Source: Acidimicrobiia bacterium | GTDB lineage: Bacteria > Acidobacteriota > Vicinamibacteria > Vicinamibacterales > CAVVIG01 | Length of the DNA stretch: 64,000 nt | Assembly: GCA_016871175.1 (NCBI GenBank) | Contig: VFZL01000008.1 | Location: 62,001-126,000 of the forward strand | Direction: 5' to 3' | The notes under the pieces: generated by a model | What the model was told of the DNA's origin: nothing | Seen by the model: only the letters and a program-made list of their open reading frames with translations | Databases searched by the model: none | Translations under genes and position numbers: made by a program | Part shown: in pieces, positions 1 to 64,000 of the stretch | Position numbering within the stretch: position 1 is the first letter of the stretch | Layout of the letters: each line of letters opens with the position of its first letter

Positions 1-444
1 GATCTCTACGGCTGCCTCTATCTCGCCGACCGCCCGTTGTCCTGCATTGTCGAGCAGTTCGCGCCGTTTCGCGGGCAGCGGCTCATCGCGTCGATGCTGC
101 AACGGCGTGGACTGCCACTGGCCTTGGGGTCGGTCGAGATCGCGGATACCGTCGCGCTCATCGACCTCGACGATCCCCGTCAGCTCAGTCGCGAGCGCCT
201 GCGCCCATCCCTCGTGGCCACGCGCAATAGGGCCGTGACCCAGCCGCAGGTGCGTCTGCTGTACCACCGGCATCCCTTCGTCGGGGGACTGCGGTGGTGG
301 TCCAGCTGGGAAGGGCAGTGGATGAACGTGACGCTCTTCGACCGCGCCTCACGCGCCATGCGGCTTGCCGAGGTAGAGTTGCTCACACTCGAGCACCCGG
401 CCGTCGTCGAGGCGGCCGAGTTCTTCGGCTTTCGGCCCGCGTAG
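1..444 (+). CDS. RES-domain protein, 5' partial
   Basis: The reading frame is open from base 1 to the TAG at 442-444, so the start lies outside the window. The first visible residues, DLYGCLYLADRPLSCIVEQF, match the opening of the RES domain (R-E-S family, PF08808), and a later stretch has the expected 'LVATRNRAVTQPQ' and 'SSWEG' positions. Known RES proteins are toxins that degrade NAD+, usually paired with an upstream Xre/ParS-like antitoxin. Any antitoxin here would lie beyond the left edge. The 147 visible residues cover most of the domain. A non-toxin RES-domain role is possible, because nothing of the partner can be seen. Confidence 0.7.
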   Translation, partial: DLYGCLYLADRPLSCIVEQFAPFRGQRLIASMLQRRGLPLALGSVEIADTVALIDLDDPRQLSRERLRPSLVATRNRAVTQPQVRLLYHRHPFVGGLRWWSSWEGQWMNVTLFDRASRAMRLAEVELLTLEHPAVVEAAEFFGFRPA

Positions 445-495
445 GTCTGGCGCACCCTGCCAGCGCAGCTGCGCGCTGCAGCGGAGCAGGTGGCC

Positions 496-960
496 CTACA
501 TGCCACAACAGACCCACTCGCCCTTCCAGTGCGACGCGTAGATCTGGCCGTCCTGGTCGACGAAGAAGAGTCGGTACACCGGCCATGCCGCGCCCACCCC
601 CGCCGCATACACGGGGCGCGCACCCAGACCGTTCAGAATCTCGGCGGCGAGCTGCGGACCGGTGGTCGGTGTGGGCCGCGGACTTGCCGGCGCCGACGTC
701 CCAGCTTCGCCGGCGGGTAGGTACACGATGACGTGTCCGCCTTTGCCGTCGGCATACACCGACCTAGGAGGGCCCCAGGTGGTCAGCAACTGGGCGAGGG
801 GGCGTCCCTCCCAGTCTCGCATCAGCCGGTCGAACTGCCGGGCGGCGCATCCGGCGAAGAGGCCAACGGCCAGAAGGATGAGGACAAACCCTGGAGGGAG
901 CGCGCGAGTCGGAGACCGCGTTGGCACGAGGGAATGATAGTCAGACCGCCGTGAGGCCAT
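496..960 (-). CDS. Hypothetical lipoprotein
   Basis: A hydrophobic segment (FVLILLAVGLFAGC) ends in a good lipobox, LFAG-C, so the product is probably a lipid-anchored periplasmic or outer-membrane protein. The mature part begins AARQFDRLMRDWEG and contains 'LLTTWGPP', a pattern often seen in small lipoproteins that couple a Gly-Pro turn to a beta domain. The C-terminus is cysteine-bearing (WVCCGM). The start is uncertain: ATG at 960 is used here, GTG at 996 adds 12 residues, and GTG at 927 would give a more typical 27-residue signal. I do not recognise a named family. It is convergent with the RES gene. Confidence 0.6.
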   Translation of the reverse strand: MASRRSDYHSLVPTRSPTRALPPGFVLILLAVGLFAGCAARQFDRLMRDWEGRPLAQLLTTWGPPRSVYADGKGGHVIVYLPAGEAGTSAPASPRPTPTTGPQLAAEILNGLGARPVYAAGVGAAWPVYRLFFVDQDGQIYASHWKGEWVCCGM

Positions 961-1034
961 CTGACGCCGACCAGCATCTATGACAGAAGACGTCACCTCT
1001 CATCGGCGATAAAGCACCCAGCAGGGAGGCGCGA

Positions 1035-1499
1035 ATGAGCGGTCCAACGGGTGTTGCCAGTGAGTCGAAGAGCCTGTTCAGGCGTTCGGTGGCCGTGTCG
1101 ATCACCATCAAGGCCAAATCCGAACGAGTGTGGGGACTGCTGACCAACGCCGCGGACATCCCGCGCTGGAATTCTACAGTCTCAAGCGTCGAAGGTCGCA
1201 TCGCGCCCGGGGAGCGCATCAAGCTCAAGGCACCGATCTCCAGTCGCACGTTCAACCTCACCGTCGAGACGGTCGAGCCGCCCACTCGGCTGGTCTGGAG
1301 CGACGGGTCGGCCGTGTTCCGAGGCGTCAGGGCCTACACATTGGCCCCCAATCACGACGGCTCGACGACCTTCGCGATGGAGGAGACCTTCACCGGATTC
1401 ATGCTGCCGCTCATCGGGCTGTCGTTGCCGGACTTCAAGCCGGTCTTCGAGCAGTACGCCGCCGATCTCAAGCGCGAAGCCGAGCGGACAAGCCACTAG
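1035..1499 (+). CDS. SRPBCC (START-like) family protein
   Basis: The 154-residue product has the layout of the SRPBCC/polyketide-cyclase fold: an early strand (SVAVSITIKAKSERVWGLL), the 'ADIPRWN' helix, 'FNLTVETVEPPTRLVWSDG', a long central sheet, and a C-terminal helix (FKPVFEQYAADLKREAE) that closes the ligand cavity. Family members bind hydrophobic ligands or act as cyclases, but the sequence does not show the ligand. It has no signal peptide and is expected to be cytosolic. It is convergent with the sulfatase-like gene, whose stop lies 2 bases downstream. Confidence 0.75.
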   Translation: MSGPTGVASESKSLFRRSVAVSITIKAKSERVWGLLTNAADIPRWNSTVSSVEGRIAPGERIKLKAPISSRTFNLTVETVEPPTRLVWSDGSAVFRGVRAYTLAPNHDGSTTFAMEETFTGFMLPLIGLSLPDFKPVFEQYAADLKREAERTSH

Positions 1500-1500
1500 C

Positions 1501-2970
1501 TCAGTTGCAGCTTGCGACCAGATCTTTCAGCAGTTGCTCCCCGGCGATGGGGGTCGTCACGTCGCGCCGCTCGACCTGGCCGGCACGCTCCACCAGAAAC
1601 GGCACGTGACGGACGTCTGTTTCCCTCCCTCCGCCACGGAATCCGTGATCTGAAAAGAACGCTATCGTCGTGTCGGCAAAGCTCTCCTCGCGAGTCATGC
1701 GGTCCACGATCTCGCCGAACACGCGGTCCGCATAGCGCAGCTGATTCGCATAAGCGGAATCCGGTCGTTGTACGAACGGATCCCGAGGCGGCTCGAATCC
1801 TCGCTTCGTGAACACGAACGGGAGATGCGGAATGCTGACGTGCACGAACTGGAACCTTGCACCGGGTTCGCGTGGCCGCGCGAGCTCCCGAAGGGTGGCG
1901 TCTACGATGGCCCGCTGATGCCGGCCGAAGGCCCATCCCTTCAAGATCCCGAGTGGGAACTGGCGCGGCCAGAGAATCACGGTCGTGAGCACCGGATCGA
2001 ACAACGCATCAAATGCCGATCCCGACTGCTGGAGGGTTGCGCGATTGTAGAAACTGAAGGAACGGCACATGTCTGCCGTCGAGCCCACGAGTGAGCAATC
2101 CGCGATGTAGTAGCCGATCACCTCCGGCGACAGCCCGGTGCGGCGTGCGGTTGGCAGCAACGCATCGGGCTGTGTGACGTCCAACACGCTGTGCTGCCCG
2201 TGGTTCAGGGCGAGCAGGACCTGCCGATGCGCAACGACGGCATCGAAGGTGCGCCCGGCGAGGTAGCCAGGAATCGCATCGATTGTCTCGGGGCCCGGCG
2301 AGCGCACGGCGTGGTAGTGCGTGGCCCTCGCGCCGAATCGGCGAAGGTTCGGGAGGTCCGGGCGGATCTCGGATCCCTCGTAAAGATACGCGTACGAGAA
2401 CTCGTCGAACAGGAGGGCCAGCACCGACGCGCAGCCGCTGCTCCCTGTCACCGGCGTGGCGCCCTGCGTGGTGATCGGTGTGGTTGGCCCGAAGACGCTT
2501 CGCGCGAGAGTGAGGGTCACCACGATCGCAATAGGTGACAGGACCCCCCCCAGCAGGCGTTCGAGCCCTGTTCTCATCGCGCGCGGCCAGACGAGGAAGG
2601 CGGTGGCGAGGGATCCGGCCGTGACCGCCACGAGGCCGTAGCGGGCGACCGGCAGCTCCCACAGCCTCCGAAGCGCATCCGCGAAGGGCATCTGACGCGA
2701 GACACCAGCGCCGAACGACGAAAGCGGAAGCAGCGCGACCATCAACAGCGCGATCGTTGCGGCGCGGCCCTCTCGCAGCAACGCCTGACGCAGCGCAATA
2801 CCCAACACCGCGGCCTGCAGCGTCAGCGCGGCAAGCGCCCACCATCCGTGCAACGGCTGCCACTGCAGGTAGTACGGATCGCTTGAGAGCGCGGATGCAA
2901 GCGGATAGAAGAACAGTCCCGAAAGGCCGAATCCGAGCCAGGCGGACCTGAGATCGAGCGGGGCCCTCAT
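1501..2970 (-). CDS. Membrane-bound sulfatase/LTA-synthase-like enzyme
   Basis: The N-terminal ~170 residues form about five hydrophobic segments. They are followed by an alkaline-phosphatase-superfamily domain: the first metal aspartate in LLFDEFSYAY, 'PNLRRF', a probable catalytic Thr in 'GPETIDAIPGYLAGR', a His motif in 'HVSIPHLPF' and the C-terminal metal pair in 'FFSDHGF'. The nucleophile is Thr, as in LTA synthase and phosphoethanolamine transferases; a Cys/Ser sulfatase signature is absent. A role in transferring or removing a group on an envelope polymer or glycolipid is inferred. The start is ATG at 2970, which overlaps the TGA of the upstream methyltransferase (ATGA). It is the third gene of a three-gene operon. 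Confidence 0.75.
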   Translation of the reverse strand: MRAPLDLRSAWLGFGLSGLFFYPLASALSSDPYYLQWQPLHGWWALAALTLQAAVLGIALRQALLREGRAATIALLMVALLPLSSFGAGVSRQMPFADALRRLWELPVARYGLVAVTAGSLATAFLVWPRAMRTGLERLLGGVLSPIAIVVTLTLARSVFGPTTPITTQGATPVTGSSGCASVLALLFDEFSYAYLYEGSEIRPDLPNLRRFGARATHYHAVRSPGPETIDAIPGYLAGRTFDAVVAHRQVLLALNHGQHSVLDVTQPDALLPTARRTGLSPEVIGYYIADCSLVGSTADMCRSFSFYNRATLQQSGSAFDALFDPVLTTVILWPRQFPLGILKGWAFGRHQRAIVDATLRELARPREPGARFQFVHVSIPHLPFVFTKRGFEPPRDPFVQRPDSAYANQLRYADRVFGEIVDRMTREESFADTTIAFFSDHGFRGGGRETDVRHVPFLVERAGQVERRDVTTPIAGEQLLKDLVASCN

Positions 2971-4358
2971 CGGGTGGTCAGACGATAGAGCACGCGTGCC
3001 GACGGCGCGAGCGCTACCCGTTCGTCGATCACGAAGCACCGATCGAGAGCCCGCTCGAAGCCGACTTCGTCGTAGTCATCGAAGACGTCCGCGCGCGAAC
3101 GGAGCAGGCGCTGCACCATCGGATCCGATTTCGGGACGAACTCGACGATCGCGCGTCGGCCAAGGCTCGCCAAGTACCTGGCCAGTTCCGAGAGTGGTAC
3201 GTTGTTGCCAATGGCCAGATGATGGGTGACCGCTAAGGCCAGGATCACGTCCGCTGGACCGCGAGCCGCCAAGGTCATGCGTTCCGCATTAGCCCAGCCG
3301 ATCGCGGGGCTCGGGTTCGTCAGATCGATCACGAGCGGAAGCACGCCGGCCAAGGCCGCATCTTTGCGCACGTCACGATACAGGAGGTCCGCGCACACCG
3401 CGTCAGCGTCGATGGCCACGGTTCGAGCGCCCGAGGCCGCGGCAAGCTTGCTGAAGTGTCCGACGTTCGCGCCCAGATCCCACACGACACGAGCAGCGAG
3501 ACGGTGCAACCACTCGGCGACCACACGCTGCTTGAGCGCGAAGGCGGTGTCGGCGTAGCCCTCGCGCTCCGCGTAGTAGCCCGACCAGGCACTCTGCGTC
3601 GACCAGGAAACCGCACGGGTCGCTCGTTCGAGGCTCCCGGTGAGCGCTTCGAGTCGTGAGGTCGTTGGCGTGCGGGCTGAAGGCGTCGAGTCGCCGGCGC
3701 CCGGCCTCGGGTGCGCTTGCGCCCACGCGGTTTCGGCTCGCGCGTGGAGGTGGACGTGCAAGAGCGGACCAGCACGTAGATAGGTGAAGCGTGGCAACAG
3801 GATCGAGGCCAGCCCCAGCGGGACGCCCTCGATGAACTGTCGACTGAAGCTCACCAGTCGACTGTCACGCGACGCACCGAGCACGAGCGGTGCGTAGAAG
3901 TGCCGACAGAAGTGCCGATAGGCCACCCACGGTCCACCGTCGTATGGGGCGAAGGACAGCGTGTCGATCAGAATCGGTTCACACCCCATGAACTGGACGT
4001 TGAATGCGCTGGCGTCCTTCAGCGCCATCCCGAAGCGCAGCGCGAGCGCCTGAGCCCGGAGCGTCACGAGGGCGGCGTCGCGCAACTGAGACAGGCTCCA
4101 CTCGTACGGATACGAGATCATCAGAATCTGCTCCGGGCGAAGGAAAATGGACGGTTGCGGCCCGCCGGGTTCAGGGCCCAGCTCGTCGTGTGGTACGAGC
4201 AAGCGTTCGCCGATGAGCGCGGCGTACAGTCCTGAAGACATCAGACGCTGGTAGGCCGCGACGCCTGCTGGCCTGACACATCGATGCACGACGCCGTCGC
4301 TCTGAAACACGAGTCCCGCCGGATCTCGGAACGACCCAGCGATCGGCACGTCGAGCAT
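2967..4358 (-). CDS. SAM-dependent methyltransferase, NoeA-like, with kinase-like N-terminus
   Basis: The C-terminal half is a class I methyltransferase: motif I is VVWDLGANVGHFSKLAA, followed by 'TVAIDAD' and a later 'ILALAVTHHLAI'. The N-terminal ~200 residues contain 'LKDASAFNVQF' and 'PILIDTLSF', spaced like the catalytic and metal-binding loops of aminoglycoside/choline-kinase folds; this is my inference. The overall design resembles the nodulation protein NoeA group. The substrate is unknown. A GTG at 4361 directly precedes the preferred ATG at 4358. The gene lies 8 bases after the small YIDPGSGS protein and overlaps the sulfatase-like gene, so the three are probably co-translated. Confidence 0.7.
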   Translation of the reverse strand: MLDVPIAGSFRDPAGLVFQSDGVVHRCVRPAGVAAYQRLMSSGLYAALIGERLLVPHDELGPEPGGPQPSIFLRPEQILMISYPYEWSLSQLRDAALVTLRAQALALRFGMALKDASAFNVQFMGCEPILIDTLSFAPYDGGPWVAYRHFCRHFYAPLVLGASRDSRLVSFSRQFIEGVPLGLASILLPRFTYLRAGPLLHVHLHARAETAWAQAHPRPGAGDSTPSARTPTTSRLEALTGSLERATRAVSWSTQSAWSGYYAEREGYADTAFALKQRVVAEWLHRLAARVVWDLGANVGHFSKLAAASGARTVAIDADAVCADLLYRDVRKDAALAGVLPLVIDLTNPSPAIGWANAERMTLAARGPADVILALAVTHHLAIGNNVPLSELARYLASLGRRAIVEFVPKSDPMVQRLLRSRADVFDDYDEVGFERALDRCFVIDERVALAPSARVLYRLTTR

Positions 4359-4366
4359 CACGTCAC

Positions 4367-4657
4367 TCAGGCCGATGTCGTGGGAGGTTCGTCCTGAACC
4401 TGCACCGGCCCGCGGTCGTGCGCCTCTTCCGCCGCCGGTGCGACCGGGGACGCGAAGCGGCGTCCGACGCGCTTCAACGCGCCGAGGAGACGACGGGATG
4501 TGAGCCCGATGCCAAGAATGGCGGATAGGATGGTTTGGTAGCTGAGGCTACCGGAACCAGGATCGATATACGCCAGGGCCGGCCGCTCAAAGGCCACTAG
4601 AAGGCTCAAGACGCCGAACGCGATGGGTGTGAAGCGGCCACCAGTCGGGATCGTCAC
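4367..4657 (-). CDS. Small membrane protein with AYIDPGSGS motif
   Basis: From the GTG at 4657 the product has 96 residues. A hydrophobic leader (PIAFGVLSLLVAFERPALA) resembles a signal peptide. It is followed directly by the signature AYIDPGSGSLSYQTIL and a second hydrophobic segment (ILSAILGIGL), then a basic stretch and an acidic, proline-rich tail. Proteins of this type commonly precede sulfatase-like and methyltransferase genes in envelope polysaccharide loci (general knowledge); their biochemical role is not established. It is the first gene of the operon. An upstream ATG at 4726 is in frame but adds non-hydrophobic sequence, so the GTG is preferred. Confidence 0.65.
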   Translation of the reverse strand: MTIPTGGRFTPIAFGVLSLLVAFERPALAYIDPGSGSLSYQTILSAILGIGLTSRRLLGALKRVGRRFASPVAPAAEEAHDRGPVQVQDEPPTTSA

Positions 4658-5049
4658 ATGGAAGGACTCGAGTCTCCTCGAGCTCGTACAGGGACTCAAA
4701 CGAGCGCGCATCGATGGCGTGTGCATCGAATCGATCCTCGTGGTTCGAGACGAGAGAATTCACGGCCGCGGCCTTCGTCAGTCCCCCTTCGTCTTCGCCC
4801 TACTGCCGGGGGCGCCCACTCGGCCCAGACCGGTCACGTCCGAGGGGCCAGCGGGCGAGACGGGCCTGCAAGCGTTTCAAAGGTACCGTGTGTACCATGC
4901 AGTCTTGAGGCTTTGCCCATTATTCGCCTCCCCGTTTGGGGTAGACGAGCCTGTCAGGGTCCAGTGTCAATCACGGAACCCACCGGCGACCGTGGCGGGC
5001 TTACCCGGTCCGCCCGGCCTGCACTACGCTATCGCCGATATCCACAACC
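4658..5049. other. Intergenic region, no gene seen
   Basis: About 390 bases between the start of the YIDPGSGS operon (minus) and the recognisable start of the kinase-like pseudogene (plus). It must hold the promoters of both, but I see no convincing -35/-10 pair, operator or RNA gene. The open frames that cross it lack coding character. Confidence 0.4.
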
Positions 5050-5751
5050 GTGGTGGCGGTGTCACGCCAGTTTGGAAGCGGCGGCGCGCGTGTGGGCCGA
5101 GCCGTCGCGTAGCGACTCGGATTTCAGTACGCGGACCGCGAGATTCTGGTCGAGGCCGCTCGTCGCCTTCAGGTCACGCCCGAGGATCTCGAGCCGCTCG
5201 ACGAGCATGCTGCAGGGTTCTGGGCACGCATCGGCCTGCTCTTTGCCCAGGCGGCTCCGGACACGCCTTTCATCCCGCCGACGTGGCCATCGGTGAGCGA
5301 AGCCCATCTCTTCGACATCGAGCGGCAGGTGATTGCGAAAATCGCCGAGAAGGGCAGCGCCGTCATCGTCGGCCGCGGCGCGGCGCACATCCTGGTTGGC
5401 TATGGCGAGCGTTCTCAACGAACCGGGCAGGCAGACGGCCCTGGCAGCGTGATCCGCGTGTTCCTGCACGCGCCCGTCGATGCCCGGGTCACGCTCGCCA
5501 TGGTCGAGTACGGATTCGCCGATCGCGACGCGGCGGCGGTCGTCGTGCGGGACTCCGATCGCGCGCGCGCCAGGTTCGTCCGCAGCATCACAGGCCGCGA
5601 TTGGTGCGACGCGACGCTCTACGACCTCTGTCTCGACACGCAGGCGGCTGGCCTCGATCGCTCGGTCGACCTCATCGTGGATCTGGTGCAGCGGAGGACC
5701 GCGGCACCACTGCCACCGATGAGGCCGCTGGCGTCCAGCGAATCCTCGTGA
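5050..5751 (+). pseudogene. Cytidylate-kinase-like protein, interrupted by TAG at 5110
   Basis: In one frame the sequence reads VAVSRQFGSGGARVGRAVA, a typical P-loop of the cytidylate-kinase-like family (PF13189). It then meets TAG at 5110-5112 and continues in the same frame as RLGFQYADREILVEAARR through 'GSAVIVGRGAAHIL' and 'RVFLHAP' to the stop at 5751. The homology on both sides of the TAG is continuous, so a single nonsense change (or base error) splits the gene after its ATP-binding loop. Translation from the internal ATG at 5293 would lack the P-loop and should be inactive as a kinase. The start codon (GTG 5050 or 5053) is inferred. Members of this family are uncharacterised nucleotide-kinase relatives. 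Confidence 0.75.
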
Positions 5752-5813
5752 TCGCCTGCCCTGGCGCCTTGCCCGCGTGCCGACCAGGTCGATGGGTATA
5801 ATCAGCTCCTCCG

Positions 5814-6134
5814 ATGGCGCGCATACTCATCAACCTTCGTATCCCCTCGCTCACGCTCAAGCAGGACATCGACTCACCGCGGCGCGTCGACAACAGCATG
5901 CTCAGGTTTCTGAAGACCATCGAGGTCCCGGCCCTTCCGAAGGTCGGCGACACGCTCTCGCTGACCGCCGACGCGTTGCCGCTGCCGTTCCCTTGCACGG
6001 TCAGGCGCTCCGACTGGGACGACCGCGAGAACATGTTCGTGGTGTCGTGCGCGTACGGCAAGAGCTCTATCCCCGAGGCTGACTATCGCGCGCTCGTCGG
6101 AAGTCCCGACTGGGCGTCGAAGTCCCTGTTGTGA
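5814..6134 (+). CDS. Hypothetical protein, 106 aa
   Basis: A short, soluble, proline-containing protein beginning MARILINLRIPSLTLKQDI. It has no signal peptide, membrane segment or cysteine motif, and I do not recognise the family. The alternating hydrophobic pattern ('ILINLRIPSLTL', 'CTVRRSDWDDRENMFVVSCAYG') suggests a small beta-rich domain. It starts 62 bases after the broken kinase-like gene and ends 10 bases before the propeller gene, so it may share a transcript with one of them. Confidence 0.55.
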   Translation: MARILINLRIPSLTLKQDIDSPRRVDNSMLRFLKTIEVPALPKVGDTLSLTADALPLPFPCTVRRSDWDDRENMFVVSCAYGKSSIPEADYRALVGSPDWASKSLL

Positions 6135-6144
6135 GGCCGAGATC

Positions 6145-7446
6145 ATGACTCACGCCTTCCGCCCCTGCTTGGTCCTCTCGGCGCTGATCGTCTCGATCGC
6201 ATGCACCGTGACCCCTGCCGCGGACCGCCCGGCGGACGGATCGGCCCCGCCGAGCGACACCGGAGGCGCCAGCACCGGCGTACAGGCGCCGATCTTCGAG
6301 GTCGATCCGCTCTGGCCGAAGCCGATGCCGAATCACTGGGTGCTCGGCAGCCTCGGCGGGATTGCCGTCGACGAGCAGGATCACATCTGGGTGTTGAACC
6401 GCGGATCACGTACGCTGGCCGACAACTTCAAGCAGTTGGAGAAGAATCCACCGTGGGCCCTCTGCTGCGCATCGCCGCCGGCGGTGCTCGAGTTCGATCA
6501 GGACGGGAATCTGCTGCGCAAGTGGGGCGGTCACCCCGGCGGGCCCGGCTATGAGTGGTTCGACCAGGAGCACGGCCTGGCGATCGATCAACAGGGCAAC
6601 ATCTGGCTCGGCGGCGGATCCGGCGGTGACTCGCACCTGTTGAAGTTCACCAAGGACGGCTCGTTCATCGCGCAGTACGGCAAGCGCCACGCGCACTTGA
6701 CCAGCGGGAACCCGGACGCGCCGGCGCGAGATCGCGTCTACAAGGCGAACAGTCTGGATCCCGTCAACTTCGGCCGGCCCGCGAAGGTGGTCTTCGATCC
6801 GAGTGGCGATGAAGCGTTTGTCGCTGACGGCTATCTGAATACCCGTATTGCCGTGATCGATCCGCCGACCGGAAGGATCAAGCGATTCTGGGGTGCCTAC
6901 GGCAACAAGCCAGACGACTCCGTGTTCGCGAACGTGCCCGTAACCGGCGATCAGTCGCAAACCGGCTACGACCCCGCGGCGCCGCCGGCGCAGCAGTGGC
7001 GGCACGCGGTCCACTGCGTGGCGATCAGCAAGGACGGGCTCGTGTACGTGTGCGACCGTCAAGGGAACCGCGTCCAGGTCTTCACCAAAGAGGGGAAGTT
7101 CCTCAAAGAAGGGTTCATCCTCAAGGAGACGCGCAACGCCGGTGCCGTGTGGGATATCGCGTTCTCCGCCGATCCGCAACAGACCTACATGTACGTCGGC
7201 GACGGCGAGAACGAGCTGATTCACATCCTCAAGCGCGAAACGCTCGAAGAACTCACCGCCTTCGGGGACGGTGGCCGCCAGCCGGGTCAGTTCTACGGCG
7301 TCCACGTCATCGCCACCGACTCGAAAGGCAACCTGTACACTGCGGAGACCTACGAGGGACACCGCGTCCAGAAGTTCGTCTACAAGGGCATCGGACCGGT
7401 CACGAAGAAGTATCAGGGGACCGTCTGGCCCGGAACCGCCAAGTGA
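6145..7446 (+). CDS. Secreted NHL/6-bladed beta-propeller protein
   Basis: An N-terminal signal ending near IACTVTPAAD is followed by repeated propeller blades, visible as 'GGIAVDEQDHIWVLNRG', 'HGLAIDQQGNIWLGGG', 'CVAISKDGLVYVCDRQGN' and 'HVIATDSKGNLYTAE'. The repeats resemble NHL blades such as those in peptidyl-alpha-hydroxyglycine lyase, but the catalytic residues cannot be confirmed by eye. Similar 430-residue proteins are common in soil acidobacteria. The Cys in 'SIACTV' might be a lipobox, giving a lipoprotein. A periplasmic binding or lyase role is inference. Confidence 0.75.
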   Translation: MTHAFRPCLVLSALIVSIACTVTPAADRPADGSAPPSDTGGASTGVQAPIFEVDPLWPKPMPNHWVLGSLGGIAVDEQDHIWVLNRGSRTLADNFKQLEKNPPWALCCASPPAVLEFDQDGNLLRKWGGHPGGPGYEWFDQEHGLAIDQQGNIWLGGGSGGDSHLLKFTKDGSFIAQYGKRHAHLTSGNPDAPARDRVYKANSLDPVNFGRPAKVVFDPSGDEAFVADGYLNTRIAVIDPPTGRIKRFWGAYGNKPDDSVFANVPVTGDQSQTGYDPAAPPAQQWRHAVHCVAISKDGLVYVCDRQGNRVQVFTKEGKFLKEGFILKETRNAGAVWDIAFSADPQQTYMYVGDGENELIHILKRETLEELTAFGDGGRQPGQFYGVHVIATDSKGNLYTAETYEGHRVQKFVYKGIGPVTKKYQGTVWPGTAK

Positions 7447-7538
7447 GCGTTCGGAGATCCCCCTGGCAGCGGCGCTCTCCACGCAGGGCGTGGCAGCCGC
7501 GAATGGCGTGTGCCGTCGCGTGCTAGGCTCTCCCTGAC

Positions 7539-9800
7539 ATGGGGCTCGGCGGGCTCGGCGCGCGAGGACGACACGCGCTAGTCGGTCGCGCGTTGGTCGT
7601 CGCATGGGTCGTATTGACGTTCGGTCGCGTCGTCATCCCTCCGGCGGGACTTCACGCGCAATACTTCGGCGCCAACAACTGGTCTGGACCTGTGCTCCGC
7701 GATCAGATCGACCGGGACGTGTCGACCGCTCAGCTGCGACGCGGGTGGGACTACACGCCTCCGGATGTGTTCAGCGTCCGCTGGCGCGGGTACGTCTACG
7801 TCAGCCAGCCGGCGACCTACGTCTTCTCGCTCAACTCGGACGACGGGTCGGCCTTGTACCTCGACCGTCGCCTCATCGTCGACAACGGGGCGGGCTCGCG
7901 CCGAGCGACCGTCGCACTGGCGCGTGGAAGCCATGCGGTGATGGTCGAATACTCGCAGTCCGGCGGTCCCTACGCGCTCGAATGGCAGTGGGCAATCGAC
8001 TCTGTATCAGCGATGACGCCGGTGTCTCCGTGGCGGTTGTCGATACAGGCTCGTTCCGGTGCCACGCTGCGTCTGTTCGCCGCGGTTCGGCTGGCGTGGC
8101 CGCCCATGACGGCGCTCGTCGTGGTGGTGCTCGTCGCGTGGGCGCTCCGCACCGGGCGGTGGCCGGGGCGCGACGAATGGGGCGGGGTGGCACGACGTCC
8201 CATCCGTGCCGATCGCCGCGCCGGGCTCGCCTGCCTCGCGTTCTGCGTGTTGCTCGCGGTCGTGCACACGTGGCCCCTTGCCTCAGCGCCGGGTCAGTTG
8301 TCGCGGAACGACAATGCAGACACGGTGCTGAACGAGTGGACGATGGCGTGGGTGGCGCACCAGTTGCCCCGCGATCCGATGCGGATGTTCGACGCCAACA
8401 TCTTCTATCCCGAACGACGAACACTGGCGCTGTCCGAGCCGCTGATCGTGCAGGGCGTAACCGCGGCGCCCTTCCTTGCGGCTGGCGCCTCGCCGGTCCT
8501 GGCCTACAACATCGTCCTGCTTGCCGGCATGGCCTTGACCGCCTGGTCAATGTGTCTCGTGATGTGGTCGTGGACCGACGATTGGCTTGCGGGGCTGGTC
8601 GCGGGAATCGTGCTGGCGTTCAATGCCCATACCTTGACACGGCTGCCTCATATGCAGGCGCAACACGCCGAGTTCCTCCCCATCGCACTCTACGCGTTCG
8701 ACGCCGTGCTTCGAGGTTCTCGGTGGTCAGCTACCTTCGTGCTGGCGGCCACGGTGGCGCTGCAGGCCTTCGCATCGGTGTATCTCTTCGTGTTCGTGAT
8801 CGTCGCGTTGTCCGTCGCTCTCGCGGTACGGCCTGAGGATTGGTGGGGCCCCAGGATGTGGCAGATCGTCAAACGCCTTCTCGTGGCCTCCGCCGCGAGC
8901 GCCGTTGTTCTGATTCCGCTGTTCCTGCCATATCTCGCGCTCCGTGCGAGCGGATTCGTGCGCTCTCTGGATGAAGCAGGATGGTTCGCGGCCTCGACAC
9001 GGGACTATCTCACGACGCCGGCGCGTTGGTACGCCTGGGCCGGGGGTGCGACGGCGCTCTTTCCCGGTGTGGCGCCTGTTCTGCTCGGTTCGGTAGCGGT
9101 TGTCACGGCTCGCGCCATCCGTGACGCCCGTGCTCGGATGTGTCTCGCGACCGCCTGCGTCGGCGTCTTGCTGTCATTCGGCCCCGCGTGGGTGCCAGGC
9201 TACGAGACGCTTCACGGCATGCTGCCCTTGTTCCAGGCTGTGCGGACCACCTCACGATTCGGATATCTGGGTATCGTTGGGCTGGCGGGCCTCGCAGGAT
9301 TCGGGCTGATGATGGTGAGGCGCCAGGCGATGGCTCGACCTGTGCTCCACGCAGGCCTTGGCGTTGTCGCCGTCGCGGCCGTGTCACTGGAGCCGCTCGC
9401 GGCGCCCTTGGAGCTTCAGCCGTTCCATGGCGTGAGCCCGCTCTATCGAACCCTCGAGGCCGAGCCCGGCGCCGTGGTCATCGAGCTGCCCTTTCCTCGA
9501 CCGGAGAGCGTCTACCTCAATGCGGCCTACATGCTCAACTCGACCGCGCACTGGCGGCCGCTCGTCAACGGCTACAGCGGGTTCACGCCACCGAGCTATG
9601 TGGAACGCTACCTTGAGCTCCGTGATTTTCCGAGCGACACGTCGATCGAGGCACTTCGCCGCCTCGGCGTCACTCACATGGTCGTCCACTTCGAAAGGCT
9701 GTCGGCCGACCAGCGCGACCACCTCGCGAGGCGATCCGACCTCCGCCGACTTGCAGAGGACGAGCAGCGAACGATCTATCTGCTGAACCCGAACCCCTGA
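7539..9800 (+). CDS. Polytopic membrane protein with N-terminal PA14 domain
   Basis: One N-terminal hydrophobic segment precedes a PA14-type beta-barrel (about residues 40-165: 'GLHAQYFGANNWSGP', 'VRWRGYVYVSQPATYVF', 'LNSDDGSALYLDRR'). About ten membrane segments follow, then a soluble C-terminal domain containing 'VVIELPFPRP' and 'HMVVHFERLS'. The hydrophobic core resembles GT-C-type mannosyltransferase or YfhO-like proteins; the acceptor is unknown. PA14 domains usually bind carbohydrate, so a glycan-linked role at the outer face of the inner membrane is plausible. The 753-residue length is ordinary for such fusions. Confidence 0.7.
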   Translation: MGLGGLGARGRHALVGRALVVAWVVLTFGRVVIPPAGLHAQYFGANNWSGPVLRDQIDRDVSTAQLRRGWDYTPPDVFSVRWRGYVYVSQPATYVFSLNSDDGSALYLDRRLIVDNGAGSRRATVALARGSHAVMVEYSQSGGPYALEWQWAIDSVSAMTPVSPWRLSIQARSGATLRLFAAVRLAWPPMTALVVVVLVAWALRTGRWPGRDEWGGVARRPIRADRRAGLACLAFCVLLAVVHTWPLASAPGQLSRNDNADTVLNEWTMAWVAHQLPRDPMRMFDANIFYPERRTLALSEPLIVQGVTAAPFLAAGASPVLAYNIVLLAGMALTAWSMCLVMWSWTDDWLAGLVAGIVLAFNAHTLTRLPHMQAQHAEFLPIALYAFDAVLRGSRWSATFVLAATVALQAFASVYLFVFVIVALSVALAVRPEDWWGPRMWQIVKRLLVASAASAVVLIPLFLPYLALRASGFVRSLDEAGWFAASTRDYLTTPARWYAWAGGATALFPGVAPVLLGSVAVVTARAIRDARARMCLATACVGVLLSFGPAWVPGYETLHGMLPLFQAVRTTSRFGYLGIVGLAGLAGFGLMMVRRQAMARPVLHAGLGVVAVAAVSLEPLAAPLELQPFHGVSPLYRTLEAEPGAVVIELPFPRPESVYLNAAYMLNSTAHWRPLVNGYSGFTPPSYVERYLELRDFPSDTSIEALRRLGVTHMVVHFERLSADQRDHLARRSDLRRLAEDEQRTIYLLNPNP

Positions 9801-9843
9801 TCCCTTGAACCTCTGAACCCTGACCTGCCACACTTCCGACGAC

Positions 9844-11403
9844 ATGCCTTCGAATTGGCCCGGCACGCTCTCGAACCTACGTCGCGCGCTCGCGTCGCCA
9901 CGGACGGCGGCCGTCGCGGTGCTGTCGTTCTCGTCGGGTCTCCCGCTGGGCCTCGTCTGGATCGCGATCCCGGACTGGATGCGCGACATTGGCGTCGACA
10001 TCCGCATCGTCGGCCTCCTGTCCCTCGCGCAGGCGCCGTGGGCGTTCAAGGTGATCTGGTCCCCGCTGATGGACCGCTACGTGCCGCCGTTTTGGGGACG
10101 ACGACGCGGGTGGATGGCGATCGCACAGGTCGCGTTGCTCGGGCTGGGCTTGTTGCTCGCAGGCGTCGGCGACCGTCCCGAGACGGTGTGGGTCGTCGGC
10201 GCGATCGCGCTCGCGACCGGGTTGGCGGCCGCATCACAGGACATCGCCTACGACGCGTACGCCGTGGACGTGTTGCGCAAGGATGAGCAGGGTATTGCGG
10301 TAGGCGCCCGGACCGCGTTCTATCGGGCGGCGATGTTGCTGGCCGGGGGCATCGCGATCAGTTTGGCTGCTCGCGTGGGCTGGATGTTCGTGAACGTCTT
10401 CCTTGCGTTGTGCTACGTGCCGATGCTGCTCGTCACATGGAAGGCGCCCGAGCCCGAAGTCACGCAGTTGGCGCCCCGCACGCTACGCGACGCAGTCTGG
10501 CTGCCGTTCGTTCAGATGCTGGCCCGGCCGCGCGCACTCGAGATTCTGGCGTTCGTCGTGCTCTATAAGTTCTCCGACCAATTGACGCAGACGCTGACGC
10601 GGCCGTTCCTCAACGACATCGGCTACAGCGCCGATCAGCGCGGTTTCGCGTTGGCGACCCTTGGCGTGGTGGCCACCGTCGGCGGTGCGGTCGCGGGTGG
10701 CTGGCTCACCACCCTTGCGGGATTGGGTCACGCACTCTGGATCTTCGGGCTGCTGCAGTTGTTCTCGAACGCCGGCTACTGGCTGATCGCCTACGTGGGT
10801 GTGCCGAACCTGCCGTTGATGTACGGAGCGACGAGCTTCGAGTACCTCACATCCGGCATGGGGACCGGGGCGTTCGGGGTGCTGCTGCTCAGGCTCACGG
10901 AGAAGCGCTTCTCGGCGACGCAGTACGCGCTCTTCTCCAGCCTCTTTGCCGCTCCACGCGTGCTCGCAGGTCCTATCGCCGGCGTGGCGGTGGACAGCGT
11001 GGGATGGGCGACGTTCTATCTCGCGACCATGATCGTTGGCATTCCCGGCTTGATCATGCTCGCTCGGTTCGTGCCGCCCGGCGTGCGCGAGCCGACATTC
11101 GAGGCGCCCCAGCTCCAGGGAGGCGAGGTCGGCGACCACGTCGACACCGCGGGCTTGCTGGGCCGAGGTGTTGCCGCCACCGTTGTCACCGGCATTGCCG
11201 CCTCCCTCGTGCTCGCTTTGATGGCGGCGATTGACGCGATGCGCCGCGCGAAGACCGCTTCGCTGTCGTTCGGCCCGGCCTGGACTTCGATCTGGCAGCC
11301 GCAAGGCATCGATGGTTGGTTGCAGATCCTGTCGATTGCCGTGTTCTCCCTCGCTTGCGGCATGGGCGCGGTGGCCATGGCTGCCGCGAAACGCCGACGA
11401 TAG
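9844..11403 (+). CDS. MFS transporter, AmpG-like
   Basis: The protein has about twelve to fourteen hydrophobic segments, with the AmpG-type start 'SFSSGLPLGLVWIAIPDWMRDIG', followed by 'LAQAPWAFKVIWSPLMDRY' and 'GLAAASQDIAYDAYAVD'. AmpG family permeases import anhydromuropeptides released during cell-wall turnover into the cytoplasm. At 519 residues it is slightly long because of a C-terminal membrane extension after ~residue 410. The start is the ATG at 9844. The next gene, a sirtuin, begins one base after its stop, so the two are probably co-transcribed. Confidence 0.8.
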   Translation: MPSNWPGTLSNLRRALASPRTAAVAVLSFSSGLPLGLVWIAIPDWMRDIGVDIRIVGLLSLAQAPWAFKVIWSPLMDRYVPPFWGRRRGWMAIAQVALLGLGLLLAGVGDRPETVWVVGAIALATGLAAASQDIAYDAYAVDVLRKDEQGIAVGARTAFYRAAMLLAGGIAISLAARVGWMFVNVFLALCYVPMLLVTWKAPEPEVTQLAPRTLRDAVWLPFVQMLARPRALEILAFVVLYKFSDQLTQTLTRPFLNDIGYSADQRGFALATLGVVATVGGAVAGGWLTTLAGLGHALWIFGLLQLFSNAGYWLIAYVGVPNLPLMYGATSFEYLTSGMGTGAFGVLLLRLTEKRFSATQYALFSSLFAAPRVLAGPIAGVAVDSVGWATFYLATMIVGIPGLIMLARFVPPGVREPTFEAPQLQGGEVGDHVDTAGLLGRGVAATVVTGIAASLVLALMAAIDAMRRAKTASLSFGPAWTSIWQPQGIDGWLQILSIAVFSLACGMGAVAMAAAKRRR

Positions 11404-11404
11404 T

Positions 11405-12166
11405 GTGAAACCCAATCCCTTAACCGACCTTCGTGCCCCCGTTGATCGCCTGCGTGCCGCACGGCGTGTGACCATTCTGACCGGTGCTGGAGTGTCGGCG
11501 GCGAGTGGTGTGCCGACGTTTCGTGGCGCCGATGGCCTGTGGCGCCAGTTTCGTGCGACAGACCTGGCGACGCCCGAAGCGTTCGCCCGCGATCCGGCCC
11601 TCGTGTGGGAATGGTATCAGTGGCGACGGAGCCAGATCGCTGGGTGTCAGCCCAACGCCGCCCACGAGGTGCTCGCGCGCTGGTCCCAGCAGCCCAACTG
11701 GATCGTTGCCACGCAGAACGTGGACGACTTGCACGTGCGTGCCCGTACGCGTGACCTCATTCGGCTCCACGGGTCGATCTGGGAGCTCTCGTGCTGGGGA
11801 CGTTGCGCGCAGTCACCCAGATCGTGGCGTGACGAGCGGGTGCCCATGCCGGACCCGGTGCCCTCGTGTCCCACGTGCGGCCGGCTTGCGCGGCCGGCCG
11901 TCGTGTGGTTCGGAGAATCGCTCGATAGACGAGACATGGCGCGCGCGGCAGCCGCGACTCGGTGCGATGTCTTCATCGCCGCCGGCACATCGTCCGTGGT
12001 CTATCCTGCGGCGGGTCTGATGGGAGAGGCCAAGGCACAGGGCGCGTTCACGATCGAGATCAACCCGGAAGCGACCGCGGCGTCCGACATCGTCGATTGC
12101 GCAATCCAACAAGGTGCGGAAAACGCCTTCCCGTTGCTCGATGCACAGCTCACTGGCCGTGTCTAG
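11405..12166 (+). CDS. cobB: NAD-dependent protein deacylase (Sir2 family)
   Basis: All sirtuin signatures are visible: the NAD-binding 'GAGVSAASGVPTFRG', 'TQNVDDLH', the catalytic His in 'RLHGSIWE', four zinc cysteines (SCWGRC and CPTCG) and 'RPAVVWFGE'. The helix 'WEWYQWRR' carries the Tyr-x-x-Arg pair that marks class III sirtuins and favours succinyl/malonyl lysine. The enzyme removes acyl groups from protein lysines, using NAD+ in the cytoplasm. The start is the GTG at 11405, one base after the transporter stop. The stop shares the palindrome CTAG with the convergent hydrolase gene. Confidence 0.9.
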   Translation: MKPNPLTDLRAPVDRLRAARRVTILTGAGVSAASGVPTFRGADGLWRQFRATDLATPEAFARDPALVWEWYQWRRSQIAGCQPNAAHEVLARWSQQPNWIVATQNVDDLHVRARTRDLIRLHGSIWELSCWGRCAQSPRSWRDERVPMPDPVPSCPTCGRLARPAVVWFGESLDRRDMARAAAATRCDVFIAAGTSSVVYPAAGLMGEAKAQGAFTIEINPEATAASDIVDCAIQQGAENAFPLLDAQLTGRV

Positions 12167-12930
12167 GGCGCGTTCGCGGTGCGATTCGAGCGAAGAAACG
12201 TGATCGCCTGCGTCACGAATGGTGGTGCGAGATCGCCGAAGATCGGACCGTGTCCGGCTCCTGGCACAACCCATAGCTCGGCGCTCGGGATCCCTCGATA
12301 GGGCTCCAGCGCCAATTCAAGCGGGTACAGGGGATCGCGGTCGCCGTGGACGATGAGCGTTCGTGCTCGGATATGACCGAGCAGCGACGATGTGAACGCC
12401 ATGTCGTCGTCGCGACTCGCGAAGCCGGCGGTCATCGCGTAGAGCTGCCGGATCTGTGTGTCGCCGTGCACGTGGCGAGACCGCAGCATCGCCAGCGCCT
12501 CCGATGAGAGTGTCTCGAATGCCTTCGGGCCGTACTGCGCCATGGCCGCTTTCGCGGAAGGAGAAAAACGGGGCGTCGCGCTGACCAAGACCATCGCCTT
12601 CACTCGGTCCGGCTGTTTCGTGGCGACGTGCAGGAGTGTCTTTGCACCCATGCTCAGGCCAATCGCGTCGATGGCAGGGAGATTGAGATGGTCGAGCAAC
12701 GCCAGCACGTCGCTGCCGCACTGGCGAAACGTGAAGGTGCCAGCCGGATTCGTCGAACGACCGTGACCGCGCAGGTCTGGAACCACGAGTCGGTATCCAT
12801 CGGGGTCCGACGAGAACACGTACCGCCAATCGGCGCCGATTCCCATCCCACCGTGGAGGAGCAGTAGCGGTTCACCCGCACCACGTGACTCGAAGAACAT
12901 CTCGAAGTCCGGGAGACGTAATGTGGGCAT
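12163..12930 (-). CDS. Alpha/beta hydrolase
   Basis: A 255-residue alpha/beta-hydrolase from the ATG at 12930 (MPTLRLPDFEMFFES). It shows the oxyanion segment 'LLLLHGGMG', the nucleophile elbow 'IGLSMGAK' (Ser), the acid in 'VHGDRDPLYP' and the His in 'GAGHGPIF'. No signal peptide is needed from this start; an upstream in-frame extension lacks homology. Substrate specificity cannot be deduced. It is convergent with the sirtuin and overlaps it by four bases. Confidence 0.85.
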   Translation of the reverse strand: MPTLRLPDFEMFFESRGAGEPLLLLHGGMGIGADWRYVFSSDPDGYRLVVPDLRGHGRSTNPAGTFTFRQCGSDVLALLDHLNLPAIDAIGLSMGAKTLLHVATKQPDRVKAMVLVSATPRFSPSAKAAMAQYGPKAFETLSSEALAMLRSRHVHGDTQIRQLYAMTAGFASRDDDMAFTSSLLGHIRARTLIVHGDRDPLYPLELALEPYRGIPSAELWVVPGAGHGPIFGDLAPPFVTQAITFLRSNRTANAP

Positions 12931-13003
12931 GCCAGAGGCTACTCCGACATGAGGTCGCCGCGCGAGCAACGGTGCTATGCTCGCGGCCAGCGAGGGAGGA
13001 CTC

Positions 13004-13636
13004 ATGGCTGACCGCAGCTGGAGCCGCTTGGCGCTGGTCGTGCTTGCCATTGTCATCACCGTCCTGCCGGATGGCTTCATGGCGCAGCGGCGAATCACCA
13101 GCCCGGATGGACACGCCGCGACGGAGATCCGCGGCCGTTACGTTGGTGCGAATCCGATCTACACGGACGGAAAGTTCATCGAGATCAGCTACGGACGGCC
13201 GATCAGGCGGGGTCGCGATTTGTTTGGATCCGGCGGCACGTACGGCCAACGGCTCAATGCGGGTGCCCCCGTGTGGCGCGCAGGCGCCGACGTGTCGACG
13301 TACTTGATGAGCGAGTTGCCGCTCGTGATCAACGGAAAGACCGTCCCGGCGGGCGGCCACACGCTGTTCGTGAATCTCGAGGAAGGGAAGTGGACACTGA
13401 TTGTCTCGGATTGGGAGCCGCAGGCCCGGTTCAATCCGGCAGACAAGACGCGTCTCTGGGGATCATACGGCTACACCCCTGACAAAGACGTTGTTCGTGC
13501 GCCGATGACGCTCACGACACTGCCGTATTCCGTCGATCAGCTGACGTGGCTGTTCCTCGACATGTCCGACAACGGAGGCACGCTCGCCCTCATGTGGGAT
13601 CGCGTGATGGCCTCCGTCACGTTCACTGTGCCCTAA
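13004..13636 (+). CDS. DUF2911 domain protein, exported
   Basis: A hydrophobic leader (LALVVLAIVITVLPDGFMAQ) is followed by the DUF2911 domain: 'ISYGRPIRRGRDLFG', 'VWRAGADVSTYL', 'VPAGGHTLFVNLEEGKWTLIV' and a second half ending 'LALMWDRVMASVTFTVP'. The function of DUF2911 is unknown; it is frequent in secreted proteins of Bacteroidota and Acidobacteriota. The ATG at 13004 is preferred because a GAGGGAGGA ribosome-binding site lies at 12992-13000. Its 3' end overlaps the convergent M20 peptidase by 14 bases. Confidence 0.85.
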   Translation: MADRSWSRLALVVLAIVITVLPDGFMAQRRITSPDGHAATEIRGRYVGANPIYTDGKFIEISYGRPIRRGRDLFGSGGTYGQRLNAGAPVWRAGADVSTYLMSELPLVINGKTVPAGGHTLFVNLEEGKWTLIVSDWEPQARFNPADKTRLWGSYGYTPDKDVVRAPMTLTTLPYSVDQLTWLFLDMSDNGGTLALMWDRVMASVTFTVP

Positions 13637-15074
13637 CCAGTGTCAGCACGAGATCTCGAAAGAACCGCACGAACCGGTGGAGCTCGCTCTCGAGAATCCG
13701 CTCCTGATCGCTGTGCGCGCCGAAGCCCTTCGGACCATCTTCCGCATCGAGCGCAGGGCCGAGCCCGTAGCACTGCACACCCTTCGATCGGATCTGCGCC
13801 ATATCCGTAGCCCCGGTGCCCATCGTTGGCAGCACTGGCACATCGTAGTGCGCCTTCGTTTGGGCCTCGATCGCGGCAAAGGCCTCGGTCGTCAGCGGTG
13901 AGCCACCGGCCGGCCGGTAGCGATCCCGCGCCCAGCGCACCTCGATCGTTGAATCCTTGATCACAGCCCGTACCTGATCGAGGAACGTCGACTGGTCCTC
14001 GTCCGGGTGCAGACGCACGTCCAGTGTGACCTTGGCTTCCGAGGGAATCACGTTGTAGCGAAAGCCGCCGCTGATCATCGTGGGCGTCAGCGAGCTGTGG
14101 AGCATCGACCAATGGTTCGGCTCGTGCTCGGCCAGCCAGTCGTCGGCGGCCTTTGAGACCTTCGCATCGGGACTGAGGATGTCACGGTAGCGCCGCGCGC
14201 GCTCCGGCGGAGCGATGGTCGCCAGCTTCCTGAAATACGAGCCTGTCGTCTCGGTGATCCGCAGCGGAGGGGTCCATGCAACGACCCGATCGACGGCGGT
14301 GGCAAGATGCGCGAGCGCGTTCGTCTTGATTGGAACGCTTCCATGACCTGACGGCCCTTTCGCGACGAGCTCAATCGGACGCGGTTCTTTCTCGGTCGTC
14401 CCCACGTTCGCCTGCACCGCGACACCACCCCGCCGCTGGACACCGCCACCTTCTGCCAAGCAGAACTCGGCGTCGATCGCATCGAGGTGCTCGTCGACCA
14501 TGAACTGAGCCCCCACGTGTGGCGCCCCTTCCTCGCCAGATTCGGCGAGGAGAATGACATCGCGGTCGAGCGGCGTGCCCGCTCGCTTCAGCGCCAGCAC
14601 GACCATCAAAGCGGCGACCAGATTGTCCTTATCGTCGACGGTGCCCCGTCCGTACACGTAGCCGCCGTCGCGACGTGCGCCGAAGGGCGGGAACGTCCAC
14701 TTGGCGGGATCGACCGTGACGACGTCGGTGTGCCCCATCACCAACAAGGGGCGCTTCTTGCCGTTCCCTTTGAGCCGCGCGACGAGATTGGGTCGTTGCG
14801 GATCCTTCGCGAACACCTGATAGGCAATGCCCTCGCGATCGAGCACTTGCCGCAGATACTCCACGACTCGAATCTCGTTGCCGGGAGGACTGCTGGTATC
14901 GCGTTGGATCAACGCTTGGAAGTGCTCGAGCGTCTCGGACTCGAACCGCGCGCGGTCGTCTGCCTGGGCGACGAGCGGCGCCGAAGCCACGGGGGTGAGA
15001 AGAAGGGCGACGGCGAAGGCCCGCGCTAGCCGGTTGAACTGCCTCGTCACCCCAGCAGGATACCGGATCTCCAT
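13623..15074 (-). CDS. Exported M20/M25/M40 family zinc peptidase
   Basis: The start at 15074 (MEIRYPAGV) gives a twin-Arg-free signal peptide ending near PLVAQADD. The metal-site residues of the M20 family are all present: 'GHTDVV', 'GRGTVDDKDN', the catalytic Glu pair in 'ESGEEG', and the late His in 'GAHSDQE'. The dimerisation domain sits in the middle ('KGPSGHGSVPIKTNA'). Such secreted enzymes cleave dipeptides or acyl-amino acids in the periplasm. The 483 residues match the family length. Confidence 0.85.
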   Translation of the reverse strand: MEIRYPAGVTRQFNRLARAFAVALLLTPVASAPLVAQADDRARFESETLEHFQALIQRDTSSPPGNEIRVVEYLRQVLDREGIAYQVFAKDPQRPNLVARLKGNGKKRPLLVMGHTDVVTVDPAKWTFPPFGARRDGGYVYGRGTVDDKDNLVAALMVVLALKRAGTPLDRDVILLAESGEEGAPHVGAQFMVDEHLDAIDAEFCLAEGGGVQRRGGVAVQANVGTTEKEPRPIELVAKGPSGHGSVPIKTNALAHLATAVDRVVAWTPPLRITETTGSYFRKLATIAPPERARRYRDILSPDAKVSKAADDWLAEHEPNHWSMLHSSLTPTMISGGFRYNVIPSEAKVTLDVRLHPDEDQSTFLDQVRAVIKDSTIEVRWARDRYRPAGGSPLTTEAFAAIEAQTKAHYDVPVLPTMGTGATDMAQIRSKGVQCYGLGPALDAEDGPKGFGAHSDQERILESELHRFVRFFRDLVLTLVRAQ

Positions 15075-15247
15075 CGAGCTTGTTCCCGTGCCCTGAAAAG
15101 CTCCGCGCGCGGCCCTGCGCTGGCGCGCCCATCCTGTCGTCCTGACGCGGCTGGGCATACGAAGCGAACCGTTGGGGTGCGACGGTCGACTACCGGGTCA
15201 GCCACCAAGTCCGATCTCGGCGCTTCAGGCGCCGGCTCAGTCGCGCC

Positions 15248-15772
15248 CTACAACACGTTCAACGACTGCATCTCGGCGAGCTCATCTGGCGTCAGTTTGG
15301 GTAGGTGGCGAATGAAGTGGATCAACTGCCAGACGAGCGTTTCCTCTTTTGGGTCAGCCGTGCCGGTCCCGAATGCCGGCATCCCTGTGAAGCGGACGCC
15401 GTTTTCGATGATGTAGAAGAGCTCACCGTCGGTCATGTCCTGCGTGTCCGCGAGGCGCATGTCTGGCGCCTTCGGAAAGAACCCGCGCCCAAACGCCGTT
15501 CCCTTACCGCCGCCATCGTTCCCGTGGCAGAGCGCGCAGTACGCCGCGAAGTGGCGCATCCCTTTGCCGATCGCCTCCTCAGACGAGGGAACCGGGTTGG
15601 CCATCACGCGGATTTCGCCAGGAACCGCCAAGGATCGAAACCGCCGCGCGACCAGCGTCTCAAGGCGACCAGGGTCGGGTTGTGACGTGAGTCCGGTCGA
15701 CGTCACGTACACGAAGCCGCTCGCCACGATGACAATCGGACTGAGCAGCACGCCTGTGAGCAGTCGAAACAC
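15248..15772 (-). CDS. Membrane-anchored cytochrome c
   Basis: A GTG start gives an N-terminal anchor (LLTGVLLSPIVIVASGFVYV) and then a class I cytochrome c domain with haem motif CALCH and the probable axial Met in 'VRFTGMPAF'. It carries one haem in 174 residues. It should sit on the periplasmic side and pass electrons within the respiratory chain. It stands alone, divergent from the receiver-like gene, so its redox partner is not evident from context. Confidence 0.85.
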   Translation of the reverse strand: MFRLLTGVLLSPIVIVASGFVYVTSTGLTSQPDPGRLETLVARRFRSLAVPGEIRVMANPVPSSEEAIGKGMRHFAAYCALCHGNDGGGKGTAFGRGFFPKAPDMRLADTQDMTDGELFYIIENGVRFTGMPAFGTGTADPKEETLVWQLIHFIRHLPKLTPDELAEMQSLNVL

Positions 15773-15835
15773 GCGAACCTCGATTCTGCAAATGGCCTGT
15801 CGTGTAGTATAGGCTGCGTTGCTGTGGAGCCCTAG

Positions 15836-16276
15836 TTGTCCGCGAGCTTGATCCTTCTCGCCACGCCAAGCGAGGAGGAGAGCGATCGCATTTCGGTCGC
15901 ACTGGCGCCCCTAGGGGACTTCGCCTTCGTCCACGGTCGTACGCTGGACGCGGCGCTCCAAGTCGCCACCAGCCTCCAGCCAGACCTCATCATCACATCG
16001 TTGACCGGCTCGGACGGGGTCACGCTCTGTCAACGGCTGAGGCTCATTCCGGAAACCCGAGCCGTCCGCGTGCTCCTGCTCATCGAGCGCGAGCGGCTGA
16101 ACGAAGATCGGGCGGCCGGCGCCAACAGCGTCATGGTTCAGCCCACCTCGGCGATGCTCACCGCCATCGAAGCAAAGCGCACGCTCGAGCGGGAGGAACG
16201 TCGGAGCCCATGGGTTCCTGACAGGCGAGCGGTGTTTCGCGGCGGCCGGCGAATGACCGATATCGGCGTCGGTTGA
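15836..16276 (+). CDS. Degenerate response-regulator receiver protein
   Basis: The 146-residue protein from the TTG at 15836 has receiver-like order: '[15 protein letters not shown]', then '[21 protein letters not shown]', 'VRVLLLIE' and '[11 protein letters not shown]'. At the phospho-acceptor position a Ser replaces Asp (DLIITS), and the conserved Lys before Pro is Gln (VQP). It therefore probably cannot be phosphorylated in the usual way. The basic C-terminal tail includes '[11 protein letters not shown]'. It stands 67 bases ahead of the glutamate dehydrogenase gene. A pseudo-receiver acting through protein contact is inferred. Confidence 0.65.
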
Positions 16277-16343
16277 GTTGCGCGGCGCGCCGCGCCCGAC
16301 GTTTCCTCTTCCACGCCCGTTCGAGCACAATACATCTGGTCCC

Positions 16344-17762
16344 ATGTCGCAGACACAGAACGGTCTCCTCGCCAGCGTCGACTACTACTTCGATGAGGCA
16401 GCGCGATTCGTTAAGTTATCGCCTGACCTGCTGAAGCAAGTCAAAGCGGTCAACAGCGTTTACCGATTCCAGTTCCCGGTTCGCCAGCGTGACGGGAGCA
16501 TCCAGGTCATCTCCGCGTGGCGCGTGCAGCACAGTCATCATCGATTGCCCGTCAAGGGCGGCATTCGGTACAGCCCTCTGGTGGACGAGGAAGAGGTCAT
16601 GGGGCTCGCCGCCCTGATGACGTACAAATGCGCCGTGGTCGACGTCCCGTTCGGTGGCGCCAAGGGCGGCGTGCAGGTCGACCCACATGCGCTCGATATC
16701 GATCAACTCGAGCGGATCACGAGGCGTTACACCGCGGAGCTGGTCAAGAAGAACTTCATCGGACCGGGCGTCGACGTGCCGGCCCCGGACTATGGCACGG
16801 GCGAGCGCGAGATGTCCTGGATTGCTGATACCTACGCGGCGCTCAACCCGGGCCATCTCGACGCGTTCGCGTGCGTCACTGGCAAGCCCACCACACAGAA
16901 TGGAATCCACGGGCGACGTGAAGCGACGGGACGCGGGTTGTTCTTCGCGGTACGCGAGGCATGCCTGCAGACCGCGGACATGAAAGTGCTGGGCCTGGCG
17001 CCCGGTCTCGCAGACAAGCGCGTCGTCGTGCAGGGGCTCGGCAACGTCGGGTATCACGCGGCGAAGTTCTGCCGCGAGGGAGGCGCCGTCATTGTCGCCG
17101 TCGCCGAGCGAGAAGGGGCAATCTACAAGCCGAGTGGCCTGGACGAAGACGCGGTGCTTGCGCACCGGAAGGCCACCGGATCGATCCTCAATTTCCCGGG
17201 CGCCACCAACATCCCGCGATCGCTCGACGCGCTCGAGCTCGACTGCGATATTCTCATTCCGGCCGCGCTCGAGAACCAGATCACCAGCGAGAATGCGCCG
17301 CGAATCCGCGCACGGATTATCCTCGAGGGCGCAAACGGTCCGACCACGCCGGACGGAGAAGCGATTCTGCTGGAGAGGAACACGCTGATCATCCCAGACG
17401 TGTACGCCAACGCCGGTGGCGTCACCGTGTCGTACTTCGAGTGGCTGAAGAACCTGGCGCACATCAAGTTCGGCCGCCTCGAGAAACGGAACGCCCTGGC
17501 GTCTGCACGCCGGATGCTCCAGGCCGTGGAATGGGCCTCCGGCACAACCTTCACCGACGTGCAGCGGGCCGAGCTCATGCCTGAATTGGACGAGGCGACG
17601 ATCGTCAACTCAGGGCTCGAGGAAACGATGGTGAGCGCGTATCACGAGCTGCTCGCCACGAGGGACCGCGAGCCCGGCATCAGAGACTTGCGAACCGCCG
17701 CTTTTGTCAACGCGATCGAGAAGGTCGGGCAGTCGTATCTGGAGCTGGGGATCTTTCCGTAG
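16344..17762 (+). CDS. gdhA: Glu/Leu/Phe/Val dehydrogenase (glutamate dehydrogenase)
   Basis: The 472-residue enzyme shows the substrate-binding segment '[14 protein letters not shown]', the catalytic Lys region '[17 protein letters not shown]', '[21 protein letters not shown]', and a Rossmann fold with '[16 protein letters not shown]'. It interconverts glutamate and 2-oxoglutarate with NAD(P). The ATG at 16344 matches the family N-terminus. The cell also has GltBD in this window, so ammonium assimilation can run through either route. The trehalose genes follow after an intergenic palindrome. Confidence 0.9.
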
Positions 17763-17816
17763 TCACGAAGTCACACGTCATCAGGTCCCCGCTGGCCTTC
17801 GAAAACGGCTCAGGTG

Positions 17817-17842
17817 TTCTCGCGAGCGGCCGCTCGCGAGAA
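17817..17842. repeat. Perfect 26-bp palindrome
   Basis: The sequence is its own reverse complement over 26 bases, with core GAGCGGCCGCTC and ends TTCTC...GAGAA. It lies 54 bases after the gdhA stop and 7 bases before the preferred otsA start. No T-run follows, so an operator or cruciform is as likely as a terminator. Confidence 0.7.
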
Positions 17843-17849
17843 TACGCCG

Positions 17850-19598
17850 ATGTTCAGCGTCTCGCGGCTGCTGTGGGCTCTCGTGGCTGGATCCGATGAG
17901 GCGGCGCGCGTCGCGTCGGCCTCTCTCACCGCCGTGGGCGCCGTTGTGTCTTCACTGACTCAGCCGGCTCGTGCTTTTCCCTGTCCCACGGTCTACGACG
18001 CGAGACACGCGGCGGTTGAGCCTCCGGAGCCCAATCCGCTCGCGACGGCCGGACCCTGGACCGCCGCCCGTCTGCGGGGCGTGCTGAACGACAACCTTCG
18101 AGGCCAGCGGGTCATCGTGGTGGCGAATCGCGAGCCGCGGATCCATGAGCGGACGCCCGACGGCGATGTCGTGGTCCGTCACCCCGCGAGTGGACTGGTC
18201 ACGGCGCTCGAGCCGGTGATGCGCGCGTGCTCCGGCGTGTGGGTCGCCCACGGCAGCGGGTCGGCGGACCGGGACCATTCGGACCACAACGGGCGATGCC
18301 TGGTCTCGACCGGCGACGCCGAGTACGCCATTCATCGTGTCTGGTTGTCGGACGAAGAGGAGCGCGGCTACTACTACGGGTTCGCCAACGAGGCCCTCTG
18401 GCCGCTGTGCCACCTCGCCCATGCCCATCCGGTGTTCCGCCGCGACGATTGGCTCCACTATCAGCGCGTGAATCAGCGCTTCGCGGACGCGGTGATCGCG
18501 GAGGCCGACTGCAACGATCCGATCGTGCTCGTCCAGGACTACCACTTCGCGCTGGTGCCGCGCATGTTGCGCAAGCGCCTGCCGCGAGCGACGATCCTGA
18601 CCTTTTGGCACATCCCGTGGCCCAACGCGGAGCATTTCGCGATCTGCCCCTACCACGAGCCGCTGCTCGAAGGTCTGTTGGGCAGCAGCATTGTCGGATT
18701 CCAGACGCCGCAACATGGGCACAATTTCCTGGAGAGCGTCGATCGCAGCCTGGAGGCGCGGATCGAGCGCGGCGACATGGCGGTGGTCTGCCAGCGGCAG
18801 AAGACGCTCGTACGCGCGTACCCCATCTCGATCGAGTGGCCGTCGAGACTTGCGTCCGATTCGCCGGATATCCCGTCGTGTCGACGAGCTGTCCGCGAGG
18901 AGTTGGGATTGCCGACCGACGCCAATCTCGTCGTGTCGGTGGATCGGCTCGACTACACCAAAGGGATCGGTGAGCGCCTCCGTTCGTTCGAGCACACGCT
19001 GGAGCGATGGCAGGGGCCGGTCGGCTCGTTGGCGTTCGTGCAAGTCGGCGCGCCGAGCCGTGTGCGCATCGAACGGTATCGCGAGTTCGGTGACCTCGTT
19101 CGCAGCGAGGCGGCTCGCATCAACGCGCGTCTCGGCCGGGAGTATTTCAGACCCATCATCCTGGATGAGCGCCACTACGAGCCGCCAGAAGTCTTTAGGC
19201 TCTATCGAGCAGCCGACGTGTGCTACGTCAGCAGCTTGCACGACGGCATGAACCTCGTGGCCAAGGAGTTCGCCTCCGCACGCGACGACGAACAAGGTGT
19301 CTTGCTGCTGAGTCGATGCGCCGGTGCGGCACGGGAACTCACGGAGGCGCTCGTCGTGAACCCGTATGACATCGAGGCGGTGGCGGACATCCTCATCGCC
19401 GCGCTCTCCATGGGGACGAAGGAGCAGCGCGAGCGGATGCAGGCCTTGCGTCGCCAGATCGCGGAGCACAACGTTTATCGGTGGGCCGGACGCATATTGC
19501 TCGACGCCACTCGGCTTCGCTATCGGGAACGACTCCAGGATCGGCTGCAGATGCGCTTGTCCGCGAGACGAATCGAACGCGCCACACGCTTTGCGTGA
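17850..19598 (+). CDS. otsA: Trehalose-6-phosphate synthase-like GT20 glycosyltransferase
   Basis: GT20 motifs are present in order: 'VIVVANREPRIHE' (~residue 95), 'GLVTALEPVM', 'LVQDYHFALVPRML', 'FWHIPWPNAEHFAICP', 'SVDRLDYTKGI' and 'SSLHDGMNLVAKEF'. The enzyme should join UDP- or GDP-glucose to a sugar phosphate. The variant 'NREP' in place of the usual OtsA N-terminal loop, and an extra ~85-residue N-terminus, mark a sub-branch whose acceptor could differ (glucosylglycerol-phosphate type, for example). No phosphatase domain or otsB gene is in the window. It lies 17 bases ahead of treS, probably as an operon. Confidence 0.8.
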   Translation: MFSVSRLLWALVAGSDEAARVASASLTAVGAVVSSLTQPARAFPCPTVYDARHAAVEPPEPNPLATAGPWTAARLRGVLNDNLRGQRVIVVANREPRIHERTPDGDVVVRHPASGLVTALEPVMRACSGVWVAHGSGSADRDHSDHNGRCLVSTGDAEYAIHRVWLSDEEERGYYYGFANEALWPLCHLAHAHPVFRRDDWLHYQRVNQRFADAVIAEADCNDPIVLVQDYHFALVPRMLRKRLPRATILTFWHIPWPNAEHFAICPYHEPLLEGLLGSSIVGFQTPQHGHNFLESVDRSLEARIERGDMAVVCQRQKTLVRAYPISIEWPSRLASDSPDIPSCRRAVREELGLPTDANLVVSVDRLDYTKGIGERLRSFEHTLERWQGPVGSLAFVQVGAPSRVRIERYREFGDLVRSEAARINARLGREYFRPIILDERHYEPPEVFRLYRAADVCYVSSLHDGMNLVAKEFASARDDEQGVLLLSRCAGAARELTEALVVNPYDIEAVADILIAALSMGTKEQRERMQALRRQIAEHNVYRWAGRILLDATRLRYRERLQDRLQMRLSARRIERATRFA

Positions 19599-19615
19599 CT
19601 CTGCTCGCCGATCCG

Positions 19616-21259
<1,644 letters not shown>

Positions 21260-21306
21260 CGCACGCAGCAACGCGAACGGCCCAGGGATGCCGATGTGAC
21301 CCTGTG

Positions 21307-23766
21307 TCACGACCGCCGACGCCAAGCCGATGACCATGCTGCGAGCGCGAGGATGACCACGGCGCCGCCAGTGCCGAACCGTATCCACGATTGCCAGAGC
21401 TCAGGCGGACGGTCCCCTGCCGGCGCCATTGTGTCGACGACATGCGCACCGAGCAACGCCACTTGATCCGTGATGCGAATGGGATTCTCCTGGGTCGGAG
21501 GCGCAGTTCCAGGCCGTTCGATGCTGAACCATCGATAGCCGGTCTCCGCCGGGAGCCACTCGAGGAACACTGTCTCGCGCATCCAGAGGACGCCGTCGAG
21601 AAGCCCCGGTTCCAGGCTTGCCATCACGCGCAGGCGGACCGATCGTCCCAGCGACTCGACCGCGATGTCGTCGCCGAGATCGCGATTCAGCACATGGAGG
21701 GTCCGAACGCTCGCGACCACGGGGACGATTGGAGCGGCCGGCCCTGCTGTCGGGTCACTTGGATCCCGTGGCTCACGCCGCAGCAACAGCCATGGGTTCG
21801 CTCGTTCCTCGTCGGTCCGATCAAGAGAGCCGGCAAAGGTGAATCGCGACCGGTCGATGAACGCCTCGGTCACACCGCCGAGGCGCACGCTTCGCGGCCC
21901 CGCGGTGATCGTGGAGAGCGGGCTCTCCGTGTCGTGGACCCGAAATGGCGTGATCAGCATTCCTGGCGTCGGCGTAAGACCGAGACGTGTCCACCAACCA
22001 GGTTTGTCAGCGTCGTTGAATGAGCCCAGCATCGGGAGGGTGGTTCGAAGGACGACGACGTCCGTGCCTGCGCGTGTTGCGTGCCCGGTGCCGACCAGGC
22101 GTTCCCAGGCCGGCGGAGGCCAGGCGACCAGGGCGACGGTGGAGACCAGCGCAGCGCCCCCAGCGCCGAGGACGGTCGCTCGGCTGAATCGCGTCGCGAA
22201 TACCAGCAGCAACGAGGCGGCGACGACTGGCAAGGCATACCACTTGAACGTCGCGACTCGGCGATGAGCCGCACTCACCCGGGCGGCGACATCGGACCGC
22301 AAGTCGCGAGTGTGTAGTCCAACCAACGCCGGGGTGAGTCGCTCCAGCAGGTGCCTCTCGAGTTGCGCACGGCTGTCGTCCAGCGCCGTGCCCTCGGGCG
22401 GCGTCACCAACACCGAGGTCGCGGCGCCAATCGATGACCGCCACAATGCCCGTCCGACCTGCGGCGGCACGAAGGCCTTCGGCGCCGCACCGTAGCGCGC
22501 CCAGTACTCGTCGTCTGGCGGCTGGAGACGATCGACATCGAACGGCACGCGCGGCATCCAGGCGCGCATGGACGCCGTTCCTGTGATGCCGGGCAATCGC
22601 GGTGTGAGTGATGCGGACGCCGCAGCGCCGCGCGCAGGCACAATGGCCGCAACCTCGAACTGTCCAGTATCGCTGCCTATCGATCCGTCGCGGTGCTTGA
22701 CGGGATACTCGAGCGAGACCGCTTCGCCCACCGATGCACTCAGACGTGTCGCGGTCCACTCGGTCAGCAGGATCGGCGGGTGTTCGAGCTCCTCGGCCTT
22801 CACATCCGGAGCCACGGCTTGCAGCTCGATGCTCGTGACGAACGAATAGGGCACTTCGCGGTCACCCAGTCGAATGCGCGACACCATCGTGGTCAGCGCT
22901 GGTGTCGGGATTGCTCCGATCGCAAGCGAGGACTCCGTGACAGCCTCGATGACCGGATCGTCAAGGGTGCCGTCTCGGCTGCCGACAAGCCACCCGCGGA
23001 GTGCCGGGTCGGCGCGCACGTGCAGTCCGTAGTCGTCGAGGGTCAGAATGGGCGCGACGTCAATCCGGAGGCCAGCCGTGCTACCCGCGGTGGGGGCCGT
23101 CAGCCGCGCGTCGTCTGTCACGATCGCATTGACGCGTCCTTCCCACATCGAGCCGGCCTGCAGCGTCCTGAGCGAGACGTACGCCGCCAACGCGTCGCGC
23201 GATGTGTCGAGCGGGGACAGGGCGCCGATCGCGTCGGCGCGCTCAGCCACGCGGAGCCTGAGCGAACGCACCGAGTCGTCACGTCGCCCGTGCAACGTCC
23301 ACAATGGCACGTCTGCAGCGAATGGGATGGTGATGGTGGCGTATGCGCCGACGTTCGTGGCCAACGCGGATGCCAGCGCCGAGCTCAGCACGACGTCATC
23401 CTCCGATGGCCCGTGGATGGTGGATCGATCGTGAAAACGCCAGAAGCGATCGTCGACACCGTAGATGATGACGTGCGGGATCGGCGACTCGCGTCCGTCA
23501 ACCGTCGCCGTGCCGTCCAGCACGATGATCGGCACGGCGTTGCCGAGAACGGCGTGCTGCTCGGCCAACGCCTCCCGCACGAAACGCGGCGCGACCAGAG
23601 CGGCCGAGGCACGTCCGAGCCTCGGGGTGAGCTCCCTCTCGAATCGACCGACGATCGATTGCTGAAGGAGCACCGGTAGACTCGCACACACGACCGCCAA
23701 TGCTAGGGCAAGCACAGGACCGAATCGCGTTCGGCGAGAGGCGCTGAGGTTCGAGGGCGATGGCAT
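21307..23766 (-). CDS. FtsX/MacB-like membrane protein, unusual
   Basis: It has one N-terminal membrane segment, a very large periplasmic region (~residues 45-500), a central hydrophobic pair (VVAASLLLVFATRF and following), a second periplasmic domain and a final C-terminal membrane segment. The second periplasmic domain reads 'PVVASVRTLHVLNRDLGDDI' and 'ETVFLEWLPAETGYRWFSI', a pattern I know from ABC-transporter permeases of the FtsX group. The usual three-helix FtsX core looks reduced. No ATPase gene is adjacent. Function is unclear: a solitary MacB-like periplasmic adaptor is possible. Confidence 0.5.
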   Translation of the reverse strand: MPSPSNLSASRRTRFGPVLALALAVVCASLPVLLQQSIVGRFERELTPRLGRASAALVAPRFVREALAEQHAVLGNAVPIIVLDGTATVDGRESPIPHVIIYGVDDRFWRFHDRSTIHGPSEDDVVLSSALASALATNVGAYATITIPFAADVPLWTLHGRRDDSVRSLRLRVAERADAIGALSPLDTSRDALAAYVSLRTLQAGSMWEGRVNAIVTDDARLTAPTAGSTAGLRIDVAPILTLDDYGLHVRADPALRGWLVGSRDGTLDDPVIEAVTESSLAIGAIPTPALTTMVSRIRLGDREVPYSFVTSIELQAVAPDVKAEELEHPPILLTEWTATRLSASVGEAVSLEYPVKHRDGSIGSDTGQFEVAAIVPARGAAASASLTPRLPGITGTASMRAWMPRVPFDVDRLQPPDDEYWARYGAAPKAFVPPQVGRALWRSSIGAATSVLVTPPEGTALDDSRAQLERHLLERLTPALVGLHTRDLRSDVAARVSAAHRRVATFKWYALPVVAASLLLVFATRFSRATVLGAGGAALVSTVALVAWPPPAWERLVGTGHATRAGTDVVVLRTTLPMLGSFNDADKPGWWTRLGLTPTPGMLITPFRVHDTESPLSTITAGPRSVRLGGVTEAFIDRSRFTFAGSLDRTDEERANPWLLLRREPRDPSDPTAGPAAPIVPVVASVRTLHVLNRDLGDDIAVESLGRSVRLRVMASLEPGLLDGVLWMRETVFLEWLPAETGYRWFSIERPGTAPPTQENPIRITDQVALLGAHVVDTMAPAGDRPPELWQSWIRFGTGGAVVILALAAWSSAWRRRS

Positions 23767-23807
23767 ACTGGCACCAGGCCTCACCAGGCCTGCCAGGCCG
23801 ACCTGGC

Positions 23808-24560
23808 CTAGTACCGAACTCTCAAACCACCGCCGGCGTGCAAACCGCCAAGCTTCGGCTCGGATTCCGCCCGGGTCGTGGAGATCGTGACCGTGCCATT
23901 CGAGTAGCGGACGAGCCCTTGAACGCCGAAATAACGTGAGAAATAGTACGAGACGTCGAAGCCCGCGTTGTAGCCCCAGCGTGACCTGGTCAGCCGTTCG
24001 CGCTCGACCGTATCGATGGCGATCCGATCGAATGGAAACGTTTCGCGCAGGGTCAGATTCGTGATCGTCTCCTGCTTCACTTGAAACCAGGTGGGGCCCC
24101 CGAACGCTGTCACCGCGAGGCGATCGGTGACCGGCAGGAGCCAGAGTGCGGCCAGGTGCACCAGGAGGTCGCTCCGCTCCAGCGTCGTCGAATCGTCGAG
24201 CGTGCGAGGCTGGTTGAAGTAGAACGGGTGCGGGATGCTGCCGCGGACTGGAGCGTCCTCCGTCTTCGCCCCGAAGGTGACGCCGAACCCGAAGCCCAGG
24301 TTGCCGCGGACGCGCCCCCCCGCCGTCAGGTCGTACAGCGGCTTCCTGCCGGTCTCAGGAGACGCCGTGATGGTTGCCTCCTCCAGATTGATCTCCGGTC
24401 GCGTCACTAGATCACTGCTCCGGCTCTCGGTATCGTACAAGCCATTCAGACTGATGTACCCGTTGGCACCCCATGCTCCCCAGTTCGACGACTGGGCCCG
24501 CACGGGGGAGAGGCCGAGCGTCTCGACGAGTGCGGCGGCGAGGGCGAGGGCGCGCGTCAA
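23808..24560 (-). CDS. Outer-membrane beta-barrel protein
   Basis: From the TTG at 24560 the signal peptide is MTRALALAAALVETLGLSPV, cleaved near VRAQ. The mature part has alternating strands and short turns ('GNLGFGFGVTFGAKTED', 'RWGYNAGFDVSYYFSRYF') and ends with GGGLRVRY, an aromatic C-terminus typical of BAM-inserted barrels. About 10-12 strands fit an OmpA/OmpW-like eight- to ten-strand barrel. The start codon overlaps the TGA of the M4 protease gene (TTGA), indicating translational coupling. The ligand is unknown. Confidence 0.65.
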   Translation of the reverse strand: MTRALALAAALVETLGLSPVRAQSSNWGAWGANGYISLNGLYDTESRSSDLVTRPEINLEEATITASPETGRKPLYDLTAGGRVRGNLGFGFGVTFGAKTEDAPVRGSIPHPFYFNQPRTLDDSTTLERSDLLVHLAALWLLPVTDRLAVTAFGGPTWFQVKQETITNLTLRETFPFDRIAIDTVERERLTRSRWGYNAGFDVSYYFSRYFGVQGLVRYSNGTVTISTTRAESEPKLGGLHAGGGLRVRY

Positions 24561-26194
24561 TTGACACCCACCGCATTCCACGCCTCGCGCAGCGCCCGCA
24601 CGGCGTTGCTGCCCGCCCCGTAGAGATCGGCGGCGGCCTGCAAGGTCGCCGCACGCGCCACCGAGAAGGTCGCGTTGGCTGGCATCATTTGGGTGAACGC
24701 GCGATAGGACACGCGCTCCATCTGTTCCCGATTCGCGAATCCGATACCGGTGACCGACTGGCCGGACGTGCGGTTCGTTCCCCCTTCGATCGCCAAGTAG
24801 TACGCGTGGGAGACGATAGTGGAGTTGATATGCACGCCCCCGTTGTCTTGTGGGCCGACGTAGCGACGGCTGTAGTGATCGGGATCCCCGTAGTCGCCTG
24901 GATTCGCCAGCGAACGGATGCCGCCTGGGGTCACGACGTCTTCTCCCATGAGATACTCGGCCCGCAACGGTCCATTGCCTGCCGCCTGATGGTAGAACTC
25001 TGCTCCAGCCGCGATGATGTCCGAGAATGCCTCATTCAAGGCCCCGGACTCGTTCTCGTAGATCAACTGTGAGGAGAAGTCCGTCACGCCGTGAGCGAGC
25101 TCGTGGGCGAAGATGTCCAGCGCCCCAGCCATGTAGTTCCAATTGCGGCCCGCCAGGGTGAGGCTCGCCGGCAAGCCTTCCCCGAAGACCATGACGCCGT
25201 CACCCGCGTAGAACGCGTTCACATAGAAGAGCCCGACGATGGAAATCGGTTGCGACAGCACGGCGTTCCGATCCACCGGGTGGACGAGGGACACCACTTC
25301 GAGATCCGCTCCGTCGAGTCCCCTCCGCCCGAAGCGTCGATAGAAGTAGTCATAGACGTAGCCGCTGTAGGCGTGGGCGTCGATGACAGCGGGATCGCTC
25401 CAAGCGTTATCGCTGTCCTGCCCGAGGTCGTTCGGTCCCAGCGTGACGACCCCGTTGAGAAAGGCGAGCGTCCTCTGCAGATTGCCTTTCATGTCGAACG
25501 TCAGAAGCGACGGGGGGCGCATCACGTCCTGCGCGCGGTAGGTCGAGCCCACCTTGTTGATGCTGAGCTTCTTGTTGTCGCCGAGCACGCCGCGACCGCC
25601 GCCGATCGCCGCTTGCGATTTCAGATCGTTCAGCGCGCGCAGGACCGCTCCGGTTCGTGCGTCGATGAAATAGCGATAGAGGCCTTCGGATCCGAACGCG
25701 CGACCCGTGTAGGCCAGCACGAATCGACCTTCGAGGGGCAGCACGATGAGCTCTGGTTCGTAGGTGGCTGGCAGCTCGGCTCCTGACTCCCGTGCGATCG
25801 CCTCGCGCGCGTCTGCCGCAGTCAGCGTCGGTGTGACATCATCCAGGGCAATCTGTGTCTGGACGCTGCCAAAGATGCTCATGGTGAGCCCGTCCTCGAG
25901 CTGCCGTGATAGATCCGCGCCGTACACCCGCACGCCCTTGTGAACCTGGTCGAAACGCTCGTGGGTCCTCGACTCGAGCATCGGATCGTCGCGTCGCTGG
26001 CGTAGCTTCAAACCGCCGTCGCGTGTCATGCGGTCCACCGTCGTATCCCACGAGCGCATCTCTGCGACCGACTGTGGGGCAATGCGGGACGGTTCGGTGG
26101 CGGACTGCGCTCCAACGTGGAGCGTCGCCGAAGGAGCCGTCAGCAACACGGCAAAGGCAATGGCCGCACGAAGCGGTGTGTTGGACGCTTGCAC
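24557..26194 (-). CDS. Secreted M4 (thermolysin-like) metalloprotease
   Basis: A signal peptide (ending near LHVGAQ) is followed by an FTP/PepSY-type propeptide (~residues 30-200) and the M4 catalytic domain. The zinc motif is 'FAHELAHGVTDF', the third ligand Glu lies in 'SGALNEAFSDI', and the transition-state His in 'DNGGVHINSTI'. The enzyme should mature by autocleavage and act outside the cell. At 545 residues it is typical. A GTG start at 26194 is supported by AAGGAG about 9 bases upstream. It is coupled to the downstream beta-barrel gene. Confidence 0.9.
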   Translation of the reverse strand: MQASNTPLRAAIAFAVLLTAPSATLHVGAQSATEPSRIAPQSVAEMRSWDTTVDRMTRDGGLKLRQRRDDPMLESRTHERFDQVHKGVRVYGADLSRQLEDGLTMSIFGSVQTQIALDDVTPTLTAADAREAIARESGAELPATYEPELIVLPLEGRFVLAYTGRAFGSEGLYRYFIDARTGAVLRALNDLKSQAAIGGGRGVLGDNKKLSINKVGSTYRAQDVMRPPSLLTFDMKGNLQRTLAFLNGVVTLGPNDLGQDSDNAWSDPAVIDAHAYSGYVYDYFYRRFGRRGLDGADLEVVSLVHPVDRNAVLSQPISIVGLFYVNAFYAGDGVMVFGEGLPASLTLAGRNWNYMAGALDIFAHELAHGVTDFSSQLIYENESGALNEAFSDIIAAGAEFYHQAAGNGPLRAEYLMGEDVVTPGGIRSLANPGDYGDPDHYSRRYVGPQDNGGVHINSTIVSHAYYLAIEGGTNRTSGQSVTGIGFANREQMERVSYRAFTQMMPANATFSVARAATLQAAADLYGAGSNAVRALREAWNAVGVN

Positions 26195-26301
26195 CGAGGT
26201 TCTCCTTCTGGGCTAGGCCGAGGTCAGACCAGTGGACCGCATGTCGGCGGGAGGTGTGGGCCGGGTTCGAGGGGTCAAACGACTTCTACGATAACGCGAG
26301 A

Positions 26302-26329
26302 CGGCGGTGAGCGCGCTCACACACCGCCG
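26302..26329 (-). terminator. Hairpin after the TlpA gene
   Basis: An inverted repeat centred on GTGAGCGCGCTCAC is extended by CGGCG and CGCCG arms with a 2-base bulge. It lies about 75 bases after the TlpA-like stop and before the M4 gene. There is no T-run, so the terminator call is tentative. Confidence 0.4.
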
Positions 26330-26401
26330 ATGCCGTTGCCAAATCGTGCAAGGAGTGACAAGCGCTCAGCCGAAGATGGGCGCTTGGGCCGATGGTGTCG
26401 A

Positions 26402-27244
26402 TCACTTGGCGGCAAGGACGCGTTCGACGATCGTTTTCGCCAATGGCGGACTGATCGTGCATGAGGGATCGTCAATCCGGCACTTGGCCACCGAAAGCCC
26501 GCAGCCACAGGTGCACGACTCGGAGTTCAAGGCGTTGAGCACTTCGCCTCGCTTCCCCTCGGGCACTTGCGAGAGATCCACCCCGGGGATGTCCTTGATC
26601 TGCGAGACATCGTCATCGTTCATGCGTGACGGATCGTCGATGCGCTTGACGTCTGCGTTGGCCTCGAGGCCGGCGAGCACTCTCGCCGTGGCCTCCGTCT
26701 CCCGTGCGTGGAGAATTCCGATATGGCGTTGCGCGATGCGTCCCTCCGTATCGAGAAAGAACGTCGTCGGCAGGGCTGCCACGCCAGGGAACCGGTCCTC
26801 GATCTCCGGTGTCGTCATCACGATCGGGTAGTTCACCTTGTACTGGGATGCGAACTCGCGCACTTTGTCGATCGGCCCTTCGTCCTCGGAGATGCCGATG
26901 ACGATGAGGCGATCGCGATACTTTGTCTGGAGGGCGACGAGGTCGGGGATTTCAGCGCGACACGGGCCGCACCACGTGGCCCAGAAGTTCACGAGGACCA
27001 TCTTGCCCTTCCAGTCGGTCGACGACAGCCCCTTGCCGTCCAGATCCGTGAGCGTGAACGGGTCGATGCGTGTGGGCTCTTTCAGGAGCTCGACCGTCAC
27101 GCGTTCGCCAGCGTCCTTGGTGATGTCTCCGCCGTCGACGATGGACGATACCGGGGCGTTGACAGGCTGAGCTGGCCCACACCGGACCGTGATCGACGCG
27201 ACGGCGACGAGCCCAGCGAAAGCGAGCGCTCGGTTTCCGATCAT
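26402..27244 (-). CDS. TlpA-like thiol-disulfide oxidoreductase with Cys-rich tail
   Basis: A membrane or signal segment (ALAFAGLVAVASITV) precedes a thioredoxin-like domain with active site 'WATWCGPCRAEIP' and the cis-Pro loop 'AALPTTFFLD'. The last ~60 residues add 'CTCGCGLSVAKC' and 'DDPSC', five cysteines that are not part of ordinary TlpA proteins. The protein should act in the periplasm, for example in reducing apocytochrome c thiols, which fits the neighbouring octahaem cytochrome gene. The start is uncertain: ATG at 27244 with AGGAT upstream is preferred over 27289. The Cys after 'SITVR' is not in a good lipobox. Confidence 0.75.
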   Translation of the reverse strand: MIGNRALAFAGLVAVASITVRCGPAQPVNAPVSSIVDGGDITKDAGERVTVELLKEPTRIDPFTLTDLDGKGLSSTDWKGKMVLVNFWATWCGPCRAEIPDLVALQTKYRDRLIVIGISEDEGPIDKVREFASQYKVNYPIVMTTPEIEDRFPGVAALPTTFFLDTEGRIAQRHIGILHARETEATARVLAGLEANADVKRIDDPSRMNDDDVSQIKDIPGVDLSQVPEGKRGEVLNALNSESCTCGCGLSVAKCRIDDPSCTISPPLAKTIVERVLAAK

Positions 27245-27410
27245 GAGAAAGATCCTAGCAGTATTGATGGCGTGTTTCATGCGGTGCACCTCGGGGCAGG
27301 CCGCTCGTAGCCAGGCGGCACGAGCGGCGCCAGCACCCGTGCGAACCGTGCATGCAGCCGCCGCACCGACCTGTCGCGTCCGCCATCACACTGCGGACTG
27401 GGGCCCGGAG

Positions 27411-29330
27411 TCACTCACGGAGCAGCATCGGACGGTTGTTGCGCTCTTTGAGCAGCGCCAGGATGCGAGGGATATCGACGTCACCCGCGGACGTCATGAG
27501 CAGCTCCGGTGCGGCCCGGCCTGGACGTGGGCGGGTCCGGTCCCATGTCGCCATCGTGCGAAGCTGCGCTTGACGACGGGCGGGAGGCGGTGAGACGAAG
27601 TCGAAATCGAAGCCGGAGAACCCTGGCAACGTCTTCATGGTTCTCTCCGCGCCGAATCGGACCGCGTCGTACGGGTCGTCGAGCAGTTGGGCGAGGTGCG
27701 GAGGCATCCAGTCGGTGCCCGATGCCTCGCGCGCTGGGGGCCAGGCCATCGCCTGCGCGATGATGGCACGTTGACCCGCGTCGCCCTTCAACAGCCACAC
27801 CAGCGAAGCGGCCACGGTACGTTCGTCGTCGGGCAGAGGCACCTCGGGTGTGCCATACCACTGCTGCAGTGACTTACCGGTCCAGTCGAGCGTGCGATCG
27901 AGGTGACACAGGTTGCAGGCGTTGGGACGGCCGGTCTCCACGCTCTCGCGGACCGTGGGGCTTCCGACCGTGTGGCTCCGAATCGTCTTGAGCAGCCCGT
28001 ACGACGTGTACGGCATGTGGCAGTTGTAGCAGGAGCTCCCGGCTGAGTCCGCCCTGTGATGCGTATGCGCGGCCGGGTTGGCGCGCATCGGTTGATGGCA
28101 GTTCAGGCATGCCTCGTTCGATACACCTGCGATCGATGTTTGGCCGACGCGCCACTCCTCCAGCGACCGGGCATCCTCGTCGGTCTTGTGCAGCGTGTGG
28201 CACGAAGAGCAGGTCATGGTCCGGTCGGCCTGCTTCGCGTTCTTGTAGCACGGCGATTCGAGCAACCCGTTGTACTCTCGACCGGATACGCGCACCGTTC
28301 CGTTAGACCAGAATGCATCTCGAATGAACCGCGAGTCGTCTTGCAAGAGCGTCTGCATCGTCGGCGAGTCGATGTTGGCGTTCGGCTGCGCCACGAAACG
28401 GGTGTCGGATAGCTCGCCCCCTGGACGGAAGGGCAGTCCGTTCGAGTTGGCGTGGCGCTCGCCTTGCTCGTCGTAGAACTCCCACACGCCATGGCATTGC
28501 CCGCACACCTGAGACGACCGCCTGGGATCGAGGCGAGTCGGCAACACCGTCGTGGAATCGGCAGTCTTCAAGAAGTGCAACTGGTAGCGGCGCAGGGGAC
28601 TGCTGTTCGCACGCACGTGTGCGTCACTCGGGCCATGGCACGACTCGCACGCAATGCCGAACTCCGCGGTCGTCGTCTCGATGGTCTGCGTGTCCAGCGG
28701 TTGCGATCCGAACGGTGTGTCGAACCGTGGCTTGCCATGCGTGGCGTGACAGGCGAGGCAGGTGCTGTTCCAGTGCCCGGTCTCTGAGAACGTACGCTGC
28801 GTCGGAGGGTGCAGCACCGCCATCCGACGAGGGATCCAGCGCCTCTCGGCGATGAGGTACGCGCCGGGCAGCTGGCCCATGAGCCGCTGCTGTCCCGTCT
28901 CGTACCAGAAGATCTGCTGGTTGTGCGAGCCCGTAATCATCGTCACGCGCCGCTCGATCCGCGGGCGCTGGTCAGGCGGAACCGTCGAATCCGGATCGTC
29001 GAACTCCGCGAACAACGCCTTCCCGTCCTGTCTCAGGTGCATCGGCCGTCCGTGGACGTCCGCCACGGTCACGCCATCGAAATCGGGAATCGCGGTCTCC
29101 GGCGTCGCGACCTGCGTCATCGTTCGATGAAACGACGTATGCCACGAGGCGTACTGGCTTGGATGACAGGCGCGGCACGTATCGGAGGAGACAAAGCCAT
29201 CTCCTCGGACTTGAACGGGGCGACTGTTGATCTGGGACTCGGCTGGAAACGTGTCGCGCGTGGCGGCCCTGGTAAGGCCCAGAGCCGCCGACGCGATGAT
29301 GAGAACGATGAGGAGTGGGGCCTTTGGCAA
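27411..29330 (-). CDS. Octahaem c-type cytochrome
   Basis: A TTG start gives a signal peptide (LLIVLIIASAALGLTRA). Eight CxxCH motifs follow: CRACH, CLACH, CESCH, CGQCH, CSSCH, CLNCH, CYNCH and CNLCH. The final ~150 residues carry no haem motif and look helical, HEAT/TPR-like ('AQLLDDPYDAVRFGAERTM'). The protein is presumably a periplasmic electron carrier or reductase of the cytochrome c554/multihaem family. Its start is 4 bases after the stop of the upstream periplasmic protein gene, so these are co-transcribed. The substrate is not evident; there is no CxxCK motif as in NrfA. Confidence 0.88.
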   Translation of the reverse strand: MPKAPLLIVLIIASAALGLTRAATRDTFPAESQINSRPVQVRGDGFVSSDTCRACHPSQYASWHTSFHRTMTQVATPETAIPDFDGVTVADVHGRPMHLRQDGKALFAEFDDPDSTVPPDQRPRIERRVTMITGSHNQQIFWYETGQQRLMGQLPGAYLIAERRWIPRRMAVLHPPTQRTFSETGHWNSTCLACHATHGKPRFDTPFGSQPLDTQTIETTTAEFGIACESCHGPSDAHVRANSSPLRRYQLHFLKTADSTTVLPTRLDPRRSSQVCGQCHGVWEFYDEQGERHANSNGLPFRPGGELSDTRFVAQPNANIDSPTMQTLLQDDSRFIRDAFWSNGTVRVSGREYNGLLESPCYKNAKQADRTMTCSSCHTLHKTDEDARSLEEWRVGQTSIAGVSNEACLNCHQPMRANPAAHTHHRADSAGSSCYNCHMPYTSYGLLKTIRSHTVGSPTVRESVETGRPNACNLCHLDRTLDWTGKSLQQWYGTPEVPLPDDERTVAASLVWLLKGDAGQRAIIAQAMAWPPAREASGTDWMPPHLAQLLDDPYDAVRFGAERTMKTLPGFSGFDFDFVSPPPARRQAQLRTMATWDRTRPRPGRAAPELLMTSAGDVDIPRILALLKERNNRPMLLRE

Positions 29331-29334
29331 GCAG

Positions 29335-30246
29335 CTACGGCGTCACCGTGACCTTGACCTCTCGATCGAAGAAGAGGTTTCGATCGCTGGCTCGCACGCG
29401 GAGGGTGTACTCGCCAGGGACGCTGAACGACACAGCGTTTTCGACCTTGCCGTCTTTGACCGGTGTGCTCCGTGTCTGGAACTCCGCCGCAGCTGGCCCA
29501 CGATAGACCATCCACGAGACCGACGGACCTCGCGGTCCGCCGGGTCCGCCGCCACCGGCCTCACGCCGCGGGGGCGCGAGATCGGGGAGGTTGACCGGTG
29601 CCTCGAGCTGCGAGACGAGCGTGGGCGGCGTTTCCTGACCCAGGGCCGGCTTACGAGGCGGCGCCGGCTTCGGGATGCCGTCGTCGGTGTAGTTGCCCAC
29701 CATGCGGAGCGTCTGGCCAGCCTTCACCGTCGAGTCTGCGGTCACGGTGATGCTGGGTGGTTTGTTGCCGATCAGTTCCTTGTCGGTTTGTCCGCCCGTG
29801 GCCGCGCCGCCGGCCGGGTCGATCTCCCACTCCGCCTGGAGCCAGCCGTACGCTTTCTCCGTCTTGCCGTTCGCCGTGATGGTCCAGATTAGTTCCTTCT
29901 TGCCCCAGTCCTTCGGCACGACGACTGTGAACAGGTTGCGCTGCATCCGCGGGTAGAAGAACGCGGGCTGTCCGCGATCGGTACCGCCCGGCTCGACGGA
30001 GTTGTTCGGGCCGACCGGGACCGACAGATGCTGGACCCAGTTCCGGTTGAGGTACCCGAAGTGCATGTTGAATGTGCCGTCGGGGTTTTTCGACCAGCCC
30101 TCGAACACCGGCTGGACGCCCTGGCCCGAGTTGAACTTGAAGTTGTTGGTGAGCTCCACGGCCTGCTGCGCGCCAACGCCGGTCGTGAAGCCGACCGCGC
30201 CGATGAGAGCTAGCGCGGCGACGGTCACACGCACTCGAGAAAACAT
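29335..30246 (-). CDS. Exported protein of unknown function
   Basis: From the ATG at 30246 the product has a clear signal peptide (VTVAALALIGAVGFTTGVGAQ) and about 300 residues. Regions include 'HFGYLNRNWVQHLSVPVGPNN', a Pro/Gly-rich linker (residues ~210-270) and a C-terminal Ig-like strand set ('GEYTLRVRASDRNLFFDREV'). No cofactor motif is seen. It lies between two cytochrome c genes on the same strand, which suggests a periplasmic structural or accessory role in that redox group. Confidence 0.65.
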   Translation of the reverse strand: MFSRVRVTVAALALIGAVGFTTGVGAQQAVELTNNFKFNSGQGVQPVFEGWSKNPDGTFNMHFGYLNRNWVQHLSVPVGPNNSVEPGGTDRGQPAFFYPRMQRNLFTVVVPKDWGKKELIWTITANGKTEKAYGWLQAEWEIDPAGGAATGGQTDKELIGNKPPSITVTADSTVKAGQTLRMVGNYTDDGIPKPAPPRKPALGQETPPTLVSQLEAPVNLPDLAPPRREAGGGGPGGPRGPSVSWMVYRGPAAAEFQTRSTPVKDGKVENAVSFSVPGEYTLRVRASDRNLFFDREVKVTVTP

Positions 30247-30354
30247 AACGAGCCTTTTGCTGATGTGCCGAGTAAGAGGAAACCGTGACGTGAGCATGGG
30301 TGGGAAGGCGGGTGCCGCCCGGCCGAAGCCGAGCGGCACGCTCGAACGCCAGAA

Positions 30355-31713
30355 CTACTGCTGCTGTTGCTGCTGGGTCGTGCGCGTCTTCTTCTCACGC
30401 TCGGCCTTGCGGGCCGCCAGCTGCTCTTTGTACTCCTCGTCGGTCAAATCGTACCAGCCGATCCACGCGAAGCCCATCTCGTCGATGGTCCGCTGACCGT
30501 CGCCGACCCAGTTCTTCGGGTCGGGGTTGGCGCGATTCTGCTGCGAGTTGTCGTGCCACGTGATGACGTGGAGGATGGTGCCGGCCGGCACGATCGGCGC
30601 CGCGTCATCGGCGTACGAGTAGTTGAGGTGCCAGTTGTAGTTGAAGTTCGTGCAGCTCACCATCTCCGTTTTCGCGGAGGCCCCGCCGGTCGGATAGATC
30701 AGCTCGAGGCACTGTCGCTTGCCGCGGATGTGCATGTGCGGTTGGAACGACAGGATGCGGGCGTTCTTGTGCATGACGGTGTAGCCGTCGATGCGCACCA
30801 CGGAGTTGCCGGGGATGTCGAGCTCCGCGGTCGACTGCGCGAGCTGCTTCGACCAGCGGATGTGCTTCGGCACGTACCCTTCGGGGTGGAGCTTCATCGC
30901 CACTTCGATGTGGGCGTCGACTTCTTCGCCTATCGAGTGAAGGTGGTAGCTGACCATGGCCTTCTTGCCGGCCTTGAGCAGCACACCTGAGTCGCCCGTG
31001 TAGACCTCGGCGTTCTTGCCCGACGCGTACTCGACGAGGAAATCGCCACCATCGATGCCGACGCTGTCATCGGCGTTGACTTCCTTGGTCTCCGGATCGT
31101 CCACGGCGTACGAGAGCGCGTGGTGGACCACCTTGCGCGACTGCGGTGTGGCGGCGCGCGTCTGGATGGCCTGGATGTAGCGGTCGGTCTTGATTGGAAT
31201 GTCGGTGTAGATGTTGCCGTAGAGATCGGGACCGGAGGCCGGCACCTTGTACGGCGGGAACTTCACGACGAGATCGGGCTCGAAGTCCCACGCGCCGACT
31301 TCTTTGAACTGCCGGCGGGCGGGCATGTCTGCGGGGTTGCCGCGCGGTGCGCCACTATCCACCCACTTCGCGATGGTCTGGATCTCGTCGTCACTGAGCG
31401 ACGGATCGTTCTTGAACTTGGTGATGCCGATCGTCTTGTCCATGTGGAACGGCGGCATCTCACGAGCCGTCGTGCGGGTCTTGATGGACCGCGCCCACGG
31501 CCGTGCTTCTTCGTAGGTCATGAGCGACATCGGCGCGGATTCGCCTGCTCGATGGCAGTTCACGCAGGAGCGCTGAAGGATCGGCGCGATGTCCTTCGTG
31601 AACGTGGGTTGCTTGGCAGCGGTCTGTGCCGACACCAGCGTTGGGAACAGCAGTGCGCCTGCTGAGGCGATCGCGAGCGCCATCGCCCGGGAGATCTCAC
31701 ACGTCCTGCTCAT
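30355..31713 (-). CDS. Cytochrome c fused to copper-monooxygenase-like domain
   Basis: A signal peptide (ending LVSAQ) is followed by a haem domain with CVNCH (~residue 50) and then a domain rich in histidine pairs: 'VVHHALSYAVDD', 'MVSYHLHSIGEE' and 'SFQPHMHIRGKRQ'. That pattern resembles the type II copper ascorbate-dependent monooxygenase (PHM) fold; copper binding is inferred. The C-terminus is charged and ends in seven glutamines. Proteins with this layout are widespread in Acidobacteriota and Planctomycetota with unproven function. It heads a minus-strand group with the exported unknown and the octahaem cytochrome. Confidence 0.75.
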   Translation of the reverse strand: MSRTCEISRAMALAIASAGALLFPTLVSAQTAAKQPTFTKDIAPILQRSCVNCHRAGESAPMSLMTYEEARPWARSIKTRTTAREMPPFHMDKTIGITKFKNDPSLSDDEIQTIAKWVDSGAPRGNPADMPARRQFKEVGAWDFEPDLVVKFPPYKVPASGPDLYGNIYTDIPIKTDRYIQAIQTRAATPQSRKVVHHALSYAVDDPETKEVNADDSVGIDGGDFLVEYASGKNAEVYTGDSGVLLKAGKKAMVSYHLHSIGEEVDAHIEVAMKLHPEGYVPKHIRWSKQLAQSTAELDIPGNSVVRIDGYTVMHKNARILSFQPHMHIRGKRQCLELIYPTGGASAKTEMVSCTNFNYNWHLNYSYADDAAPIVPAGTILHVITWHDNSQQNRANPDPKNWVGDGQRTIDEMGFAWIGWYDLTDEEYKEQLAARKAEREKKTRTTQQQQQQ

Positions 31714-31887
31714 CGTCTGCCTCGCATTCGTGAACTACGAATCCACCCCTCGCCTTCTGGAAGAAAGGCGTTGCTCATATTGCGCTCGTACGGGCTTGGC
31801 TGTCAATGCCCGTGCGGCCGCTATCGATAATGTTTTTGGTAGTTTGAGCCCGATCCGGAATGTCGCGCTCTGTTACAATCCTCGGGC

Positions 31888-32331
31888 TTGCGCGGCGCGA
31901 AAGAGGATACGCATTCCGACCCTCTCCTGATCGCACGCCACCTTCGGTTCGGCTGGTGGTCGTTGGCACTTTTTGCGACGCTCGGCTTCGCCCTGGAACT
32001 GTTGCACGGCTTCAAGATAGGGCTCTACCTGGACGTGGGCAATGAGACGCGCCGGCTCATGTGGACCCTGGCGCATGCCCACGGAACCCTGCTGAGCCTC
32101 ATTCACCTGTTCTTCGCCTTGACCGTCCGCGCCTCGGACCTCCCCAGCGCTCGTTTGGGCCGGTCCTCGAGCGCGCTCGTGGCCGCGAGCGTCCTGCTGC
32201 CGGGCGGTTTTTTCCTCGGCGGCGTGCAGTTCTACGCAGGCGATCCCGGCGTCGGCGTCGCACTCGTCCCCATCGGCGCCGTGCTCGCCATCTACGCCGC
32301 TGTCGTCACCGCACGGTCCATCGGGCGCTAA
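31888..32331 (+). CDS. Small membrane protein, four helices
   Basis: The TTG start gives 147 residues with four hydrophobic segments: 'WWSLALFATLGFALELL', 'WTLAHAHGTLLSLIHLFFAL', 'ALVAASVLLPGGFFLGGVQF' and 'VGVALVPIGAVLAIYAAVV'. His residues in the second helix (HAHGT...H) could bind haem or metal, by analogy with respiratory membrane proteins; this is inference. No named family is recognised. It faces the quinoprotein gene tail-to-tail. Confidence 0.55.
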   Translation: MRGAKEDTHSDPLLIARHLRFGWWSLALFATLGFALELLHGFKIGLYLDVGNETRRLMWTLAHAHGTLLSLIHLFFALTVRASDLPSARLGRSSSALVAASVLLPGGFFLGGVQFYAGDPGVGVALVPIGAVLAIYAAVVTARSIGR

Positions 32332-32359
32332 CAACACCCGCGCGCGACTGAGCCGGGGT

Positions 32360-32376
32360 TCGGGGCAGAGCCCCGA
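32360..32376. terminator. Short GC hairpin between convergent genes
   Basis: A perfect 7-bp stem (TCGGGGC/GCCCCGA) with an AGA loop lies between the small membrane protein gene (plus) and the quinoprotein gene (minus). It could serve as a bidirectional terminator; no T-run is present. Confidence 0.45.
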
Positions 32377-32380
32377 GTGA

Positions 32381-34444
32381 TCAAGGCAACGCGAACGCGA
32401 CCAACTCGGGCACCTCGCCTTGTCGCGGCGCATCGACCGTGAGGGCGATGTATTGCTTTCCGTCGACGAGATAGGTCATCGGCGTGCCGATCGGTGCTGC
32501 TGGAAGGTCCACCGAGCCGATTTCCTTCCCGGTCGCTTTGTCGTACGCGACCAGACGTGGTCCACCCTGCGAGCCGCCCGCGTTCAGCGGATAAACGAGC
32601 AGCGTCTTCGTCAACACCGGACCGGCGGTCGTGTGGTCGCCTCCGACGGGCCGGAGATTCAGCCCCTTCAGCGCCGGCAGATTGCGGAACTTGTCGCCGT
32701 TGCCGGCAGGCGTCATCCAGACGTGATCGCCGGTATTCATGTTCACCGCGGTCATCCGCGAGTACGGCGGCTTCAGCAGCGGCACGCCGCCCGGCATGTT
32801 CGGTGTGCGCGGCGGTGCCTGGAAGTAATTCAGGTTGCCGCGCACGCCCTGCTTGCGCTCCTCCAGTCGCATCACGCCCCAACCCTGCTTCGAGGGCACG
32901 TACAGCATGCCGGTCTCGGCGTCCACCGCGGCGCCCGACCAGTTACCTCCGCCACTCGGACCCGGTTGCATGATGGTGCCCTGCAGCGTCGGCGGCGTGA
33001 AGAGCGGACCGATCTTGTAAGGCTTGATCGCCTCGATCGCCGCCTTCCGTAGTTCCGGCGTGAAGTCGACGAGATCGTCGATCGTCACGCCCTGTCGCTC
33101 GAACGCCGCGGGCTTGGTCGGGAACGGTTGCGTGGGCGACGCCTTTTCACCGGGGATATCCGACGGCGGCACCGGTCGCTCTTCGATAGGCCATACCGGT
33201 TGCCCGGTTTCCCGATCGAACGTGTAGATAAACCCCTGCTTCGTGATCTGTGCAAGCGCCTTGATGCGGCGCCCGTTCACGGTGACGTCGAGCAGATTCG
33301 GCGCCGCCGGATTGTCGTAATCCCACAGGCCATGGTGGACCGTCTGGAAGTGCCACTTGCGCAGGCCCGTGTTGATGTCCAGCGCGAGAATGCTCTCGGC
33401 GAAGAGATTGTTGCCGGGCCGATGACCGCCGTAGTAGTCCGGCGCCGTCGTGTTGGTCGGCATGTACACGAGCCCCAGCTCCGGGTCCGCGCTCATCATC
33501 GACCACGTCGTGACCTTGCCCGCGTACGACCAGGAGTCCGCTTCCCACGTCTCGTTGCCGAACTCACCCGGCGTCGGCACGGTCTTGAACGTCCAGCGCA
33601 GCTTACCCGTTCGCACGTCGTACGCGCGCAAGTACCCCGGGATCTGCTCTTTGTTGATTAGGTACGACGAGATCGACGCCGGCGTGATGACGACATCACG
33701 TACGACGAACGGGGGAGACTGAACCGAATAGGTGAGCGCGTTGTAGTGATCGCGCTCACCGCGCTTCGCCCGCGGCAGACCGACCATCAGATCGACCTTG
33801 CTGTTGACACCGAAGCCCTGCGCCGGTCGGCCGGTCTTCGCGTCGACCGAGATGAGGTATCCGTCTCCGGTGCCCCAGTACACGCGCTCCTCGGTCCCGT
33901 CGGTCCAGTACCCCACGCCGCGCTGATTCCACCGCGCGCTCATCGTCGTCGTGCCCGACTCGTACGACTTCGGGTTGTAGATCCACTTGACCGCGCCCGT
34001 CTTCGCGTCGAGCGCCGCGCCAACCGATGACGGTGAGTTCAGGTACAGCGTGCCGTTGATCATCAGCGGGGTCGCCTTGAAGTTCGTGATGAACGGCGGC
34101 GCGCCGTCGCGCCAGCGCTTTGGATCGAGTCGATTGAGCTCGTCGAAAATCTCCTTGAAGGTCGCCGTCCACTCGCCGGCGCCGTTGGGGAGCGTGATGC
34201 TGAGCATCGCGTCGGGCGACTTTGCCCGCCACGCGACCTTCAGGCTCTTGAAGTTGGTTGTGTTGATCTGGTCGAGCGGCGAGTACTTGCTGCTCGACAG
34301 ATCCCCACCGTAGGTCGGCCACTCGCCGCGCGCGGTCGAGGGCATCGGCCGCGCCGTGCCGGCGTTTTGGGCCAGAAGCGCCGCCGTGGCCATCACCACG
34401 GCAGCGACGGTTACGGCGATCGGGTAGCGTGCGCTCTTCCTCAC
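32381..34444 (-). CDS. PQQ-type quinoprotein dehydrogenase-like protein
   Basis: A signal peptide (VTVAAVVMATAALLAQ) leads into an eight-bladed propeller opening 'GEWPTYGGDLSSSKYSPLDQ', with characteristic blades such as 'VYWGTGDGYLISVDAKTGRP', 'NETWEADSWSYAG' and 'VHHGLWDYDNPAAPN'. There is no CxxCH, so electrons would pass to a separate cytochrome c; one is upstream in the same strand group. The substrate is unknown (alcohol or sugar in relatives). The second quinoprotein at 41339 is a close paralogue. At 687 residues it matches the family. Confidence 0.85.
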   Translation of the reverse strand: MRKSARYPIAVTVAAVVMATAALLAQNAGTARPMPSTARGEWPTYGGDLSSSKYSPLDQINTTNFKSLKVAWRAKSPDAMLSITLPNGAGEWTATFKEIFDELNRLDPKRWRDGAPPFITNFKATPLMINGTLYLNSPSSVGAALDAKTGAVKWIYNPKSYESGTTTMSARWNQRGVGYWTDGTEERVYWGTGDGYLISVDAKTGRPAQGFGVNSKVDLMVGLPRAKRGERDHYNALTYSVQSPPFVVRDVVITPASISSYLINKEQIPGYLRAYDVRTGKLRWTFKTVPTPGEFGNETWEADSWSYAGKVTTWSMMSADPELGLVYMPTNTTAPDYYGGHRPGNNLFAESILALDINTGLRKWHFQTVHHGLWDYDNPAAPNLLDVTVNGRRIKALAQITKQGFIYTFDRETGQPVWPIEERPVPPSDIPGEKASPTQPFPTKPAAFERQGVTIDDLVDFTPELRKAAIEAIKPYKIGPLFTPPTLQGTIMQPGPSGGGNWSGAAVDAETGMLYVPSKQGWGVMRLEERKQGVRGNLNYFQAPPRTPNMPGGVPLLKPPYSRMTAVNMNTGDHVWMTPAGNGDKFRNLPALKGLNLRPVGGDHTTAGPVLTKTLLVYPLNAGGSQGGPRLVAYDKATGKEIGSVDLPAAPIGTPMTYLVDGKQYIALTVDAPRQGEVPELVAFALP

Positions 34445-34528
34445 CGCGGATCCCCTCCAGTCATGGGCTCAGGAGGGGGATTTTACACGCCTCTCCGGTT
34501 CTCGCGCTTCTCTTTGCGCAACCTGCGA

Positions 34529-35977
34529 TCAGGCGACTGGTGCGTGAAGATCCGATTTGCCCATGAGGTACAGGTCGACGCCTCGAGCGGCAGAGCGGCC
34601 CTCCGCGATCGCCCAGACGATGAGCGATTGACCGCGCTGCATGTCGCCAGCGGTGAAGACGCCCGGGACGTTCGTCATCCAATTCGCGTCGCGCCACACG
34701 TTTCCCCGCTCGGTGACTCTCATCCCGAGCTGTTCGCGCAGCGCGCTCGTCTCCGGGCCCAAAAATCCCATCGCGAGCAGCACGAGGTCCGCCGGCATCA
34801 TCTCCTCGGTGCCCGGCATCGGGTCGAACGCCGTGCGCCCATCGCGGTTCACCATCCGCACGTGATGCGCATGCAGCGTCGTCACGTCGCCCGCTTCGTT
34901 GCCGCTGAAGTGGGTGGTGGCGACCGAGTACAGCCGCTCCCCCCCCTCTTCGTGCGCGGACGACACGCGGAAGATGTTGGGCCAGGTGGGCCAGGGATTG
35001 CTGGAGGCGCGTTCGTTCGGAGGCTGCGGAAGGAGCTCGAGCTGCCGCACCGACTTTGCGCCCTGTCGATGGACCGTGCCCAGACAGTCGGCGCCGGTGT
35101 CGCCCCCGCCGATGATGATGACGTGCTTGTCCTTGGCGGTGATGAGGCGCTTGTCCGGAATACGCTCGCCCTCACACCGGCGGTTCTGCAGCGTGAGGTA
35201 GTCCATCGCGAAGTGGATCCCCTTCAGATCGCGCCCTGGGACCGCCAGGTCGCGCGGGCGCGTGGCCCCAGCCGTGAGCACGACGGCATCGAAGTCTCGG
35301 CGCAGTTCGTCGAATCGCACGTCCCCCCCGACATTGGCGCCGGGTCGAAACATCACGCCTTCCTCCTCGAGCAGCGCGAGCCGCCGATTGAGGATGCGCT
35401 TCTCCATCTTGAACTCGGGGATGCCGTACCGCAGCAGGCCCCCGATCCGATCCGCGCGCTCGAACACGGTCACCCAGTGTCCGGCTCTGTTCAGCTGCGC
35501 GGCGGCGGCCAAGCCTGCCGGACCCGAGCCCACGACGGCGACCCGTTTGCCGGTGCGAGTCTCGGGTGGATTCGCGACGACCCATCCCTCGTCGAAGGCG
35601 CGGTCGATGATCTGGACCTCGACGCTCTTGATCGTCACCGCATCGTCGTTGATGCCGAGCACGCAGGATCCTTCGCACGGCGCCGGGCAGAGCCGACCCG
35701 TGAACTCGGGGAAGTTGTTCGTCGCGTGCAGTCGCTCGATCGCCGCCTTCCACCGGTCCCGGTAGACGAGGTCGTTCCAATCGGGAATGAGGTTCCCGAG
35801 CGGGCATCCCTGATGGCAGAACGGGATGCCGCAATCCATGCACCGCGACGCCTGCTGTTTGATGGCCGTCTCGTCGTACGGGAGGTAGACCTCGTGCCAG
35901 TCGTGCACGCGCTCGGCGATTGGACGCGCGGGCATCTTCTTGCGCGCGATCTCGATGAACCCGGTGGGCTTACCCAT
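34529..35977 (-). CDS. gltD: Glutamate synthase small subunit
   Basis: The N-terminal Fe-S region reads '[17 protein letters not shown]' and '[10 protein letters not shown]', followed by the FAD site '[16 protein letters not shown]' and the NADPH site '[13 protein letters not shown]'. The subunit passes electrons from NADPH to the large subunit. The 482 residues are the usual length. Its start overlaps the end of gltB by eight bases, the standard gltBD arrangement with tight translational coupling. Confidence 0.93.
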
Positions 35978-38900
35978 TGCTCACCCCGACGAGCTCCTCG
36001 AGAGATGCCTCGCGTCCGGCGGCGGCGGCCTTCGCCTGCGCCTGCAGCACGCGCTTGTACTCGCGCGGCATCACCTTGACGAACGCCCGCTTCGATTCCG
36101 CCCAGTGCGTGAGCGTCCGCTCGGCCACCGTGCTTCCCGTGAACTCCATGTGCCGCCGAATCATGCGCTGCACGAACTCGATGTCGTCCTCGTCATCGAG
36201 CCGCTCGATGTCGACCATCGCCGTGTTGCAGAGGCGCGAGAATCGCCGCTCGGCATCCCACACGAACGCGATGCCGCCGCTCATGCCGGCGGCGAAGTTC
36301 CGACCCGTCGAGCCGAGCACGACCACACGCCCGCCCGTCATGTACTCGCAGCCATGGTCCCCGACGCCTTCGACGACGGCCAACGCGCCGCTGTTGCGCA
36401 CCGCGAAGCGCTCTCCCGCCAGACCGCGGAAGTACGCTTCGCCGCTCGTCGCGCCGTACAGCGCCACGTTGCCGATGATGATGTTGGCTTCCGCGACGAA
36501 GGCGGACTGCTTCGGCGGATACACGACGAGGATCCCGCCTGAGAGGCCTTTGCCGATGTAGTCGTTGGAATCGCCCTCGATCGTCATCGAGATGCCGCGC
36601 GGGACGAACGCGCCGAAGCTCTGACCGGCAGAGCCGGTGAACTTCAGCCGAATCGTGTCGTCGGGGAGCCCGGCTCCGCCCCAGTGCTTGGTCACTTCGT
36701 AGCCGAGCAGCGTCCCAACCGTGCGGTTCACGTTGCGGATTGGGAGTTCGAGGACGACCGGCTCCTTCGCCTCGATCGCTACGCGGCACTGTTCGATGAT
36801 CTGATTGTCGAGTGCTGCCGCCAGGCCGTGATCCTGCTCAACGGTCTTCCGGCGCGGTGCGCCCTCGGGTACCTCAGGTTGATAGAGGATGGCGGAGCAG
36901 TCGAGTCCCTTTGCTTTCCAGTGGTCGACTGCCTTCTTGAAGTTGAGGCGATCCACCCGCCCGATCATTTCGTCCATTGTCCGGAAACCGAGCTGTGCCA
37001 TGTATTCGCGCACTTCATCCGCGATGAAGCGGAAGAAGTTCACAACGAACTCGGGTTCGCCGGTGAACTTCTTGCGCAGCTCCGGATTCTGGGTCGCGAT
37101 GCCCACCGGACAGGTGTTGAGATGACACACGCGCATCATCACGCACCCAGACACGACGAGTGGCGCCGTGGCGAAGCCGTACTCCTCCGCACCCATCAAC
37201 GCGGCGACGACGACGTCGCGACCTGTTTTGAGCTGGCCGTCGACCTGTACCGTGATGCGGTCACGCAGCTTGTTCATCAGGAGGACTTGCTGCGTTTCGG
37301 CCAGCCCGAGCTCCCACGGCACACCGCCGTGCTTGATCGACGTCAGCGGGGACGCGCCCGTTCCGCCGTCATAGCCGGCGATGAGCACGACATCGGCGTG
37401 CGCCTTGGCCACGCCCGCAGCGACCGTTCCGACGCCAGCGAGGGCGACGAGCTTCACGTGGATCCGCGCCTTGGGGTTCGAGTTCTTGAGGTCGTAGATC
37501 AGCTGCGCGAGATCCTCGATCGAATAGATATCGTGGTGCGGCGGCGGCGAGATCAATCCGACGCCGGGAGTCGCGTGGCGCGTCTTGGCAATCCACGGAT
37601 AGACCTTGTGGCCCGGGAGCTGACCACCTTCGCCGGGCTTCGCGCCCTGGGCCATCTTGATCTGCAGGTCGTCGGCGTTGACGAGGTACTCGCTCGTCAC
37701 ACCGAACCGTGCGGAGGCGACCTGCTTGATCGCGCTGCGGCGCAGATCGCCATTGGGATCCGGGACGAACCGCTCGGGGTCCTCGCCGCCTTCGCCGGTG
37801 TTCGACTTGCCACCGATACGGTTCATCGCGATGGCGAGTGTTTCGTGCGCCTCCTTGCTGATCGACCCGTACGACATCGCGCCAGTGGAAAACCGCTTGA
37901 CGATCGACTCGACGGGCTCGACCTCGTCGATCGGGATCGGCTCCGCCGCAGGCTTCAACTTGAGCAGACCGCGCAGCGTCGCGAGATGCTGGCTCTGATC
38001 GTCGACGAGTCGCGTGTACTCCTTGAAGAGCGTGTACTGGCCCGAGCGCGTCGCGTGCTGGAGCTTGAACACGGTTTCCGGATTGAACAGGTGATACTCG
38101 CCGTCGCGGCGCCACTGGTACTCGCCGCCCCCCTCGAGGTCCTGCTCCACCGGACGGACAGGGAACGCCTTCTGGTGGCGGCGGCGCACCTCCTCGGCGA
38201 TCACGTCGAGGCCGATGCCGCCGATTCGAGAGGCCGTGCGCGTGAAGTACGTGTCGACGAACGCGCGCTCGAGGCCAACCGCCTCGAAGACCTGCGCCCC
38301 GCAGTAGCTCTGCAAGGTCGAGATGCCCATCTTGGACATCACCTTGAGAATGCCCTTGTTCAGCGCCTTGATGTAGTTCTTGACCGCCGTCTCGTGCGAG
38401 ATGTTCGTCAGCATTCGCTGACGGATCATGTCGTCGAGCGTCTCGAACGCGAGGTACGGATTGACGGCGCCCGCGCCGTAGCCGAGGAGGAGCGCGCAGT
38501 GGTGTACCTCGCGCGCGTCGCCCGCTTCGAGGACGAGGGCGCAGTTCGTCCGCCGGCCGAGCCGCACGAGGTGATGGTGCACGCTGGCCGTCGCGAGCAG
38601 GCTCGGAATGGGCGCGCGTGTCCGGTCGGCGTCCCGATCCGAGAGGATCAAGATGGTGTAGCCGGCTTCGACCGCCGCCGCCGCACGCCGGTTCAACTCG
38701 GCGAGCGCCTTCTCGAGACCATGGCCGTCATGGCTCAGGTCGAACAGCATCGGAATCCGGGTGGTCCTGAATCCCGGGTCGTACACGTGACGCAGACGCG
38801 CCACTTGGTCGTTGTCGATGACCGGATACTTGATCTTGATCTGCCGGCACGACTCGGGCCTCGGCTCGAGGAGGTTGCCCTCCGGCCCAATCGTCGACTC

Positions 38901-40598
38901 CATCGAGGTGACCAGCTCCTCGCGAATCGCGTCGAGTGGCGGATTGGTCACCTGCGCGAACGCCTGCTTGAAGTAGTCGAACAGCACACGTGGGCGGTCG
39001 GAAAGGGCGGCCAACGCCGCGTCCGCCCCCATCGACCCAATCGCTTCTTCCGCGCCCGTCGCCATCGGCGCGATGAGCAGACGAAGATCCTCGTGCGTGT
39101 ACCCGAACAGCTGCTGCCGGCGCCTGACGGTCTCGTGGCTCGGCGGCGGCAGATACGGCGCCGGATCGAGCTCGTCGATGTCGATCAGGTTCTTCAACCA
39201 CTCCTGATAGGGATGCGCACTCGCGAGCTCGGTCTTGACCTCCTCGTCGGAGACAATGCGACCGCGCGACGTGTCGACGAGGAACATCCGGCCGGGATGC
39301 AACCGTTCCTTGATCACGATGTCCTCGGCCGGGATGTCGAGGACACCCACCTCCGAGGCCAGGACGACGAGCCCGTCCCTGGTGACGTAGTAGCGTGACG
39401 GACGAAGGCCGTTACGATCGAGGATGGCCCCGATGATCGTGCCATCGGAGAACGCGATGGACGCCGGGCCGTCCCACGGCTCCATGAGCGACGAGTGGTA
39501 CTCGTAAAACGCCTTCAACGCAGGAGACATCGTCTCGTGTCCGCCCCACGGCTCCGGGATCATCATCAGGATCGCGTGGGGCAGCGAGCGGCCCGACATC
39601 ACCAGGAACTCGAGCACGTTGTCGAACGTGGCCGTATCGCTGCCGCCTTCGCGGATGACCGGCAGGATCTTCTTGAGATCCTCGCCCCAGACCGCGGACT
39701 GGAACAGTCCCTCTCGCGCCCGCATCCAGTTGATGTTGCCGGTGAGTGTGTTGATCTCGCCGTTGTGCGCGATGTACCGATACGGGTGCGCCAGCGGCCA
39801 CGCCGGAAACGTGTTCGTGCTGAACCGCTGGTGGACCAGCGCGAGCGCCGATTCGAAGTCGGGATCCACGAGGTCCGGGAACATCGGTTCGATCTGGCCG
39901 GCCGTCAACATGCCCTTGTAGATCAAGGTCCGGCTCGAGAGGCTCGGGATGTAGAACTGCTTCCGCGCGGCCTCGGGCAGACCGAGGCCATCGGCTTCGT
40001 GCTCCACCCGCTTGCGGATGATGTACAGCTTCCGCTCGAAGCGTGTCTGATTGTCATGACCCGGTCCGCTGGCGATCGCGCCGGGTGGCCGTGTGAGCGC
40101 GCCGCGGGCAATGAAGATCTGCCGGAACACCGGCTCGACGGCGACCGCGCTCGGACCCACGCTGCGGTCATCGGTCGGCACGTCGCGCCAGCCGAGCAGT
40201 GTCTGCCCCTCGTCTGCGATGATCGAGGCGAACAGCGCTTCGCACGCCGCGCGGTGAGCCGGATCGGTCGGGAGGAAGACGAGACCCACAGCATAGGTGC
40301 CGAGCGCTGGCAGCGGTGTCGGCGCCACCCTTCGAAGAAACCGATCGGGCATCTGGACGAGAATGCCTGCGCCGTCGCCGGTGTTCACCTCACAGCCGCA
40401 GGCGCCGCGATGGGCCAGGTTCTTGAGGACCGTGAGCGCCTGGCTGACGATGGCGTGCGAGGGGCGTCCCTTCATGTCCACGACGAATCCGACACCGCAC
40501 GAATCATGCTCGTGCTGCGGATCGTAGAGACCGACGGCAGCCGGTGGTCCGGCCACCGGCTGGGGACACGGATTCGCGCTTCGTTGTTCGTCCGGCAT
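35970..40598 (-). CDS. gltB: Glutamate synthase large subunit
   Basis: The 1542-residue enzyme has the glutaminase N-terminus with nucleophile Cys at ~34 (HDSCGVGF) after a short propeptide, the central domain, the FMN-binding synthase domain ('[18 protein letters not shown]'), the [3Fe-4S] cysteines in '[15 protein letters not shown]', and the C-terminal beta-helix ('[20 protein letters not shown]'). It makes two glutamates from glutamine and 2-oxoglutarate. Long antisense open frames across it are shadows of its codon bias. It is divergent from tadA. Confidence 0.94.
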
Positions 40599-40644
40599 AG
40601 GAGGCCCTGATTTGTCCGTGGAATCCGTAGGCTGGGAGCCAGCG

Positions 40645-40662
40645 GAGCGATAGTTATCGCTC
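40645..40662. promoter_or_regulatory. Inverted repeat between gltB and tadA
   Basis: GAGCGATA-GT-TATCGCTC, an 8-bp perfect dyad with a 2-base centre, sits in the 105-base divergent gap, 47 bases from the gltB start and 42 from tadA. It looks like a dimeric regulator site; the regulator is unknown. Confidence 0.45.
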
Positions 40663-40703
40663 AGTCCGAGTCAGAAGTAAAATACAAACATCGAATCCGA
40701 CAC

Positions 40704-41177
40704 ATGAGTAATGCGCATCGATCGAACGTCGAGCTGGATCGCCCTTACATGCAAGCCGCACTCGGCGAAGCGCGGCGCGCTCGCGATGCCGGCGAAGTCC
40801 CGATCGGTGCCGTGGTCGTGCTCGCCGACGCGATCGTCGGCCGCGGGTACAACCAACCCCTCTCGTCCGGAGATCCGACGGCGCACGCCGAGATCATCGC
40901 GATCCGAGACGCGGCGCGGACGATCGGAAACTACCGGCTCACCGGCGCCACGCTGTGCGTCACGATCGAGCCGTGTCTGATGTGCGTCGGTGCGCTGGTG
41001 CACGCGCGCATCGGTCGGCTGGTGTTTGGTGCCACCGAGTCACGCACCGGCGCGGTAGTGTCCACCGTGCGCGGCGGTGATCTTCCCGGTCACAACCATC
41101 GATTCGAGTTCGAGGGCGGCCTCTGCGAAGAGGAGTGCCGCGCCCTCATGCAAGAGTTCTTTCGGGCCAGGCGCTAG
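40704..41177 (+). CDS. tadA: tRNA-specific adenosine deaminase
   Basis: The deaminase zinc site is complete: '[15 protein letters not shown]' (His and catalytic Glu) and '[14 protein letters not shown]' (two Cys). The protein converts A34 of tRNA-Arg(ACG) to inosine. At 157 residues it has the standard length, and '[17 protein letters not shown]' replaces the more usual 'D.K.GA.GS' segment. It is transcribed alone, divergent from gltB, and faces the second quinoprotein gene. Confidence 0.9.
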
Positions 41178-41192
41178 AGTCGCCAATCGCAC

Positions 41193-41332
41193 GTCACCAG
41201 TCCCACGTCGACAGTCCCTTCTCCGGCGCGCTGAAGGCGTACCCACGTGAGCTGAGTGGGCGGTCGAGAGCCCGCCGGCAAGTGCGACGTGTCGACGTGC
41301 GACCTGTCGACTGGTGAGCCGCGACTGGTGAC
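41193..41332. repeat. Intergenic inverted and tandem short repeats
   Basis: Between tadA and the convergent quinoprotein gene, GTCACCAGTC (41193-41202) is matched by its reverse complement GACTGGTGAC (41323-41332). Further copies of GACTGGTGA-like and ACGTCGAC-like units lie inside the arms, so ~40-base imperfect arms flank a ~90-base centre. It may fold as a long hairpin and end both transcripts, or be a REP-type element. Confidence 0.5.
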
Positions 41333-41338
41333 TCTCGC

Positions 41339-43405
41339 TCATTGACCCTGCGGCAGCGCGAATGCGAGCAGCTCGCCCGGATAGTTCCCTCCACCGATCG
41401 CCACGAGGATGTACTGACGTCCGTTGTGGAGGTACGTCATCGGCGATCCGCTCTGCTGCGCAGGCATGAGCACGGAGCCGGCGTCCTTGCCCGTCGCCTT
41501 GTCGTACGCGCGAAGCAGCGCGCCACGCGGGTGCCCGTTGGTCGACACCTGCGGTTCTCCGGCGACGAGCAGCGTCTTCGTCACGACCATCCCGACGATG
41601 CCGGCTTGACCCGTGCGTGGGATGGTGAGGCCTTTCAGGGCCGGGCTGTTGCGGACGCTGTCCGGCGTATCGCCGTGCGCGATCGTCCAAGCGAGCAGAC
41701 CTTTGTTGAGGTCGATCGCGCTGATGCTGCCGTACGGGGGCTTCACAATCGGCAGACCTTGCACCGTGAGCCCACCGCCACCGCCTTCCCCCCCAGCCGC
41801 CGGCGCGGCCGGTGCCGGCCCGGAGCCTGGCGGTACGATCGAACCCGCGCCCGCAGTCGTGCGGGCGCCGGTGAGCGCGTTGCCTTGGATGTAGTTCATG
41901 TCGTTCTTCGCGGGATCGGGTTTCACCAGCCCGAGTGGACTCGGCTGGCGCCGCGAGTAGACATAGAGGAGACGCGCCTCCGGGTCGTAGGCACCGCCGC
42001 CCCACACCGTGCCGCCGCCGTTCGACGCGAGGACGATGGTCGCCAGCGGACCCTCGGCCTTGCTCACGACGATCGGCGTGAACACCGGACCGATCGTGTA
42101 GCGCGAGATCACCTTCAGCCCTTCCGCCTTCAGCTCGGGCGTGAAGTCGAGCAGATCGTCCTCCAAGAATCCTTGACGGTCGTATGCGAACACCTTGCCG
42201 TTCGCGTCGAGGGGGAAGGGCTGCGTCGGCGCGTACCACTCGCCCGGCACGTCACCTGCGGGTACCTTGCGCTCCTCAATCGGCCAAATCGGCTTGCCCG
42301 TCTCGCGATCGAAGACGTACATGAACGCTTGCTTCGTCGGCTGTGCGAGCGTCTTGACCGCGCGTCCGTTGACGATGATGTCCGCGAGGATTGGCGGACA
42401 CGGGATGTCGTGATCCCAGATCCCGTGGTGCACGAGCTGGAAGTGCCACTTCCGTACGCCGGTCTTCAAATCGACGGCCACGATGCTTTCGCCGAACAAC
42501 CCCGCGCCCGGGCGGTGTCCGCCGTAGTAGTCGCCGGTTGGCGTTTCCACGGGGAGATACGCCATGTTGAGTTGCGGGTCGATCGAGATCTGCGCCCACA
42601 CACCGGTGTTGCCGGTGTACGACCACGAGTCGTTCAGCCACGTGTCGTTGCCGAACTCGCCCGGGCTCGGGATGGTGTGGAAGATCCAGAGGCGCTTCCC
42701 GGTCCGCACGTCGAAGCCGCGGACGTAGCCCTTCACGTTGCTCTTGCCGCGCGGGACGCCCCCCGATCGATGCGCGGCGCCCACGACGATGACGTCGTTT
42801 GCGATGGCCGGCGTTGCGTGGAGTCCAATCTCGCCGGTGATGGGGTCGATGACCTGATCGAGGTTCTGCTTCAGGTCGACGACGCCGTTGGTGCCGAAAC
42901 CGGGCACGCGCACGCCAGTCTTCGCGTCGAGCGCGATCATCTGGTAGCCGGGCGTGACGTAGATGATCCGCGCTTCCTTGCCGTCGGACCAGTACGAGAG
43001 GCCACGTCCAGAGAGCTGGCGGGGAGCGGCTGCGCCACGGTCGCCCTCACGGTGGCTGTACGTCCACAGAATCTCGCCCGTGGCTGCGTCGAGCGCGACG
43101 ACCGCTCTGCGCGTGCCGGCCGTGGTGTAGACGACGCCCCCGACCATCAGCGGTGTCGATTCGAATTGGAACTCCGGGCGCGGTCCGAAACTCTCCGTCT
43201 TCAATCGCCACGCGATCTCGAGCTTCGAGAAGTTGGTGGCGTTGATCTGATCGAGCGGGGAGTAGCGCGTGTTGCCGACGTCGGCTCCGTACGTCGGCCA
43301 CTCGCCGTTCCTCGCGCCCGCCTGTCCGATGACGGTCGGGCTACTCCAGAGCAACACCGCGGCGAGGAGAGCAACACCCAGTCGCCACGAACCGTTCGAT
43401 CGCAT
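41339..43405 (-). CDS. PQQ-type quinoprotein dehydrogenase-like protein (paralogue)
   Basis: From the ATG at 43405 the signal peptide is LGVALLAAVLLWSSPTVIGQ, followed by 'GEWPTYGADVGNTRYSPLDQ', closely matching the quinoprotein at 32381. Shared blades include 'GNDTWLNDSWSYTG', 'VHHGIWDHDIPCPP' and 'PIWPIEERKVPAGDVPGEW'. A Gly/Pro/Ala-rich insert (~residues 540-570) is particular to this copy. There is no haem motif. The PQQ-binding residues cannot be certified by eye. A periplasmic dehydrogenase role with an external cytochrome c is inferred. Confidence 0.85.
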   Translation of the reverse strand: MRSNGSWRLGVALLAAVLLWSSPTVIGQAGARNGEWPTYGADVGNTRYSPLDQINATNFSKLEIAWRLKTESFGPRPEFQFESTPLMVGGVVYTTAGTRRAVVALDAATGEILWTYSHREGDRGAAAPRQLSGRGLSYWSDGKEARIIYVTPGYQMIALDAKTGVRVPGFGTNGVVDLKQNLDQVIDPITGEIGLHATPAIANDVIVVGAAHRSGGVPRGKSNVKGYVRGFDVRTGKRLWIFHTIPSPGEFGNDTWLNDSWSYTGNTGVWAQISIDPQLNMAYLPVETPTGDYYGGHRPGAGLFGESIVAVDLKTGVRKWHFQLVHHGIWDHDIPCPPILADIIVNGRAVKTLAQPTKQAFMYVFDRETGKPIWPIEERKVPAGDVPGEWYAPTQPFPLDANGKVFAYDRQGFLEDDLLDFTPELKAEGLKVISRYTIGPVFTPIVVSKAEGPLATIVLASNGGGTVWGGGAYDPEARLLYVYSRRQPSPLGLVKPDPAKNDMNYIQGNALTGARTTAGAGSIVPPGSGPAPAAPAAGGEGGGGGLTVQGLPIVKPPYGSISAIDLNKGLLAWTIAHGDTPDSVRNSPALKGLTIPRTGQAGIVGMVVTKTLLVAGEPQVSTNGHPRGALLRAYDKATGKDAGSVLMPAQQSGSPMTYLHNGRQYILVAIGGGNYPGELLAFALPQGQ

Positions 43406-43508
43406 GCGCCACCTCCGTTTTCGGGGCAAGCATAGCGTAGGCCTCGTGAGCCGGGTAGACGGGCAAGCCGGTTGGAGACGGAGACCCGACCCACCCGGCC
43501 TGCCAGCC

Positions 43509-44663
43509 CTACCTGGCTCCGAGCGAGTGCGCCGAGAACCGCTGTGCTGATTCCGCGAGGATGTCCACCAGGCGCGCGACCGAGGCGAGGTCGACCCACT
43601 CGACCGCGGCATGGGCGCCTTCGCCGAGTGGACCATAGTTCACGGTGGGAATGCCTGCGGCGGAGAAGACCGCGGCATCCATCCAGAACCCGACGCCGAC
43701 TTCGCGGGGTACTTCCGCCGTGACGTGCGTCACCGCGTCACGCACGCACGAGACGATCGAGGCATCGCGATCGCAGACACTGGGGTTGCGCGAGAACGTG
43801 ATGGTGACCTGCGCGCTCTCGTCCACGCACCGAACGACAGCCTCGATCTCGTCGCGCACCCGCTCCGGTGTCTCGCCTGGCAGTGTGCGTCGCTCAACCT
43901 GAAGGCGACACGAGGGCGCGTACGTCGAGAGTCCGGTGCCGCCGTCGATGAGCGCGCAGTGCATCGAGGCGCGGCCGACGAGCGGATGCGTGCGTCGACG
44001 CAACTCGGTCCGGTCGAAGTCATCGAGCGCCGTGATGACCCGGCCCATCTTCGCGATCGCGCTCACGCCCACGTCCCATCGGCTCCCATGCGCTGCGCGG
44101 CCAGTGGTGATCACATCTGCCCACACGAATCCCTTGTGCGCGAGGACGAGGCCCCCCTGCGGCGCCGGTTCGGTGACGAGGCAGGCGGCGGCGGGATGGC
44201 GGCGGACGAAGTCGAACGCGCCGAGACTGCCGTGTTCTTCGTCGGCGACGAGCGCGGCGAGCACACGGCCTTGGCGGCAGAACTCGGGCGAAGCCGCCAG
44301 GCGGGCCATCGCGACCATGATCGCCGCCACACTGCCTTTCATGTCGTACGCACCGCGGCCGTACAGCCGCCCGTCCTCGACGCGGGCCTCGAACGGGGGA
44401 ATCGTCATCCCATCGGTGCCGACCGTATCGAGATGTGCGCAGAGCACGAGCGCCGGCCGATCGGGCGCGCCGACCTCCGCCACGACGTTGGGTCGCCCCG
44501 GTACGGTCTCTTCAGTCCACGCGCGCACCCCGCGATCGGTCAGCCACGTGCAGGCGTACTCCGCAATCGCCGCCTCGCCCGTACCGTCACTTGGCGCAAT
44601 CGACGGGTTGACCGATGGGATGGACACTAGCGCGGTCAGGACCGGGGCGAGATCGTCGGGCAT
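43509..44663 (-). CDS. M20 family deacylase (ArgE/DapE-like)
   Basis: A cytosolic M20 enzyme without signal peptide from the ATG at 44663 (MPDDLAPVLTALVSIPSVNPS). Metal ligands: 'LCAHLDTVG', 'GRGAYDMKGS', the Glu pair in 'VADEEHGS', and the late His in 'GEGAHAAVEWV'. The lid/dimerisation domain has 'TTGRAAHGSRWDVG'. The family deacylates N-acyl amino acids, as in arginine or lysine synthesis, but no other such gene is nearby. It lies 8 bases after the start region of the exported protein gene upstream, on the same strand. Confidence 0.8.
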   Translation of the reverse strand: MPDDLAPVLTALVSIPSVNPSIAPSDGTGEAAIAEYACTWLTDRGVRAWTEETVPGRPNVVAEVGAPDRPALVLCAHLDTVGTDGMTIPPFEARVEDGRLYGRGAYDMKGSVAAIMVAMARLAASPEFCRQGRVLAALVADEEHGSLGAFDFVRRHPAAACLVTEPAPQGGLVLAHKGFVWADVITTGRAAHGSRWDVGVSAIAKMGRVITALDDFDRTELRRRTHPLVGRASMHCALIDGGTGLSTYAPSCRLQVERRTLPGETPERVRDEIEAVVRCVDESAQVTITFSRNPSVCDRDASIVSCVRDAVTHVTAEVPREVGVGFWMDAAVFSAAGIPTVNYGPLGEGAHAAVEWVDLASVARLVDILAESAQRFSAHSLGAR

Positions 44664-44671
44664 CGAAGGCG

Positions 44672-45442
44672 CTACGGCACCAAGACCGACCGCATGATCC
44701 ACATGATGTTGTCCCAGCTCACGGGCTTCTCGGTGCCGTCGAAGATCTTCGCGAAGCTCCCGCCGCCACCCTTGAACGAGAAAGACTTCACCCTGTCGGG
44801 CGGATTGGTCGTCGGGTTCCGGAGGATCTCGAGCACCTGTTCCTGCTTCGAGATCTGATAGGTGGCGGGGTTCTTGGCGGAGTAGAACTTCGTTTCCGAT
44901 GAGGCGCCGCGGTTCGAGACGCCTCGCTCGAAGGTGATGTGCATCTCGAGCTGCTCGCCGCTCGCCGTTTTGAAGACCCAGTCCTGCGTCTCGAGCACGG
45001 CGTTGCCCTCACCCTTGATCATGCGGTTCGCCGTGACCGTCGTGGCGTGGATGTAGTTGCCAAAAGGACCGGGGGCGTCGGTTGGATCGGCGGTCAAGCC
45101 CCCGATGATCAACTGCGCGTTGGCGCCGGACGCATCCTTGACCGGAGCCGCCAGGTAGACGAGCCGGTTGGAGCCCTTGCCGACCGGTTTGCCGTCCGGA
45201 GCGCTGATAGACAGCCGATCGATGAAGATTGCCCGCAGGTTGCAGTCCTTCGCCGGGCCTTGCGCGGCGACGTTCATGGTGAAGCCCGGAGGCAGGAAGG
45301 CGTTCAGCGCCGCTTGCGGCACGGCGAGGTCGAGTTGAAAACGCGCTTCCGCGCTGTTCTCGAGCAGCGTCTGCGCTCCCGCGTGTGTCGTGCCGGCCAT
45401 CGCGGCCACCGTAAGAAGGGCCAGTCCCCATCGTCCTCTCAC
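44672..45442 (-). CDS. Exported protein of unknown function
   Basis: A GTG start at 45442 is favoured by AGGAGG about 9 bases upstream and gives a clean signal peptide (ALLTVAAMAGTTHAGAQ). The mature part reads 'ARFQLDLAVPQAALNAFLPPGF', 'LRAIFIDRLSISAPDGKPVG' and 'GPFGNYIHATTVTANR'. The layout loosely recalls acetoacetate-decarboxylase-like beta folds, but no catalytic Lys can be placed, so I leave the family open. It is followed closely by the M20 gene. Confidence 0.6.
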   Translation of the reverse strand: MRGRWGLALLTVAAMAGTTHAGAQTLLENSAEARFQLDLAVPQAALNAFLPPGFTMNVAAQGPAKDCNLRAIFIDRLSISAPDGKPVGKGSNRLVYLAAPVKDASGANAQLIIGGLTADPTDAPGPFGNYIHATTVTANRMIKGEGNAVLETQDWVFKTASGEQLEMHITFERGVSNRGASSETKFYSAKNPATYQISKQEQVLEILRNPTTNPPDRVKSFSFKGGGGSFAKIFDGTEKPVSWDNIMWIMRSVLVP

Positions 45443-45554
45443 TGTCTTCCTCCTGAACCTATCGGAGCTCGGCACGGACTCGGCTCGGTCGCTGACGGGC
45501 CCTGCGCCCGTGCCGCTCTCTCGCGGCCCGGTCTGGGCGCCTGATCGCTCGTGC

Positions 45555-48210
45555 TCAAAACCTGAACCGCGCTTCGAACGAGACGTTCTGCTTGAGGATG
45601 TCGCCGAACACGTGCTGCTGGATGTCCTGGTTCAAGAGGTTCGTGGCCTTGACCAACCGTCGTCAGGCGCCGCTGGGCCCATTTGTACCCGAAGCTTGCG
45701 TTGACCAGCGTGTAGGAGTCGGTGAATCCGTGGAACGGACTCGTGAGAACGTCGCTCCAGAACGCGCGGTCGGCGTAATTGACTGACACACTTCCGAGGT
45801 AACGGTTGGCGTTGACGTTCACGCCGGCGTTGAACCGGTGCCTCGGCGGCAGGGCCAGCTCCGCCGCGGGGAAGGGGTTCGGGTCGTCGAGCGCCTCCGG
45901 ATCGCCTTGCCACGAGTAGTTGACGAACGATGACAGACCCGCACCGAACCGGTGATCGAGCGAGAGCTCAAGACCCTGCTGTCTGACCGGTCCGAGATTG
46001 AGGTATGTGAACGCGGTACGCGGCAGAAAGATGCCGCGTTGCGCCATGAGCGTGAGGACTCCGGGAGGGAGTCGCCAGCCGGGCGGCAGCGTGCTGTCCG
46101 TGTACGGATCCAGGCGCGGCGACAACTGCGTGAAGTTGATGTTGCTGTCGAGGTCATTCAGGTAGAACGCCACGCCCGCCGTCGTCCGTTCCTGGAAGGT
46201 CGCGGTGTAGGCGACCTCATACGCCGTGAGCTTCTCCTGCGCGAGCGGCGTTTGCGCGGTCCCTCCCACGGGAAGTTCGCTGCCCACCGATCGCACGACG
46301 AGCGGGAACGGCTGCGCGACGAGTGGACCCAGCGCGGGATTCAACGCGGCGAGCGCACGAAGATCCACCGGATTGACGATGGACGTGTCGAGGTGGTTGT
46401 TGACGACCGACGGCGATCGGAACGCGCGATTGATCGACACGCGTATCGCGTGATCCTCGTGCGGTTTCGGTGTGGCCGAGAACCGCGGCGAGAATACCGG
46501 GTCGCGCAGGTTGCCGAACTTGTCGACGCGTGCGCCGAGCGCGAACCGAACACGGTTGAAGAGGATGCTGTCCTCGATGTACGCACCCAGCTCCGTGCGG
46601 TTCTTCGCGTTGGGCGCGATCGTCAGCTCGAAGTTGTTGCGGCGGACGTTGCCACCGAAGTTCAGGATGTGCCGAGATTCGAGCGTCATCACGTCGCCCG
46701 CTTCGACGTCGTACGTCTGCGTGGAGAAGTTGAGTTGGAGTGGGCGCGACGTCGCCGGATCCAGCAAGAGCAGGTTGGGTGCCTTCGCGTCGACGAAGTT
46801 CCCGAAGCCATTCAGCCGCAATCCGCCGCGCCGGTAGTTCACTTTTCCATAGCTCATGAACGAGCCCGGTTGGATGTCGAACGGTCCCAGGCCCGTGTAG
46901 ACGATGCCCTCGGTTCCCGCGAAGCCCGCCTGATAGGTGAGGTTCCCGCGATTCTCCGCAAGATCCTGATCGAGCCGGACGTCGAACTTCGGCTGGCTTG
47001 TGCCGCAGTTCTGAAACGACGCGCCTACCTGTCCCGTCGCGTCGGCCGGATAGGTGGCGCCACCCACCGTCGCGCTGGGATCCTGCGGATCGCGAATGAC
47101 GGGGATCTGGCCCACTGGGCGCGGCAGCGCCTCCGACGAGAAGTAGCCGCCGGACACGCGCAGGGCGAAGCGGTCGTTGAGCGCGCGCGAGACCGTGCCG
47201 GTCGTGTTGAAGACGCCGCCGCCGCCGCGGCCGACGGTGGATCCGGCGTTGCGGTTGAAGAAGCCGCCGGTGATCGAGAGGTCCACGCCTGGTGAGTCGC
47301 GCGGCGTTGTCGTGATGACGTTGACCACGCCTGTGAGCGCGTTGGCGCCCCACACGGCGGAAGCCGGTCCGCGAATGACCTCGATGTGTTTGACGTCCGC
47401 AAGGTTGTTCGGGAGGAAATCCCAGAGGACCAGGCCGAAGAAATCGAGATAGAGCGAGCGGCCGTCGAGGAGCACGAGCTGCGAGTTCGAGAGCGTCGAC
47501 GTGGCTTGTCGACTCGTCAAGTTGATGTCGCGGGCCGAGAGCTGGATGACGTTCAGGCCCGGCACGCCGCGCAGGAGGTCGCCGTAGTTCTGTGCCGGCG
47601 TGCTGGCCAGTACCGTCTCGCCCACCACGCTCATCGTCGCGGGCGCGTCGACCAGCGCAACCTCCGCGCGCGACGCGGTGACGACGATGGTGTCGGCGAC
47701 CGAGGCCAAGGCGAGAATGACTGGTGGCACGTCCACGCTGCCCGTCGTGACGACGAGCCCGGGGCGGCGAGCCTGGGTGAATCCGCTCATCGAGACCGCG
47801 ATCTCGTAGGTGCCCGGAGCCAGATTGCGAAAGCTGAACTCGCCCTCCGAGCCGGACTGGACCGTCTGGCGCGTGGGCCCCGTGAGCTCGATGGTGGCGC
47901 CAGGGATCCGTGCGTCGGTGGTGTCGACGACCGTGCCTGAGAGGCTGCCGGTTTGAACGTGCCGAGGCGAAGCCGAGCCATGGCTGTCTCTAATCGGTGC
48001 GCCCGGGCGCGACAGGTCCCGGGCTTCCTGGGAGCCTTGGCACGGCGCGTCGCCGAGGGTCGCAGCGGCGACCTCGGGACTGGACGAAGTCCAGCACGGG
48101 TAAGTGTACGCCGAACGGCCGGCCGATTGGGCCTCGCTCGTGCGTGACCGTGCGTGCTCCGAAGCGGTGCCACAATTCGGCCCCAGCCCACGGGACCGCC
48201 TCGCTCTCAT
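45555..48210 (-). pseudogene. TonB-dependent receptor, frameshifted at the 3' end
   Basis: The body is a normal receptor: a carboxypeptidase-regulatory-like domain ('GSLSGTVVDTTDARIPGATI'), plug ('VIRGPASAVWGANALTGVVN') and barrel strands. After 'FGYKWAQRRLTTV' (about 45660) the frame slips. The expected C-terminus VKATNLLNQDIQQH ... FEARFRF is present one base out of phase, ending at a TGA at 45555-45557. In the unshifted frame the product runs on to 45439 without the terminal Phe that the BAM machinery recognises. In addition, the ~85 residues before the first domain do not form a signal peptide. The gene is probably inactive unless the base is an error. Confidence 0.7.
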
Positions 48211-48352
48211 CGTGCTGTGAAGAAAGGCGCCGTGGCCCTTCGTCGTCCGTGCAACTCGAGACCGTTTGTTGCGCGCGCGCCGCTGGCTCGCCGTCCAGGC
48301 TCAGTGGTTTCCGTGCGGTATACTGAAGTTTCTGCTCTGCTCGGTCCTGCTG

Positions 48353-48443
48353 GGAGAGGTACCGAAGTGGTCGTAACGGGGGCGCCTCGAAAGCGTCTTG
48401 TCGGGTAACCGGCACGTGGGTTCGAATCCCACCCTCTCCGCCA
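48353..48443 (+). tRNA. tRNA-Ser (anticodon CGA)
   Basis: Acceptor arms GGAGAGG/CCTCTCC pair fully, followed by G and an encoded CCA (48441-48443). The D-stem is CCG/CGG, the anticodon loop CTCGAAA reads CGA at 48388-48390, a long variable arm is present (TGTCGG...CCGGCA), and the T-arm is GTGGG-TTCGAAT-CCCAC. It decodes UCG. Confidence 0.93.
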
Positions 48444-48599
48444 TAAACTATTGAAAATAGGGACCTTGTTTCAGTGGCCATGCGACTCAAATCCACCCAC
48501 TCCCAGTTACTCTAATCACGAAGAGTCCATCTATTTCGTGAGTCGTGTTCCAGTTTTGTCCCACTGAATCGAACGATCGCGTGTGCCTGACGTTCAGCG
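48444..48599. other. AT-richer segment directly after the tRNA
   Basis: This stretch is clearly lower in GC than its surroundings. It contains the inverted repeat TCACGAA/TTCGTGA with a 12-base loop (48516-48541) and a second pair, TTTCAGTGG and CCACTGAA. No gene is seen. It has the look of an attachment-site remnant beside a tRNA, but no direct repeat of the tRNA 3' end was found and no integrase remains. Confidence 0.4.
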
Positions 48600-48980
48600 T
48601 TGATGGCCTCCCGACAGCGCGCGGGTCGCATTCTACGAAGCGAGTCCCTCGGACTAGCGCGCGATGAACTCTACCTCGTCATTCTCGATATCGCGACCGG
48701 CGCGACAACGCGGCTCACATCGGGGCCTGCGACGGACAACTTCCCCGCGTGGTCACCCAAAGGTGACCGCATCCCGACGCACACGCCACCCTGGTCGCTC
48801 GACGGCGAGTGGATCGCCTTCGCGAGCGCTCGTGCAGGCTTCAAGGACGAGATGCTGGTGGGCGAGGGCGGTGGCCAAGGGGACATCGTCGTGACGCGTT
48901 GGGACGGCTCGGACGTTCGTCAGCACACCGACGATCCCTTCGAGGAGGCGACGCCGGCGTCTGCGCCGCGGTTGGGGTGA
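48600..48980 (+). pseudogene. TolB-like/WD40 propeller fragment
   Basis: The 126 residues contain two propeller units, 'FPAWSPKGDRI' and 'WSLDGEWIAFASARAGFKDE', ending 'GSDVRQHTDDPFEEATP'. The second half lines up with the C-terminal end of the intact TolB-like protein at 60239-62098 ('SSSRHGFKDE', 'GSDQRALTDNRWEEGTP'). A complete protein would exceed 550 residues, so this is the 3' remnant of a lost paralogue. There is no signal peptide and no clear ribosome-binding site. Confidence 0.65.
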
Positions 48981-49051
48981 GGAATCAGCGCGCTTGAGCG
49001 GGAGCGGGGGCACAACGTGTCTGCGGCCGACGATTCTGCTAGTCTGGGAAC

Positions 49052-49321
49052 ATGAAGATAACGGTGGAGCTTCCGGACGATGTCGCCCTGCGGCCGGACC
49101 CCGGGCGAGAGGCGCTCGAGGCGTTGGCGATAGAGGGCTACCGAGTCGGCGCCTTGACGCATTACCAAGCCAGCCAGCTGCTCCGCGTGTCGCGGCTTGA
49201 GTTCGACGCGTTGCTGAAGAAGCACGACGTCGAGGAGCACGCGTACGACGTCGAGGATCTCGAGCAGGATCTTGACACCATTCGGCACCTCGAGGCGAGC
49301 GGACGGATGCCGTCGTTGTGA
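49052..49321 (+). CDS. UPF0175 family antitoxin
   Basis: An 89-residue protein beginning MKITVELPDDVALRPDPGRE and continuing 'ALAIEGYRVGALTHYQASQLL', the UPF0175 pattern with a helix-turn-helix-like segment 'QASQLLRVSRLEFDALLKKH'. UPF0175 proteins are partners of DUF3368 PIN-like toxins. Its stop overlaps the toxin start (GTGA), so the pair is translationally coupled. Auto-repression by the antitoxin is expected but no operator was identified. Confidence 0.85.
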   Translation: MKITVELPDDVALRPDPGREALEALAIEGYRVGALTHYQASQLLRVSRLEFDALLKKHDVEEHAYDVEDLEQDLDTIRHLEASGRMPSL

Positions 49322-49803
49322 TCGTTGTCGTTGCCGACACGTCTCCCCTGAACTACCTCGTCCAGATCCGTGGCGAACACATCCTTCCCCAGTTGTACGA
49401 GCGGGTGTTCGTGCCTGCCGCCGTCATCGAAGAGCTCGAGCACCCGGGAACGGTCCCGGCTGTGCGCGAGTGGCTGGCCAACGTACCCTCCTGGCTGGTC
49501 GTTCGCGGTGTCGTGTCGGAGGCAGACCCCGCGCTGACGAGGCTCGATCCCGGGGAACGCGCAGCCATTCAGTTGGCCAAGCAGGAGCGCGCTGATCTGC
49601 TGTTGATGGACGAAAGGCTCGGCGTCCGAATCGCGCGTGAACAGGGGCTGGCCGTCACCGGCACGCTGGGTGTGTTGGTGCAGGCCACCAGGCGCGGTCT
49701 GATCGACATCGAGCGTGCGTTGTTGGACCTCCAGGCGACGGACTTCCGTTGCACCGCTCGAGTCATTGAGGAAGTCCGGCGCCAGGCGAAGTCGTTGTCG
49801 TGA
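49318..49803 (+). CDS. DUF3368 PIN-like toxin
   Basis: The start 'VVVADTSPLNYLVQI' carries the first PIN aspartate, 'LDPGERAAIQLAKQERADLLLMDE' the Glu and second Asp, and 'GLAVTGTLGVLVQATRRGLI' the typical DUF3368 end. The protein is a predicted ribonuclease neutralised by the upstream UPF0175 protein. All acidic positions are intact at 161 residues, so the module looks functional although it is surrounded by decayed genes. The GTG start at 49318 overlaps the antitoxin stop. Confidence 0.85.
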   Translation: MIVVVADTSPLNYLVQIRGEHILPQLYERVFVPAAVIEELEHPGTVPAVREWLANVPSWLVVRGVVSEADPALTRLDPGERAAIQLAKQERADLLLMDERLGVRIAREQGLAVTGTLGVLVQATRRGLIDIERALLDLQATDFRCTARVIEEVRRQAKSLS

Positions 49804-49969
49804 CCGTCAATCCTGAGCGGACGACCGTGGCTGTCGCGGGCGCGACGCTCGTGGCGCTCATCGGCTTGGGCGCGCTGGCGGCGCGTCCCCCGTCCTGGGC
49901 GCGGTGAGGGTGGCGTTTTGGGGCGTGCTCGCCATGGCGTTTACCGCGCCACCGCTATGCCGGCGACGC
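49800..49969 (+). pseudogene. VIT1/CCC1-type transporter C-terminal remnant
   Basis: One frame reads TLVALIGLGALAARP; the next, after a slip, reads RVAFWGVLAMAFTA. Both halves resemble the last two helices of VIT-family iron/manganese transporters, where 'GALxAR' and 'RVxxWGxLAMxxTA' occur in this order. The rest of the gene is missing and the remnant ends in stops. It begins within the stop codon of the toxin gene. Confidence 0.45.
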
Positions 49970-49982
49970 TGAGCGACACAAG

Positions 49983-50097
49983 GCCGACGGTCACGCCGCC
50001 GATCACGATCGGGGCGCGGAGATCCGTTGCTACATGCGCGACCCGGACGAATACCTCATCGAAGTCGGTCAGCTCACAAGGCGGCCAGGCACGTAGC
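49983..50097 (+). pseudogene. VOC/glyoxalase family C-terminal remnant
   Basis: The frame ending at the TAG at 50095-50097 reads DHDRGAEIRCYMRDPDEYLI followed by EVGQ. 'CYMRDPDGYLIEVGQ' is the standard end of VOC-fold proteins and supplies a metal-binding Glu. Nothing upstream of ~49983 continues the fold, so only the last strand pair survives. Confidence 0.6.
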
Positions 50098-50526
50098 ACC
50101 GCGGGGCCGCCGCAACCGACTGGGCTGGTCCTCAAACCGCGGGTAGTCGCGCAGGGACTACGTTTACCTCGACCGTCCGGGACGGTCGCCTTGAACGTAG
50201 CCACATCTGCGTATCTCATTACTTAACAGTGTTGAGTTTCGGTAAACCCAATCAGGACAGTCCGTTGCGGCGCCTGCCGCGAGTGCGGTTGATGCCGCAG
50301 CGCTTGGCCGAGGTCCTGATGGACGTGACGTAACTCCGGTCTGTCCAACACAACAGGCTCGCTCAGAATCTCGGCGTGCGCCCGAAAGTCGTGGCCGCTG
50401 CGGTGAGATCGTTTCAACGTCTCCGATGGAGAGGCTTCGTGCGCGCTCGGAGCGCCCGCCCTTCTTGAGCTGGGTCAGAAGGTCCTGGGCAATGGCTGAT
50501 TGCGCGCCGTCCCGCCACGCCCGCGG
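50098..50526. other. Intergenic remnant sequence, no gene assigned
   Basis: About 430 bases between the VOC remnant and the ancestral end of the DinB-like gene. Short open frames exist on both strands (for example 50223-50417 minus, 64 residues) but none matches a family I know. I treat it as non-coding or too decayed to identify. Confidence 0.35.
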
Positions 50527-50968
50527 TTAAGACGCGCCCGACTCGGCCGTGGGCGGCCACGCGCCGATCCGCTGTCGCCAATGCCACGATCTTGCCCAGG
50601 TGATAGGCGTTATGGACCGCTACACAGTTCAGCTCGTCGGCGAGTGTCGTGCCCGGCTCCACCTCGAGCGCCAACCGTTCAGGCGCCTCCCCCAGCGCTG
50701 CCGCCGCGCGAGCGCCGTCCATGAACACCCGCACCAAGTCGTGCCATTCGCGCTCATGCTCCGGCGCTGCGCTCGGGAACCTGTCGCCGGCCGGACCGCC
50801 CGGCCTGATGATGCTCTGCTGGTACCCCACAACGTGCCACAGCTCCTCGTAGATCGAGTGCGAGGTTCCGTCCGGGCGTCGCGTGACTTGCTCGAGCGTG
50901 AGCCCTGACAACAGGTGGGCTCGCGCGGGAAACTCGCCGACCAGAAACAGATGTTCGAGGATATGCAT
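50527..50968 (-). pseudogene. DinB-like protein with 3' frameshift
   Basis: The four-helix DinB pattern is clear: 'MHILEHLFLVGEFPARAHL', 'SIYEELWHVVGYQQSII' (first His) and 'CVAVHNAYHLGKIVAL' (other His ligands). Straight after KIVAL, near 50588, the reading frame slips. The expected end RQRIGAWPPTAESGAS is found in the next frame with a TAA at 50527-50529. The unshifted frame runs on to 50414 with unrelated residues. The metal site is intact, so some function might survive, but the gene appears damaged. Confidence 0.65.
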
Positions 50969-51167
50969 CGAATCGATCCCATTCTTACTGTGCTCGTCAC
51001 CGCGACCACGAGAGCCGCTCAACGGGCCAGCTTACGCGCGCCGGAAAGCGGCGCGAGAGCGGCCCGGCGGGCGTCGCGTGCACTGCCGTCCTCAGCCAGT
51101 CTGAGCGATGGGTTCTCGGCGTGTTCTGAGCGGATTGCTGGTGGTCATCGGCGTCGTGGAGGAACGG

Positions 51168-51380
51168 TTAGTGCACCACCTCGCCGTCGCCGCTCTCGTT
51201 GTCCCATTGCCCGAGGTGCGGGAGCTCGAGCCGCCGCACCTCCTGAATTGCCGCATTGAGGGCCTCGCAGGCGCCTCGACCTCGTCTCTGGCTGCGGCAC
51301 GCGCGCTCCAACGCTCGAAGTGTTCGCAGAACCCGCGCCCGGTCGAATCGCTGGCCGCAGCAGTGCTCGCAGAAGCTCAT
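51168..51380 (-). CDS. Small CxxC protein, hypothetical
   Basis: A 70-residue frame starting MSFCEHCCGQRFDRARVLRT, with a CxxC pair like half of a zinc knuckle, a basic helical middle and an acidic tail (WDNESGDGEVV). I do not recognise the family and the only support is amino-acid composition. It could be a real small gene or chance within the decayed region. Confidence 0.35.
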   Translation of the reverse strand: MSFCEHCCGQRFDRARVLRTLRALERACRSQRRGRGACEALNAAIQEVRRLELPHLGQWDNESGDGEVVH

Positions 51381-51437
51381 GACTCAATCATGCCTCATCC
51401 GGCAGTCTCTCTCCTAACGTTGACTAGAAGGCGATGC

Positions 51438-51542
51438 TTCGATTTAGCGATCGAACTCGACCCGAGTAACGCGCGCGCGTTCACAAAGCGCGGCGCGCTC
51501 CGCGTAGCCGACGCTTGCGGGGCCCCGTCGAGCTACGCGTGA
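51438..51542 (+). pseudogene. TPR-repeat remnant
   Basis: A single tetratricopeptide-like unit is legible: FDLAIELDPSNARAFTKRGA. It matches the B-helix-to-A-helix junction of TPR proteins ('A.ELDP.NA.A...RG'). No other repeats adjoin it, so it is a short fossil of a TPR protein. Confidence 0.45.
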
Positions 51543-51652
51543 CGACACTCAGCTGCTCGCGCTCTTCACGTGCTTGAAGCCCAAGGACGTATGTGAGGAG
51601 CGAGGCCGACCTCTGCGGATGCGAGGTCGACCTTGATGAGGGCACAGCCCGA

Positions 51653-53167
51653 TCACCTGCAGACTGACGAGTCGACAGTGATGCTGTGTCGCATCATGGT
51701 CGCGTTGTTCCAGGGCTCGATGTCGTTGTCGAAGAGGTTCGCTCCGGTCTTGACGTCGTAGGTAATGGCGCGCACGAACACATAGAGCGTCTCGCCGCTC
51801 GAGATGCTGCCGGGCAGTCGGAAGTTGTTCCCGATAGTCGCGCAGTCTGCGGCCTTCACAGTGAACTGGCGGATGTCAGGCGACTGCGTGTCGCTGCCAT
51901 CCCTGACGTTCAGTTGCTTGTCCTTTGAGAACCACACCTGGGACTTTACGAGCACGTCCTTCAGCGACGTGTGGTTGTTGAGCGAATAGCGAAGCTGGAT
52001 GTCGCCACTTGGGCACACCTTCTGCGATACCCGGGGATACGACGTTCCGGCCGTGTTGACCGCGCAGAACACGGTATCGCCCTTCACGCGATCGGCCCAG
52101 CTGTCGCCCCGGCTCGAGACCTTGCAGTAGGCTAGTTGCATCGCGTTCTTGGCATCTTCGCAGGCGCGAAGCGCATCCTGTGCAGTGGCGAGCGCCTGGA
52201 ACAGATCGGCAAACTCCCCCTTGAAGATGTTTTCGGCCGGGAAGTCCGCGCCGATGGGCAGGCCCGTGGCCTGGCTCACCGCTCGTGCCGCGGCATCGAC
52301 CTGAGCGATCTGCGTCGTGCAGGTGTCGAACTGCTGTTCGGCGGACTTGTACCACGTGGCGGTCGCCGACACGTCGAGCGGCCTGGGCACACCGGCCTTG
52401 AGATATAACGCCAGGATACCGGCCGTGTCGTCGGGCAACAGGCGCGTCTTCAAGATATGGTTCGGTCCGCGGAACCACGTTCTGAAGTTCTGCGCCATCA
52501 CCGCGTAGCTGTCGTCCGGGTGCGCGAGTCCAACGGCATGACCCATCTCGTGGGTCAGAATGCCGCCGAACGTGCGGGGAAGGGCGCTGCCGATCTTGTT
52601 GGGCTGAGCGGCTGTGTAGAACGCGCGACCGTCCACGTCGTTCGAGTCGGGCGGACCGAAGATCCAGTTGAAGTCCTTCCGAAACGAAATATGCGCGCGG
52701 GTTCGCGTGCAGCCATCCGCCGGATTGGGTGACATCCATGCCTCCGGACCGGACGTGCCCGCCCCGGTGCTGGTGAACCCGACCACAATCGTCTGGCCTC
52801 CGTAGTTCTCGGACCCGGGGGCGCCCAGATCGCTATCGCCGGTGATCCCGGACTCGAGTACGAGCTCCAGGCTGCTGCCCGGGATCGCGTTGAACAGCGC
52901 GATCACCGCCTTGATGTCGGCGTCGAGCCGAACCAGGTCGGCAAGCGACGAGCCCCCACCGCGTGTGTTGAGGTAGTCGAGCACGCTGTCGCCGAGCAGG
53001 CGCACCTTGACCGGGCTCGAGGTATTCCACTTCTGTCCCGTACTACACGCCGACGTCTGGAGCACATAGGCCGAAGCGGGTATGGGAACACTCGCCAGTG
53101 CGGCTGCCGCTGCGATCAGTATGAGTGCCCAGCGCACGTGCCTCAGACGGTTGTCGAACGTTTTCAT
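51653..53167 (-). CDS. Secreted metzincin (matrixin-like) protease
   Basis: A signal peptide (ALILIAAAAALASVPIPASA) leads to a metzincin domain with the zinc motif HEMGHAVGLAH at ~residue 200 and a Met-turn a few residues later (SYAVMAQNF). The second half (~residues 265-504) has six or more Cys and strand-rich, CARDB-like sequence ('NNHTSLKDVLVKSQVWFS'), perhaps for substrate binding. Cysteine pairs imply disulfides and an extracellular location. It is the longest intact gene of the decay zone. Confidence 0.8.
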   Translation of the reverse strand: MKTFDNRLRHVRWALILIAAAAALASVPIPASAYVLQTSACSTGQKWNTSSPVKVRLLGDSVLDYLNTRGGGSSLADLVRLDADIKAVIALFNAIPGSSLELVLESGITGDSDLGAPGSENYGGQTIVVGFTSTGAGTSGPEAWMSPNPADGCTRTRAHISFRKDFNWIFGPPDSNDVDGRAFYTAAQPNKIGSALPRTFGGILTHEMGHAVGLAHPDDSYAVMAQNFRTWFRGPNHILKTRLLPDDTAGILALYLKAGVPRPLDVSATATWYKSAEQQFDTCTTQIAQVDAAARAVSQATGLPIGADFPAENIFKGEFADLFQALATAQDALRACEDAKNAMQLAYCKVSSRGDSWADRVKGDTVFCAVNTAGTSYPRVSQKVCPSGDIQLRYSLNNHTSLKDVLVKSQVWFSKDKQLNVRDGSDTQSPDIRQFTVKAADCATIGNNFRLPGSISSGETLYVFVRAITYDVKTGANLFDNDIEPWNNATMMRHSITVDSSVCR

Positions 53168-53271
53168 CGAACTGCCTCCTCTTGTCTGGGAAGACGGAGA
53201 ATGCTGACGAAACCGGACACACGAGGAAGCACGAAGATGGTCGGCTACAATTCGGCGATCAGGAGGCGGGC

Positions 53272-53442
53272 ATGGCGTCCGATCTCAACGTCAACGGCAG
53301 ACAACAGGCCGTCGATGCAGACCCGCCGACGCCGCTGCTCTGTGGTTCTCGACTACCACCTGGGCTGACGAGCACCAAGTTCAGCTGCGGCATCGGCACG
53401 TCAACAACGTCGCGTCATCCGGCATGCTGGAGCCGAAACTGA
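53272..53442 (+). pseudogene. Remnant of (2Fe-2S) aldehyde/xanthine dehydrogenase small subunit
   Basis: After an AGGAGG site (53261-53266) an ATG opens 'MASDLNVNGRQQAVDADPPT', then 'LTSTKFSCGIG'. These match the first ~50 residues of isoquinoline-oxidoreductase-type alpha subunits, whose motif continues 'CGIGxCGxC'. Here the frame turns to unrelated residues right after CGIG and stops at 53442. A local slip also garbles the 'LLWVLRD' segment. The molybdenum subunit is absent. Confidence 0.6.
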
Positions 53443-53576
53443 CGGCCAGCTCACCTGATCAGACCCGCCGTGGCGGTGAACCGCGCGACGCGGCTCTCCG
53501 CGGCTTACGCGCGTTCTTCGATTCGCCGACTCGACGGCTTGGGCGCGAATGTCGTGCGAGCAGGGCTCTGCCGAGC

Positions 53577-53603
53577 CATACCTGTATGACATAATCGTAT
53601 GGT
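53577..53603 (+). promoter_or_regulatory. Probable vapBC promoter/operator
   Basis: CATAC-CT-GTATG (53577-53588) is a perfect dyad directly upstream of a -10-like CATAAT (53590-53595), and the vapB ATG is at 53604. The layout suggests auto-repression by the VapBC complex with a very short leader. No clear -35 is present. The 400 bases upstream (53168-53576) contain only the 2Fe-2S remnant. Confidence 0.45.
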
Positions 53604-53822
53604 ATGAAGAAGACGCTGCACATCGACGCGGCGCTCCTGCGCGATGCGCGATCCGTCAGCGGCGCTAAGACCGATACGGACACCGTGCGACTGGGGCTCG
53701 AAGCACTGGTCCGGCAAGGCGCGTACGAGCGCCTGCGGGCGTTGCGTGGCACGGAGCCGCGGGCTGCTGACGTGCCCCGTCGTCGAGAGGGCATCAGGCG
53801 AGCGAAGCGCTCGGCCGCCTGA
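53604..53822 (+). CDS. vapB: VapB-type antitoxin
   Basis: A 72-residue protein with the ribbon-helix-helix start MKKTLHIDAALLRDARSVSG, which binds DNA as a dimer, and a basic C-terminal tail that would wrap the toxin. The TGA overlaps the vapC ATG (TGATG). An operator-like dyad lies just upstream. The length and start fit the short VapB group found with PIN toxins. Confidence 0.82.
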   Translation: MKKTLHIDAALLRDARSVSGAKTDTDTVRLGLEALVRQGAYERLRALRGTEPRAADVPRRREGIRRAKRSAA

Positions 53823-54202
53823 TGGTCGTCCTCGTCGACACGTCCATCTGGATTCGCTTCCTAGCGGGCCGCTCACCCTACGCACCGGCGCTCGACGATC
53901 TTCTGCATCGAGGCGAGGTCAGCGGCCATGACTTCGTGTATGGCGAGTTGCTTATCGGTGACAAAGGGGGACGCCAAGCGTTGCTCCAGGACTTCGAGCT
54001 GATGCATCAGGCGCCGCTGGTGCTCCATCGGGACGTGGTGGCGTTCGTCCGCCAACGACGCCTGCACGGCCGGGGCGTCGGCTGGATCGACGCACACCTG
54101 CTCGCCTCGGCCTTGGTGGGACGCCTCACCGTATGGACTGCTGACCCGCGGCTCGCCGTTGTCGCTGGAGAACTGGGTATCTCGTACGACTGGCAGGCCT
54201 GA
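53822..54202 (+). CDS. vapC: VapC-type PIN ribonuclease toxin
   Basis: The PIN residues are all visible: Asp in 'VVLVDTSIWIRFLAG', Glu in 'HDFVYGELLIGD', Asp in 'GRGVGWIDAHLLASAL' and Asp in 'TVWTADPRL'. The 126 residues match VapC toxins, which usually cut tRNA or rRNA. It is coupled to vapB by the one-base overlap. Both partners are intact although the flanking genes are broken. Confidence 0.88.
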   Translation: MVVLVDTSIWIRFLAGRSPYAPALDDLLHRGEVSGHDFVYGELLIGDKGGRQALLQDFELMHQAPLVLHRDVVAFVRQRRLHGRGVGWIDAHLLASALVGRLTVWTADPRLAVVAGELGISYDWQA

Positions 54203-54299
54203 CTGGTTGCTAGCGGAGTTCCTGAACACGCTTGACTTGAGATGATGCAGGCGGCGTCGCAGGAATTGGTCCAGCGGCCTGGTGAAAGGAAACTGAGAG

Positions 54300-54467
54300 A
54301 TCGGCAAGGGACGATGGGAAGCTTTCAGCGACGGCGTGATCGCGATCATCATCACCATCATGGTGCTGGAGATGAAGGTGCCACGCGGCGCCGAGTGTGC
54401 CGCGCTCGAGCCGTGGATCCCGGTGTTCTTGAGCTACGTGATGAGCTTCGTGTATCTCGGTATCTAG
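54300..54467 (+). pseudogene. TMEM175 (DUF1211) family N-terminal remnant
   Basis: One frame reads EAFSDGVIAIIITIMVLEMK, then 'VPRG' and 'PVFLSYVMSFVYLGI', followed by TAG at 54465. 'FSDGV' is the hallmark of TMEM175-type potassium channels. The expected start codon is now ATC at 54300 (IGKGRWEAF for MGKGRLEAF), and everything beyond the second helix is lost. Confidence 0.75.
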
Positions 54468-54726
54468 TGGAGAAGGTGCCCGGCACCATGCCGTACCTCA
54501 CCTAGGGCGGCACACTGATCGCGTTCCAGAGGGCCGAGGCGGACCGGCCCAGCCGGGGCAGCGGCATCGATCACATCGGCCTGACCGGACCCGACGTCAA
54601 GGCCAAGGGGGGCAAAGACGTTGGCCGAGCCGTTCGTGGTCAACACGGTCGTGCGCGTCGCCTTCTTTCGGGGCCCCGAGGGGGTGAACGTGGAGCTGTT
54701 GCAGCTGCCGCAAGAGACACCCGCGG
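54468..54726 (+). pseudogene. Second VOC/glyoxalase-like remnant
   Basis: The first frame reads 'EKVPGTMPYLT', a TAG, then 'GGTLIAFQRAEADRPSRGSG' and 'IDHIGLTGPDVKAK'. After a slip near 54605 the next frame reads 'AEPFVVNTVVRVAFFRGPEG' and 'VNVELLQLPQE'. Both parts belong to one VOC-fold protein carrying at least one nonsense change and one frameshift, with its N-terminus missing. Confidence 0.7.
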
Positions 54727-54794
54727 GTTGGCGAAACCGCCCGGTCGTGGCGGTCCGATCGGGCCGCTCCGGGAAGAGCTGGAGGATTCAGATC

Positions 54795-54960
54795 ATGCGT
54801 TGGCTGACAGCAATCGAGATCGCGGGATCGGTTGCGTCGCGACCTCGGTGCCGGTATCTTCTCACCACGCCTTCTCGAGCGAGTTCGACCCGAATCGCCC
54901 GCTGGTGCTGAAGGCGCGGCCCCAGGCGGCTGTCCGAGCGGTCTCCTGCGGGCGTACATG
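54795..54960 (+). pseudogene. Broken DUF6152 copy
   Basis: A leader-like frame 'MRWLTAIEIAGSVAS' slips into 'SSHHAFSSEFDPNRPLVLKA'. The second string matches the mature start of the intact DUF6152 protein at 56798 ('HHAFSAEFDGSKPVVLKG'). The rest of the domain is deleted. It sits directly ahead of the intact DUF6152-linked module. Confidence 0.65.
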
Positions 54961-54984
54961 AACTGAAGGGACGGAGATTTGGCC

Positions 54985-55920
54985 ATGTCAATTCGCGCTG
55001 TTTCGCTCGTGTCAGCCACCGTCGCGGCCCTCGCGCTGCTGACGGCGTACCCGGCCGCGCAGGCACCGACGGCGTCGTCCGGCGCGGCCGCCGCGAGCAA
55101 CTGGGTGCCGGCCAAGACACTCGACGGGCAACCCGACATCCAGGGCATGTGGATCAACTACGATCCGACACCGTTCGAGGTGCCGCTGCCGACCGCGGCC
55201 CGTGGCGGCGGCGGTGGCGGCGGCGTGGGACCGTCGACCGACTTCGACGACACCGCGCCGCGGCGTGTGCCGCGCCGCCGATCCATGGTCGTGGATCCGC
55301 CGAGCGGCCGCGTGCCGGTGCTGCCGTGGGCCGAGGCCAAGCGGGCCGACGATCTCGCCAAGATCCAGGACCACTGGGTGCATCAGACGCCGTGGGACCG
55401 CTGCATCACGCGCGGGGGCTCCCCCGGCGGCATGTTCCCCGGTGCGTACGGCAACGGCTACCGCATCGTGCAGTCGCGCGGCACCGTGGCGATCCTGTAC
55501 GAGATGATCCACGAACTGCGCATCATTCACGTCGACGGCCGCCCGCCGATCTCGCCGAAGATCAGACAGTGGAACGGTGACTCCCGCGGGCGCTGGGAAG
55601 GCAACACCCTCGTCGTCAACGTTGGGAACTACCACGACCGTGGGACGATTGCCAGCAACGCGGCGAGCGGGCGCATCCGCGGCATCCCGCACACCGCCGA
55701 TCTGCAGGTGGTCGAGCGCTTCACCATCGTCGACAAAGACACCCTCAACTACCGGGTGACGATCACAGATCCGAAGGTGTACTCCTCGCCCTGGACGGTG
55801 GAGATGCCGCTCATCCGCGACGACAGCTATCAGATGTTCGAATACGCCTGCCACGAAGGCAACCGCGCCATGCCGAACACGCTCAGCGCCGGCCGCGCGC
55901 TCGAGAAGCAGCAGAAGTAA
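54985..55920 (+). CDS. Exported protein of unknown function, DUF6152-linked
   Basis: From the ATG at 54985 a signal peptide (VSLVSATVAALALLTAYPAAQ) is followed by 'KTLDGQPDIQGMWINYDPTP', a Gly-rich loop (residues ~75-85) and a C-terminal half 'GRWEGNTLVVNVGNYHDR' ... 'YRVTITDPKVYSSPW'. The next gene shares the 'GRW.G.TLVV' and 'DP..(Y/F)S.PW' motifs, so the two are paralogues. These proteins are common in acidobacterial clusters, with no proven function. The gap to the next gene is 16 bases. Confidence 0.7.
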   Translation: MSIRAVSLVSATVAALALLTAYPAAQAPTASSGAAAASNWVPAKTLDGQPDIQGMWINYDPTPFEVPLPTAARGGGGGGGVGPSTDFDDTAPRRVPRRRSMVVDPPSGRVPVLPWAEAKRADDLAKIQDHWVHQTPWDRCITRGGSPGGMFPGAYGNGYRIVQSRGTVAILYEMIHELRIIHVDGRPPISPKIRQWNGDSRGRWEGNTLVVNVGNYHDRGTIASNAASGRIRGIPHTADLQVVERFTIVDKDTLNYRVTITDPKVYSSPWTVEMPLIRDDSYQMFEYACHEGNRAMPNTLSAGRALEKQQK

Positions 55921-55936
55921 GGTGAGGAGCTTCTCG

Positions 55937-56755
55937 ATGCGCATACCGAAACAACTGGTCGGGGCCGGCTGCGCGCTGGCGGCGGTCGGGCTCGGCATCG
56001 TCCTGGTGCAGCCGACCGCGGGTCAGGCGCCCGCCGGCTACAAGGGGCCGCGGCTCGCCAACGGCAAGCCGGATCTCAACGGCGTCTGGCAGACGATCAA
56101 CGCGGCGAACTGGGACCTCGAGCCGCACCCCGGCGCGCCGTCGCCGGTGCTGGCGTTCGGCGCCGCCGGCGCGGTGCAGCCGGGGCTCGGCGTGGTCGTG
56201 GGCAACGAGATTCCCTATCTGCCCGCCGCGCGCGCCAAGAAGGAGGAGAACGCGCGCAACTGGCTGACGGCCGACCCGGAAGTGAAGTGCTACCTGCCGG
56301 GCGTTCCGCGCGCCACCTACATCGGTCACCCGTTCCAGATCCTGCAGTCGAACGACTTCGTGCTCATCGGGTATCAGTACGCCAGCGCGAGCCGCAGCAT
56401 TCCCTTGCGGCCACGCACGGAAGAGGCGCCGGTCAATACCTGGATGGGCGATTCGGTCGGGCGGTGGGACGGGGACACGCTGGTCGTGGATTCTGAGAGC
56501 TTCAACGACGAGACCTGGTTCGATCGAGCCGGCAACTACCACAGCGACGCGTTGCGCGTGACCGAACGCTACACGCCGGTCGACAGCAACATCATCCAGT
56601 ACGAAGCCACGATCGAGGATCCCAAGGTCTTCTCGCGGCCGTGGATGATCCGGATGCCGATCTACCGCCGCGTCGAACCGAACATCCAGCTGCTCGAGTT
56701 CAAATGCGTCGAGTATGTCGAAGAGTTGATGTACGGTCACCTGAAGAAGCGATAG
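55937..56755 (+). CDS. Exported paralogue, DUF6152-linked
   Basis: The ATG at 55937 gives a signal peptide (LVGAGCALAAVGLGIVLVQP) and 'RLANGKPDLNGVWQTINAAN', the same family opening as the previous gene ('G.PD..G.W'). The C-terminal half reads 'VGRWDGDTLVVDSESFNDET' and 'YEATIEDPKVFSRPWMIRMP'. A Cys in 'EVKCYLPGVPRATY' and a CVEYVEE end are retained. Probably periplasmic and perhaps a hetero-oligomer partner of its neighbour. The substrate is unknown. Confidence 0.7.
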   Translation: MRIPKQLVGAGCALAAVGLGIVLVQPTAGQAPAGYKGPRLANGKPDLNGVWQTINAANWDLEPHPGAPSPVLAFGAAGAVQPGLGVVVGNEIPYLPAARAKKEENARNWLTADPEVKCYLPGVPRATYIGHPFQILQSNDFVLIGYQYASASRSIPLRPRTEEAPVNTWMGDSVGRWDGDTLVVDSESFNDETWFDRAGNYHSDALRVTERYTPVDSNIIQYEATIEDPKVFSRPWMIRMPIYRRVEPNIQLLEFKCVEYVEELMYGHLKKR

Positions 56756-56797
56756 CGCTGGCGGTCGCCGAGACGCCCAGCGAGAGGAGATGCGAAC

Positions 56798-57250
56798 GTG
56801 AGTACCAAGCGGATTGATGCCCTGCGAGCCGTGGCCGTCGTGTTGTTCACCGGTCTGGCCCTCGCGGCCGTGTCCACGTCGGTGGCGGCCCACCATGCCT
56901 TCTCGGCCGAGTTCGACGGGAGCAAGCCGGTCGTCCTGAAGGGGACCGTGACCAAGATGGAGTGGCTGAATCCCCACTGCTGGCTCCACATGGACGTCAA
57001 GGGGCCGGACGGCAAGGTCGTGACGTGGATGGTCGAAGGCGGCGCCCCGAACGCGCTCCTGCGGCGTGGCTTCACCAAGAACTCCGTGCCCATCGGCGCG
57101 GAGATCGTGGTCGAGGGATTTCGGGCCATCGACGGTTCGAATCGCGCCAACGGCCGCGAGCTGACGCTGGCCGACGGCAAGAAGCTGTTCATGGGGTCGT
57201 CGGGCACGGGAGCGCCGAGCGACGGACGCGATCCGACAGAGCGCCGCTGA
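56798..57250 (+). CDS. DUF6152 family protein
   Basis: A GTG start with GAGAGGAG eight bases upstream gives a signal peptide (LFTGLALAAVSTSVAAH) and a DUF6152 domain: 'HHAFSAEFDGSKPVVLKGTV', 'MEWLNPHCWLHMDVKGPDGK', 'GFTKNSVPIGAEIVVEGF'. The HHAF motif at the mature N-terminus is a potential metal site. The protein is small, periplasmic and of unknown function. It is the third gene of a module with the two paralogous exported proteins, and its broken duplicate lies upstream of that module. Confidence 0.8.
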   Translation: MSTKRIDALRAVAVVLFTGLALAAVSTSVAAHHAFSAEFDGSKPVVLKGTVTKMEWLNPHCWLHMDVKGPDGKVVTWMVEGGAPNALLRRGFTKNSVPIGAEIVVEGFRAIDGSNRANGRELTLADGKKLFMGSSGTGAPSDGRDPTERR

Positions 57251-57494
57251 GCATTCAGGCGGTGGACGACCGCGGAGCCTGGCCGCTCCCCGGTCCGGGT
57301 GACTTCGCCGACGGTCCGGCTTGCCTGGGGACGCGCGGGCCCGAGTTCAGCGTACAGTGATGAGGCGCCTGCGCGACCAGCCTGTGGACGCGCTCGACAT
57401 GGAAGCGCTGATCGCAATCGCGCGTAAGCTCCGCTGAGCCAGGCGTGCCGGTGAGTTCAGCGAGACAGCCCTTCGGCACGGTAGACTGATCGCC

Positions 57495-58144
57495 TTGCCG
57501 ACCTCGACCTCCGCCTCGGGCTCGCGCCTCCACTACGCCTGGATCGTCGCGGCCGTCACCTTCCTGGTCCTCCTCATCACCGCCGGCGTGCGGGCGACGC
57601 CGGGCGTGCTGATAGTGCCGCTCGAGACCGAGTTCGGCTGGAGCCGCGCGCTCGTCTCGGCAGCCATCGCCGTCAACATCGCCCTCTTCGGTCTCATCGG
57701 TCCCTTCGCCGCCTCGGTGATGCGGCACTGGGGGCTGCGACGAGTCGTGCTCGCGGCCCTGGCCCTGCTGGCGGGGGCGGTGGCACTGTCGACCCAGATG
57801 CGCAACGAATGGCAGCTGGTGCTCGTCTGGGGCGTGCTGGTCGGCGTCGGCACCGGCGTCACGTCGATGGTGCTCGCGGCGATCGTGGCCACGCGCTGGT
57901 TCGACGCCCGGCGCGGCGTGGTGCTCGGCGCGCTCTCGGCCGCAAACGCCACCGGGTAACTGGTGTTCCTGCCGATGCTGGCGAGTCTGACCGAGGGACG
58001 CGGATGGCGTGTCGCCGTTCTCGTCGTGGCCGCGACCGCTGTCGTCGCGTTCGTCGTTCTCACCGGTGCGAGACGCGAGGGCAGCCGCGACATCCGCGGC
58101 GTCCGCTGCAGGGGGCGTGAAGTCGGACCCGCAGACGATCACTG
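57495..58144 (+). pseudogene. MFS transporter, truncated, with internal TAA
   Basis: The TTG start opens an MFS N-terminal half ('HYAWIVAAVTFLVLLITAGV', 'EFGWSRALVSAAIAVNIALF', 'TRWFDARRGVVLGALSAANATG'). At 57957 a TAA stands where a Gln codon would be expected (ATG-stop-LVFLPMLASLTE). The same frame continues through two more strands of homology to about 58065, then becomes unrelated and stops at 58144. The second six helices are missing, so the gene is both nonsense-mutated and 3'-truncated. Confidence 0.75.
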
Positions 58145-58177
58145 AAGGCTTCGCTTCGGCCGCGTGTTCCCTCGCCA

Positions 58178-59299
58178 TCATGCGGCTCCGTCGCTACGAC
58201 GAATCGCCGCAACTTCGGCTGTCAGGTCGATGCCGACAGGGCACTAGGTGATGCAGCGTCCGCAGCCCACGCACCCGGAGGAGCCGAACTGGTCGATCCA
58301 GGTTGCCAACTTGTGGACCAGCCACTGCCGATATTGCGCGCGGGTCGTCGGCCGAACACTTCCACCGTGTACGTACGAGTGTTGCAGCGTGAAACACGAA
58401 TCCCACCGTCGCCATCGCTCCGCCGTCTCACCTCCGAGGTCTGTCACATCCTCTACGGTGGCACAGAAGCAGGTCGGACAGACCAGCGTGCAGTTCGTAC
58501 AGCTCAAGCATCGACTTGCCACATCGTCCCACTGAGGGTGGTCGAGGTTCCGGTACAGGAGATCCTTCACAGCGCCAGCCTCGAATTGGCGCCCCATCCC
58601 TGCAGCAGCCCGGTCGACCGCCGTGTTCGCTTCCCGGCAATCGCCCTCGGAGGCCCCTTGCGGGGCTAAGGAGGCCAGCAGCTGCGCTCCCCGCTCGCTC
58701 CCGACATCAACCACGAACCGGTGTTCGCCGTCCAAGAGTTCAGTCAGGCAGAGATCGAACCCGAACGTCACCCGCGGCCCGGTGTTCATCGACACGCAGA
58801 AGCACGTACCTCCCGCTTGCCCGCAGTTGACGGCGACCACGAACGCCTTCCGCCGTCGCGCGGCGTAGTCGGGATCCACGAACGGTCCGTTGAGAAACAC
58901 ACGGTCCTGAACCTCGATGGCGTGCAGATCGCACGAACGGACCCCAATCAGGGCCAGTGGGGAGGACGGGGCCATTTCGGTGTTCACGATAAAGCTCCCG
59001 TCCTTCCGCCGCAGCTGTAGCAGTCGCAACCGAGGGGGGAAGAAGAACTGCTTGGCTGACTGCGGGCCGATGGAGTAGCCGAATAGCGCCCCATCGGTCC
59101 GCCGCTTCAAGCGGTACGTTCCCGCCTCCTGCACCTCCGTCCAGCCGATGGGCAGGTCGTCCACACCCTGAATTTCTGCCTGCACGATGGCGCCATCTCT
59201 CACGGTCGGCCCGACCAGCTGATACCCCTCCCGTTGCAGCGCCGCACACAAGGCTCGAAGGCTGGTCATGGTCAACAGAAGCCGTTCCGAGCTGGGCAT
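58178..59299 (-). pseudogene. HydB/AsrA-like Fe-S subunit with amber codon in the last cluster
   Basis: From the ATG at 59299 the frame carries the Fer4_22-type domain: 'FFFPPRLRLLQLRR', 'ALIGVRSCDLHAIEVQDRVF', 'CLSCTNCTLVCPTCFC' and 'CVGCGRCIT'. At 58244-58246 a TAG stands where Trp is usual, and the same frame continues 'CPVGIDLTAEVAAIRRSDGAA' minus its last residue to a TGA at 58178. The second 4Fe-4S cluster thus lacks its fourth Cys if translation stops. Relatives are electron-transfer beta subunits of group 3b hydrogenases or anaerobic sulfite reductase; the other subunits are absent. Confidence 0.75.
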
Positions 59300-59515
59300 C
59301 GTTCCGCCTTGCAATTGCAACCGAAATCCACTCTCGTCTTCGCGGTCCCTTCTCGACCGACCGCCATGAAGACAACCAACGAGGCGGCGAGACGAAGGCC
59401 AAGTTGTGGGCCATTTTGTGGCGCCGTGTTGAACACGGACTAGGGTTAAGGACCGGTTAATGGATCGTGCCGAGCTGTAAGAGGAAGGTCAACAGGACCG
59501 CTCCGAGTGATGCCC

Positions 59516-59546
59516 CCCGTGGTCCTGCCCCCGGGGGCACCACGGG
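59516..59546. repeat. Strong nested hairpin upstream of the NIPSNAP gene
   Basis: CCCGTGGT and ACCACGGG pair perfectly around an inner palindrome, GCCCCCGGGGGC. It lies in the 315-base gap between the Fe-S subunit start (minus) and the NIPSNAP start (plus), 68 bases from the latter. The rest of the gap shows no gene. A regulatory or transcript-end role is possible. Confidence 0.5.
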
Positions 59547-59614
59547 CGCCTGGCCCTGGCTCACGCCGTTTCGGGTAAACTGCGGCGGCACAACGTCTTT
59601 CATGGAGGACGCGA

Positions 59615-60175
59615 ATGAAGCCCCTTTCAGCACACCTGTCTAGGACGGCCGTCGCGATGCTCGGTGGAGCTGTCATCGCGACCGTCATCTCGGCCGCCGT
59701 CCCATCGACCACATCTGAGGCCGCCGCGGCACAGTCCGCACAGAACACGCCGGGTGGGCGTCCCGCCCCTCCTCCGGTCCCGTGCGGACCGCAGGGACAA
59801 CTGCCGGCTACCCTGTCGAAGAACGTCGATGGCAAGTCGCGCTGCTTCGAGCTCCGGATCTACACGGTCGACGCCAGCCGAGTCGGAACCGGCAACTTCA
59901 AGGGCGGCATCAACGAGCTGCACCAGCGCTTTCGTGAAAAGGAAGTCGCGATCTTCCAGAAGCATGGTGCCGAGATCCTCGGTGTCTGGCAGCAAATGGA
60001 CAATCCCAACACACTCGTCTGGATGCTCGCCTATCGCGACCGCGCGCATCGTGATGACGTGTGGGCGAAGTTCGGCGCCGACCCGGAGTGGACGGCCCTC
60101 AGAACGAAGTATCCGGTCCCCGTCAGCGCCAGCACCTTCATGATGAGCGCGGCCGACTACTCCCCAATGAAGTAG
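59615..60175 (+). CDS. Exported NIPSNAP family protein
   Basis: A leader (VAMLGGAVIATVISAAVPS) and a Pro-rich linker precede a NIPSNAP-type ferredoxin-like fold: 'CFELRIYTVDASRVG', 'LHQRFREKEVAIFQKHGAEI', 'WMLAYRDRAHRDDVWAKFGA' and 'TFMMSAADYSPMK'. GGAGGACG lies just upstream of the ATG. NIPSNAP proteins are small dimeric folds; the bacterial exported form has no established reaction. Transcribed alone. Confidence 0.82.
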   Translation: MKPLSAHLSRTAVAMLGGAVIATVISAAVPSTTSEAAAAQSAQNTPGGRPAPPPVPCGPQGQLPATLSKNVDGKSRCFELRIYTVDASRVGTGNFKGGINELHQRFREKEVAIFQKHGAEILGVWQQMDNPNTLVWMLAYRDRAHRDDVWAKFGADPEWTALRTKYPVPVSASTFMMSAADYSPMK

Positions 60176-60238
60176 CCGGCTCTTCCCAGACAGCGTTTCG
60201 GCACCGCCGTCTTATCCTGACTCAGCACTGTTCGGCGG

Positions 60239-62098
60239 CTAGTGAGTCTTCTGCTTGACGGCCGGCATCGCCGCCGGCACGTGCCAGGTGGGCGTGCCTT
60301 CCTCCCACCGGTTGTCGGTGAGCGCCCGCTGATCGGAGCCGTCCGCTTTCATCACGAAGAGCTCGCCGTAGGGCTGAGGGATGTCCGCCAGCGGCGCCTC
60401 ATCCTTGAAGCCGTGGCGCGAGCTGCTGAACAGCACCTGCTCTCCATCCGAGGCACAGGCAGGATGAGAATCGTCGTAGGCTCCCTTGGTGAGTTGTGCC
60501 AGACCCGTTCCGTCAGGATTGATCGCGAAGATGTGGAACTCGTCGTTGACGAACCGACTGAAGAAGATCCGACCCCTCGTGGACCAGCAGGGGAAGTTGT
60601 CGTAGTCGGTCGTCAGCGTGCGGACCGTGCCATCTGCGACGTTGAGAATGCGCAGCCCCGCGGCTCTGCCCGGTGTAGGTCCGTTCGGCTTTGCCGCCGC
60701 GGCCACGTCTTCCCAGAATCGATAGACGAGGTGCTTGCCATCCGGTGACCAACTCGGGAACCCGGCGTTGCCCGGTCCGGTTGTGAGCGTCCGATGTGCA
60801 GAGCCGTCGGCCTTGACGATCACGACCGTGGCCGGTTGATCGGCGCGCGACACGAAGTACGCGCCGGCGCCGAACGCGATCCACTGACCGTCAGGCGACC
60901 AATGGGGAGACATCAACGACCCTTGCGCTCGGAACAGGCGCTGTGGGTTCGTGCCATCGGCGTTCCACACGACCAGTGCGGTCCGATCGTCCGGGTTCCC
61001 GCGTCCGGTGCGCTCGCTTACGGCAATCCGTCGGCCATCCGGCGAGATGGCCGGGAATCCGCTTGCAAAGCGGAGCTCGTATTGCGGATCTCGACCGTGC
61101 AGCAACCCGCCCGGCTGGCGCGCGGCGGGAATGGTCTCGATTTGGCCGCTGTGGTAGACCACCTGACGCCCGTCGCGGGACCAGGCCGGGCTCCCGATGT
61201 CGCCCACGCGTCCCTTTTCACCCGTGCTGAACGTCAGCGCGGCACTCGGCCCTGACTTGAGCAAGAAGCCCACGCGCGTCGCATCCAGAAACTGGGGCGC
61301 GAGCTTCAGGCCTGGGCCCGACGCGTGCTCTACGCGTGTGCCGCGCGCGACGTCGACAGAGACGATGCGCGAGTCGATCATGCCTTGCGACGGGAGCTGG
61401 CGTGCCCGGAAGGTGTCGCTGACGCGCAGTTCATAGAAGACCACGCGAGAGCCGTCCGGCGACCACTTCGGCGACCCAGCGAACTGATCAGTGGTGGAAA
61501 TCTTACGAAGGTTGCCGCCATCCGAGTCGACGACGTAGGCGCTTGCCGCCTGCACCTGTTCCCAGTTGCCCGGCGATCGGCGGAGGGGGGTCTCGCGATC
61601 GGAGGAGAAGACGATCCGCCGCCCATCCGGAGACCACTGCGGTCGGTAGTCCCCGCCTGCGGACTTGGTGAGATTTCGAAGCTTCTTGGTCTTCAGCTCC
61701 AGGACGTAAATGTCTGTGCTGCCCGTGTCGCGGGTCGAGACGAACGCCAGCGTATTGCCGTCCGGTGAGAGTGCCGCCTGATCGTCGAACCCCGGATGGT
61801 CGGTGAGCCGCTCCACCCCTGTGCCGTCGGTCCGAACACGGAAGATGTCGGAGGACCCGTGGCGCTCTGATGTGAAGACGATCCACTGGCCGTCGAACGA
61901 AAACGACGCGTTGTAGTCGAGGTGGAGTCCGGGGACCAGCTTGCGGGCGTTGGTGCCGTCGGCGTCCGCGATCCAGAGCTCCGACCGGGTGGGACTCCAC
62001 TGGTCGACGAAGATGGAACCCCTGGGCGCCGCCATGACGCCGCCCACGGCTGTCAGCAGCACCACCACGAGTGACCGGCGGAATCCGCTGGGCTTCAT
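60239..62098 (-). CDS. Secreted TolB-like WD40/PD40 propeller protein
   Basis: The ATG at 62098 has GGAGG seven bases upstream and gives a signal peptide (LVVVLLTAVGGVMAA). At least eight PD40 units follow, such as 'NASFSFDGQWIVFTSERHGS', 'DYRPQWSPDGRRIVFSSDRE', 'GFPSWSPDGKHLVYRFWED' and 'SHPACASDGEQVLFSSSRHG'. No protease or other domain follows; the 619 residues are all propeller. A periplasmic binding or scaffolding role is likely. A 3' fragment of a paralogue is at 48600. Confidence 0.85.
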   Translation of the reverse strand: MKPSGFRRSLVVVLLTAVGGVMAAPRGSIFVDQWSPTRSELWIADADGTNARKLVPGLHLDYNASFSFDGQWIVFTSERHGSSDIFRVRTDGTGVERLTDHPGFDDQAALSPDGNTLAFVSTRDTGSTDIYVLELKTKKLRNLTKSAGGDYRPQWSPDGRRIVFSSDRETPLRRSPGNWEQVQAASAYVVDSDGGNLRKISTTDQFAGSPKWSPDGSRVVFYELRVSDTFRARQLPSQGMIDSRIVSVDVARGTRVEHASGPGLKLAPQFLDATRVGFLLKSGPSAALTFSTGEKGRVGDIGSPAWSRDGRQVVYHSGQIETIPAARQPGGLLHGRDPQYELRFASGFPAISPDGRRIAVSERTGRGNPDDRTALVVWNADGTNPQRLFRAQGSLMSPHWSPDGQWIAFGAGAYFVSRADQPATVVIVKADGSAHRTLTTGPGNAGFPSWSPDGKHLVYRFWEDVAAAAKPNGPTPGRAAGLRILNVADGTVRTLTTDYDNFPCWSTRGRIFFSRFVNDEFHIFAINPDGTGLAQLTKGAYDDSHPACASDGEQVLFSSSRHGFKDEAPLADIPQPYGELFVMKADGSDQRALTDNRWEEGTPTWHVPAAMPAVKQKTH

Positions 62099-62344
62099 CC
62101 TGGCCTCCAGACAATTGAGAACGCGCCGCATTATACGGCGAGTCTGCGCCCCCGGCTCTCGTTGGTCGTGAGGGTCGCCCGTGCGCACCATGGCTCAGAC
62201 CCTTGAGGCGCGACACAGCTCGGACGCCAGTCGGCTCGGTCCAGCCATTCCGTCCCGCGATGTGCACGTCTTGCGCAGAAAAACGAAATGAGGCGCTAAA
62301 GTCGCCACGCCAACCGGCGATAGGGGTACCAAGGGGACTCCTGT

Positions 62345-62722
62345 ATGGACTGGCTGTGCGCGACGTGCAGGCGAGCAAAGGCGACGCGTCCACGAAACGC
62401 AGAGTTGTGCGGTTCCTGCCGCAGCTGGCGCGAGGCGCGCGAGAAGTCGCGGACCCTGCGTGAAGCCCTTGGCGCTCCGCGGGTCGACAGGGACGATCAG
62501 TCGAAGGCCTCTGCGCGCGAAGGGCCCGCGGCTCCCACGACGACCGAGAGAGAATTGCTGATGTTGATGGAGTTGGCGCGCACGGTTGGCGAGGACGCGG
62601 CGAAGATACTGCAGCGCGTCCTGTCCGCTACCGCGAAAGGCAGCCCGTGGGTCTACCGCTCCGAGTGGAACCGCCTGATGGCGAGGTTCATCTCGCGTCT
62701 CGAGACCCCCTTTGACTCTTGA
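62345..62722 (+). CDS. Zinc-ribbon-like hypothetical protein
   Basis: The 125-residue protein begins MDWLCATCRRAKATRPRNAE and continues 'LCGSCRSWREAREKSR', two CxxC pairs 14 residues apart that fit a zinc ribbon. The C-terminal half is helical ('LLMLMELARTVGEDAAKILQ'). It has no signal peptide and is presumably cytosolic, perhaps nucleic-acid binding. No family is recognised. It is divergent from the TolB-like gene over ~245 bases in which I see no site. Confidence 0.6.
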   Translation: MDWLCATCRRAKATRPRNAELCGSCRSWREAREKSRTLREALGAPRVDRDDQSKASAREGPAAPTTTERELLMLMELARTVGEDAAKILQRVLSATAKGSPWVYRSEWNRLMARFISRLETPFDS

Positions 62723-62753
62723 ACGCAGCGGATTGACCGTCTAGGCGGTCACG

Positions 62754-64000
62754 TCATTCTCGGAGCGCGGGGCGGAGGCGCAGCGTGCCGGTCGCGCCCT
62801 CGTCGATCCGGGCCCGGTCAACGCGCATTGGCAGGTGATCGACCGTTCGGAAGCGATCGAGATAGCTGTCGTAGAGCGGCGAGAGGAAGTGTCCCGACGG
62901 ACCGACGGCGTCGAGAAATCGGCTGTCGTTGGACGGCGACAGATCGATGATCTGTCGATAGCCCGGAACTTCGGTCTGCTCGTACGGTCGCCCGGAGACG
63001 ACTGGGCCGACGTTGACGGTGCTCCAATCGCCACCGTTCGGGACCCGCCGATTCAGGATGGGGCGAAAGGCGGCGACAGCGTCCAGGCCCTGGTGAGGGA
63101 ACACTGCGGCATGGACGTCGCCCCACTTCCAGGAGCGGGGGTCCTCTCCGAGCCGCCCCTCCAACGAAAGGATCGCGTCGTGCAGCGCCTTCGACACCGC
63201 GTGCCGACACGTCTCCGTTGACGCCGTCGTCACATCATCACACCACGTCGCATCGTCACGCGTGAGAGTGGCGACCAGGAAGCGCGTCACGTACGAATAG
63301 CGACCTTGATAGCTGCCGAGCAGGCGCGCGCCAACGTCATCTCCGACGATCGTTGGTGCCAGACGGAGAAACCAGGCTTCGAAGATGGCTGGGGCAGCCG
63401 CGTCGGCAGTCGCGTCGTACCTCCAGTTGCGTAAGAGATCAACCGCCATCGCATCCGACGACGACATTGGCTCGACGAGGCGGAGGAGCAGCGGGAGAAG
63501 ACCGGCGGCGTGCCGTGAGTAGGTATCCGCCTGCATCCGGCGGAAGTCGTCAACGGTCAAGCCGCGTCGATCGCCGATGAGGGCAGCAATCCGCTCGGCG
63601 CGATACGGCTCCGGGTACTCGAGGCCGAGATGGTGAGGATCGTCGAGCGGATTGGGACGATGATTCGCCGTGACGATGACGTGGCCCGGTGGATCGAAGA
63701 CGCGCGGGAGCGCGTCGAATGGAATCCAACCAGTCCACTCGTGTTCTCCCGTCCAGCCCGGCATCGGACGCGAACCATCTCCGGATTGGCGCACTGGGAT
63801 CCGTCCGGGCACGAGGTACCCGATGTGCCCATCGACGTCGGCGTACACGAAGTTCTGCGACGGCGTCACGAAGAGACGCATCGCCGCCAGGAACTCGGTC
63901 CAGTTCCGGGCTTCGTTCAATCGGAGAAACGCGTCGAGCGTCGTATCGTCGTCGTCGAGGGCGATCCAGCGAAACGCGAGGGGCGGCAGCGGATCGGACG
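62754..64000 (-). CDS. Penicillin acylase family protein, 5' part missing
   Basis: The frame is open to the right edge, where it reads 'LAFRWIALDDDDTTLDAFL' and then 'NWTEFLAAMRLFVTPSQNFV' and 'YADVDGHIGYLVPGRIPVR', the standard beta-subunit sequence of penicillin acylases. 'HVIVTANHRP' and 'NGGDWSTVNVG' follow. The signal peptide, alpha subunit and N-terminal nucleophile Ser of the beta subunit lie outside the window. Such Ntn-hydrolases deacylate amides or lactones in the periplasm. The last ~40 residues are typical of the family end. Confidence 0.85.
   Translation of the reverse strand, partial: SDPLPPLAFRWIALDDDDTTLDAFLRLNEARNWTEFLAAMRLFVTPSQNFVYADVDGHIGYLVPGRIPVRQSGDGSRPMPGWTGEHEWTGWIPFDALPRVFDPPGHVIVTANHRPNPLDDPHHLGLEYPEPYRAERIAALIGDRRGLTVDDFRRMQADTYSRHAAGLLPLLLRLVEPMSSSDAMAVDLLRNWRYDATADAAAPAIFEAWFLRLAPTIVGDDVGARLLGSYQGRYSYVTRFLVATLTRDDATWCDDVTTASTETCRHAVSKALHDAILSLEGRLGEDPRSWKWGDVHAAVFPHQGLDAVAAFRPILNRRVPNGGDWSTVNVGPVVSGRPYEQTEVPGYRQIIDLSPSNDSRFLDAVGPSGHFLSPLYDSYLDRFRTVDHLPMRVDRARIDEGATGTLRLRPALRE

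Follow-up and report, generated by a model that had tools for sequence, protein, structure and literature searches.

The operon in the window

The window, that is, the whole analysed stretch of 64,000 nucleotides, belongs to a genome of 4.44 Mb. It carries three adjacent genes on the minus strand in the order small, middle, third. The genes and the features within them are as follows:

4657-4367, minus strand: small YIDPGSGS protein, 96 aa; GTG start at 4657, stop at 4367
4358-2967, minus strand: middle protein, NoeA-family bifunctional protein, 463 aa; ATG at 4358, TGA at 2969-2967
3714..4358, minus strand: kinase-like half of the middle protein, residues about 1-215 (conserved residues, strand/helix order, published family models)
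2970..3602, minus strand: class I SAM methyltransferase domain of the middle protein, residues 253-463 (Pfam, predicted fold, motif DLGANVG, then HH379-380)
2970-1501, minus strand: third enzyme, 489 aa, transmembrane/sulfatase-fold; ATG at 2970-2968
2491..2970, minus strand: N-terminal membrane region of the third protein, residues 1-160 (hydropathy; helices in a low-confidence model)
2284..2286, minus strand: codon of Thr229, putative nucleophile of the third enzyme (alignment of 20 proteins)

The small and middle genes are separated by 8 bases. The middle and third genes overlap as ATGA, with the ATG of the third gene lying over the TGA of the middle gene. The tight arrangement of three genes claimed in the original prediction is thus borne out. 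Its coordinates for the trio, 2967-4657, are right for the first two genes, but the third gene lies outside them and runs to 1501. The fixed stoichiometry that was read from the tight spacing does not follow from spacing. The small protein has an alternative start at an in-frame ATG at 4726, and for the middle protein GTG 4361 is also possible. No polysaccharide genes were found among the window's own neighbours of the trio, and nodL and other nod-like neighbours are absent from the window. Among named genomes, the closest copies of the middle protein are in Acidobacteria MAGs. Elsewhere in the window, a cytidylate-kinase-like match (PF13189, 5293-5751) starts at position 74 of the profile; the listed open reading frame does not contain the N-terminal part and may be mis-started or frameshifted.

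The middle protein is related to NoeA

A tblastn comparison of the middle protein with NoeA encoded on the pSymA plasmid of Sinorhizobium meliloti gave 35% identity over 98% of the query (E 1e-60). Judged by this alignment, the middle protein is a full-length collinear homologue of NoeA in both domains. The C-terminal half matches Pfam Methyltransf_23 with E 5e-5, which is under the curated cut-off. Structure prediction, proposed earlier as a check, gave a model of the middle protein with pLDDT 76.7 and pTM 0.81. The best match in a structure search with this model (Z 16.5) is to its methyltransferase domain, so that the Pfam match and the predicted fold agree with the NoeA-like methyltransferase that had been predicted. 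The listed matches all belong to the methyltransferase domain and include no kinase, because this domain filled the list. The SAM-motif residues D294, G296 and G300 are invariant in all 42 full-length relatives.

No Pfam kinase match was found on the N-terminal half. Nevertheless, the kinase-like half that the original prediction had named as a possibility is supported by conserved residues and by published family models. R26, LKD115xxxxN120 and ID132 correspond to K72, to D166-N171 of the HRD motif and to D184 of the DFG motif, respectively, and the spacing from LKD115xxxxN120 to ID132 is that of the kinase catalytic loop and the DFG aspartate. In the model, the order of strands and helices before residue 215 is that of kinases. 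R26, D115, N120 and D132 do not vary in the 42 relatives. Since kinase-type and methyltransferase motifs are kept in 40-42 of the 42 sequences, both active sites are under selection.

The third enzyme is unlikely to be a sulfatase

The third protein matches the Pfam Sulfatase family (PF00884, E 1.7e-9). Its model has a mean pLDDT of 50.5 (alignment of six divergent sequences), and the fold assignment therefore rests on Pfam and motifs. Hydropathy segments lie at residues 42-91 and 135-161, and hydrophobic segments are also found in the small protein, so that the first and last genes both encode membrane proteins, as had been supposed. In an alignment of 20 third proteins, position 229 is Thr in 19 and Ser in one. 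The putative metal ligands D189 and D441 are present in 20/20 and H442 in 19/20; H377 and H382 are also kept. None of the 20 has the sulfatase motif C/S-x-P-x-R at the nucleophile position. Because Thr occupies this position, the metal ligands are kept and CxPxR is absent, the third enzyme is probably no sulfatase, and phospho-chemistry is likely. By alignment, Thr229 with its ligand set shows the pattern that marks phospho-enzymes within the alkaline phosphatase superfamily. The original description as sulfatase/LTA-synthase-like holds for the superfamily (PF00884, Thr nucleophile, metal ligands), and its sulfatase part has become unlikely.

We also considered orthology of the third protein to NoeB, the product of the neighbouring gene in S. 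meliloti, and rejected it beyond the superfamily level. There was no tblastn match at 1e-5, NoeB was not listed at E 10 with the close-family profile of the third protein, and hhalign scored NoeB no better than unrelated sulfatases. Thus, the slot of the third gene is conserved and its sequence is not. This strong sequence variation suggests that the third gene follows the local glycan.

The three genes recur together

We surveyed the neighbourhoods of 42 full-length relatives of the middle protein, as the original prediction had proposed, and the trio turned out to be conserved. The small gene lies directly upstream on the same strand in 35 of the 42 loci. The whole trio in order (small gene, NoeA gene, transmembrane sulfatase-fold gene) was found in 27 of 42, although the profiles for the small and third genes had been built from these very loci and may over-count borderline cases. 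Divergent copies of the small gene escaped the motif scan and were recovered by the profile. Several loci independently back the third gene by Pfam, with no match at L060 and a match under the cut-off at L056; several NoeA loci have no recognisable third gene adjacent. Trio loci include Acidobacteria, a Chitinophagaceae MAG, Singulisphaera, rhizobia and three IMG/VR contigs. No polysaccharide genes were found among the examined neighbours at L052 and L053. At two loci (L036, L037) the order is reversed, with a sulfatase-fold gene directly upstream of a NoeA-like gene.

Among 60 related genomes, true copies of the small protein occur in 11 of the 13 with NoeA and in none of the 47 without it, a contrast that shared ancestry makes weaker evidence than a simple Fisher test would imply. 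The two NoeA genomes without a true copy both have NoeA at the edge of a contig, and in one of the two the fused form alone is present. Close relatives of the third protein were found in 5/60 genomes, all five with NoeA. A chance grouping of three unrelated genes might be argued from the great divergence of the third proteins, the window's own being not detectably orthologous to NoeB, but it is scarcely conceivable given that the survey shows this order repeated across several phyla and on phage-like contigs, together with this co-occurrence.

Gene linkage ties the small protein to the third enzyme

The small protein consists of an N-terminal hydrophobic segment ending in ALA, the motif AYIDPGSGS, a second hydrophobic stretch and a basic tail. 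Y30, D32, P33 and Q41 are invariant in the alignment of 20 family members. The leader in the family often ends in AxA right before the Tyr, and one viral member begins with MYLDPG. Because of these two features we infer that the mature protein would start near Tyr30 and have one helix, the motif lying outside and the basic tail inside. No Pfam family was supported for the small protein, and the string YIDPGTGS was not found in a literature search.

In copies of the small gene that lie apart from NoeA, a transmembrane sulfatase-fold gene directly follows (L076, L084). In another locus (L080:1438-2553), a type I phosphodiesterase (PF01663) carries a fused AYIGPGAG membrane segment. These pairs and this fusion tie the small protein to the class of the third enzyme, with which, on the evidence of gene linkage, it appears to belong. 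In addition, one genome carries NoeA alone on one contig and the small gene with a close relative of the third protein on another.

The same trio lies in the nod operon of S. meliloti

On pSymA the order of genes is nodL, a small YLDPGTGS gene, noeA and noeB. The small gene (L055:5751-5969, pSymA of S. meliloti 1021) is unnamed and overlaps noeA. Recent annotations label it as a hypothetical protein, and 61 plasmid records, all of them rhizobial, contain it. Only nodL, noeA and noeB are named as genes of this operon (PMC9048898, PMC4053727). Therefore, the same three genes stand in the same order in S. meliloti and in the window, and NoeB is likewise a PF00884 protein; in contrast to S. meliloti, the window has no nodL, and the third protein resembles NoeB only at the superfamily level.

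The original prediction knew of no characterised system with this trio. This does not hold, because the trio is that of the nodL-noeA-noeB operon and the family was described in 2022 (PMC9758233). According to the accessible part of this survey, the NoeA family combines a kinase with a methyltransferase and has conserved neighbours; of about two thousand homologues, 94% have the kinase domain joined to a methyltransferase, one conserved neighbour has an alkaline-phosphatase fold, and the neighbour Lani_1193 occurs in 65% of neighbourhoods (PMC9758233). As far as that part of the source goes, Lani_1193 is probably the YxDPGxGS small protein. The Lani_1193-1195 region thus resembles the window in its kinase, methyltransferase and alkaline-phosphatase-fold neighbour, whereas the survey starts from predicted Legionella effectors, and its accessible part does not describe a YxDPGxGS protein (PMC9758233). 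The trio is real, conserved and already partly described.

The trio is also carried on phage-like contigs

A complete trio (L061:4681-8520, with L066 and L067; IMG/VR 3300048852_000112) was found on a 40.8-kb contig. It follows a tail fibre gene (phrog tail families) and tail-like genes, and it is followed by an FkbM-like gene and a glycosyltransferase gene. Such positions are typical of surface-converting genes, and a trio with a tail fibre gene on one side and a glycosyltransferase gene on the other agrees with surface modification. Further trios lie on small viral contigs (L060:2567-5530, L059:4835-7227), though IMG/VR viral calls can include host DNA. Beside the trio at L060 there is a gene for an M13 pI/Zot-like morphogenesis ATPase (911-1606), and this contig is possibly inovirus-like. 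No NoeA match was found among the INPHARED phages.

Discussion

We propose that the operon is a NoeA-type cassette that decorates an envelope (or secreted) glycan or glycolipid in two compartments, the steps being coupled by an adaptor. We give this reading about an even chance (roughly 0.5). Gene order, NoeA homology and active-site conservation were observed; beyond them, we infer the following steps. The middle protein would act at the cytoplasmic face of the inner membrane, where its kinase-like half would phosphorylate a sugar or a lipid-linked glycan. The methyltransferase half might then methylate that phosphate or the same sugar. The small YxDPGxGS protein could serve as a membrane adaptor gathering the enzymes. 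After export, the third enzyme would either attach the phospho-group on the outer face, as a phosphotransferase, or trim it there, as a phosphohydrolase. An envelope glycan or lipid seems the most plausible target, as the original prediction had it. Against this reading speak the examined neighbours of the trio in the window and at L052 and L053, which are not polysaccharide genes, the NoeA loci with no third gene recognised nearby, and the non-significant profile comparison of the kinase half.

The order of reactions is modelled on WbdD, the chain terminator of the O9a O-antigen of E. coli, which phosphorylates the terminal mannose and then methylates that phosphate (PMC3482155). WbdD likewise unites a kinase and a methyltransferase in one protein that acts on an envelope glycan (PMC3482155). 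In contrast to the window protein, in which the kinase-like half comes first and the methyltransferase is C-terminal at 253-463, WbdD has the order methyltransferase, kinase, coiled coil. The two match weakly and around the SAM motif only (E 0.39). WbdD may therefore serve as an analogy of how a NoeA protein could work, not as a sign of family membership.

It is possible that the third enzyme is a hydrolase and no transferase, removing a phosphate or phosphodiester placed by NoeA in proof-reading or recycling. The alkaline-phosphatase superfamily has both hydrolases and transferases, and the small-protein motif is also fused to a phosphodiesterase at L080. On the other hand, EptA/LtaS-type transferases are laid out with just such a Thr nucleophile and N-terminal membrane region. 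The third protein shares with EptA/MCR and LTA-synthase types the superfamily, the N-terminal membrane region, the Thr nucleophile and the Asp/His metal ligands, but its best NCBIfam score is about 16 bits against cut-offs of 500-1250. This layout does not separate a hydrolase from a transferase, and we consider the hydrolase reading unlikely, while it survives better than the other alternatives.

Another reading, which we regard as rather improbable, takes the kinase-like half for a binding module without catalysis, in a pathway that does nothing but methylate, with the third enzyme acting apart from it. The hhalign comparison of this half with APH and Ser/Thr kinases was not significant (E 0.29), although the register is right and the residues fall on HRD-N and DFG. 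The equivalent of Lys72 is R26; the accessible part of the family survey also gives Arg in place of the catalytic Lys and no identified ion-pair Glu (PMC9758233). However, the four kinase-type residues are kept in all 42 relatives down to about 35% identity, which would be unusual for a dead site.

noeA and noeB have counted as host-range genes since 1995, and to our knowledge no reaction has been assigned to their products. Later literature still terms their role hypothetical, and no mutant data for noeA or noeB were found in our search of the Nod-factor literature. It is usually supposed that they modify the Nod factor, and by extension the cassette would modify a secreted Nod-factor-like signal. 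In the accessible parts of the sources, noeA and noeB lie with nodL in a flavonoid-induced nod operon (PMC9048898, PMC9758233). However, we found the trio in Acidobacteriota, Bacteroidota and Planctomycetota, as well as on phage-like contigs, where Nod factors are not expected; nor is a nodulation host-range function expected outside rhizobia. The window itself has no nod-like neighbours. The Nod-factor reading is thus very doubtful. Tentatively, we suggest instead that even in rhizobia NoeA and NoeB may spare the Nod factor and be a horizontally spread, sometimes phage-borne kit for envelope glycans, in which the YxDPGxGS adaptor would couple the kinase-methyltransferase to the phosphotransferase.

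New here are the small gene hidden in the nod operon, the pairing of the small protein with the third enzyme and its fusion to a phosphodiesterase, the conserved Thr and the missing CxPxR of the third enzyme, and the carriage by phages. The survey of the trio yields concrete mutants and residues as targets. Through the link to the nod operon and to phospho-enzymes, the anonymous YxDPGxGS proteins gain a function class. A widespread trio with an overlooked small gene shifts the search for the substrate from the Nod factor towards the envelope, and it suggests that these poorly understood host-range genes of alfalfa rhizobia come from a widespread surface-modification kit.

Follow-up and report, generated by a model that had tools for sequence, protein, structure and literature searches.

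A Single In-Frame Stop Interrupts a Cytidylate-Kinase-Like Gene

The window, that is, the whole stretch of 64,000 nucleotides that was analyzed, contains on its forward strand (frame 1, 5050-5751) a gene for a cytidylate-kinase-like protein of 233 residues, whose sole internal stop is the TAG of codon 21 (5110-5112) and which ends in a TGA at 5749-5751. The parts of this gene are listed in Table 1. A preliminary description of this DNA had reported a single TAG at 5110 after the P-loop in a gene otherwise free of damage, and translation of the frame confirms both points, with no further stop in 5113-5748. It had also pointed to an internal ATG at 5293; the codon there is GTG, while the length of 152 residues given for the reading that starts at this position is correct.

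Table 1. Coordinates of the features of the interrupted kinase-like gene in the window
Feature	Position	Strand	Evidence or remark
First 20 codons, from GTG 5050	5050-5109	+	First strand and P-loop GSGG
In-frame TAG stop, codon 21, within the helix behind the P-loop	5110-5112	+	Translation, structure model
Remainder of the kinase-like gene, 212 codons open, ending in TGA 5749-5751	5113-5751	+	
152-residue reading from an internal GTG start, lacking the P-loop	5293-5751	+	
12 codons without counterpart in aligned relatives	5395-5430	+	Low-confidence loop in the model

Base composition by codon position displays the pattern of the kinase frame from about 5050 to about 5750. A longer open frame (4623-5801) runs through the region in a different frame and is consistent with a shadow of a G+C-rich gene, given that the codon-position signal is that of the kinase gene. 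At the 5' end, reading of the sequence shows no ATG, GTG or TTG in frame between the upstream stop and 5050, and a lost start codon upstream of 5050 is a possible second lesion. In most relatives, the Met lies several residues further upstream than the window start at 5050. The in-frame residues ahead of it (5020-5052) are slightly similar to the leaders of relatives, raising the score from 26.8 to 29.6 bits. Further inside the gene, the 12 extra codons at 5395-5430 are missing from L008, the nearest relative (see below), and from the other aligned relatives.

Homology to PF13189 Is Continuous across the TAG

The read-through translation, with X at the stop, matches the Pfam family PF13189 (Cytidylate_kin2) with an E value of 5.3e-39 and a score of 134.6 bits, its residues 1-198 aligning to positions 1-175 of 176. 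The 5293-5748 piece by itself scores 77.8 bits and covers positions 74-175 of 176. Since the gathering cut-off of PF13189 in Pfam is 28 bits, both count as members of the family by score, while the whole domain is not found in one uninterrupted frame, with the TAG at 5110-5112 lying within it. Judged by its sequence, the locus would thus be a PF13189 member by descent that is broken, and not a working one. The short part ahead of the stop was assessed with a profile of our own, built from 36 relatives. With it, the read-through reaches 238.5 bits, the segment behind the stop 197.2 bits and the first 20 residues alone 26.8 bits. When these 20 residues were shuffled 200 times, the read-through scored 201.4 bits on average and 211.3 bits at most, and since this is below the unshuffled 238.5 bits, the homology ahead of the stop is not due to chance. 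The Pfam alignment and the shuffling agree with the earlier statement that homology continues on both sides of the TAG.

The part ahead of the stop encodes a P-loop-like segment of the form R-x-x-G-S/A-G-G, in which R6, G11 and G12 are common to all 36 relatives. Residue 12, a glycine in 36/36 relatives, is presumably where the Walker A lysine would stand in an alignment with CMP kinases, and this lysine seems to be missing from the whole family.

Neighboring Genes Use TAG as a Normal Stop

That TAG works as a normal stop codon in this genome is shown by other genes of the window, which end in TAG at or near the ends of their orthologues in a sister genome (G001). The gene at 15248-15910 on the reverse strand has its TAG exactly at the end of the sister orthologue, which uses TGA there (220/220 and 204/204 residues aligned), and the TAG end of 16257-17762 on the forward strand matches a TAG end in the sister (501/501 and 573/573 residues). 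In 11222-12166, also on the forward strand, TAG stands four residues past the aligned end, the last residue of the sister protein being aligned (310/314 and 315/315). In addition, a search of the assembly (96.8% complete) with Rfam detected 38 tRNAs, all of which were read by ARAGORN, and none has the anticodon CTA expected for UAG recoding of the suppressor or pyrrolysine type. Reading through or recoding the TAG would give a full-length kinase, and the homology and coding signal that go on directly past the stop are what would be expected if this occurred. However, because neighboring genes end in TAG at conserved ends and no CTA tRNA is found among the 38, we rejected this explanation as extremely unlikely.

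The Consensus Appears Generally Sound and the Break Looks Recent

In the sister genome, the order of the flanking genes is preserved (an MTase-like gene, a gene for a 106-residue protein and an NHL protein gene), but exactly 100 N stand where the kinase would be (contig C38, L081 3229-3328), which led us to reject it as a direct comparison. Because two further gaps on the same contig (19527-19626 and 47335-47434) are each exactly 100 N as well, such gaps seem to be fixed placeholders. The kinase was not found elsewhere in this genome, and the flanks of the gap carry no trace of it, their alignment scores of 61 and 31 comparing with shuffled means of 59.2 and 37.2. At the conserved gene for the 106-residue protein, a TATAAT hexamer lies 11 bases ahead of the ATG in the window (5795-5814) and 9 bases ahead of it in the sister (L081 3406-3421). 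No Shine-Dalgarno-like motif precedes the window copy, and the hexamer is possibly the gene's own promoter, with a very short leader.

The same sister contig provides a measure of consensus quality. Of its 34 gene candidates, 18 have a window match of at least 50% identity and were kept, and the other 16 were dropped. In all 18 window genes the coding body is free of stops, which makes a generally faulty consensus unlikely but would be compatible with a single wrong base; two of the alignments hold a stop, placed ahead of the apparent start.

As for the age of the break, conservation is more informative than the absence of further stops. An alignment of 23 closer relatives has 38 columns with at least 90% conservation, and the window gene keeps 36 of them. 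Its two departures are within the range of zero to nine obtained when the relatives were left out one by one. The lack of a second stop is weak evidence because, of the possible single substitutions in 5113-5748, only 2.3% would create one. As many as about 0.2 neutral substitutions per site could have accumulated without producing it (95% bound, with a 5% probability at the limit). We therefore do not treat this lack as proof of recency in a G+C-rich gene that rarely mutates to stop. The preliminary description had held that the change looks recent or is a base error, on the ground that the rest of the gene is free of damage; the absence of further stops counts for little, whereas the conserved residues do make the break look recent. 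Its proposed check, that close relatives might have Arg, Gln or Trp at the stop column, is uninformative because this column is variable. Among 41 aligned rows besides the window, one of them a gap, the 40 relatives show 11 kinds of residue (S 7, D 7, R 5, E 5, Q 3, A 3, H 3, K 3, T 2, G 1, M 1), and Trp is found in none.

An undamaged remainder and 36 of 38 conserved columns would also be expected if the TAG were a consensus or base-call error, or the base of a minority strain in a metagenome-like assembly, with the gene intact in the organism. The assembly is indeed a draft in 85 contigs. However, such errors are evidently not frequent, with 0/18 comparable window genes having a stop in the body, and the nearest relative also lacks its first half, which weakly favors a dispensable gene. 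We thus regard an error as unlikely and the TAG base as probably real.

The Gene Is Patchily Distributed and Its Nearest Relative Is Also Damaged

The PF13189-type gene is single copy in its own genome and was found in none of 26 other genomes (one of the same genus and 25 of the same family). Counting its own genome, 9 of 162 genomes of the order and 29 of 396 in an even draw from the phylum have a match, so the distribution is patchy. Plasmids yielded matches in 2 of 72,556 records, at 28-31% identity. A base-level search of genome_contigs and viral_contigs confirmed no close relatives, and a full-text literature query for the pseudogene gave no match. We also considered the gene neighborhood of intact relatives as a clue to function and rejected it, as none of the recurring neighbors in the 16 compared contexts is shared with the window. 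Neighboring genes are shared only among contexts of related genomes, such as a DEAD helicase with an HD-GAF-GGDEF gene in one genus. MFS genes occur in six of the kinase contexts and directly adjoin the kinase in two (L127 and L131).

The nearest relative, L008, comes from another family of the order (genome G046) and is about 60% identical over 91 residues. The tree joins it with the window gene at a support of 95/74, which is below the tree's strong mark. L008 consists of the last half only, which begins immediately after the stop codon that ends a ketoacyl synthase III-like gene, and is a 5'-truncated remnant. This piece, L008 1501-1803, is identical with L019 9310-9612 (reverse strand; G046 contig C78). 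Both members of this branch are therefore damaged, by different lesions. Over 86 codons, the two give pN 0.27 and pS 0.56 and, as a point estimate, a dN/dS of about 0.33, which would mean that selection held through much of their divergence.

These features could be seen as signs that the region behind the stop still yields a shorter protein, which would start at GTG 5293 and have some role other than transferring phosphate. The frame is open for 212 codons, L008 likewise lacks the first half and has an open last half, and the dN/dS estimate would point to constraint. This constraint may, however, wholly predate the breaks, and such a protein would lack the P-loop and the first strand of the fold. 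Moreover, the open piece of L008 starts some 27 residues past the place of GTG 5293, which leaves the two without a common start or domain boundary. No Shine-Dalgarno-like motif was found ahead of the internal GTG, which is a weak argument because most neighboring starts also have none. We hence consider a functional short protein very improbable. Much the same holds for the scenario in which the window gene and L008 shed the nucleotide-binding half twice, by different lesions, and the open, constrained C-terminal half is a still-functional noncatalytic fragment, to which we give very little credence.

Neither Product Is Expected to Work as a Kinase

The structure model of the read-through is a single P-loop kinase domain (mean pLDDT 81.7, pTM 0.75), with a first strand at residues 2-6 and a first helix at residues 12-23, the GSGG segment corresponding to residues 9-12. 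The stop at codon 21 falls inside this helix. Translation from GTG 5050 would end after 20 residues, comprising a strand, a loop and part of a helix, and a product made from the internal GTG would be without the nucleotide-binding loop, the first strand and the first helix. Going by the model, neither the 20-residue nor the 152-residue product should work as a kinase.

The genome encodes an ordinary CMP kinase at another locus. An intact PF02224 gene without a stop is found on contig C27 (229.4 bits) and is the only PF02224 match in the genome, the window gene failing the CMP-kinase model. The piece after the stop has no NCBIfam match, and TIGR02173 matches the relatives weakly, far below the cut-off. 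If CMP phosphorylation is the activity of the PF13189 family, the window gene is not needed for it, and with the intact CMP kinase present, its loss is plausibly tolerable.

Interpretation and Comparison with Known Systems

We conclude that this is probably an ordinary, recently broken gene, a single-copy PF13189 member inactivated by one nonsense codon at position 21; the next likeliest reading is a lone base error in the assembly. The nonsense codon would abolish the cytidylate-kinase-like protein, and the cell would tolerate the loss, its ordinary CMP kinase remaining. As in a nonsense-inactivated pseudogene, there is a premature stop in a conserved gene, and the stop codon is functional in the organism. 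Two points speak against inactivation: there is one lesion only, so that what remains has the look of a functional gene, and the comparison with the closest kin is blank, the gap in the sister genome lying exactly at the gene's place.

The finding is an ordinary one, of low novelty and with little significance outside annotation. There, as the preliminary description anticipated, the internal start could hide the lesion: a gene caller choosing GTG 5293 would predict a credible cytidylate-kinase-like protein of 152 residues, and the profile match alone (77.8 bits) would give no hint of the absent P-loop. When members of this patchily distributed family are counted in draft genomes, the P-loop half should be checked.

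How does the gene compare with known systems? The closest solved structures, both by sequence within the PDB and by fold of the read-through model, are 3hdt, a putative kinase from Clostridium symbiosum, and 3fdi, an uncharacterized protein from Eubacterium ventriosum, whose titles do not establish their function; identities in the fold alignments are in the range of 20 to 22%. Both come from intact genes, in contrast to the interrupted gene of the window. With CMP kinases (PF02224; TIGR02173), which are among the fold matches of the read-through, it shares the same broad P-loop kinase fold, but it is a different locus from the PF02224 gene of the genome. From the PF13189 family, it differs by the stop at codon 21 and the extra codons at 5395-5430, while retaining the P-loop-like GSGG, the VGRG segment and the C-terminal D-x-x-R segment.
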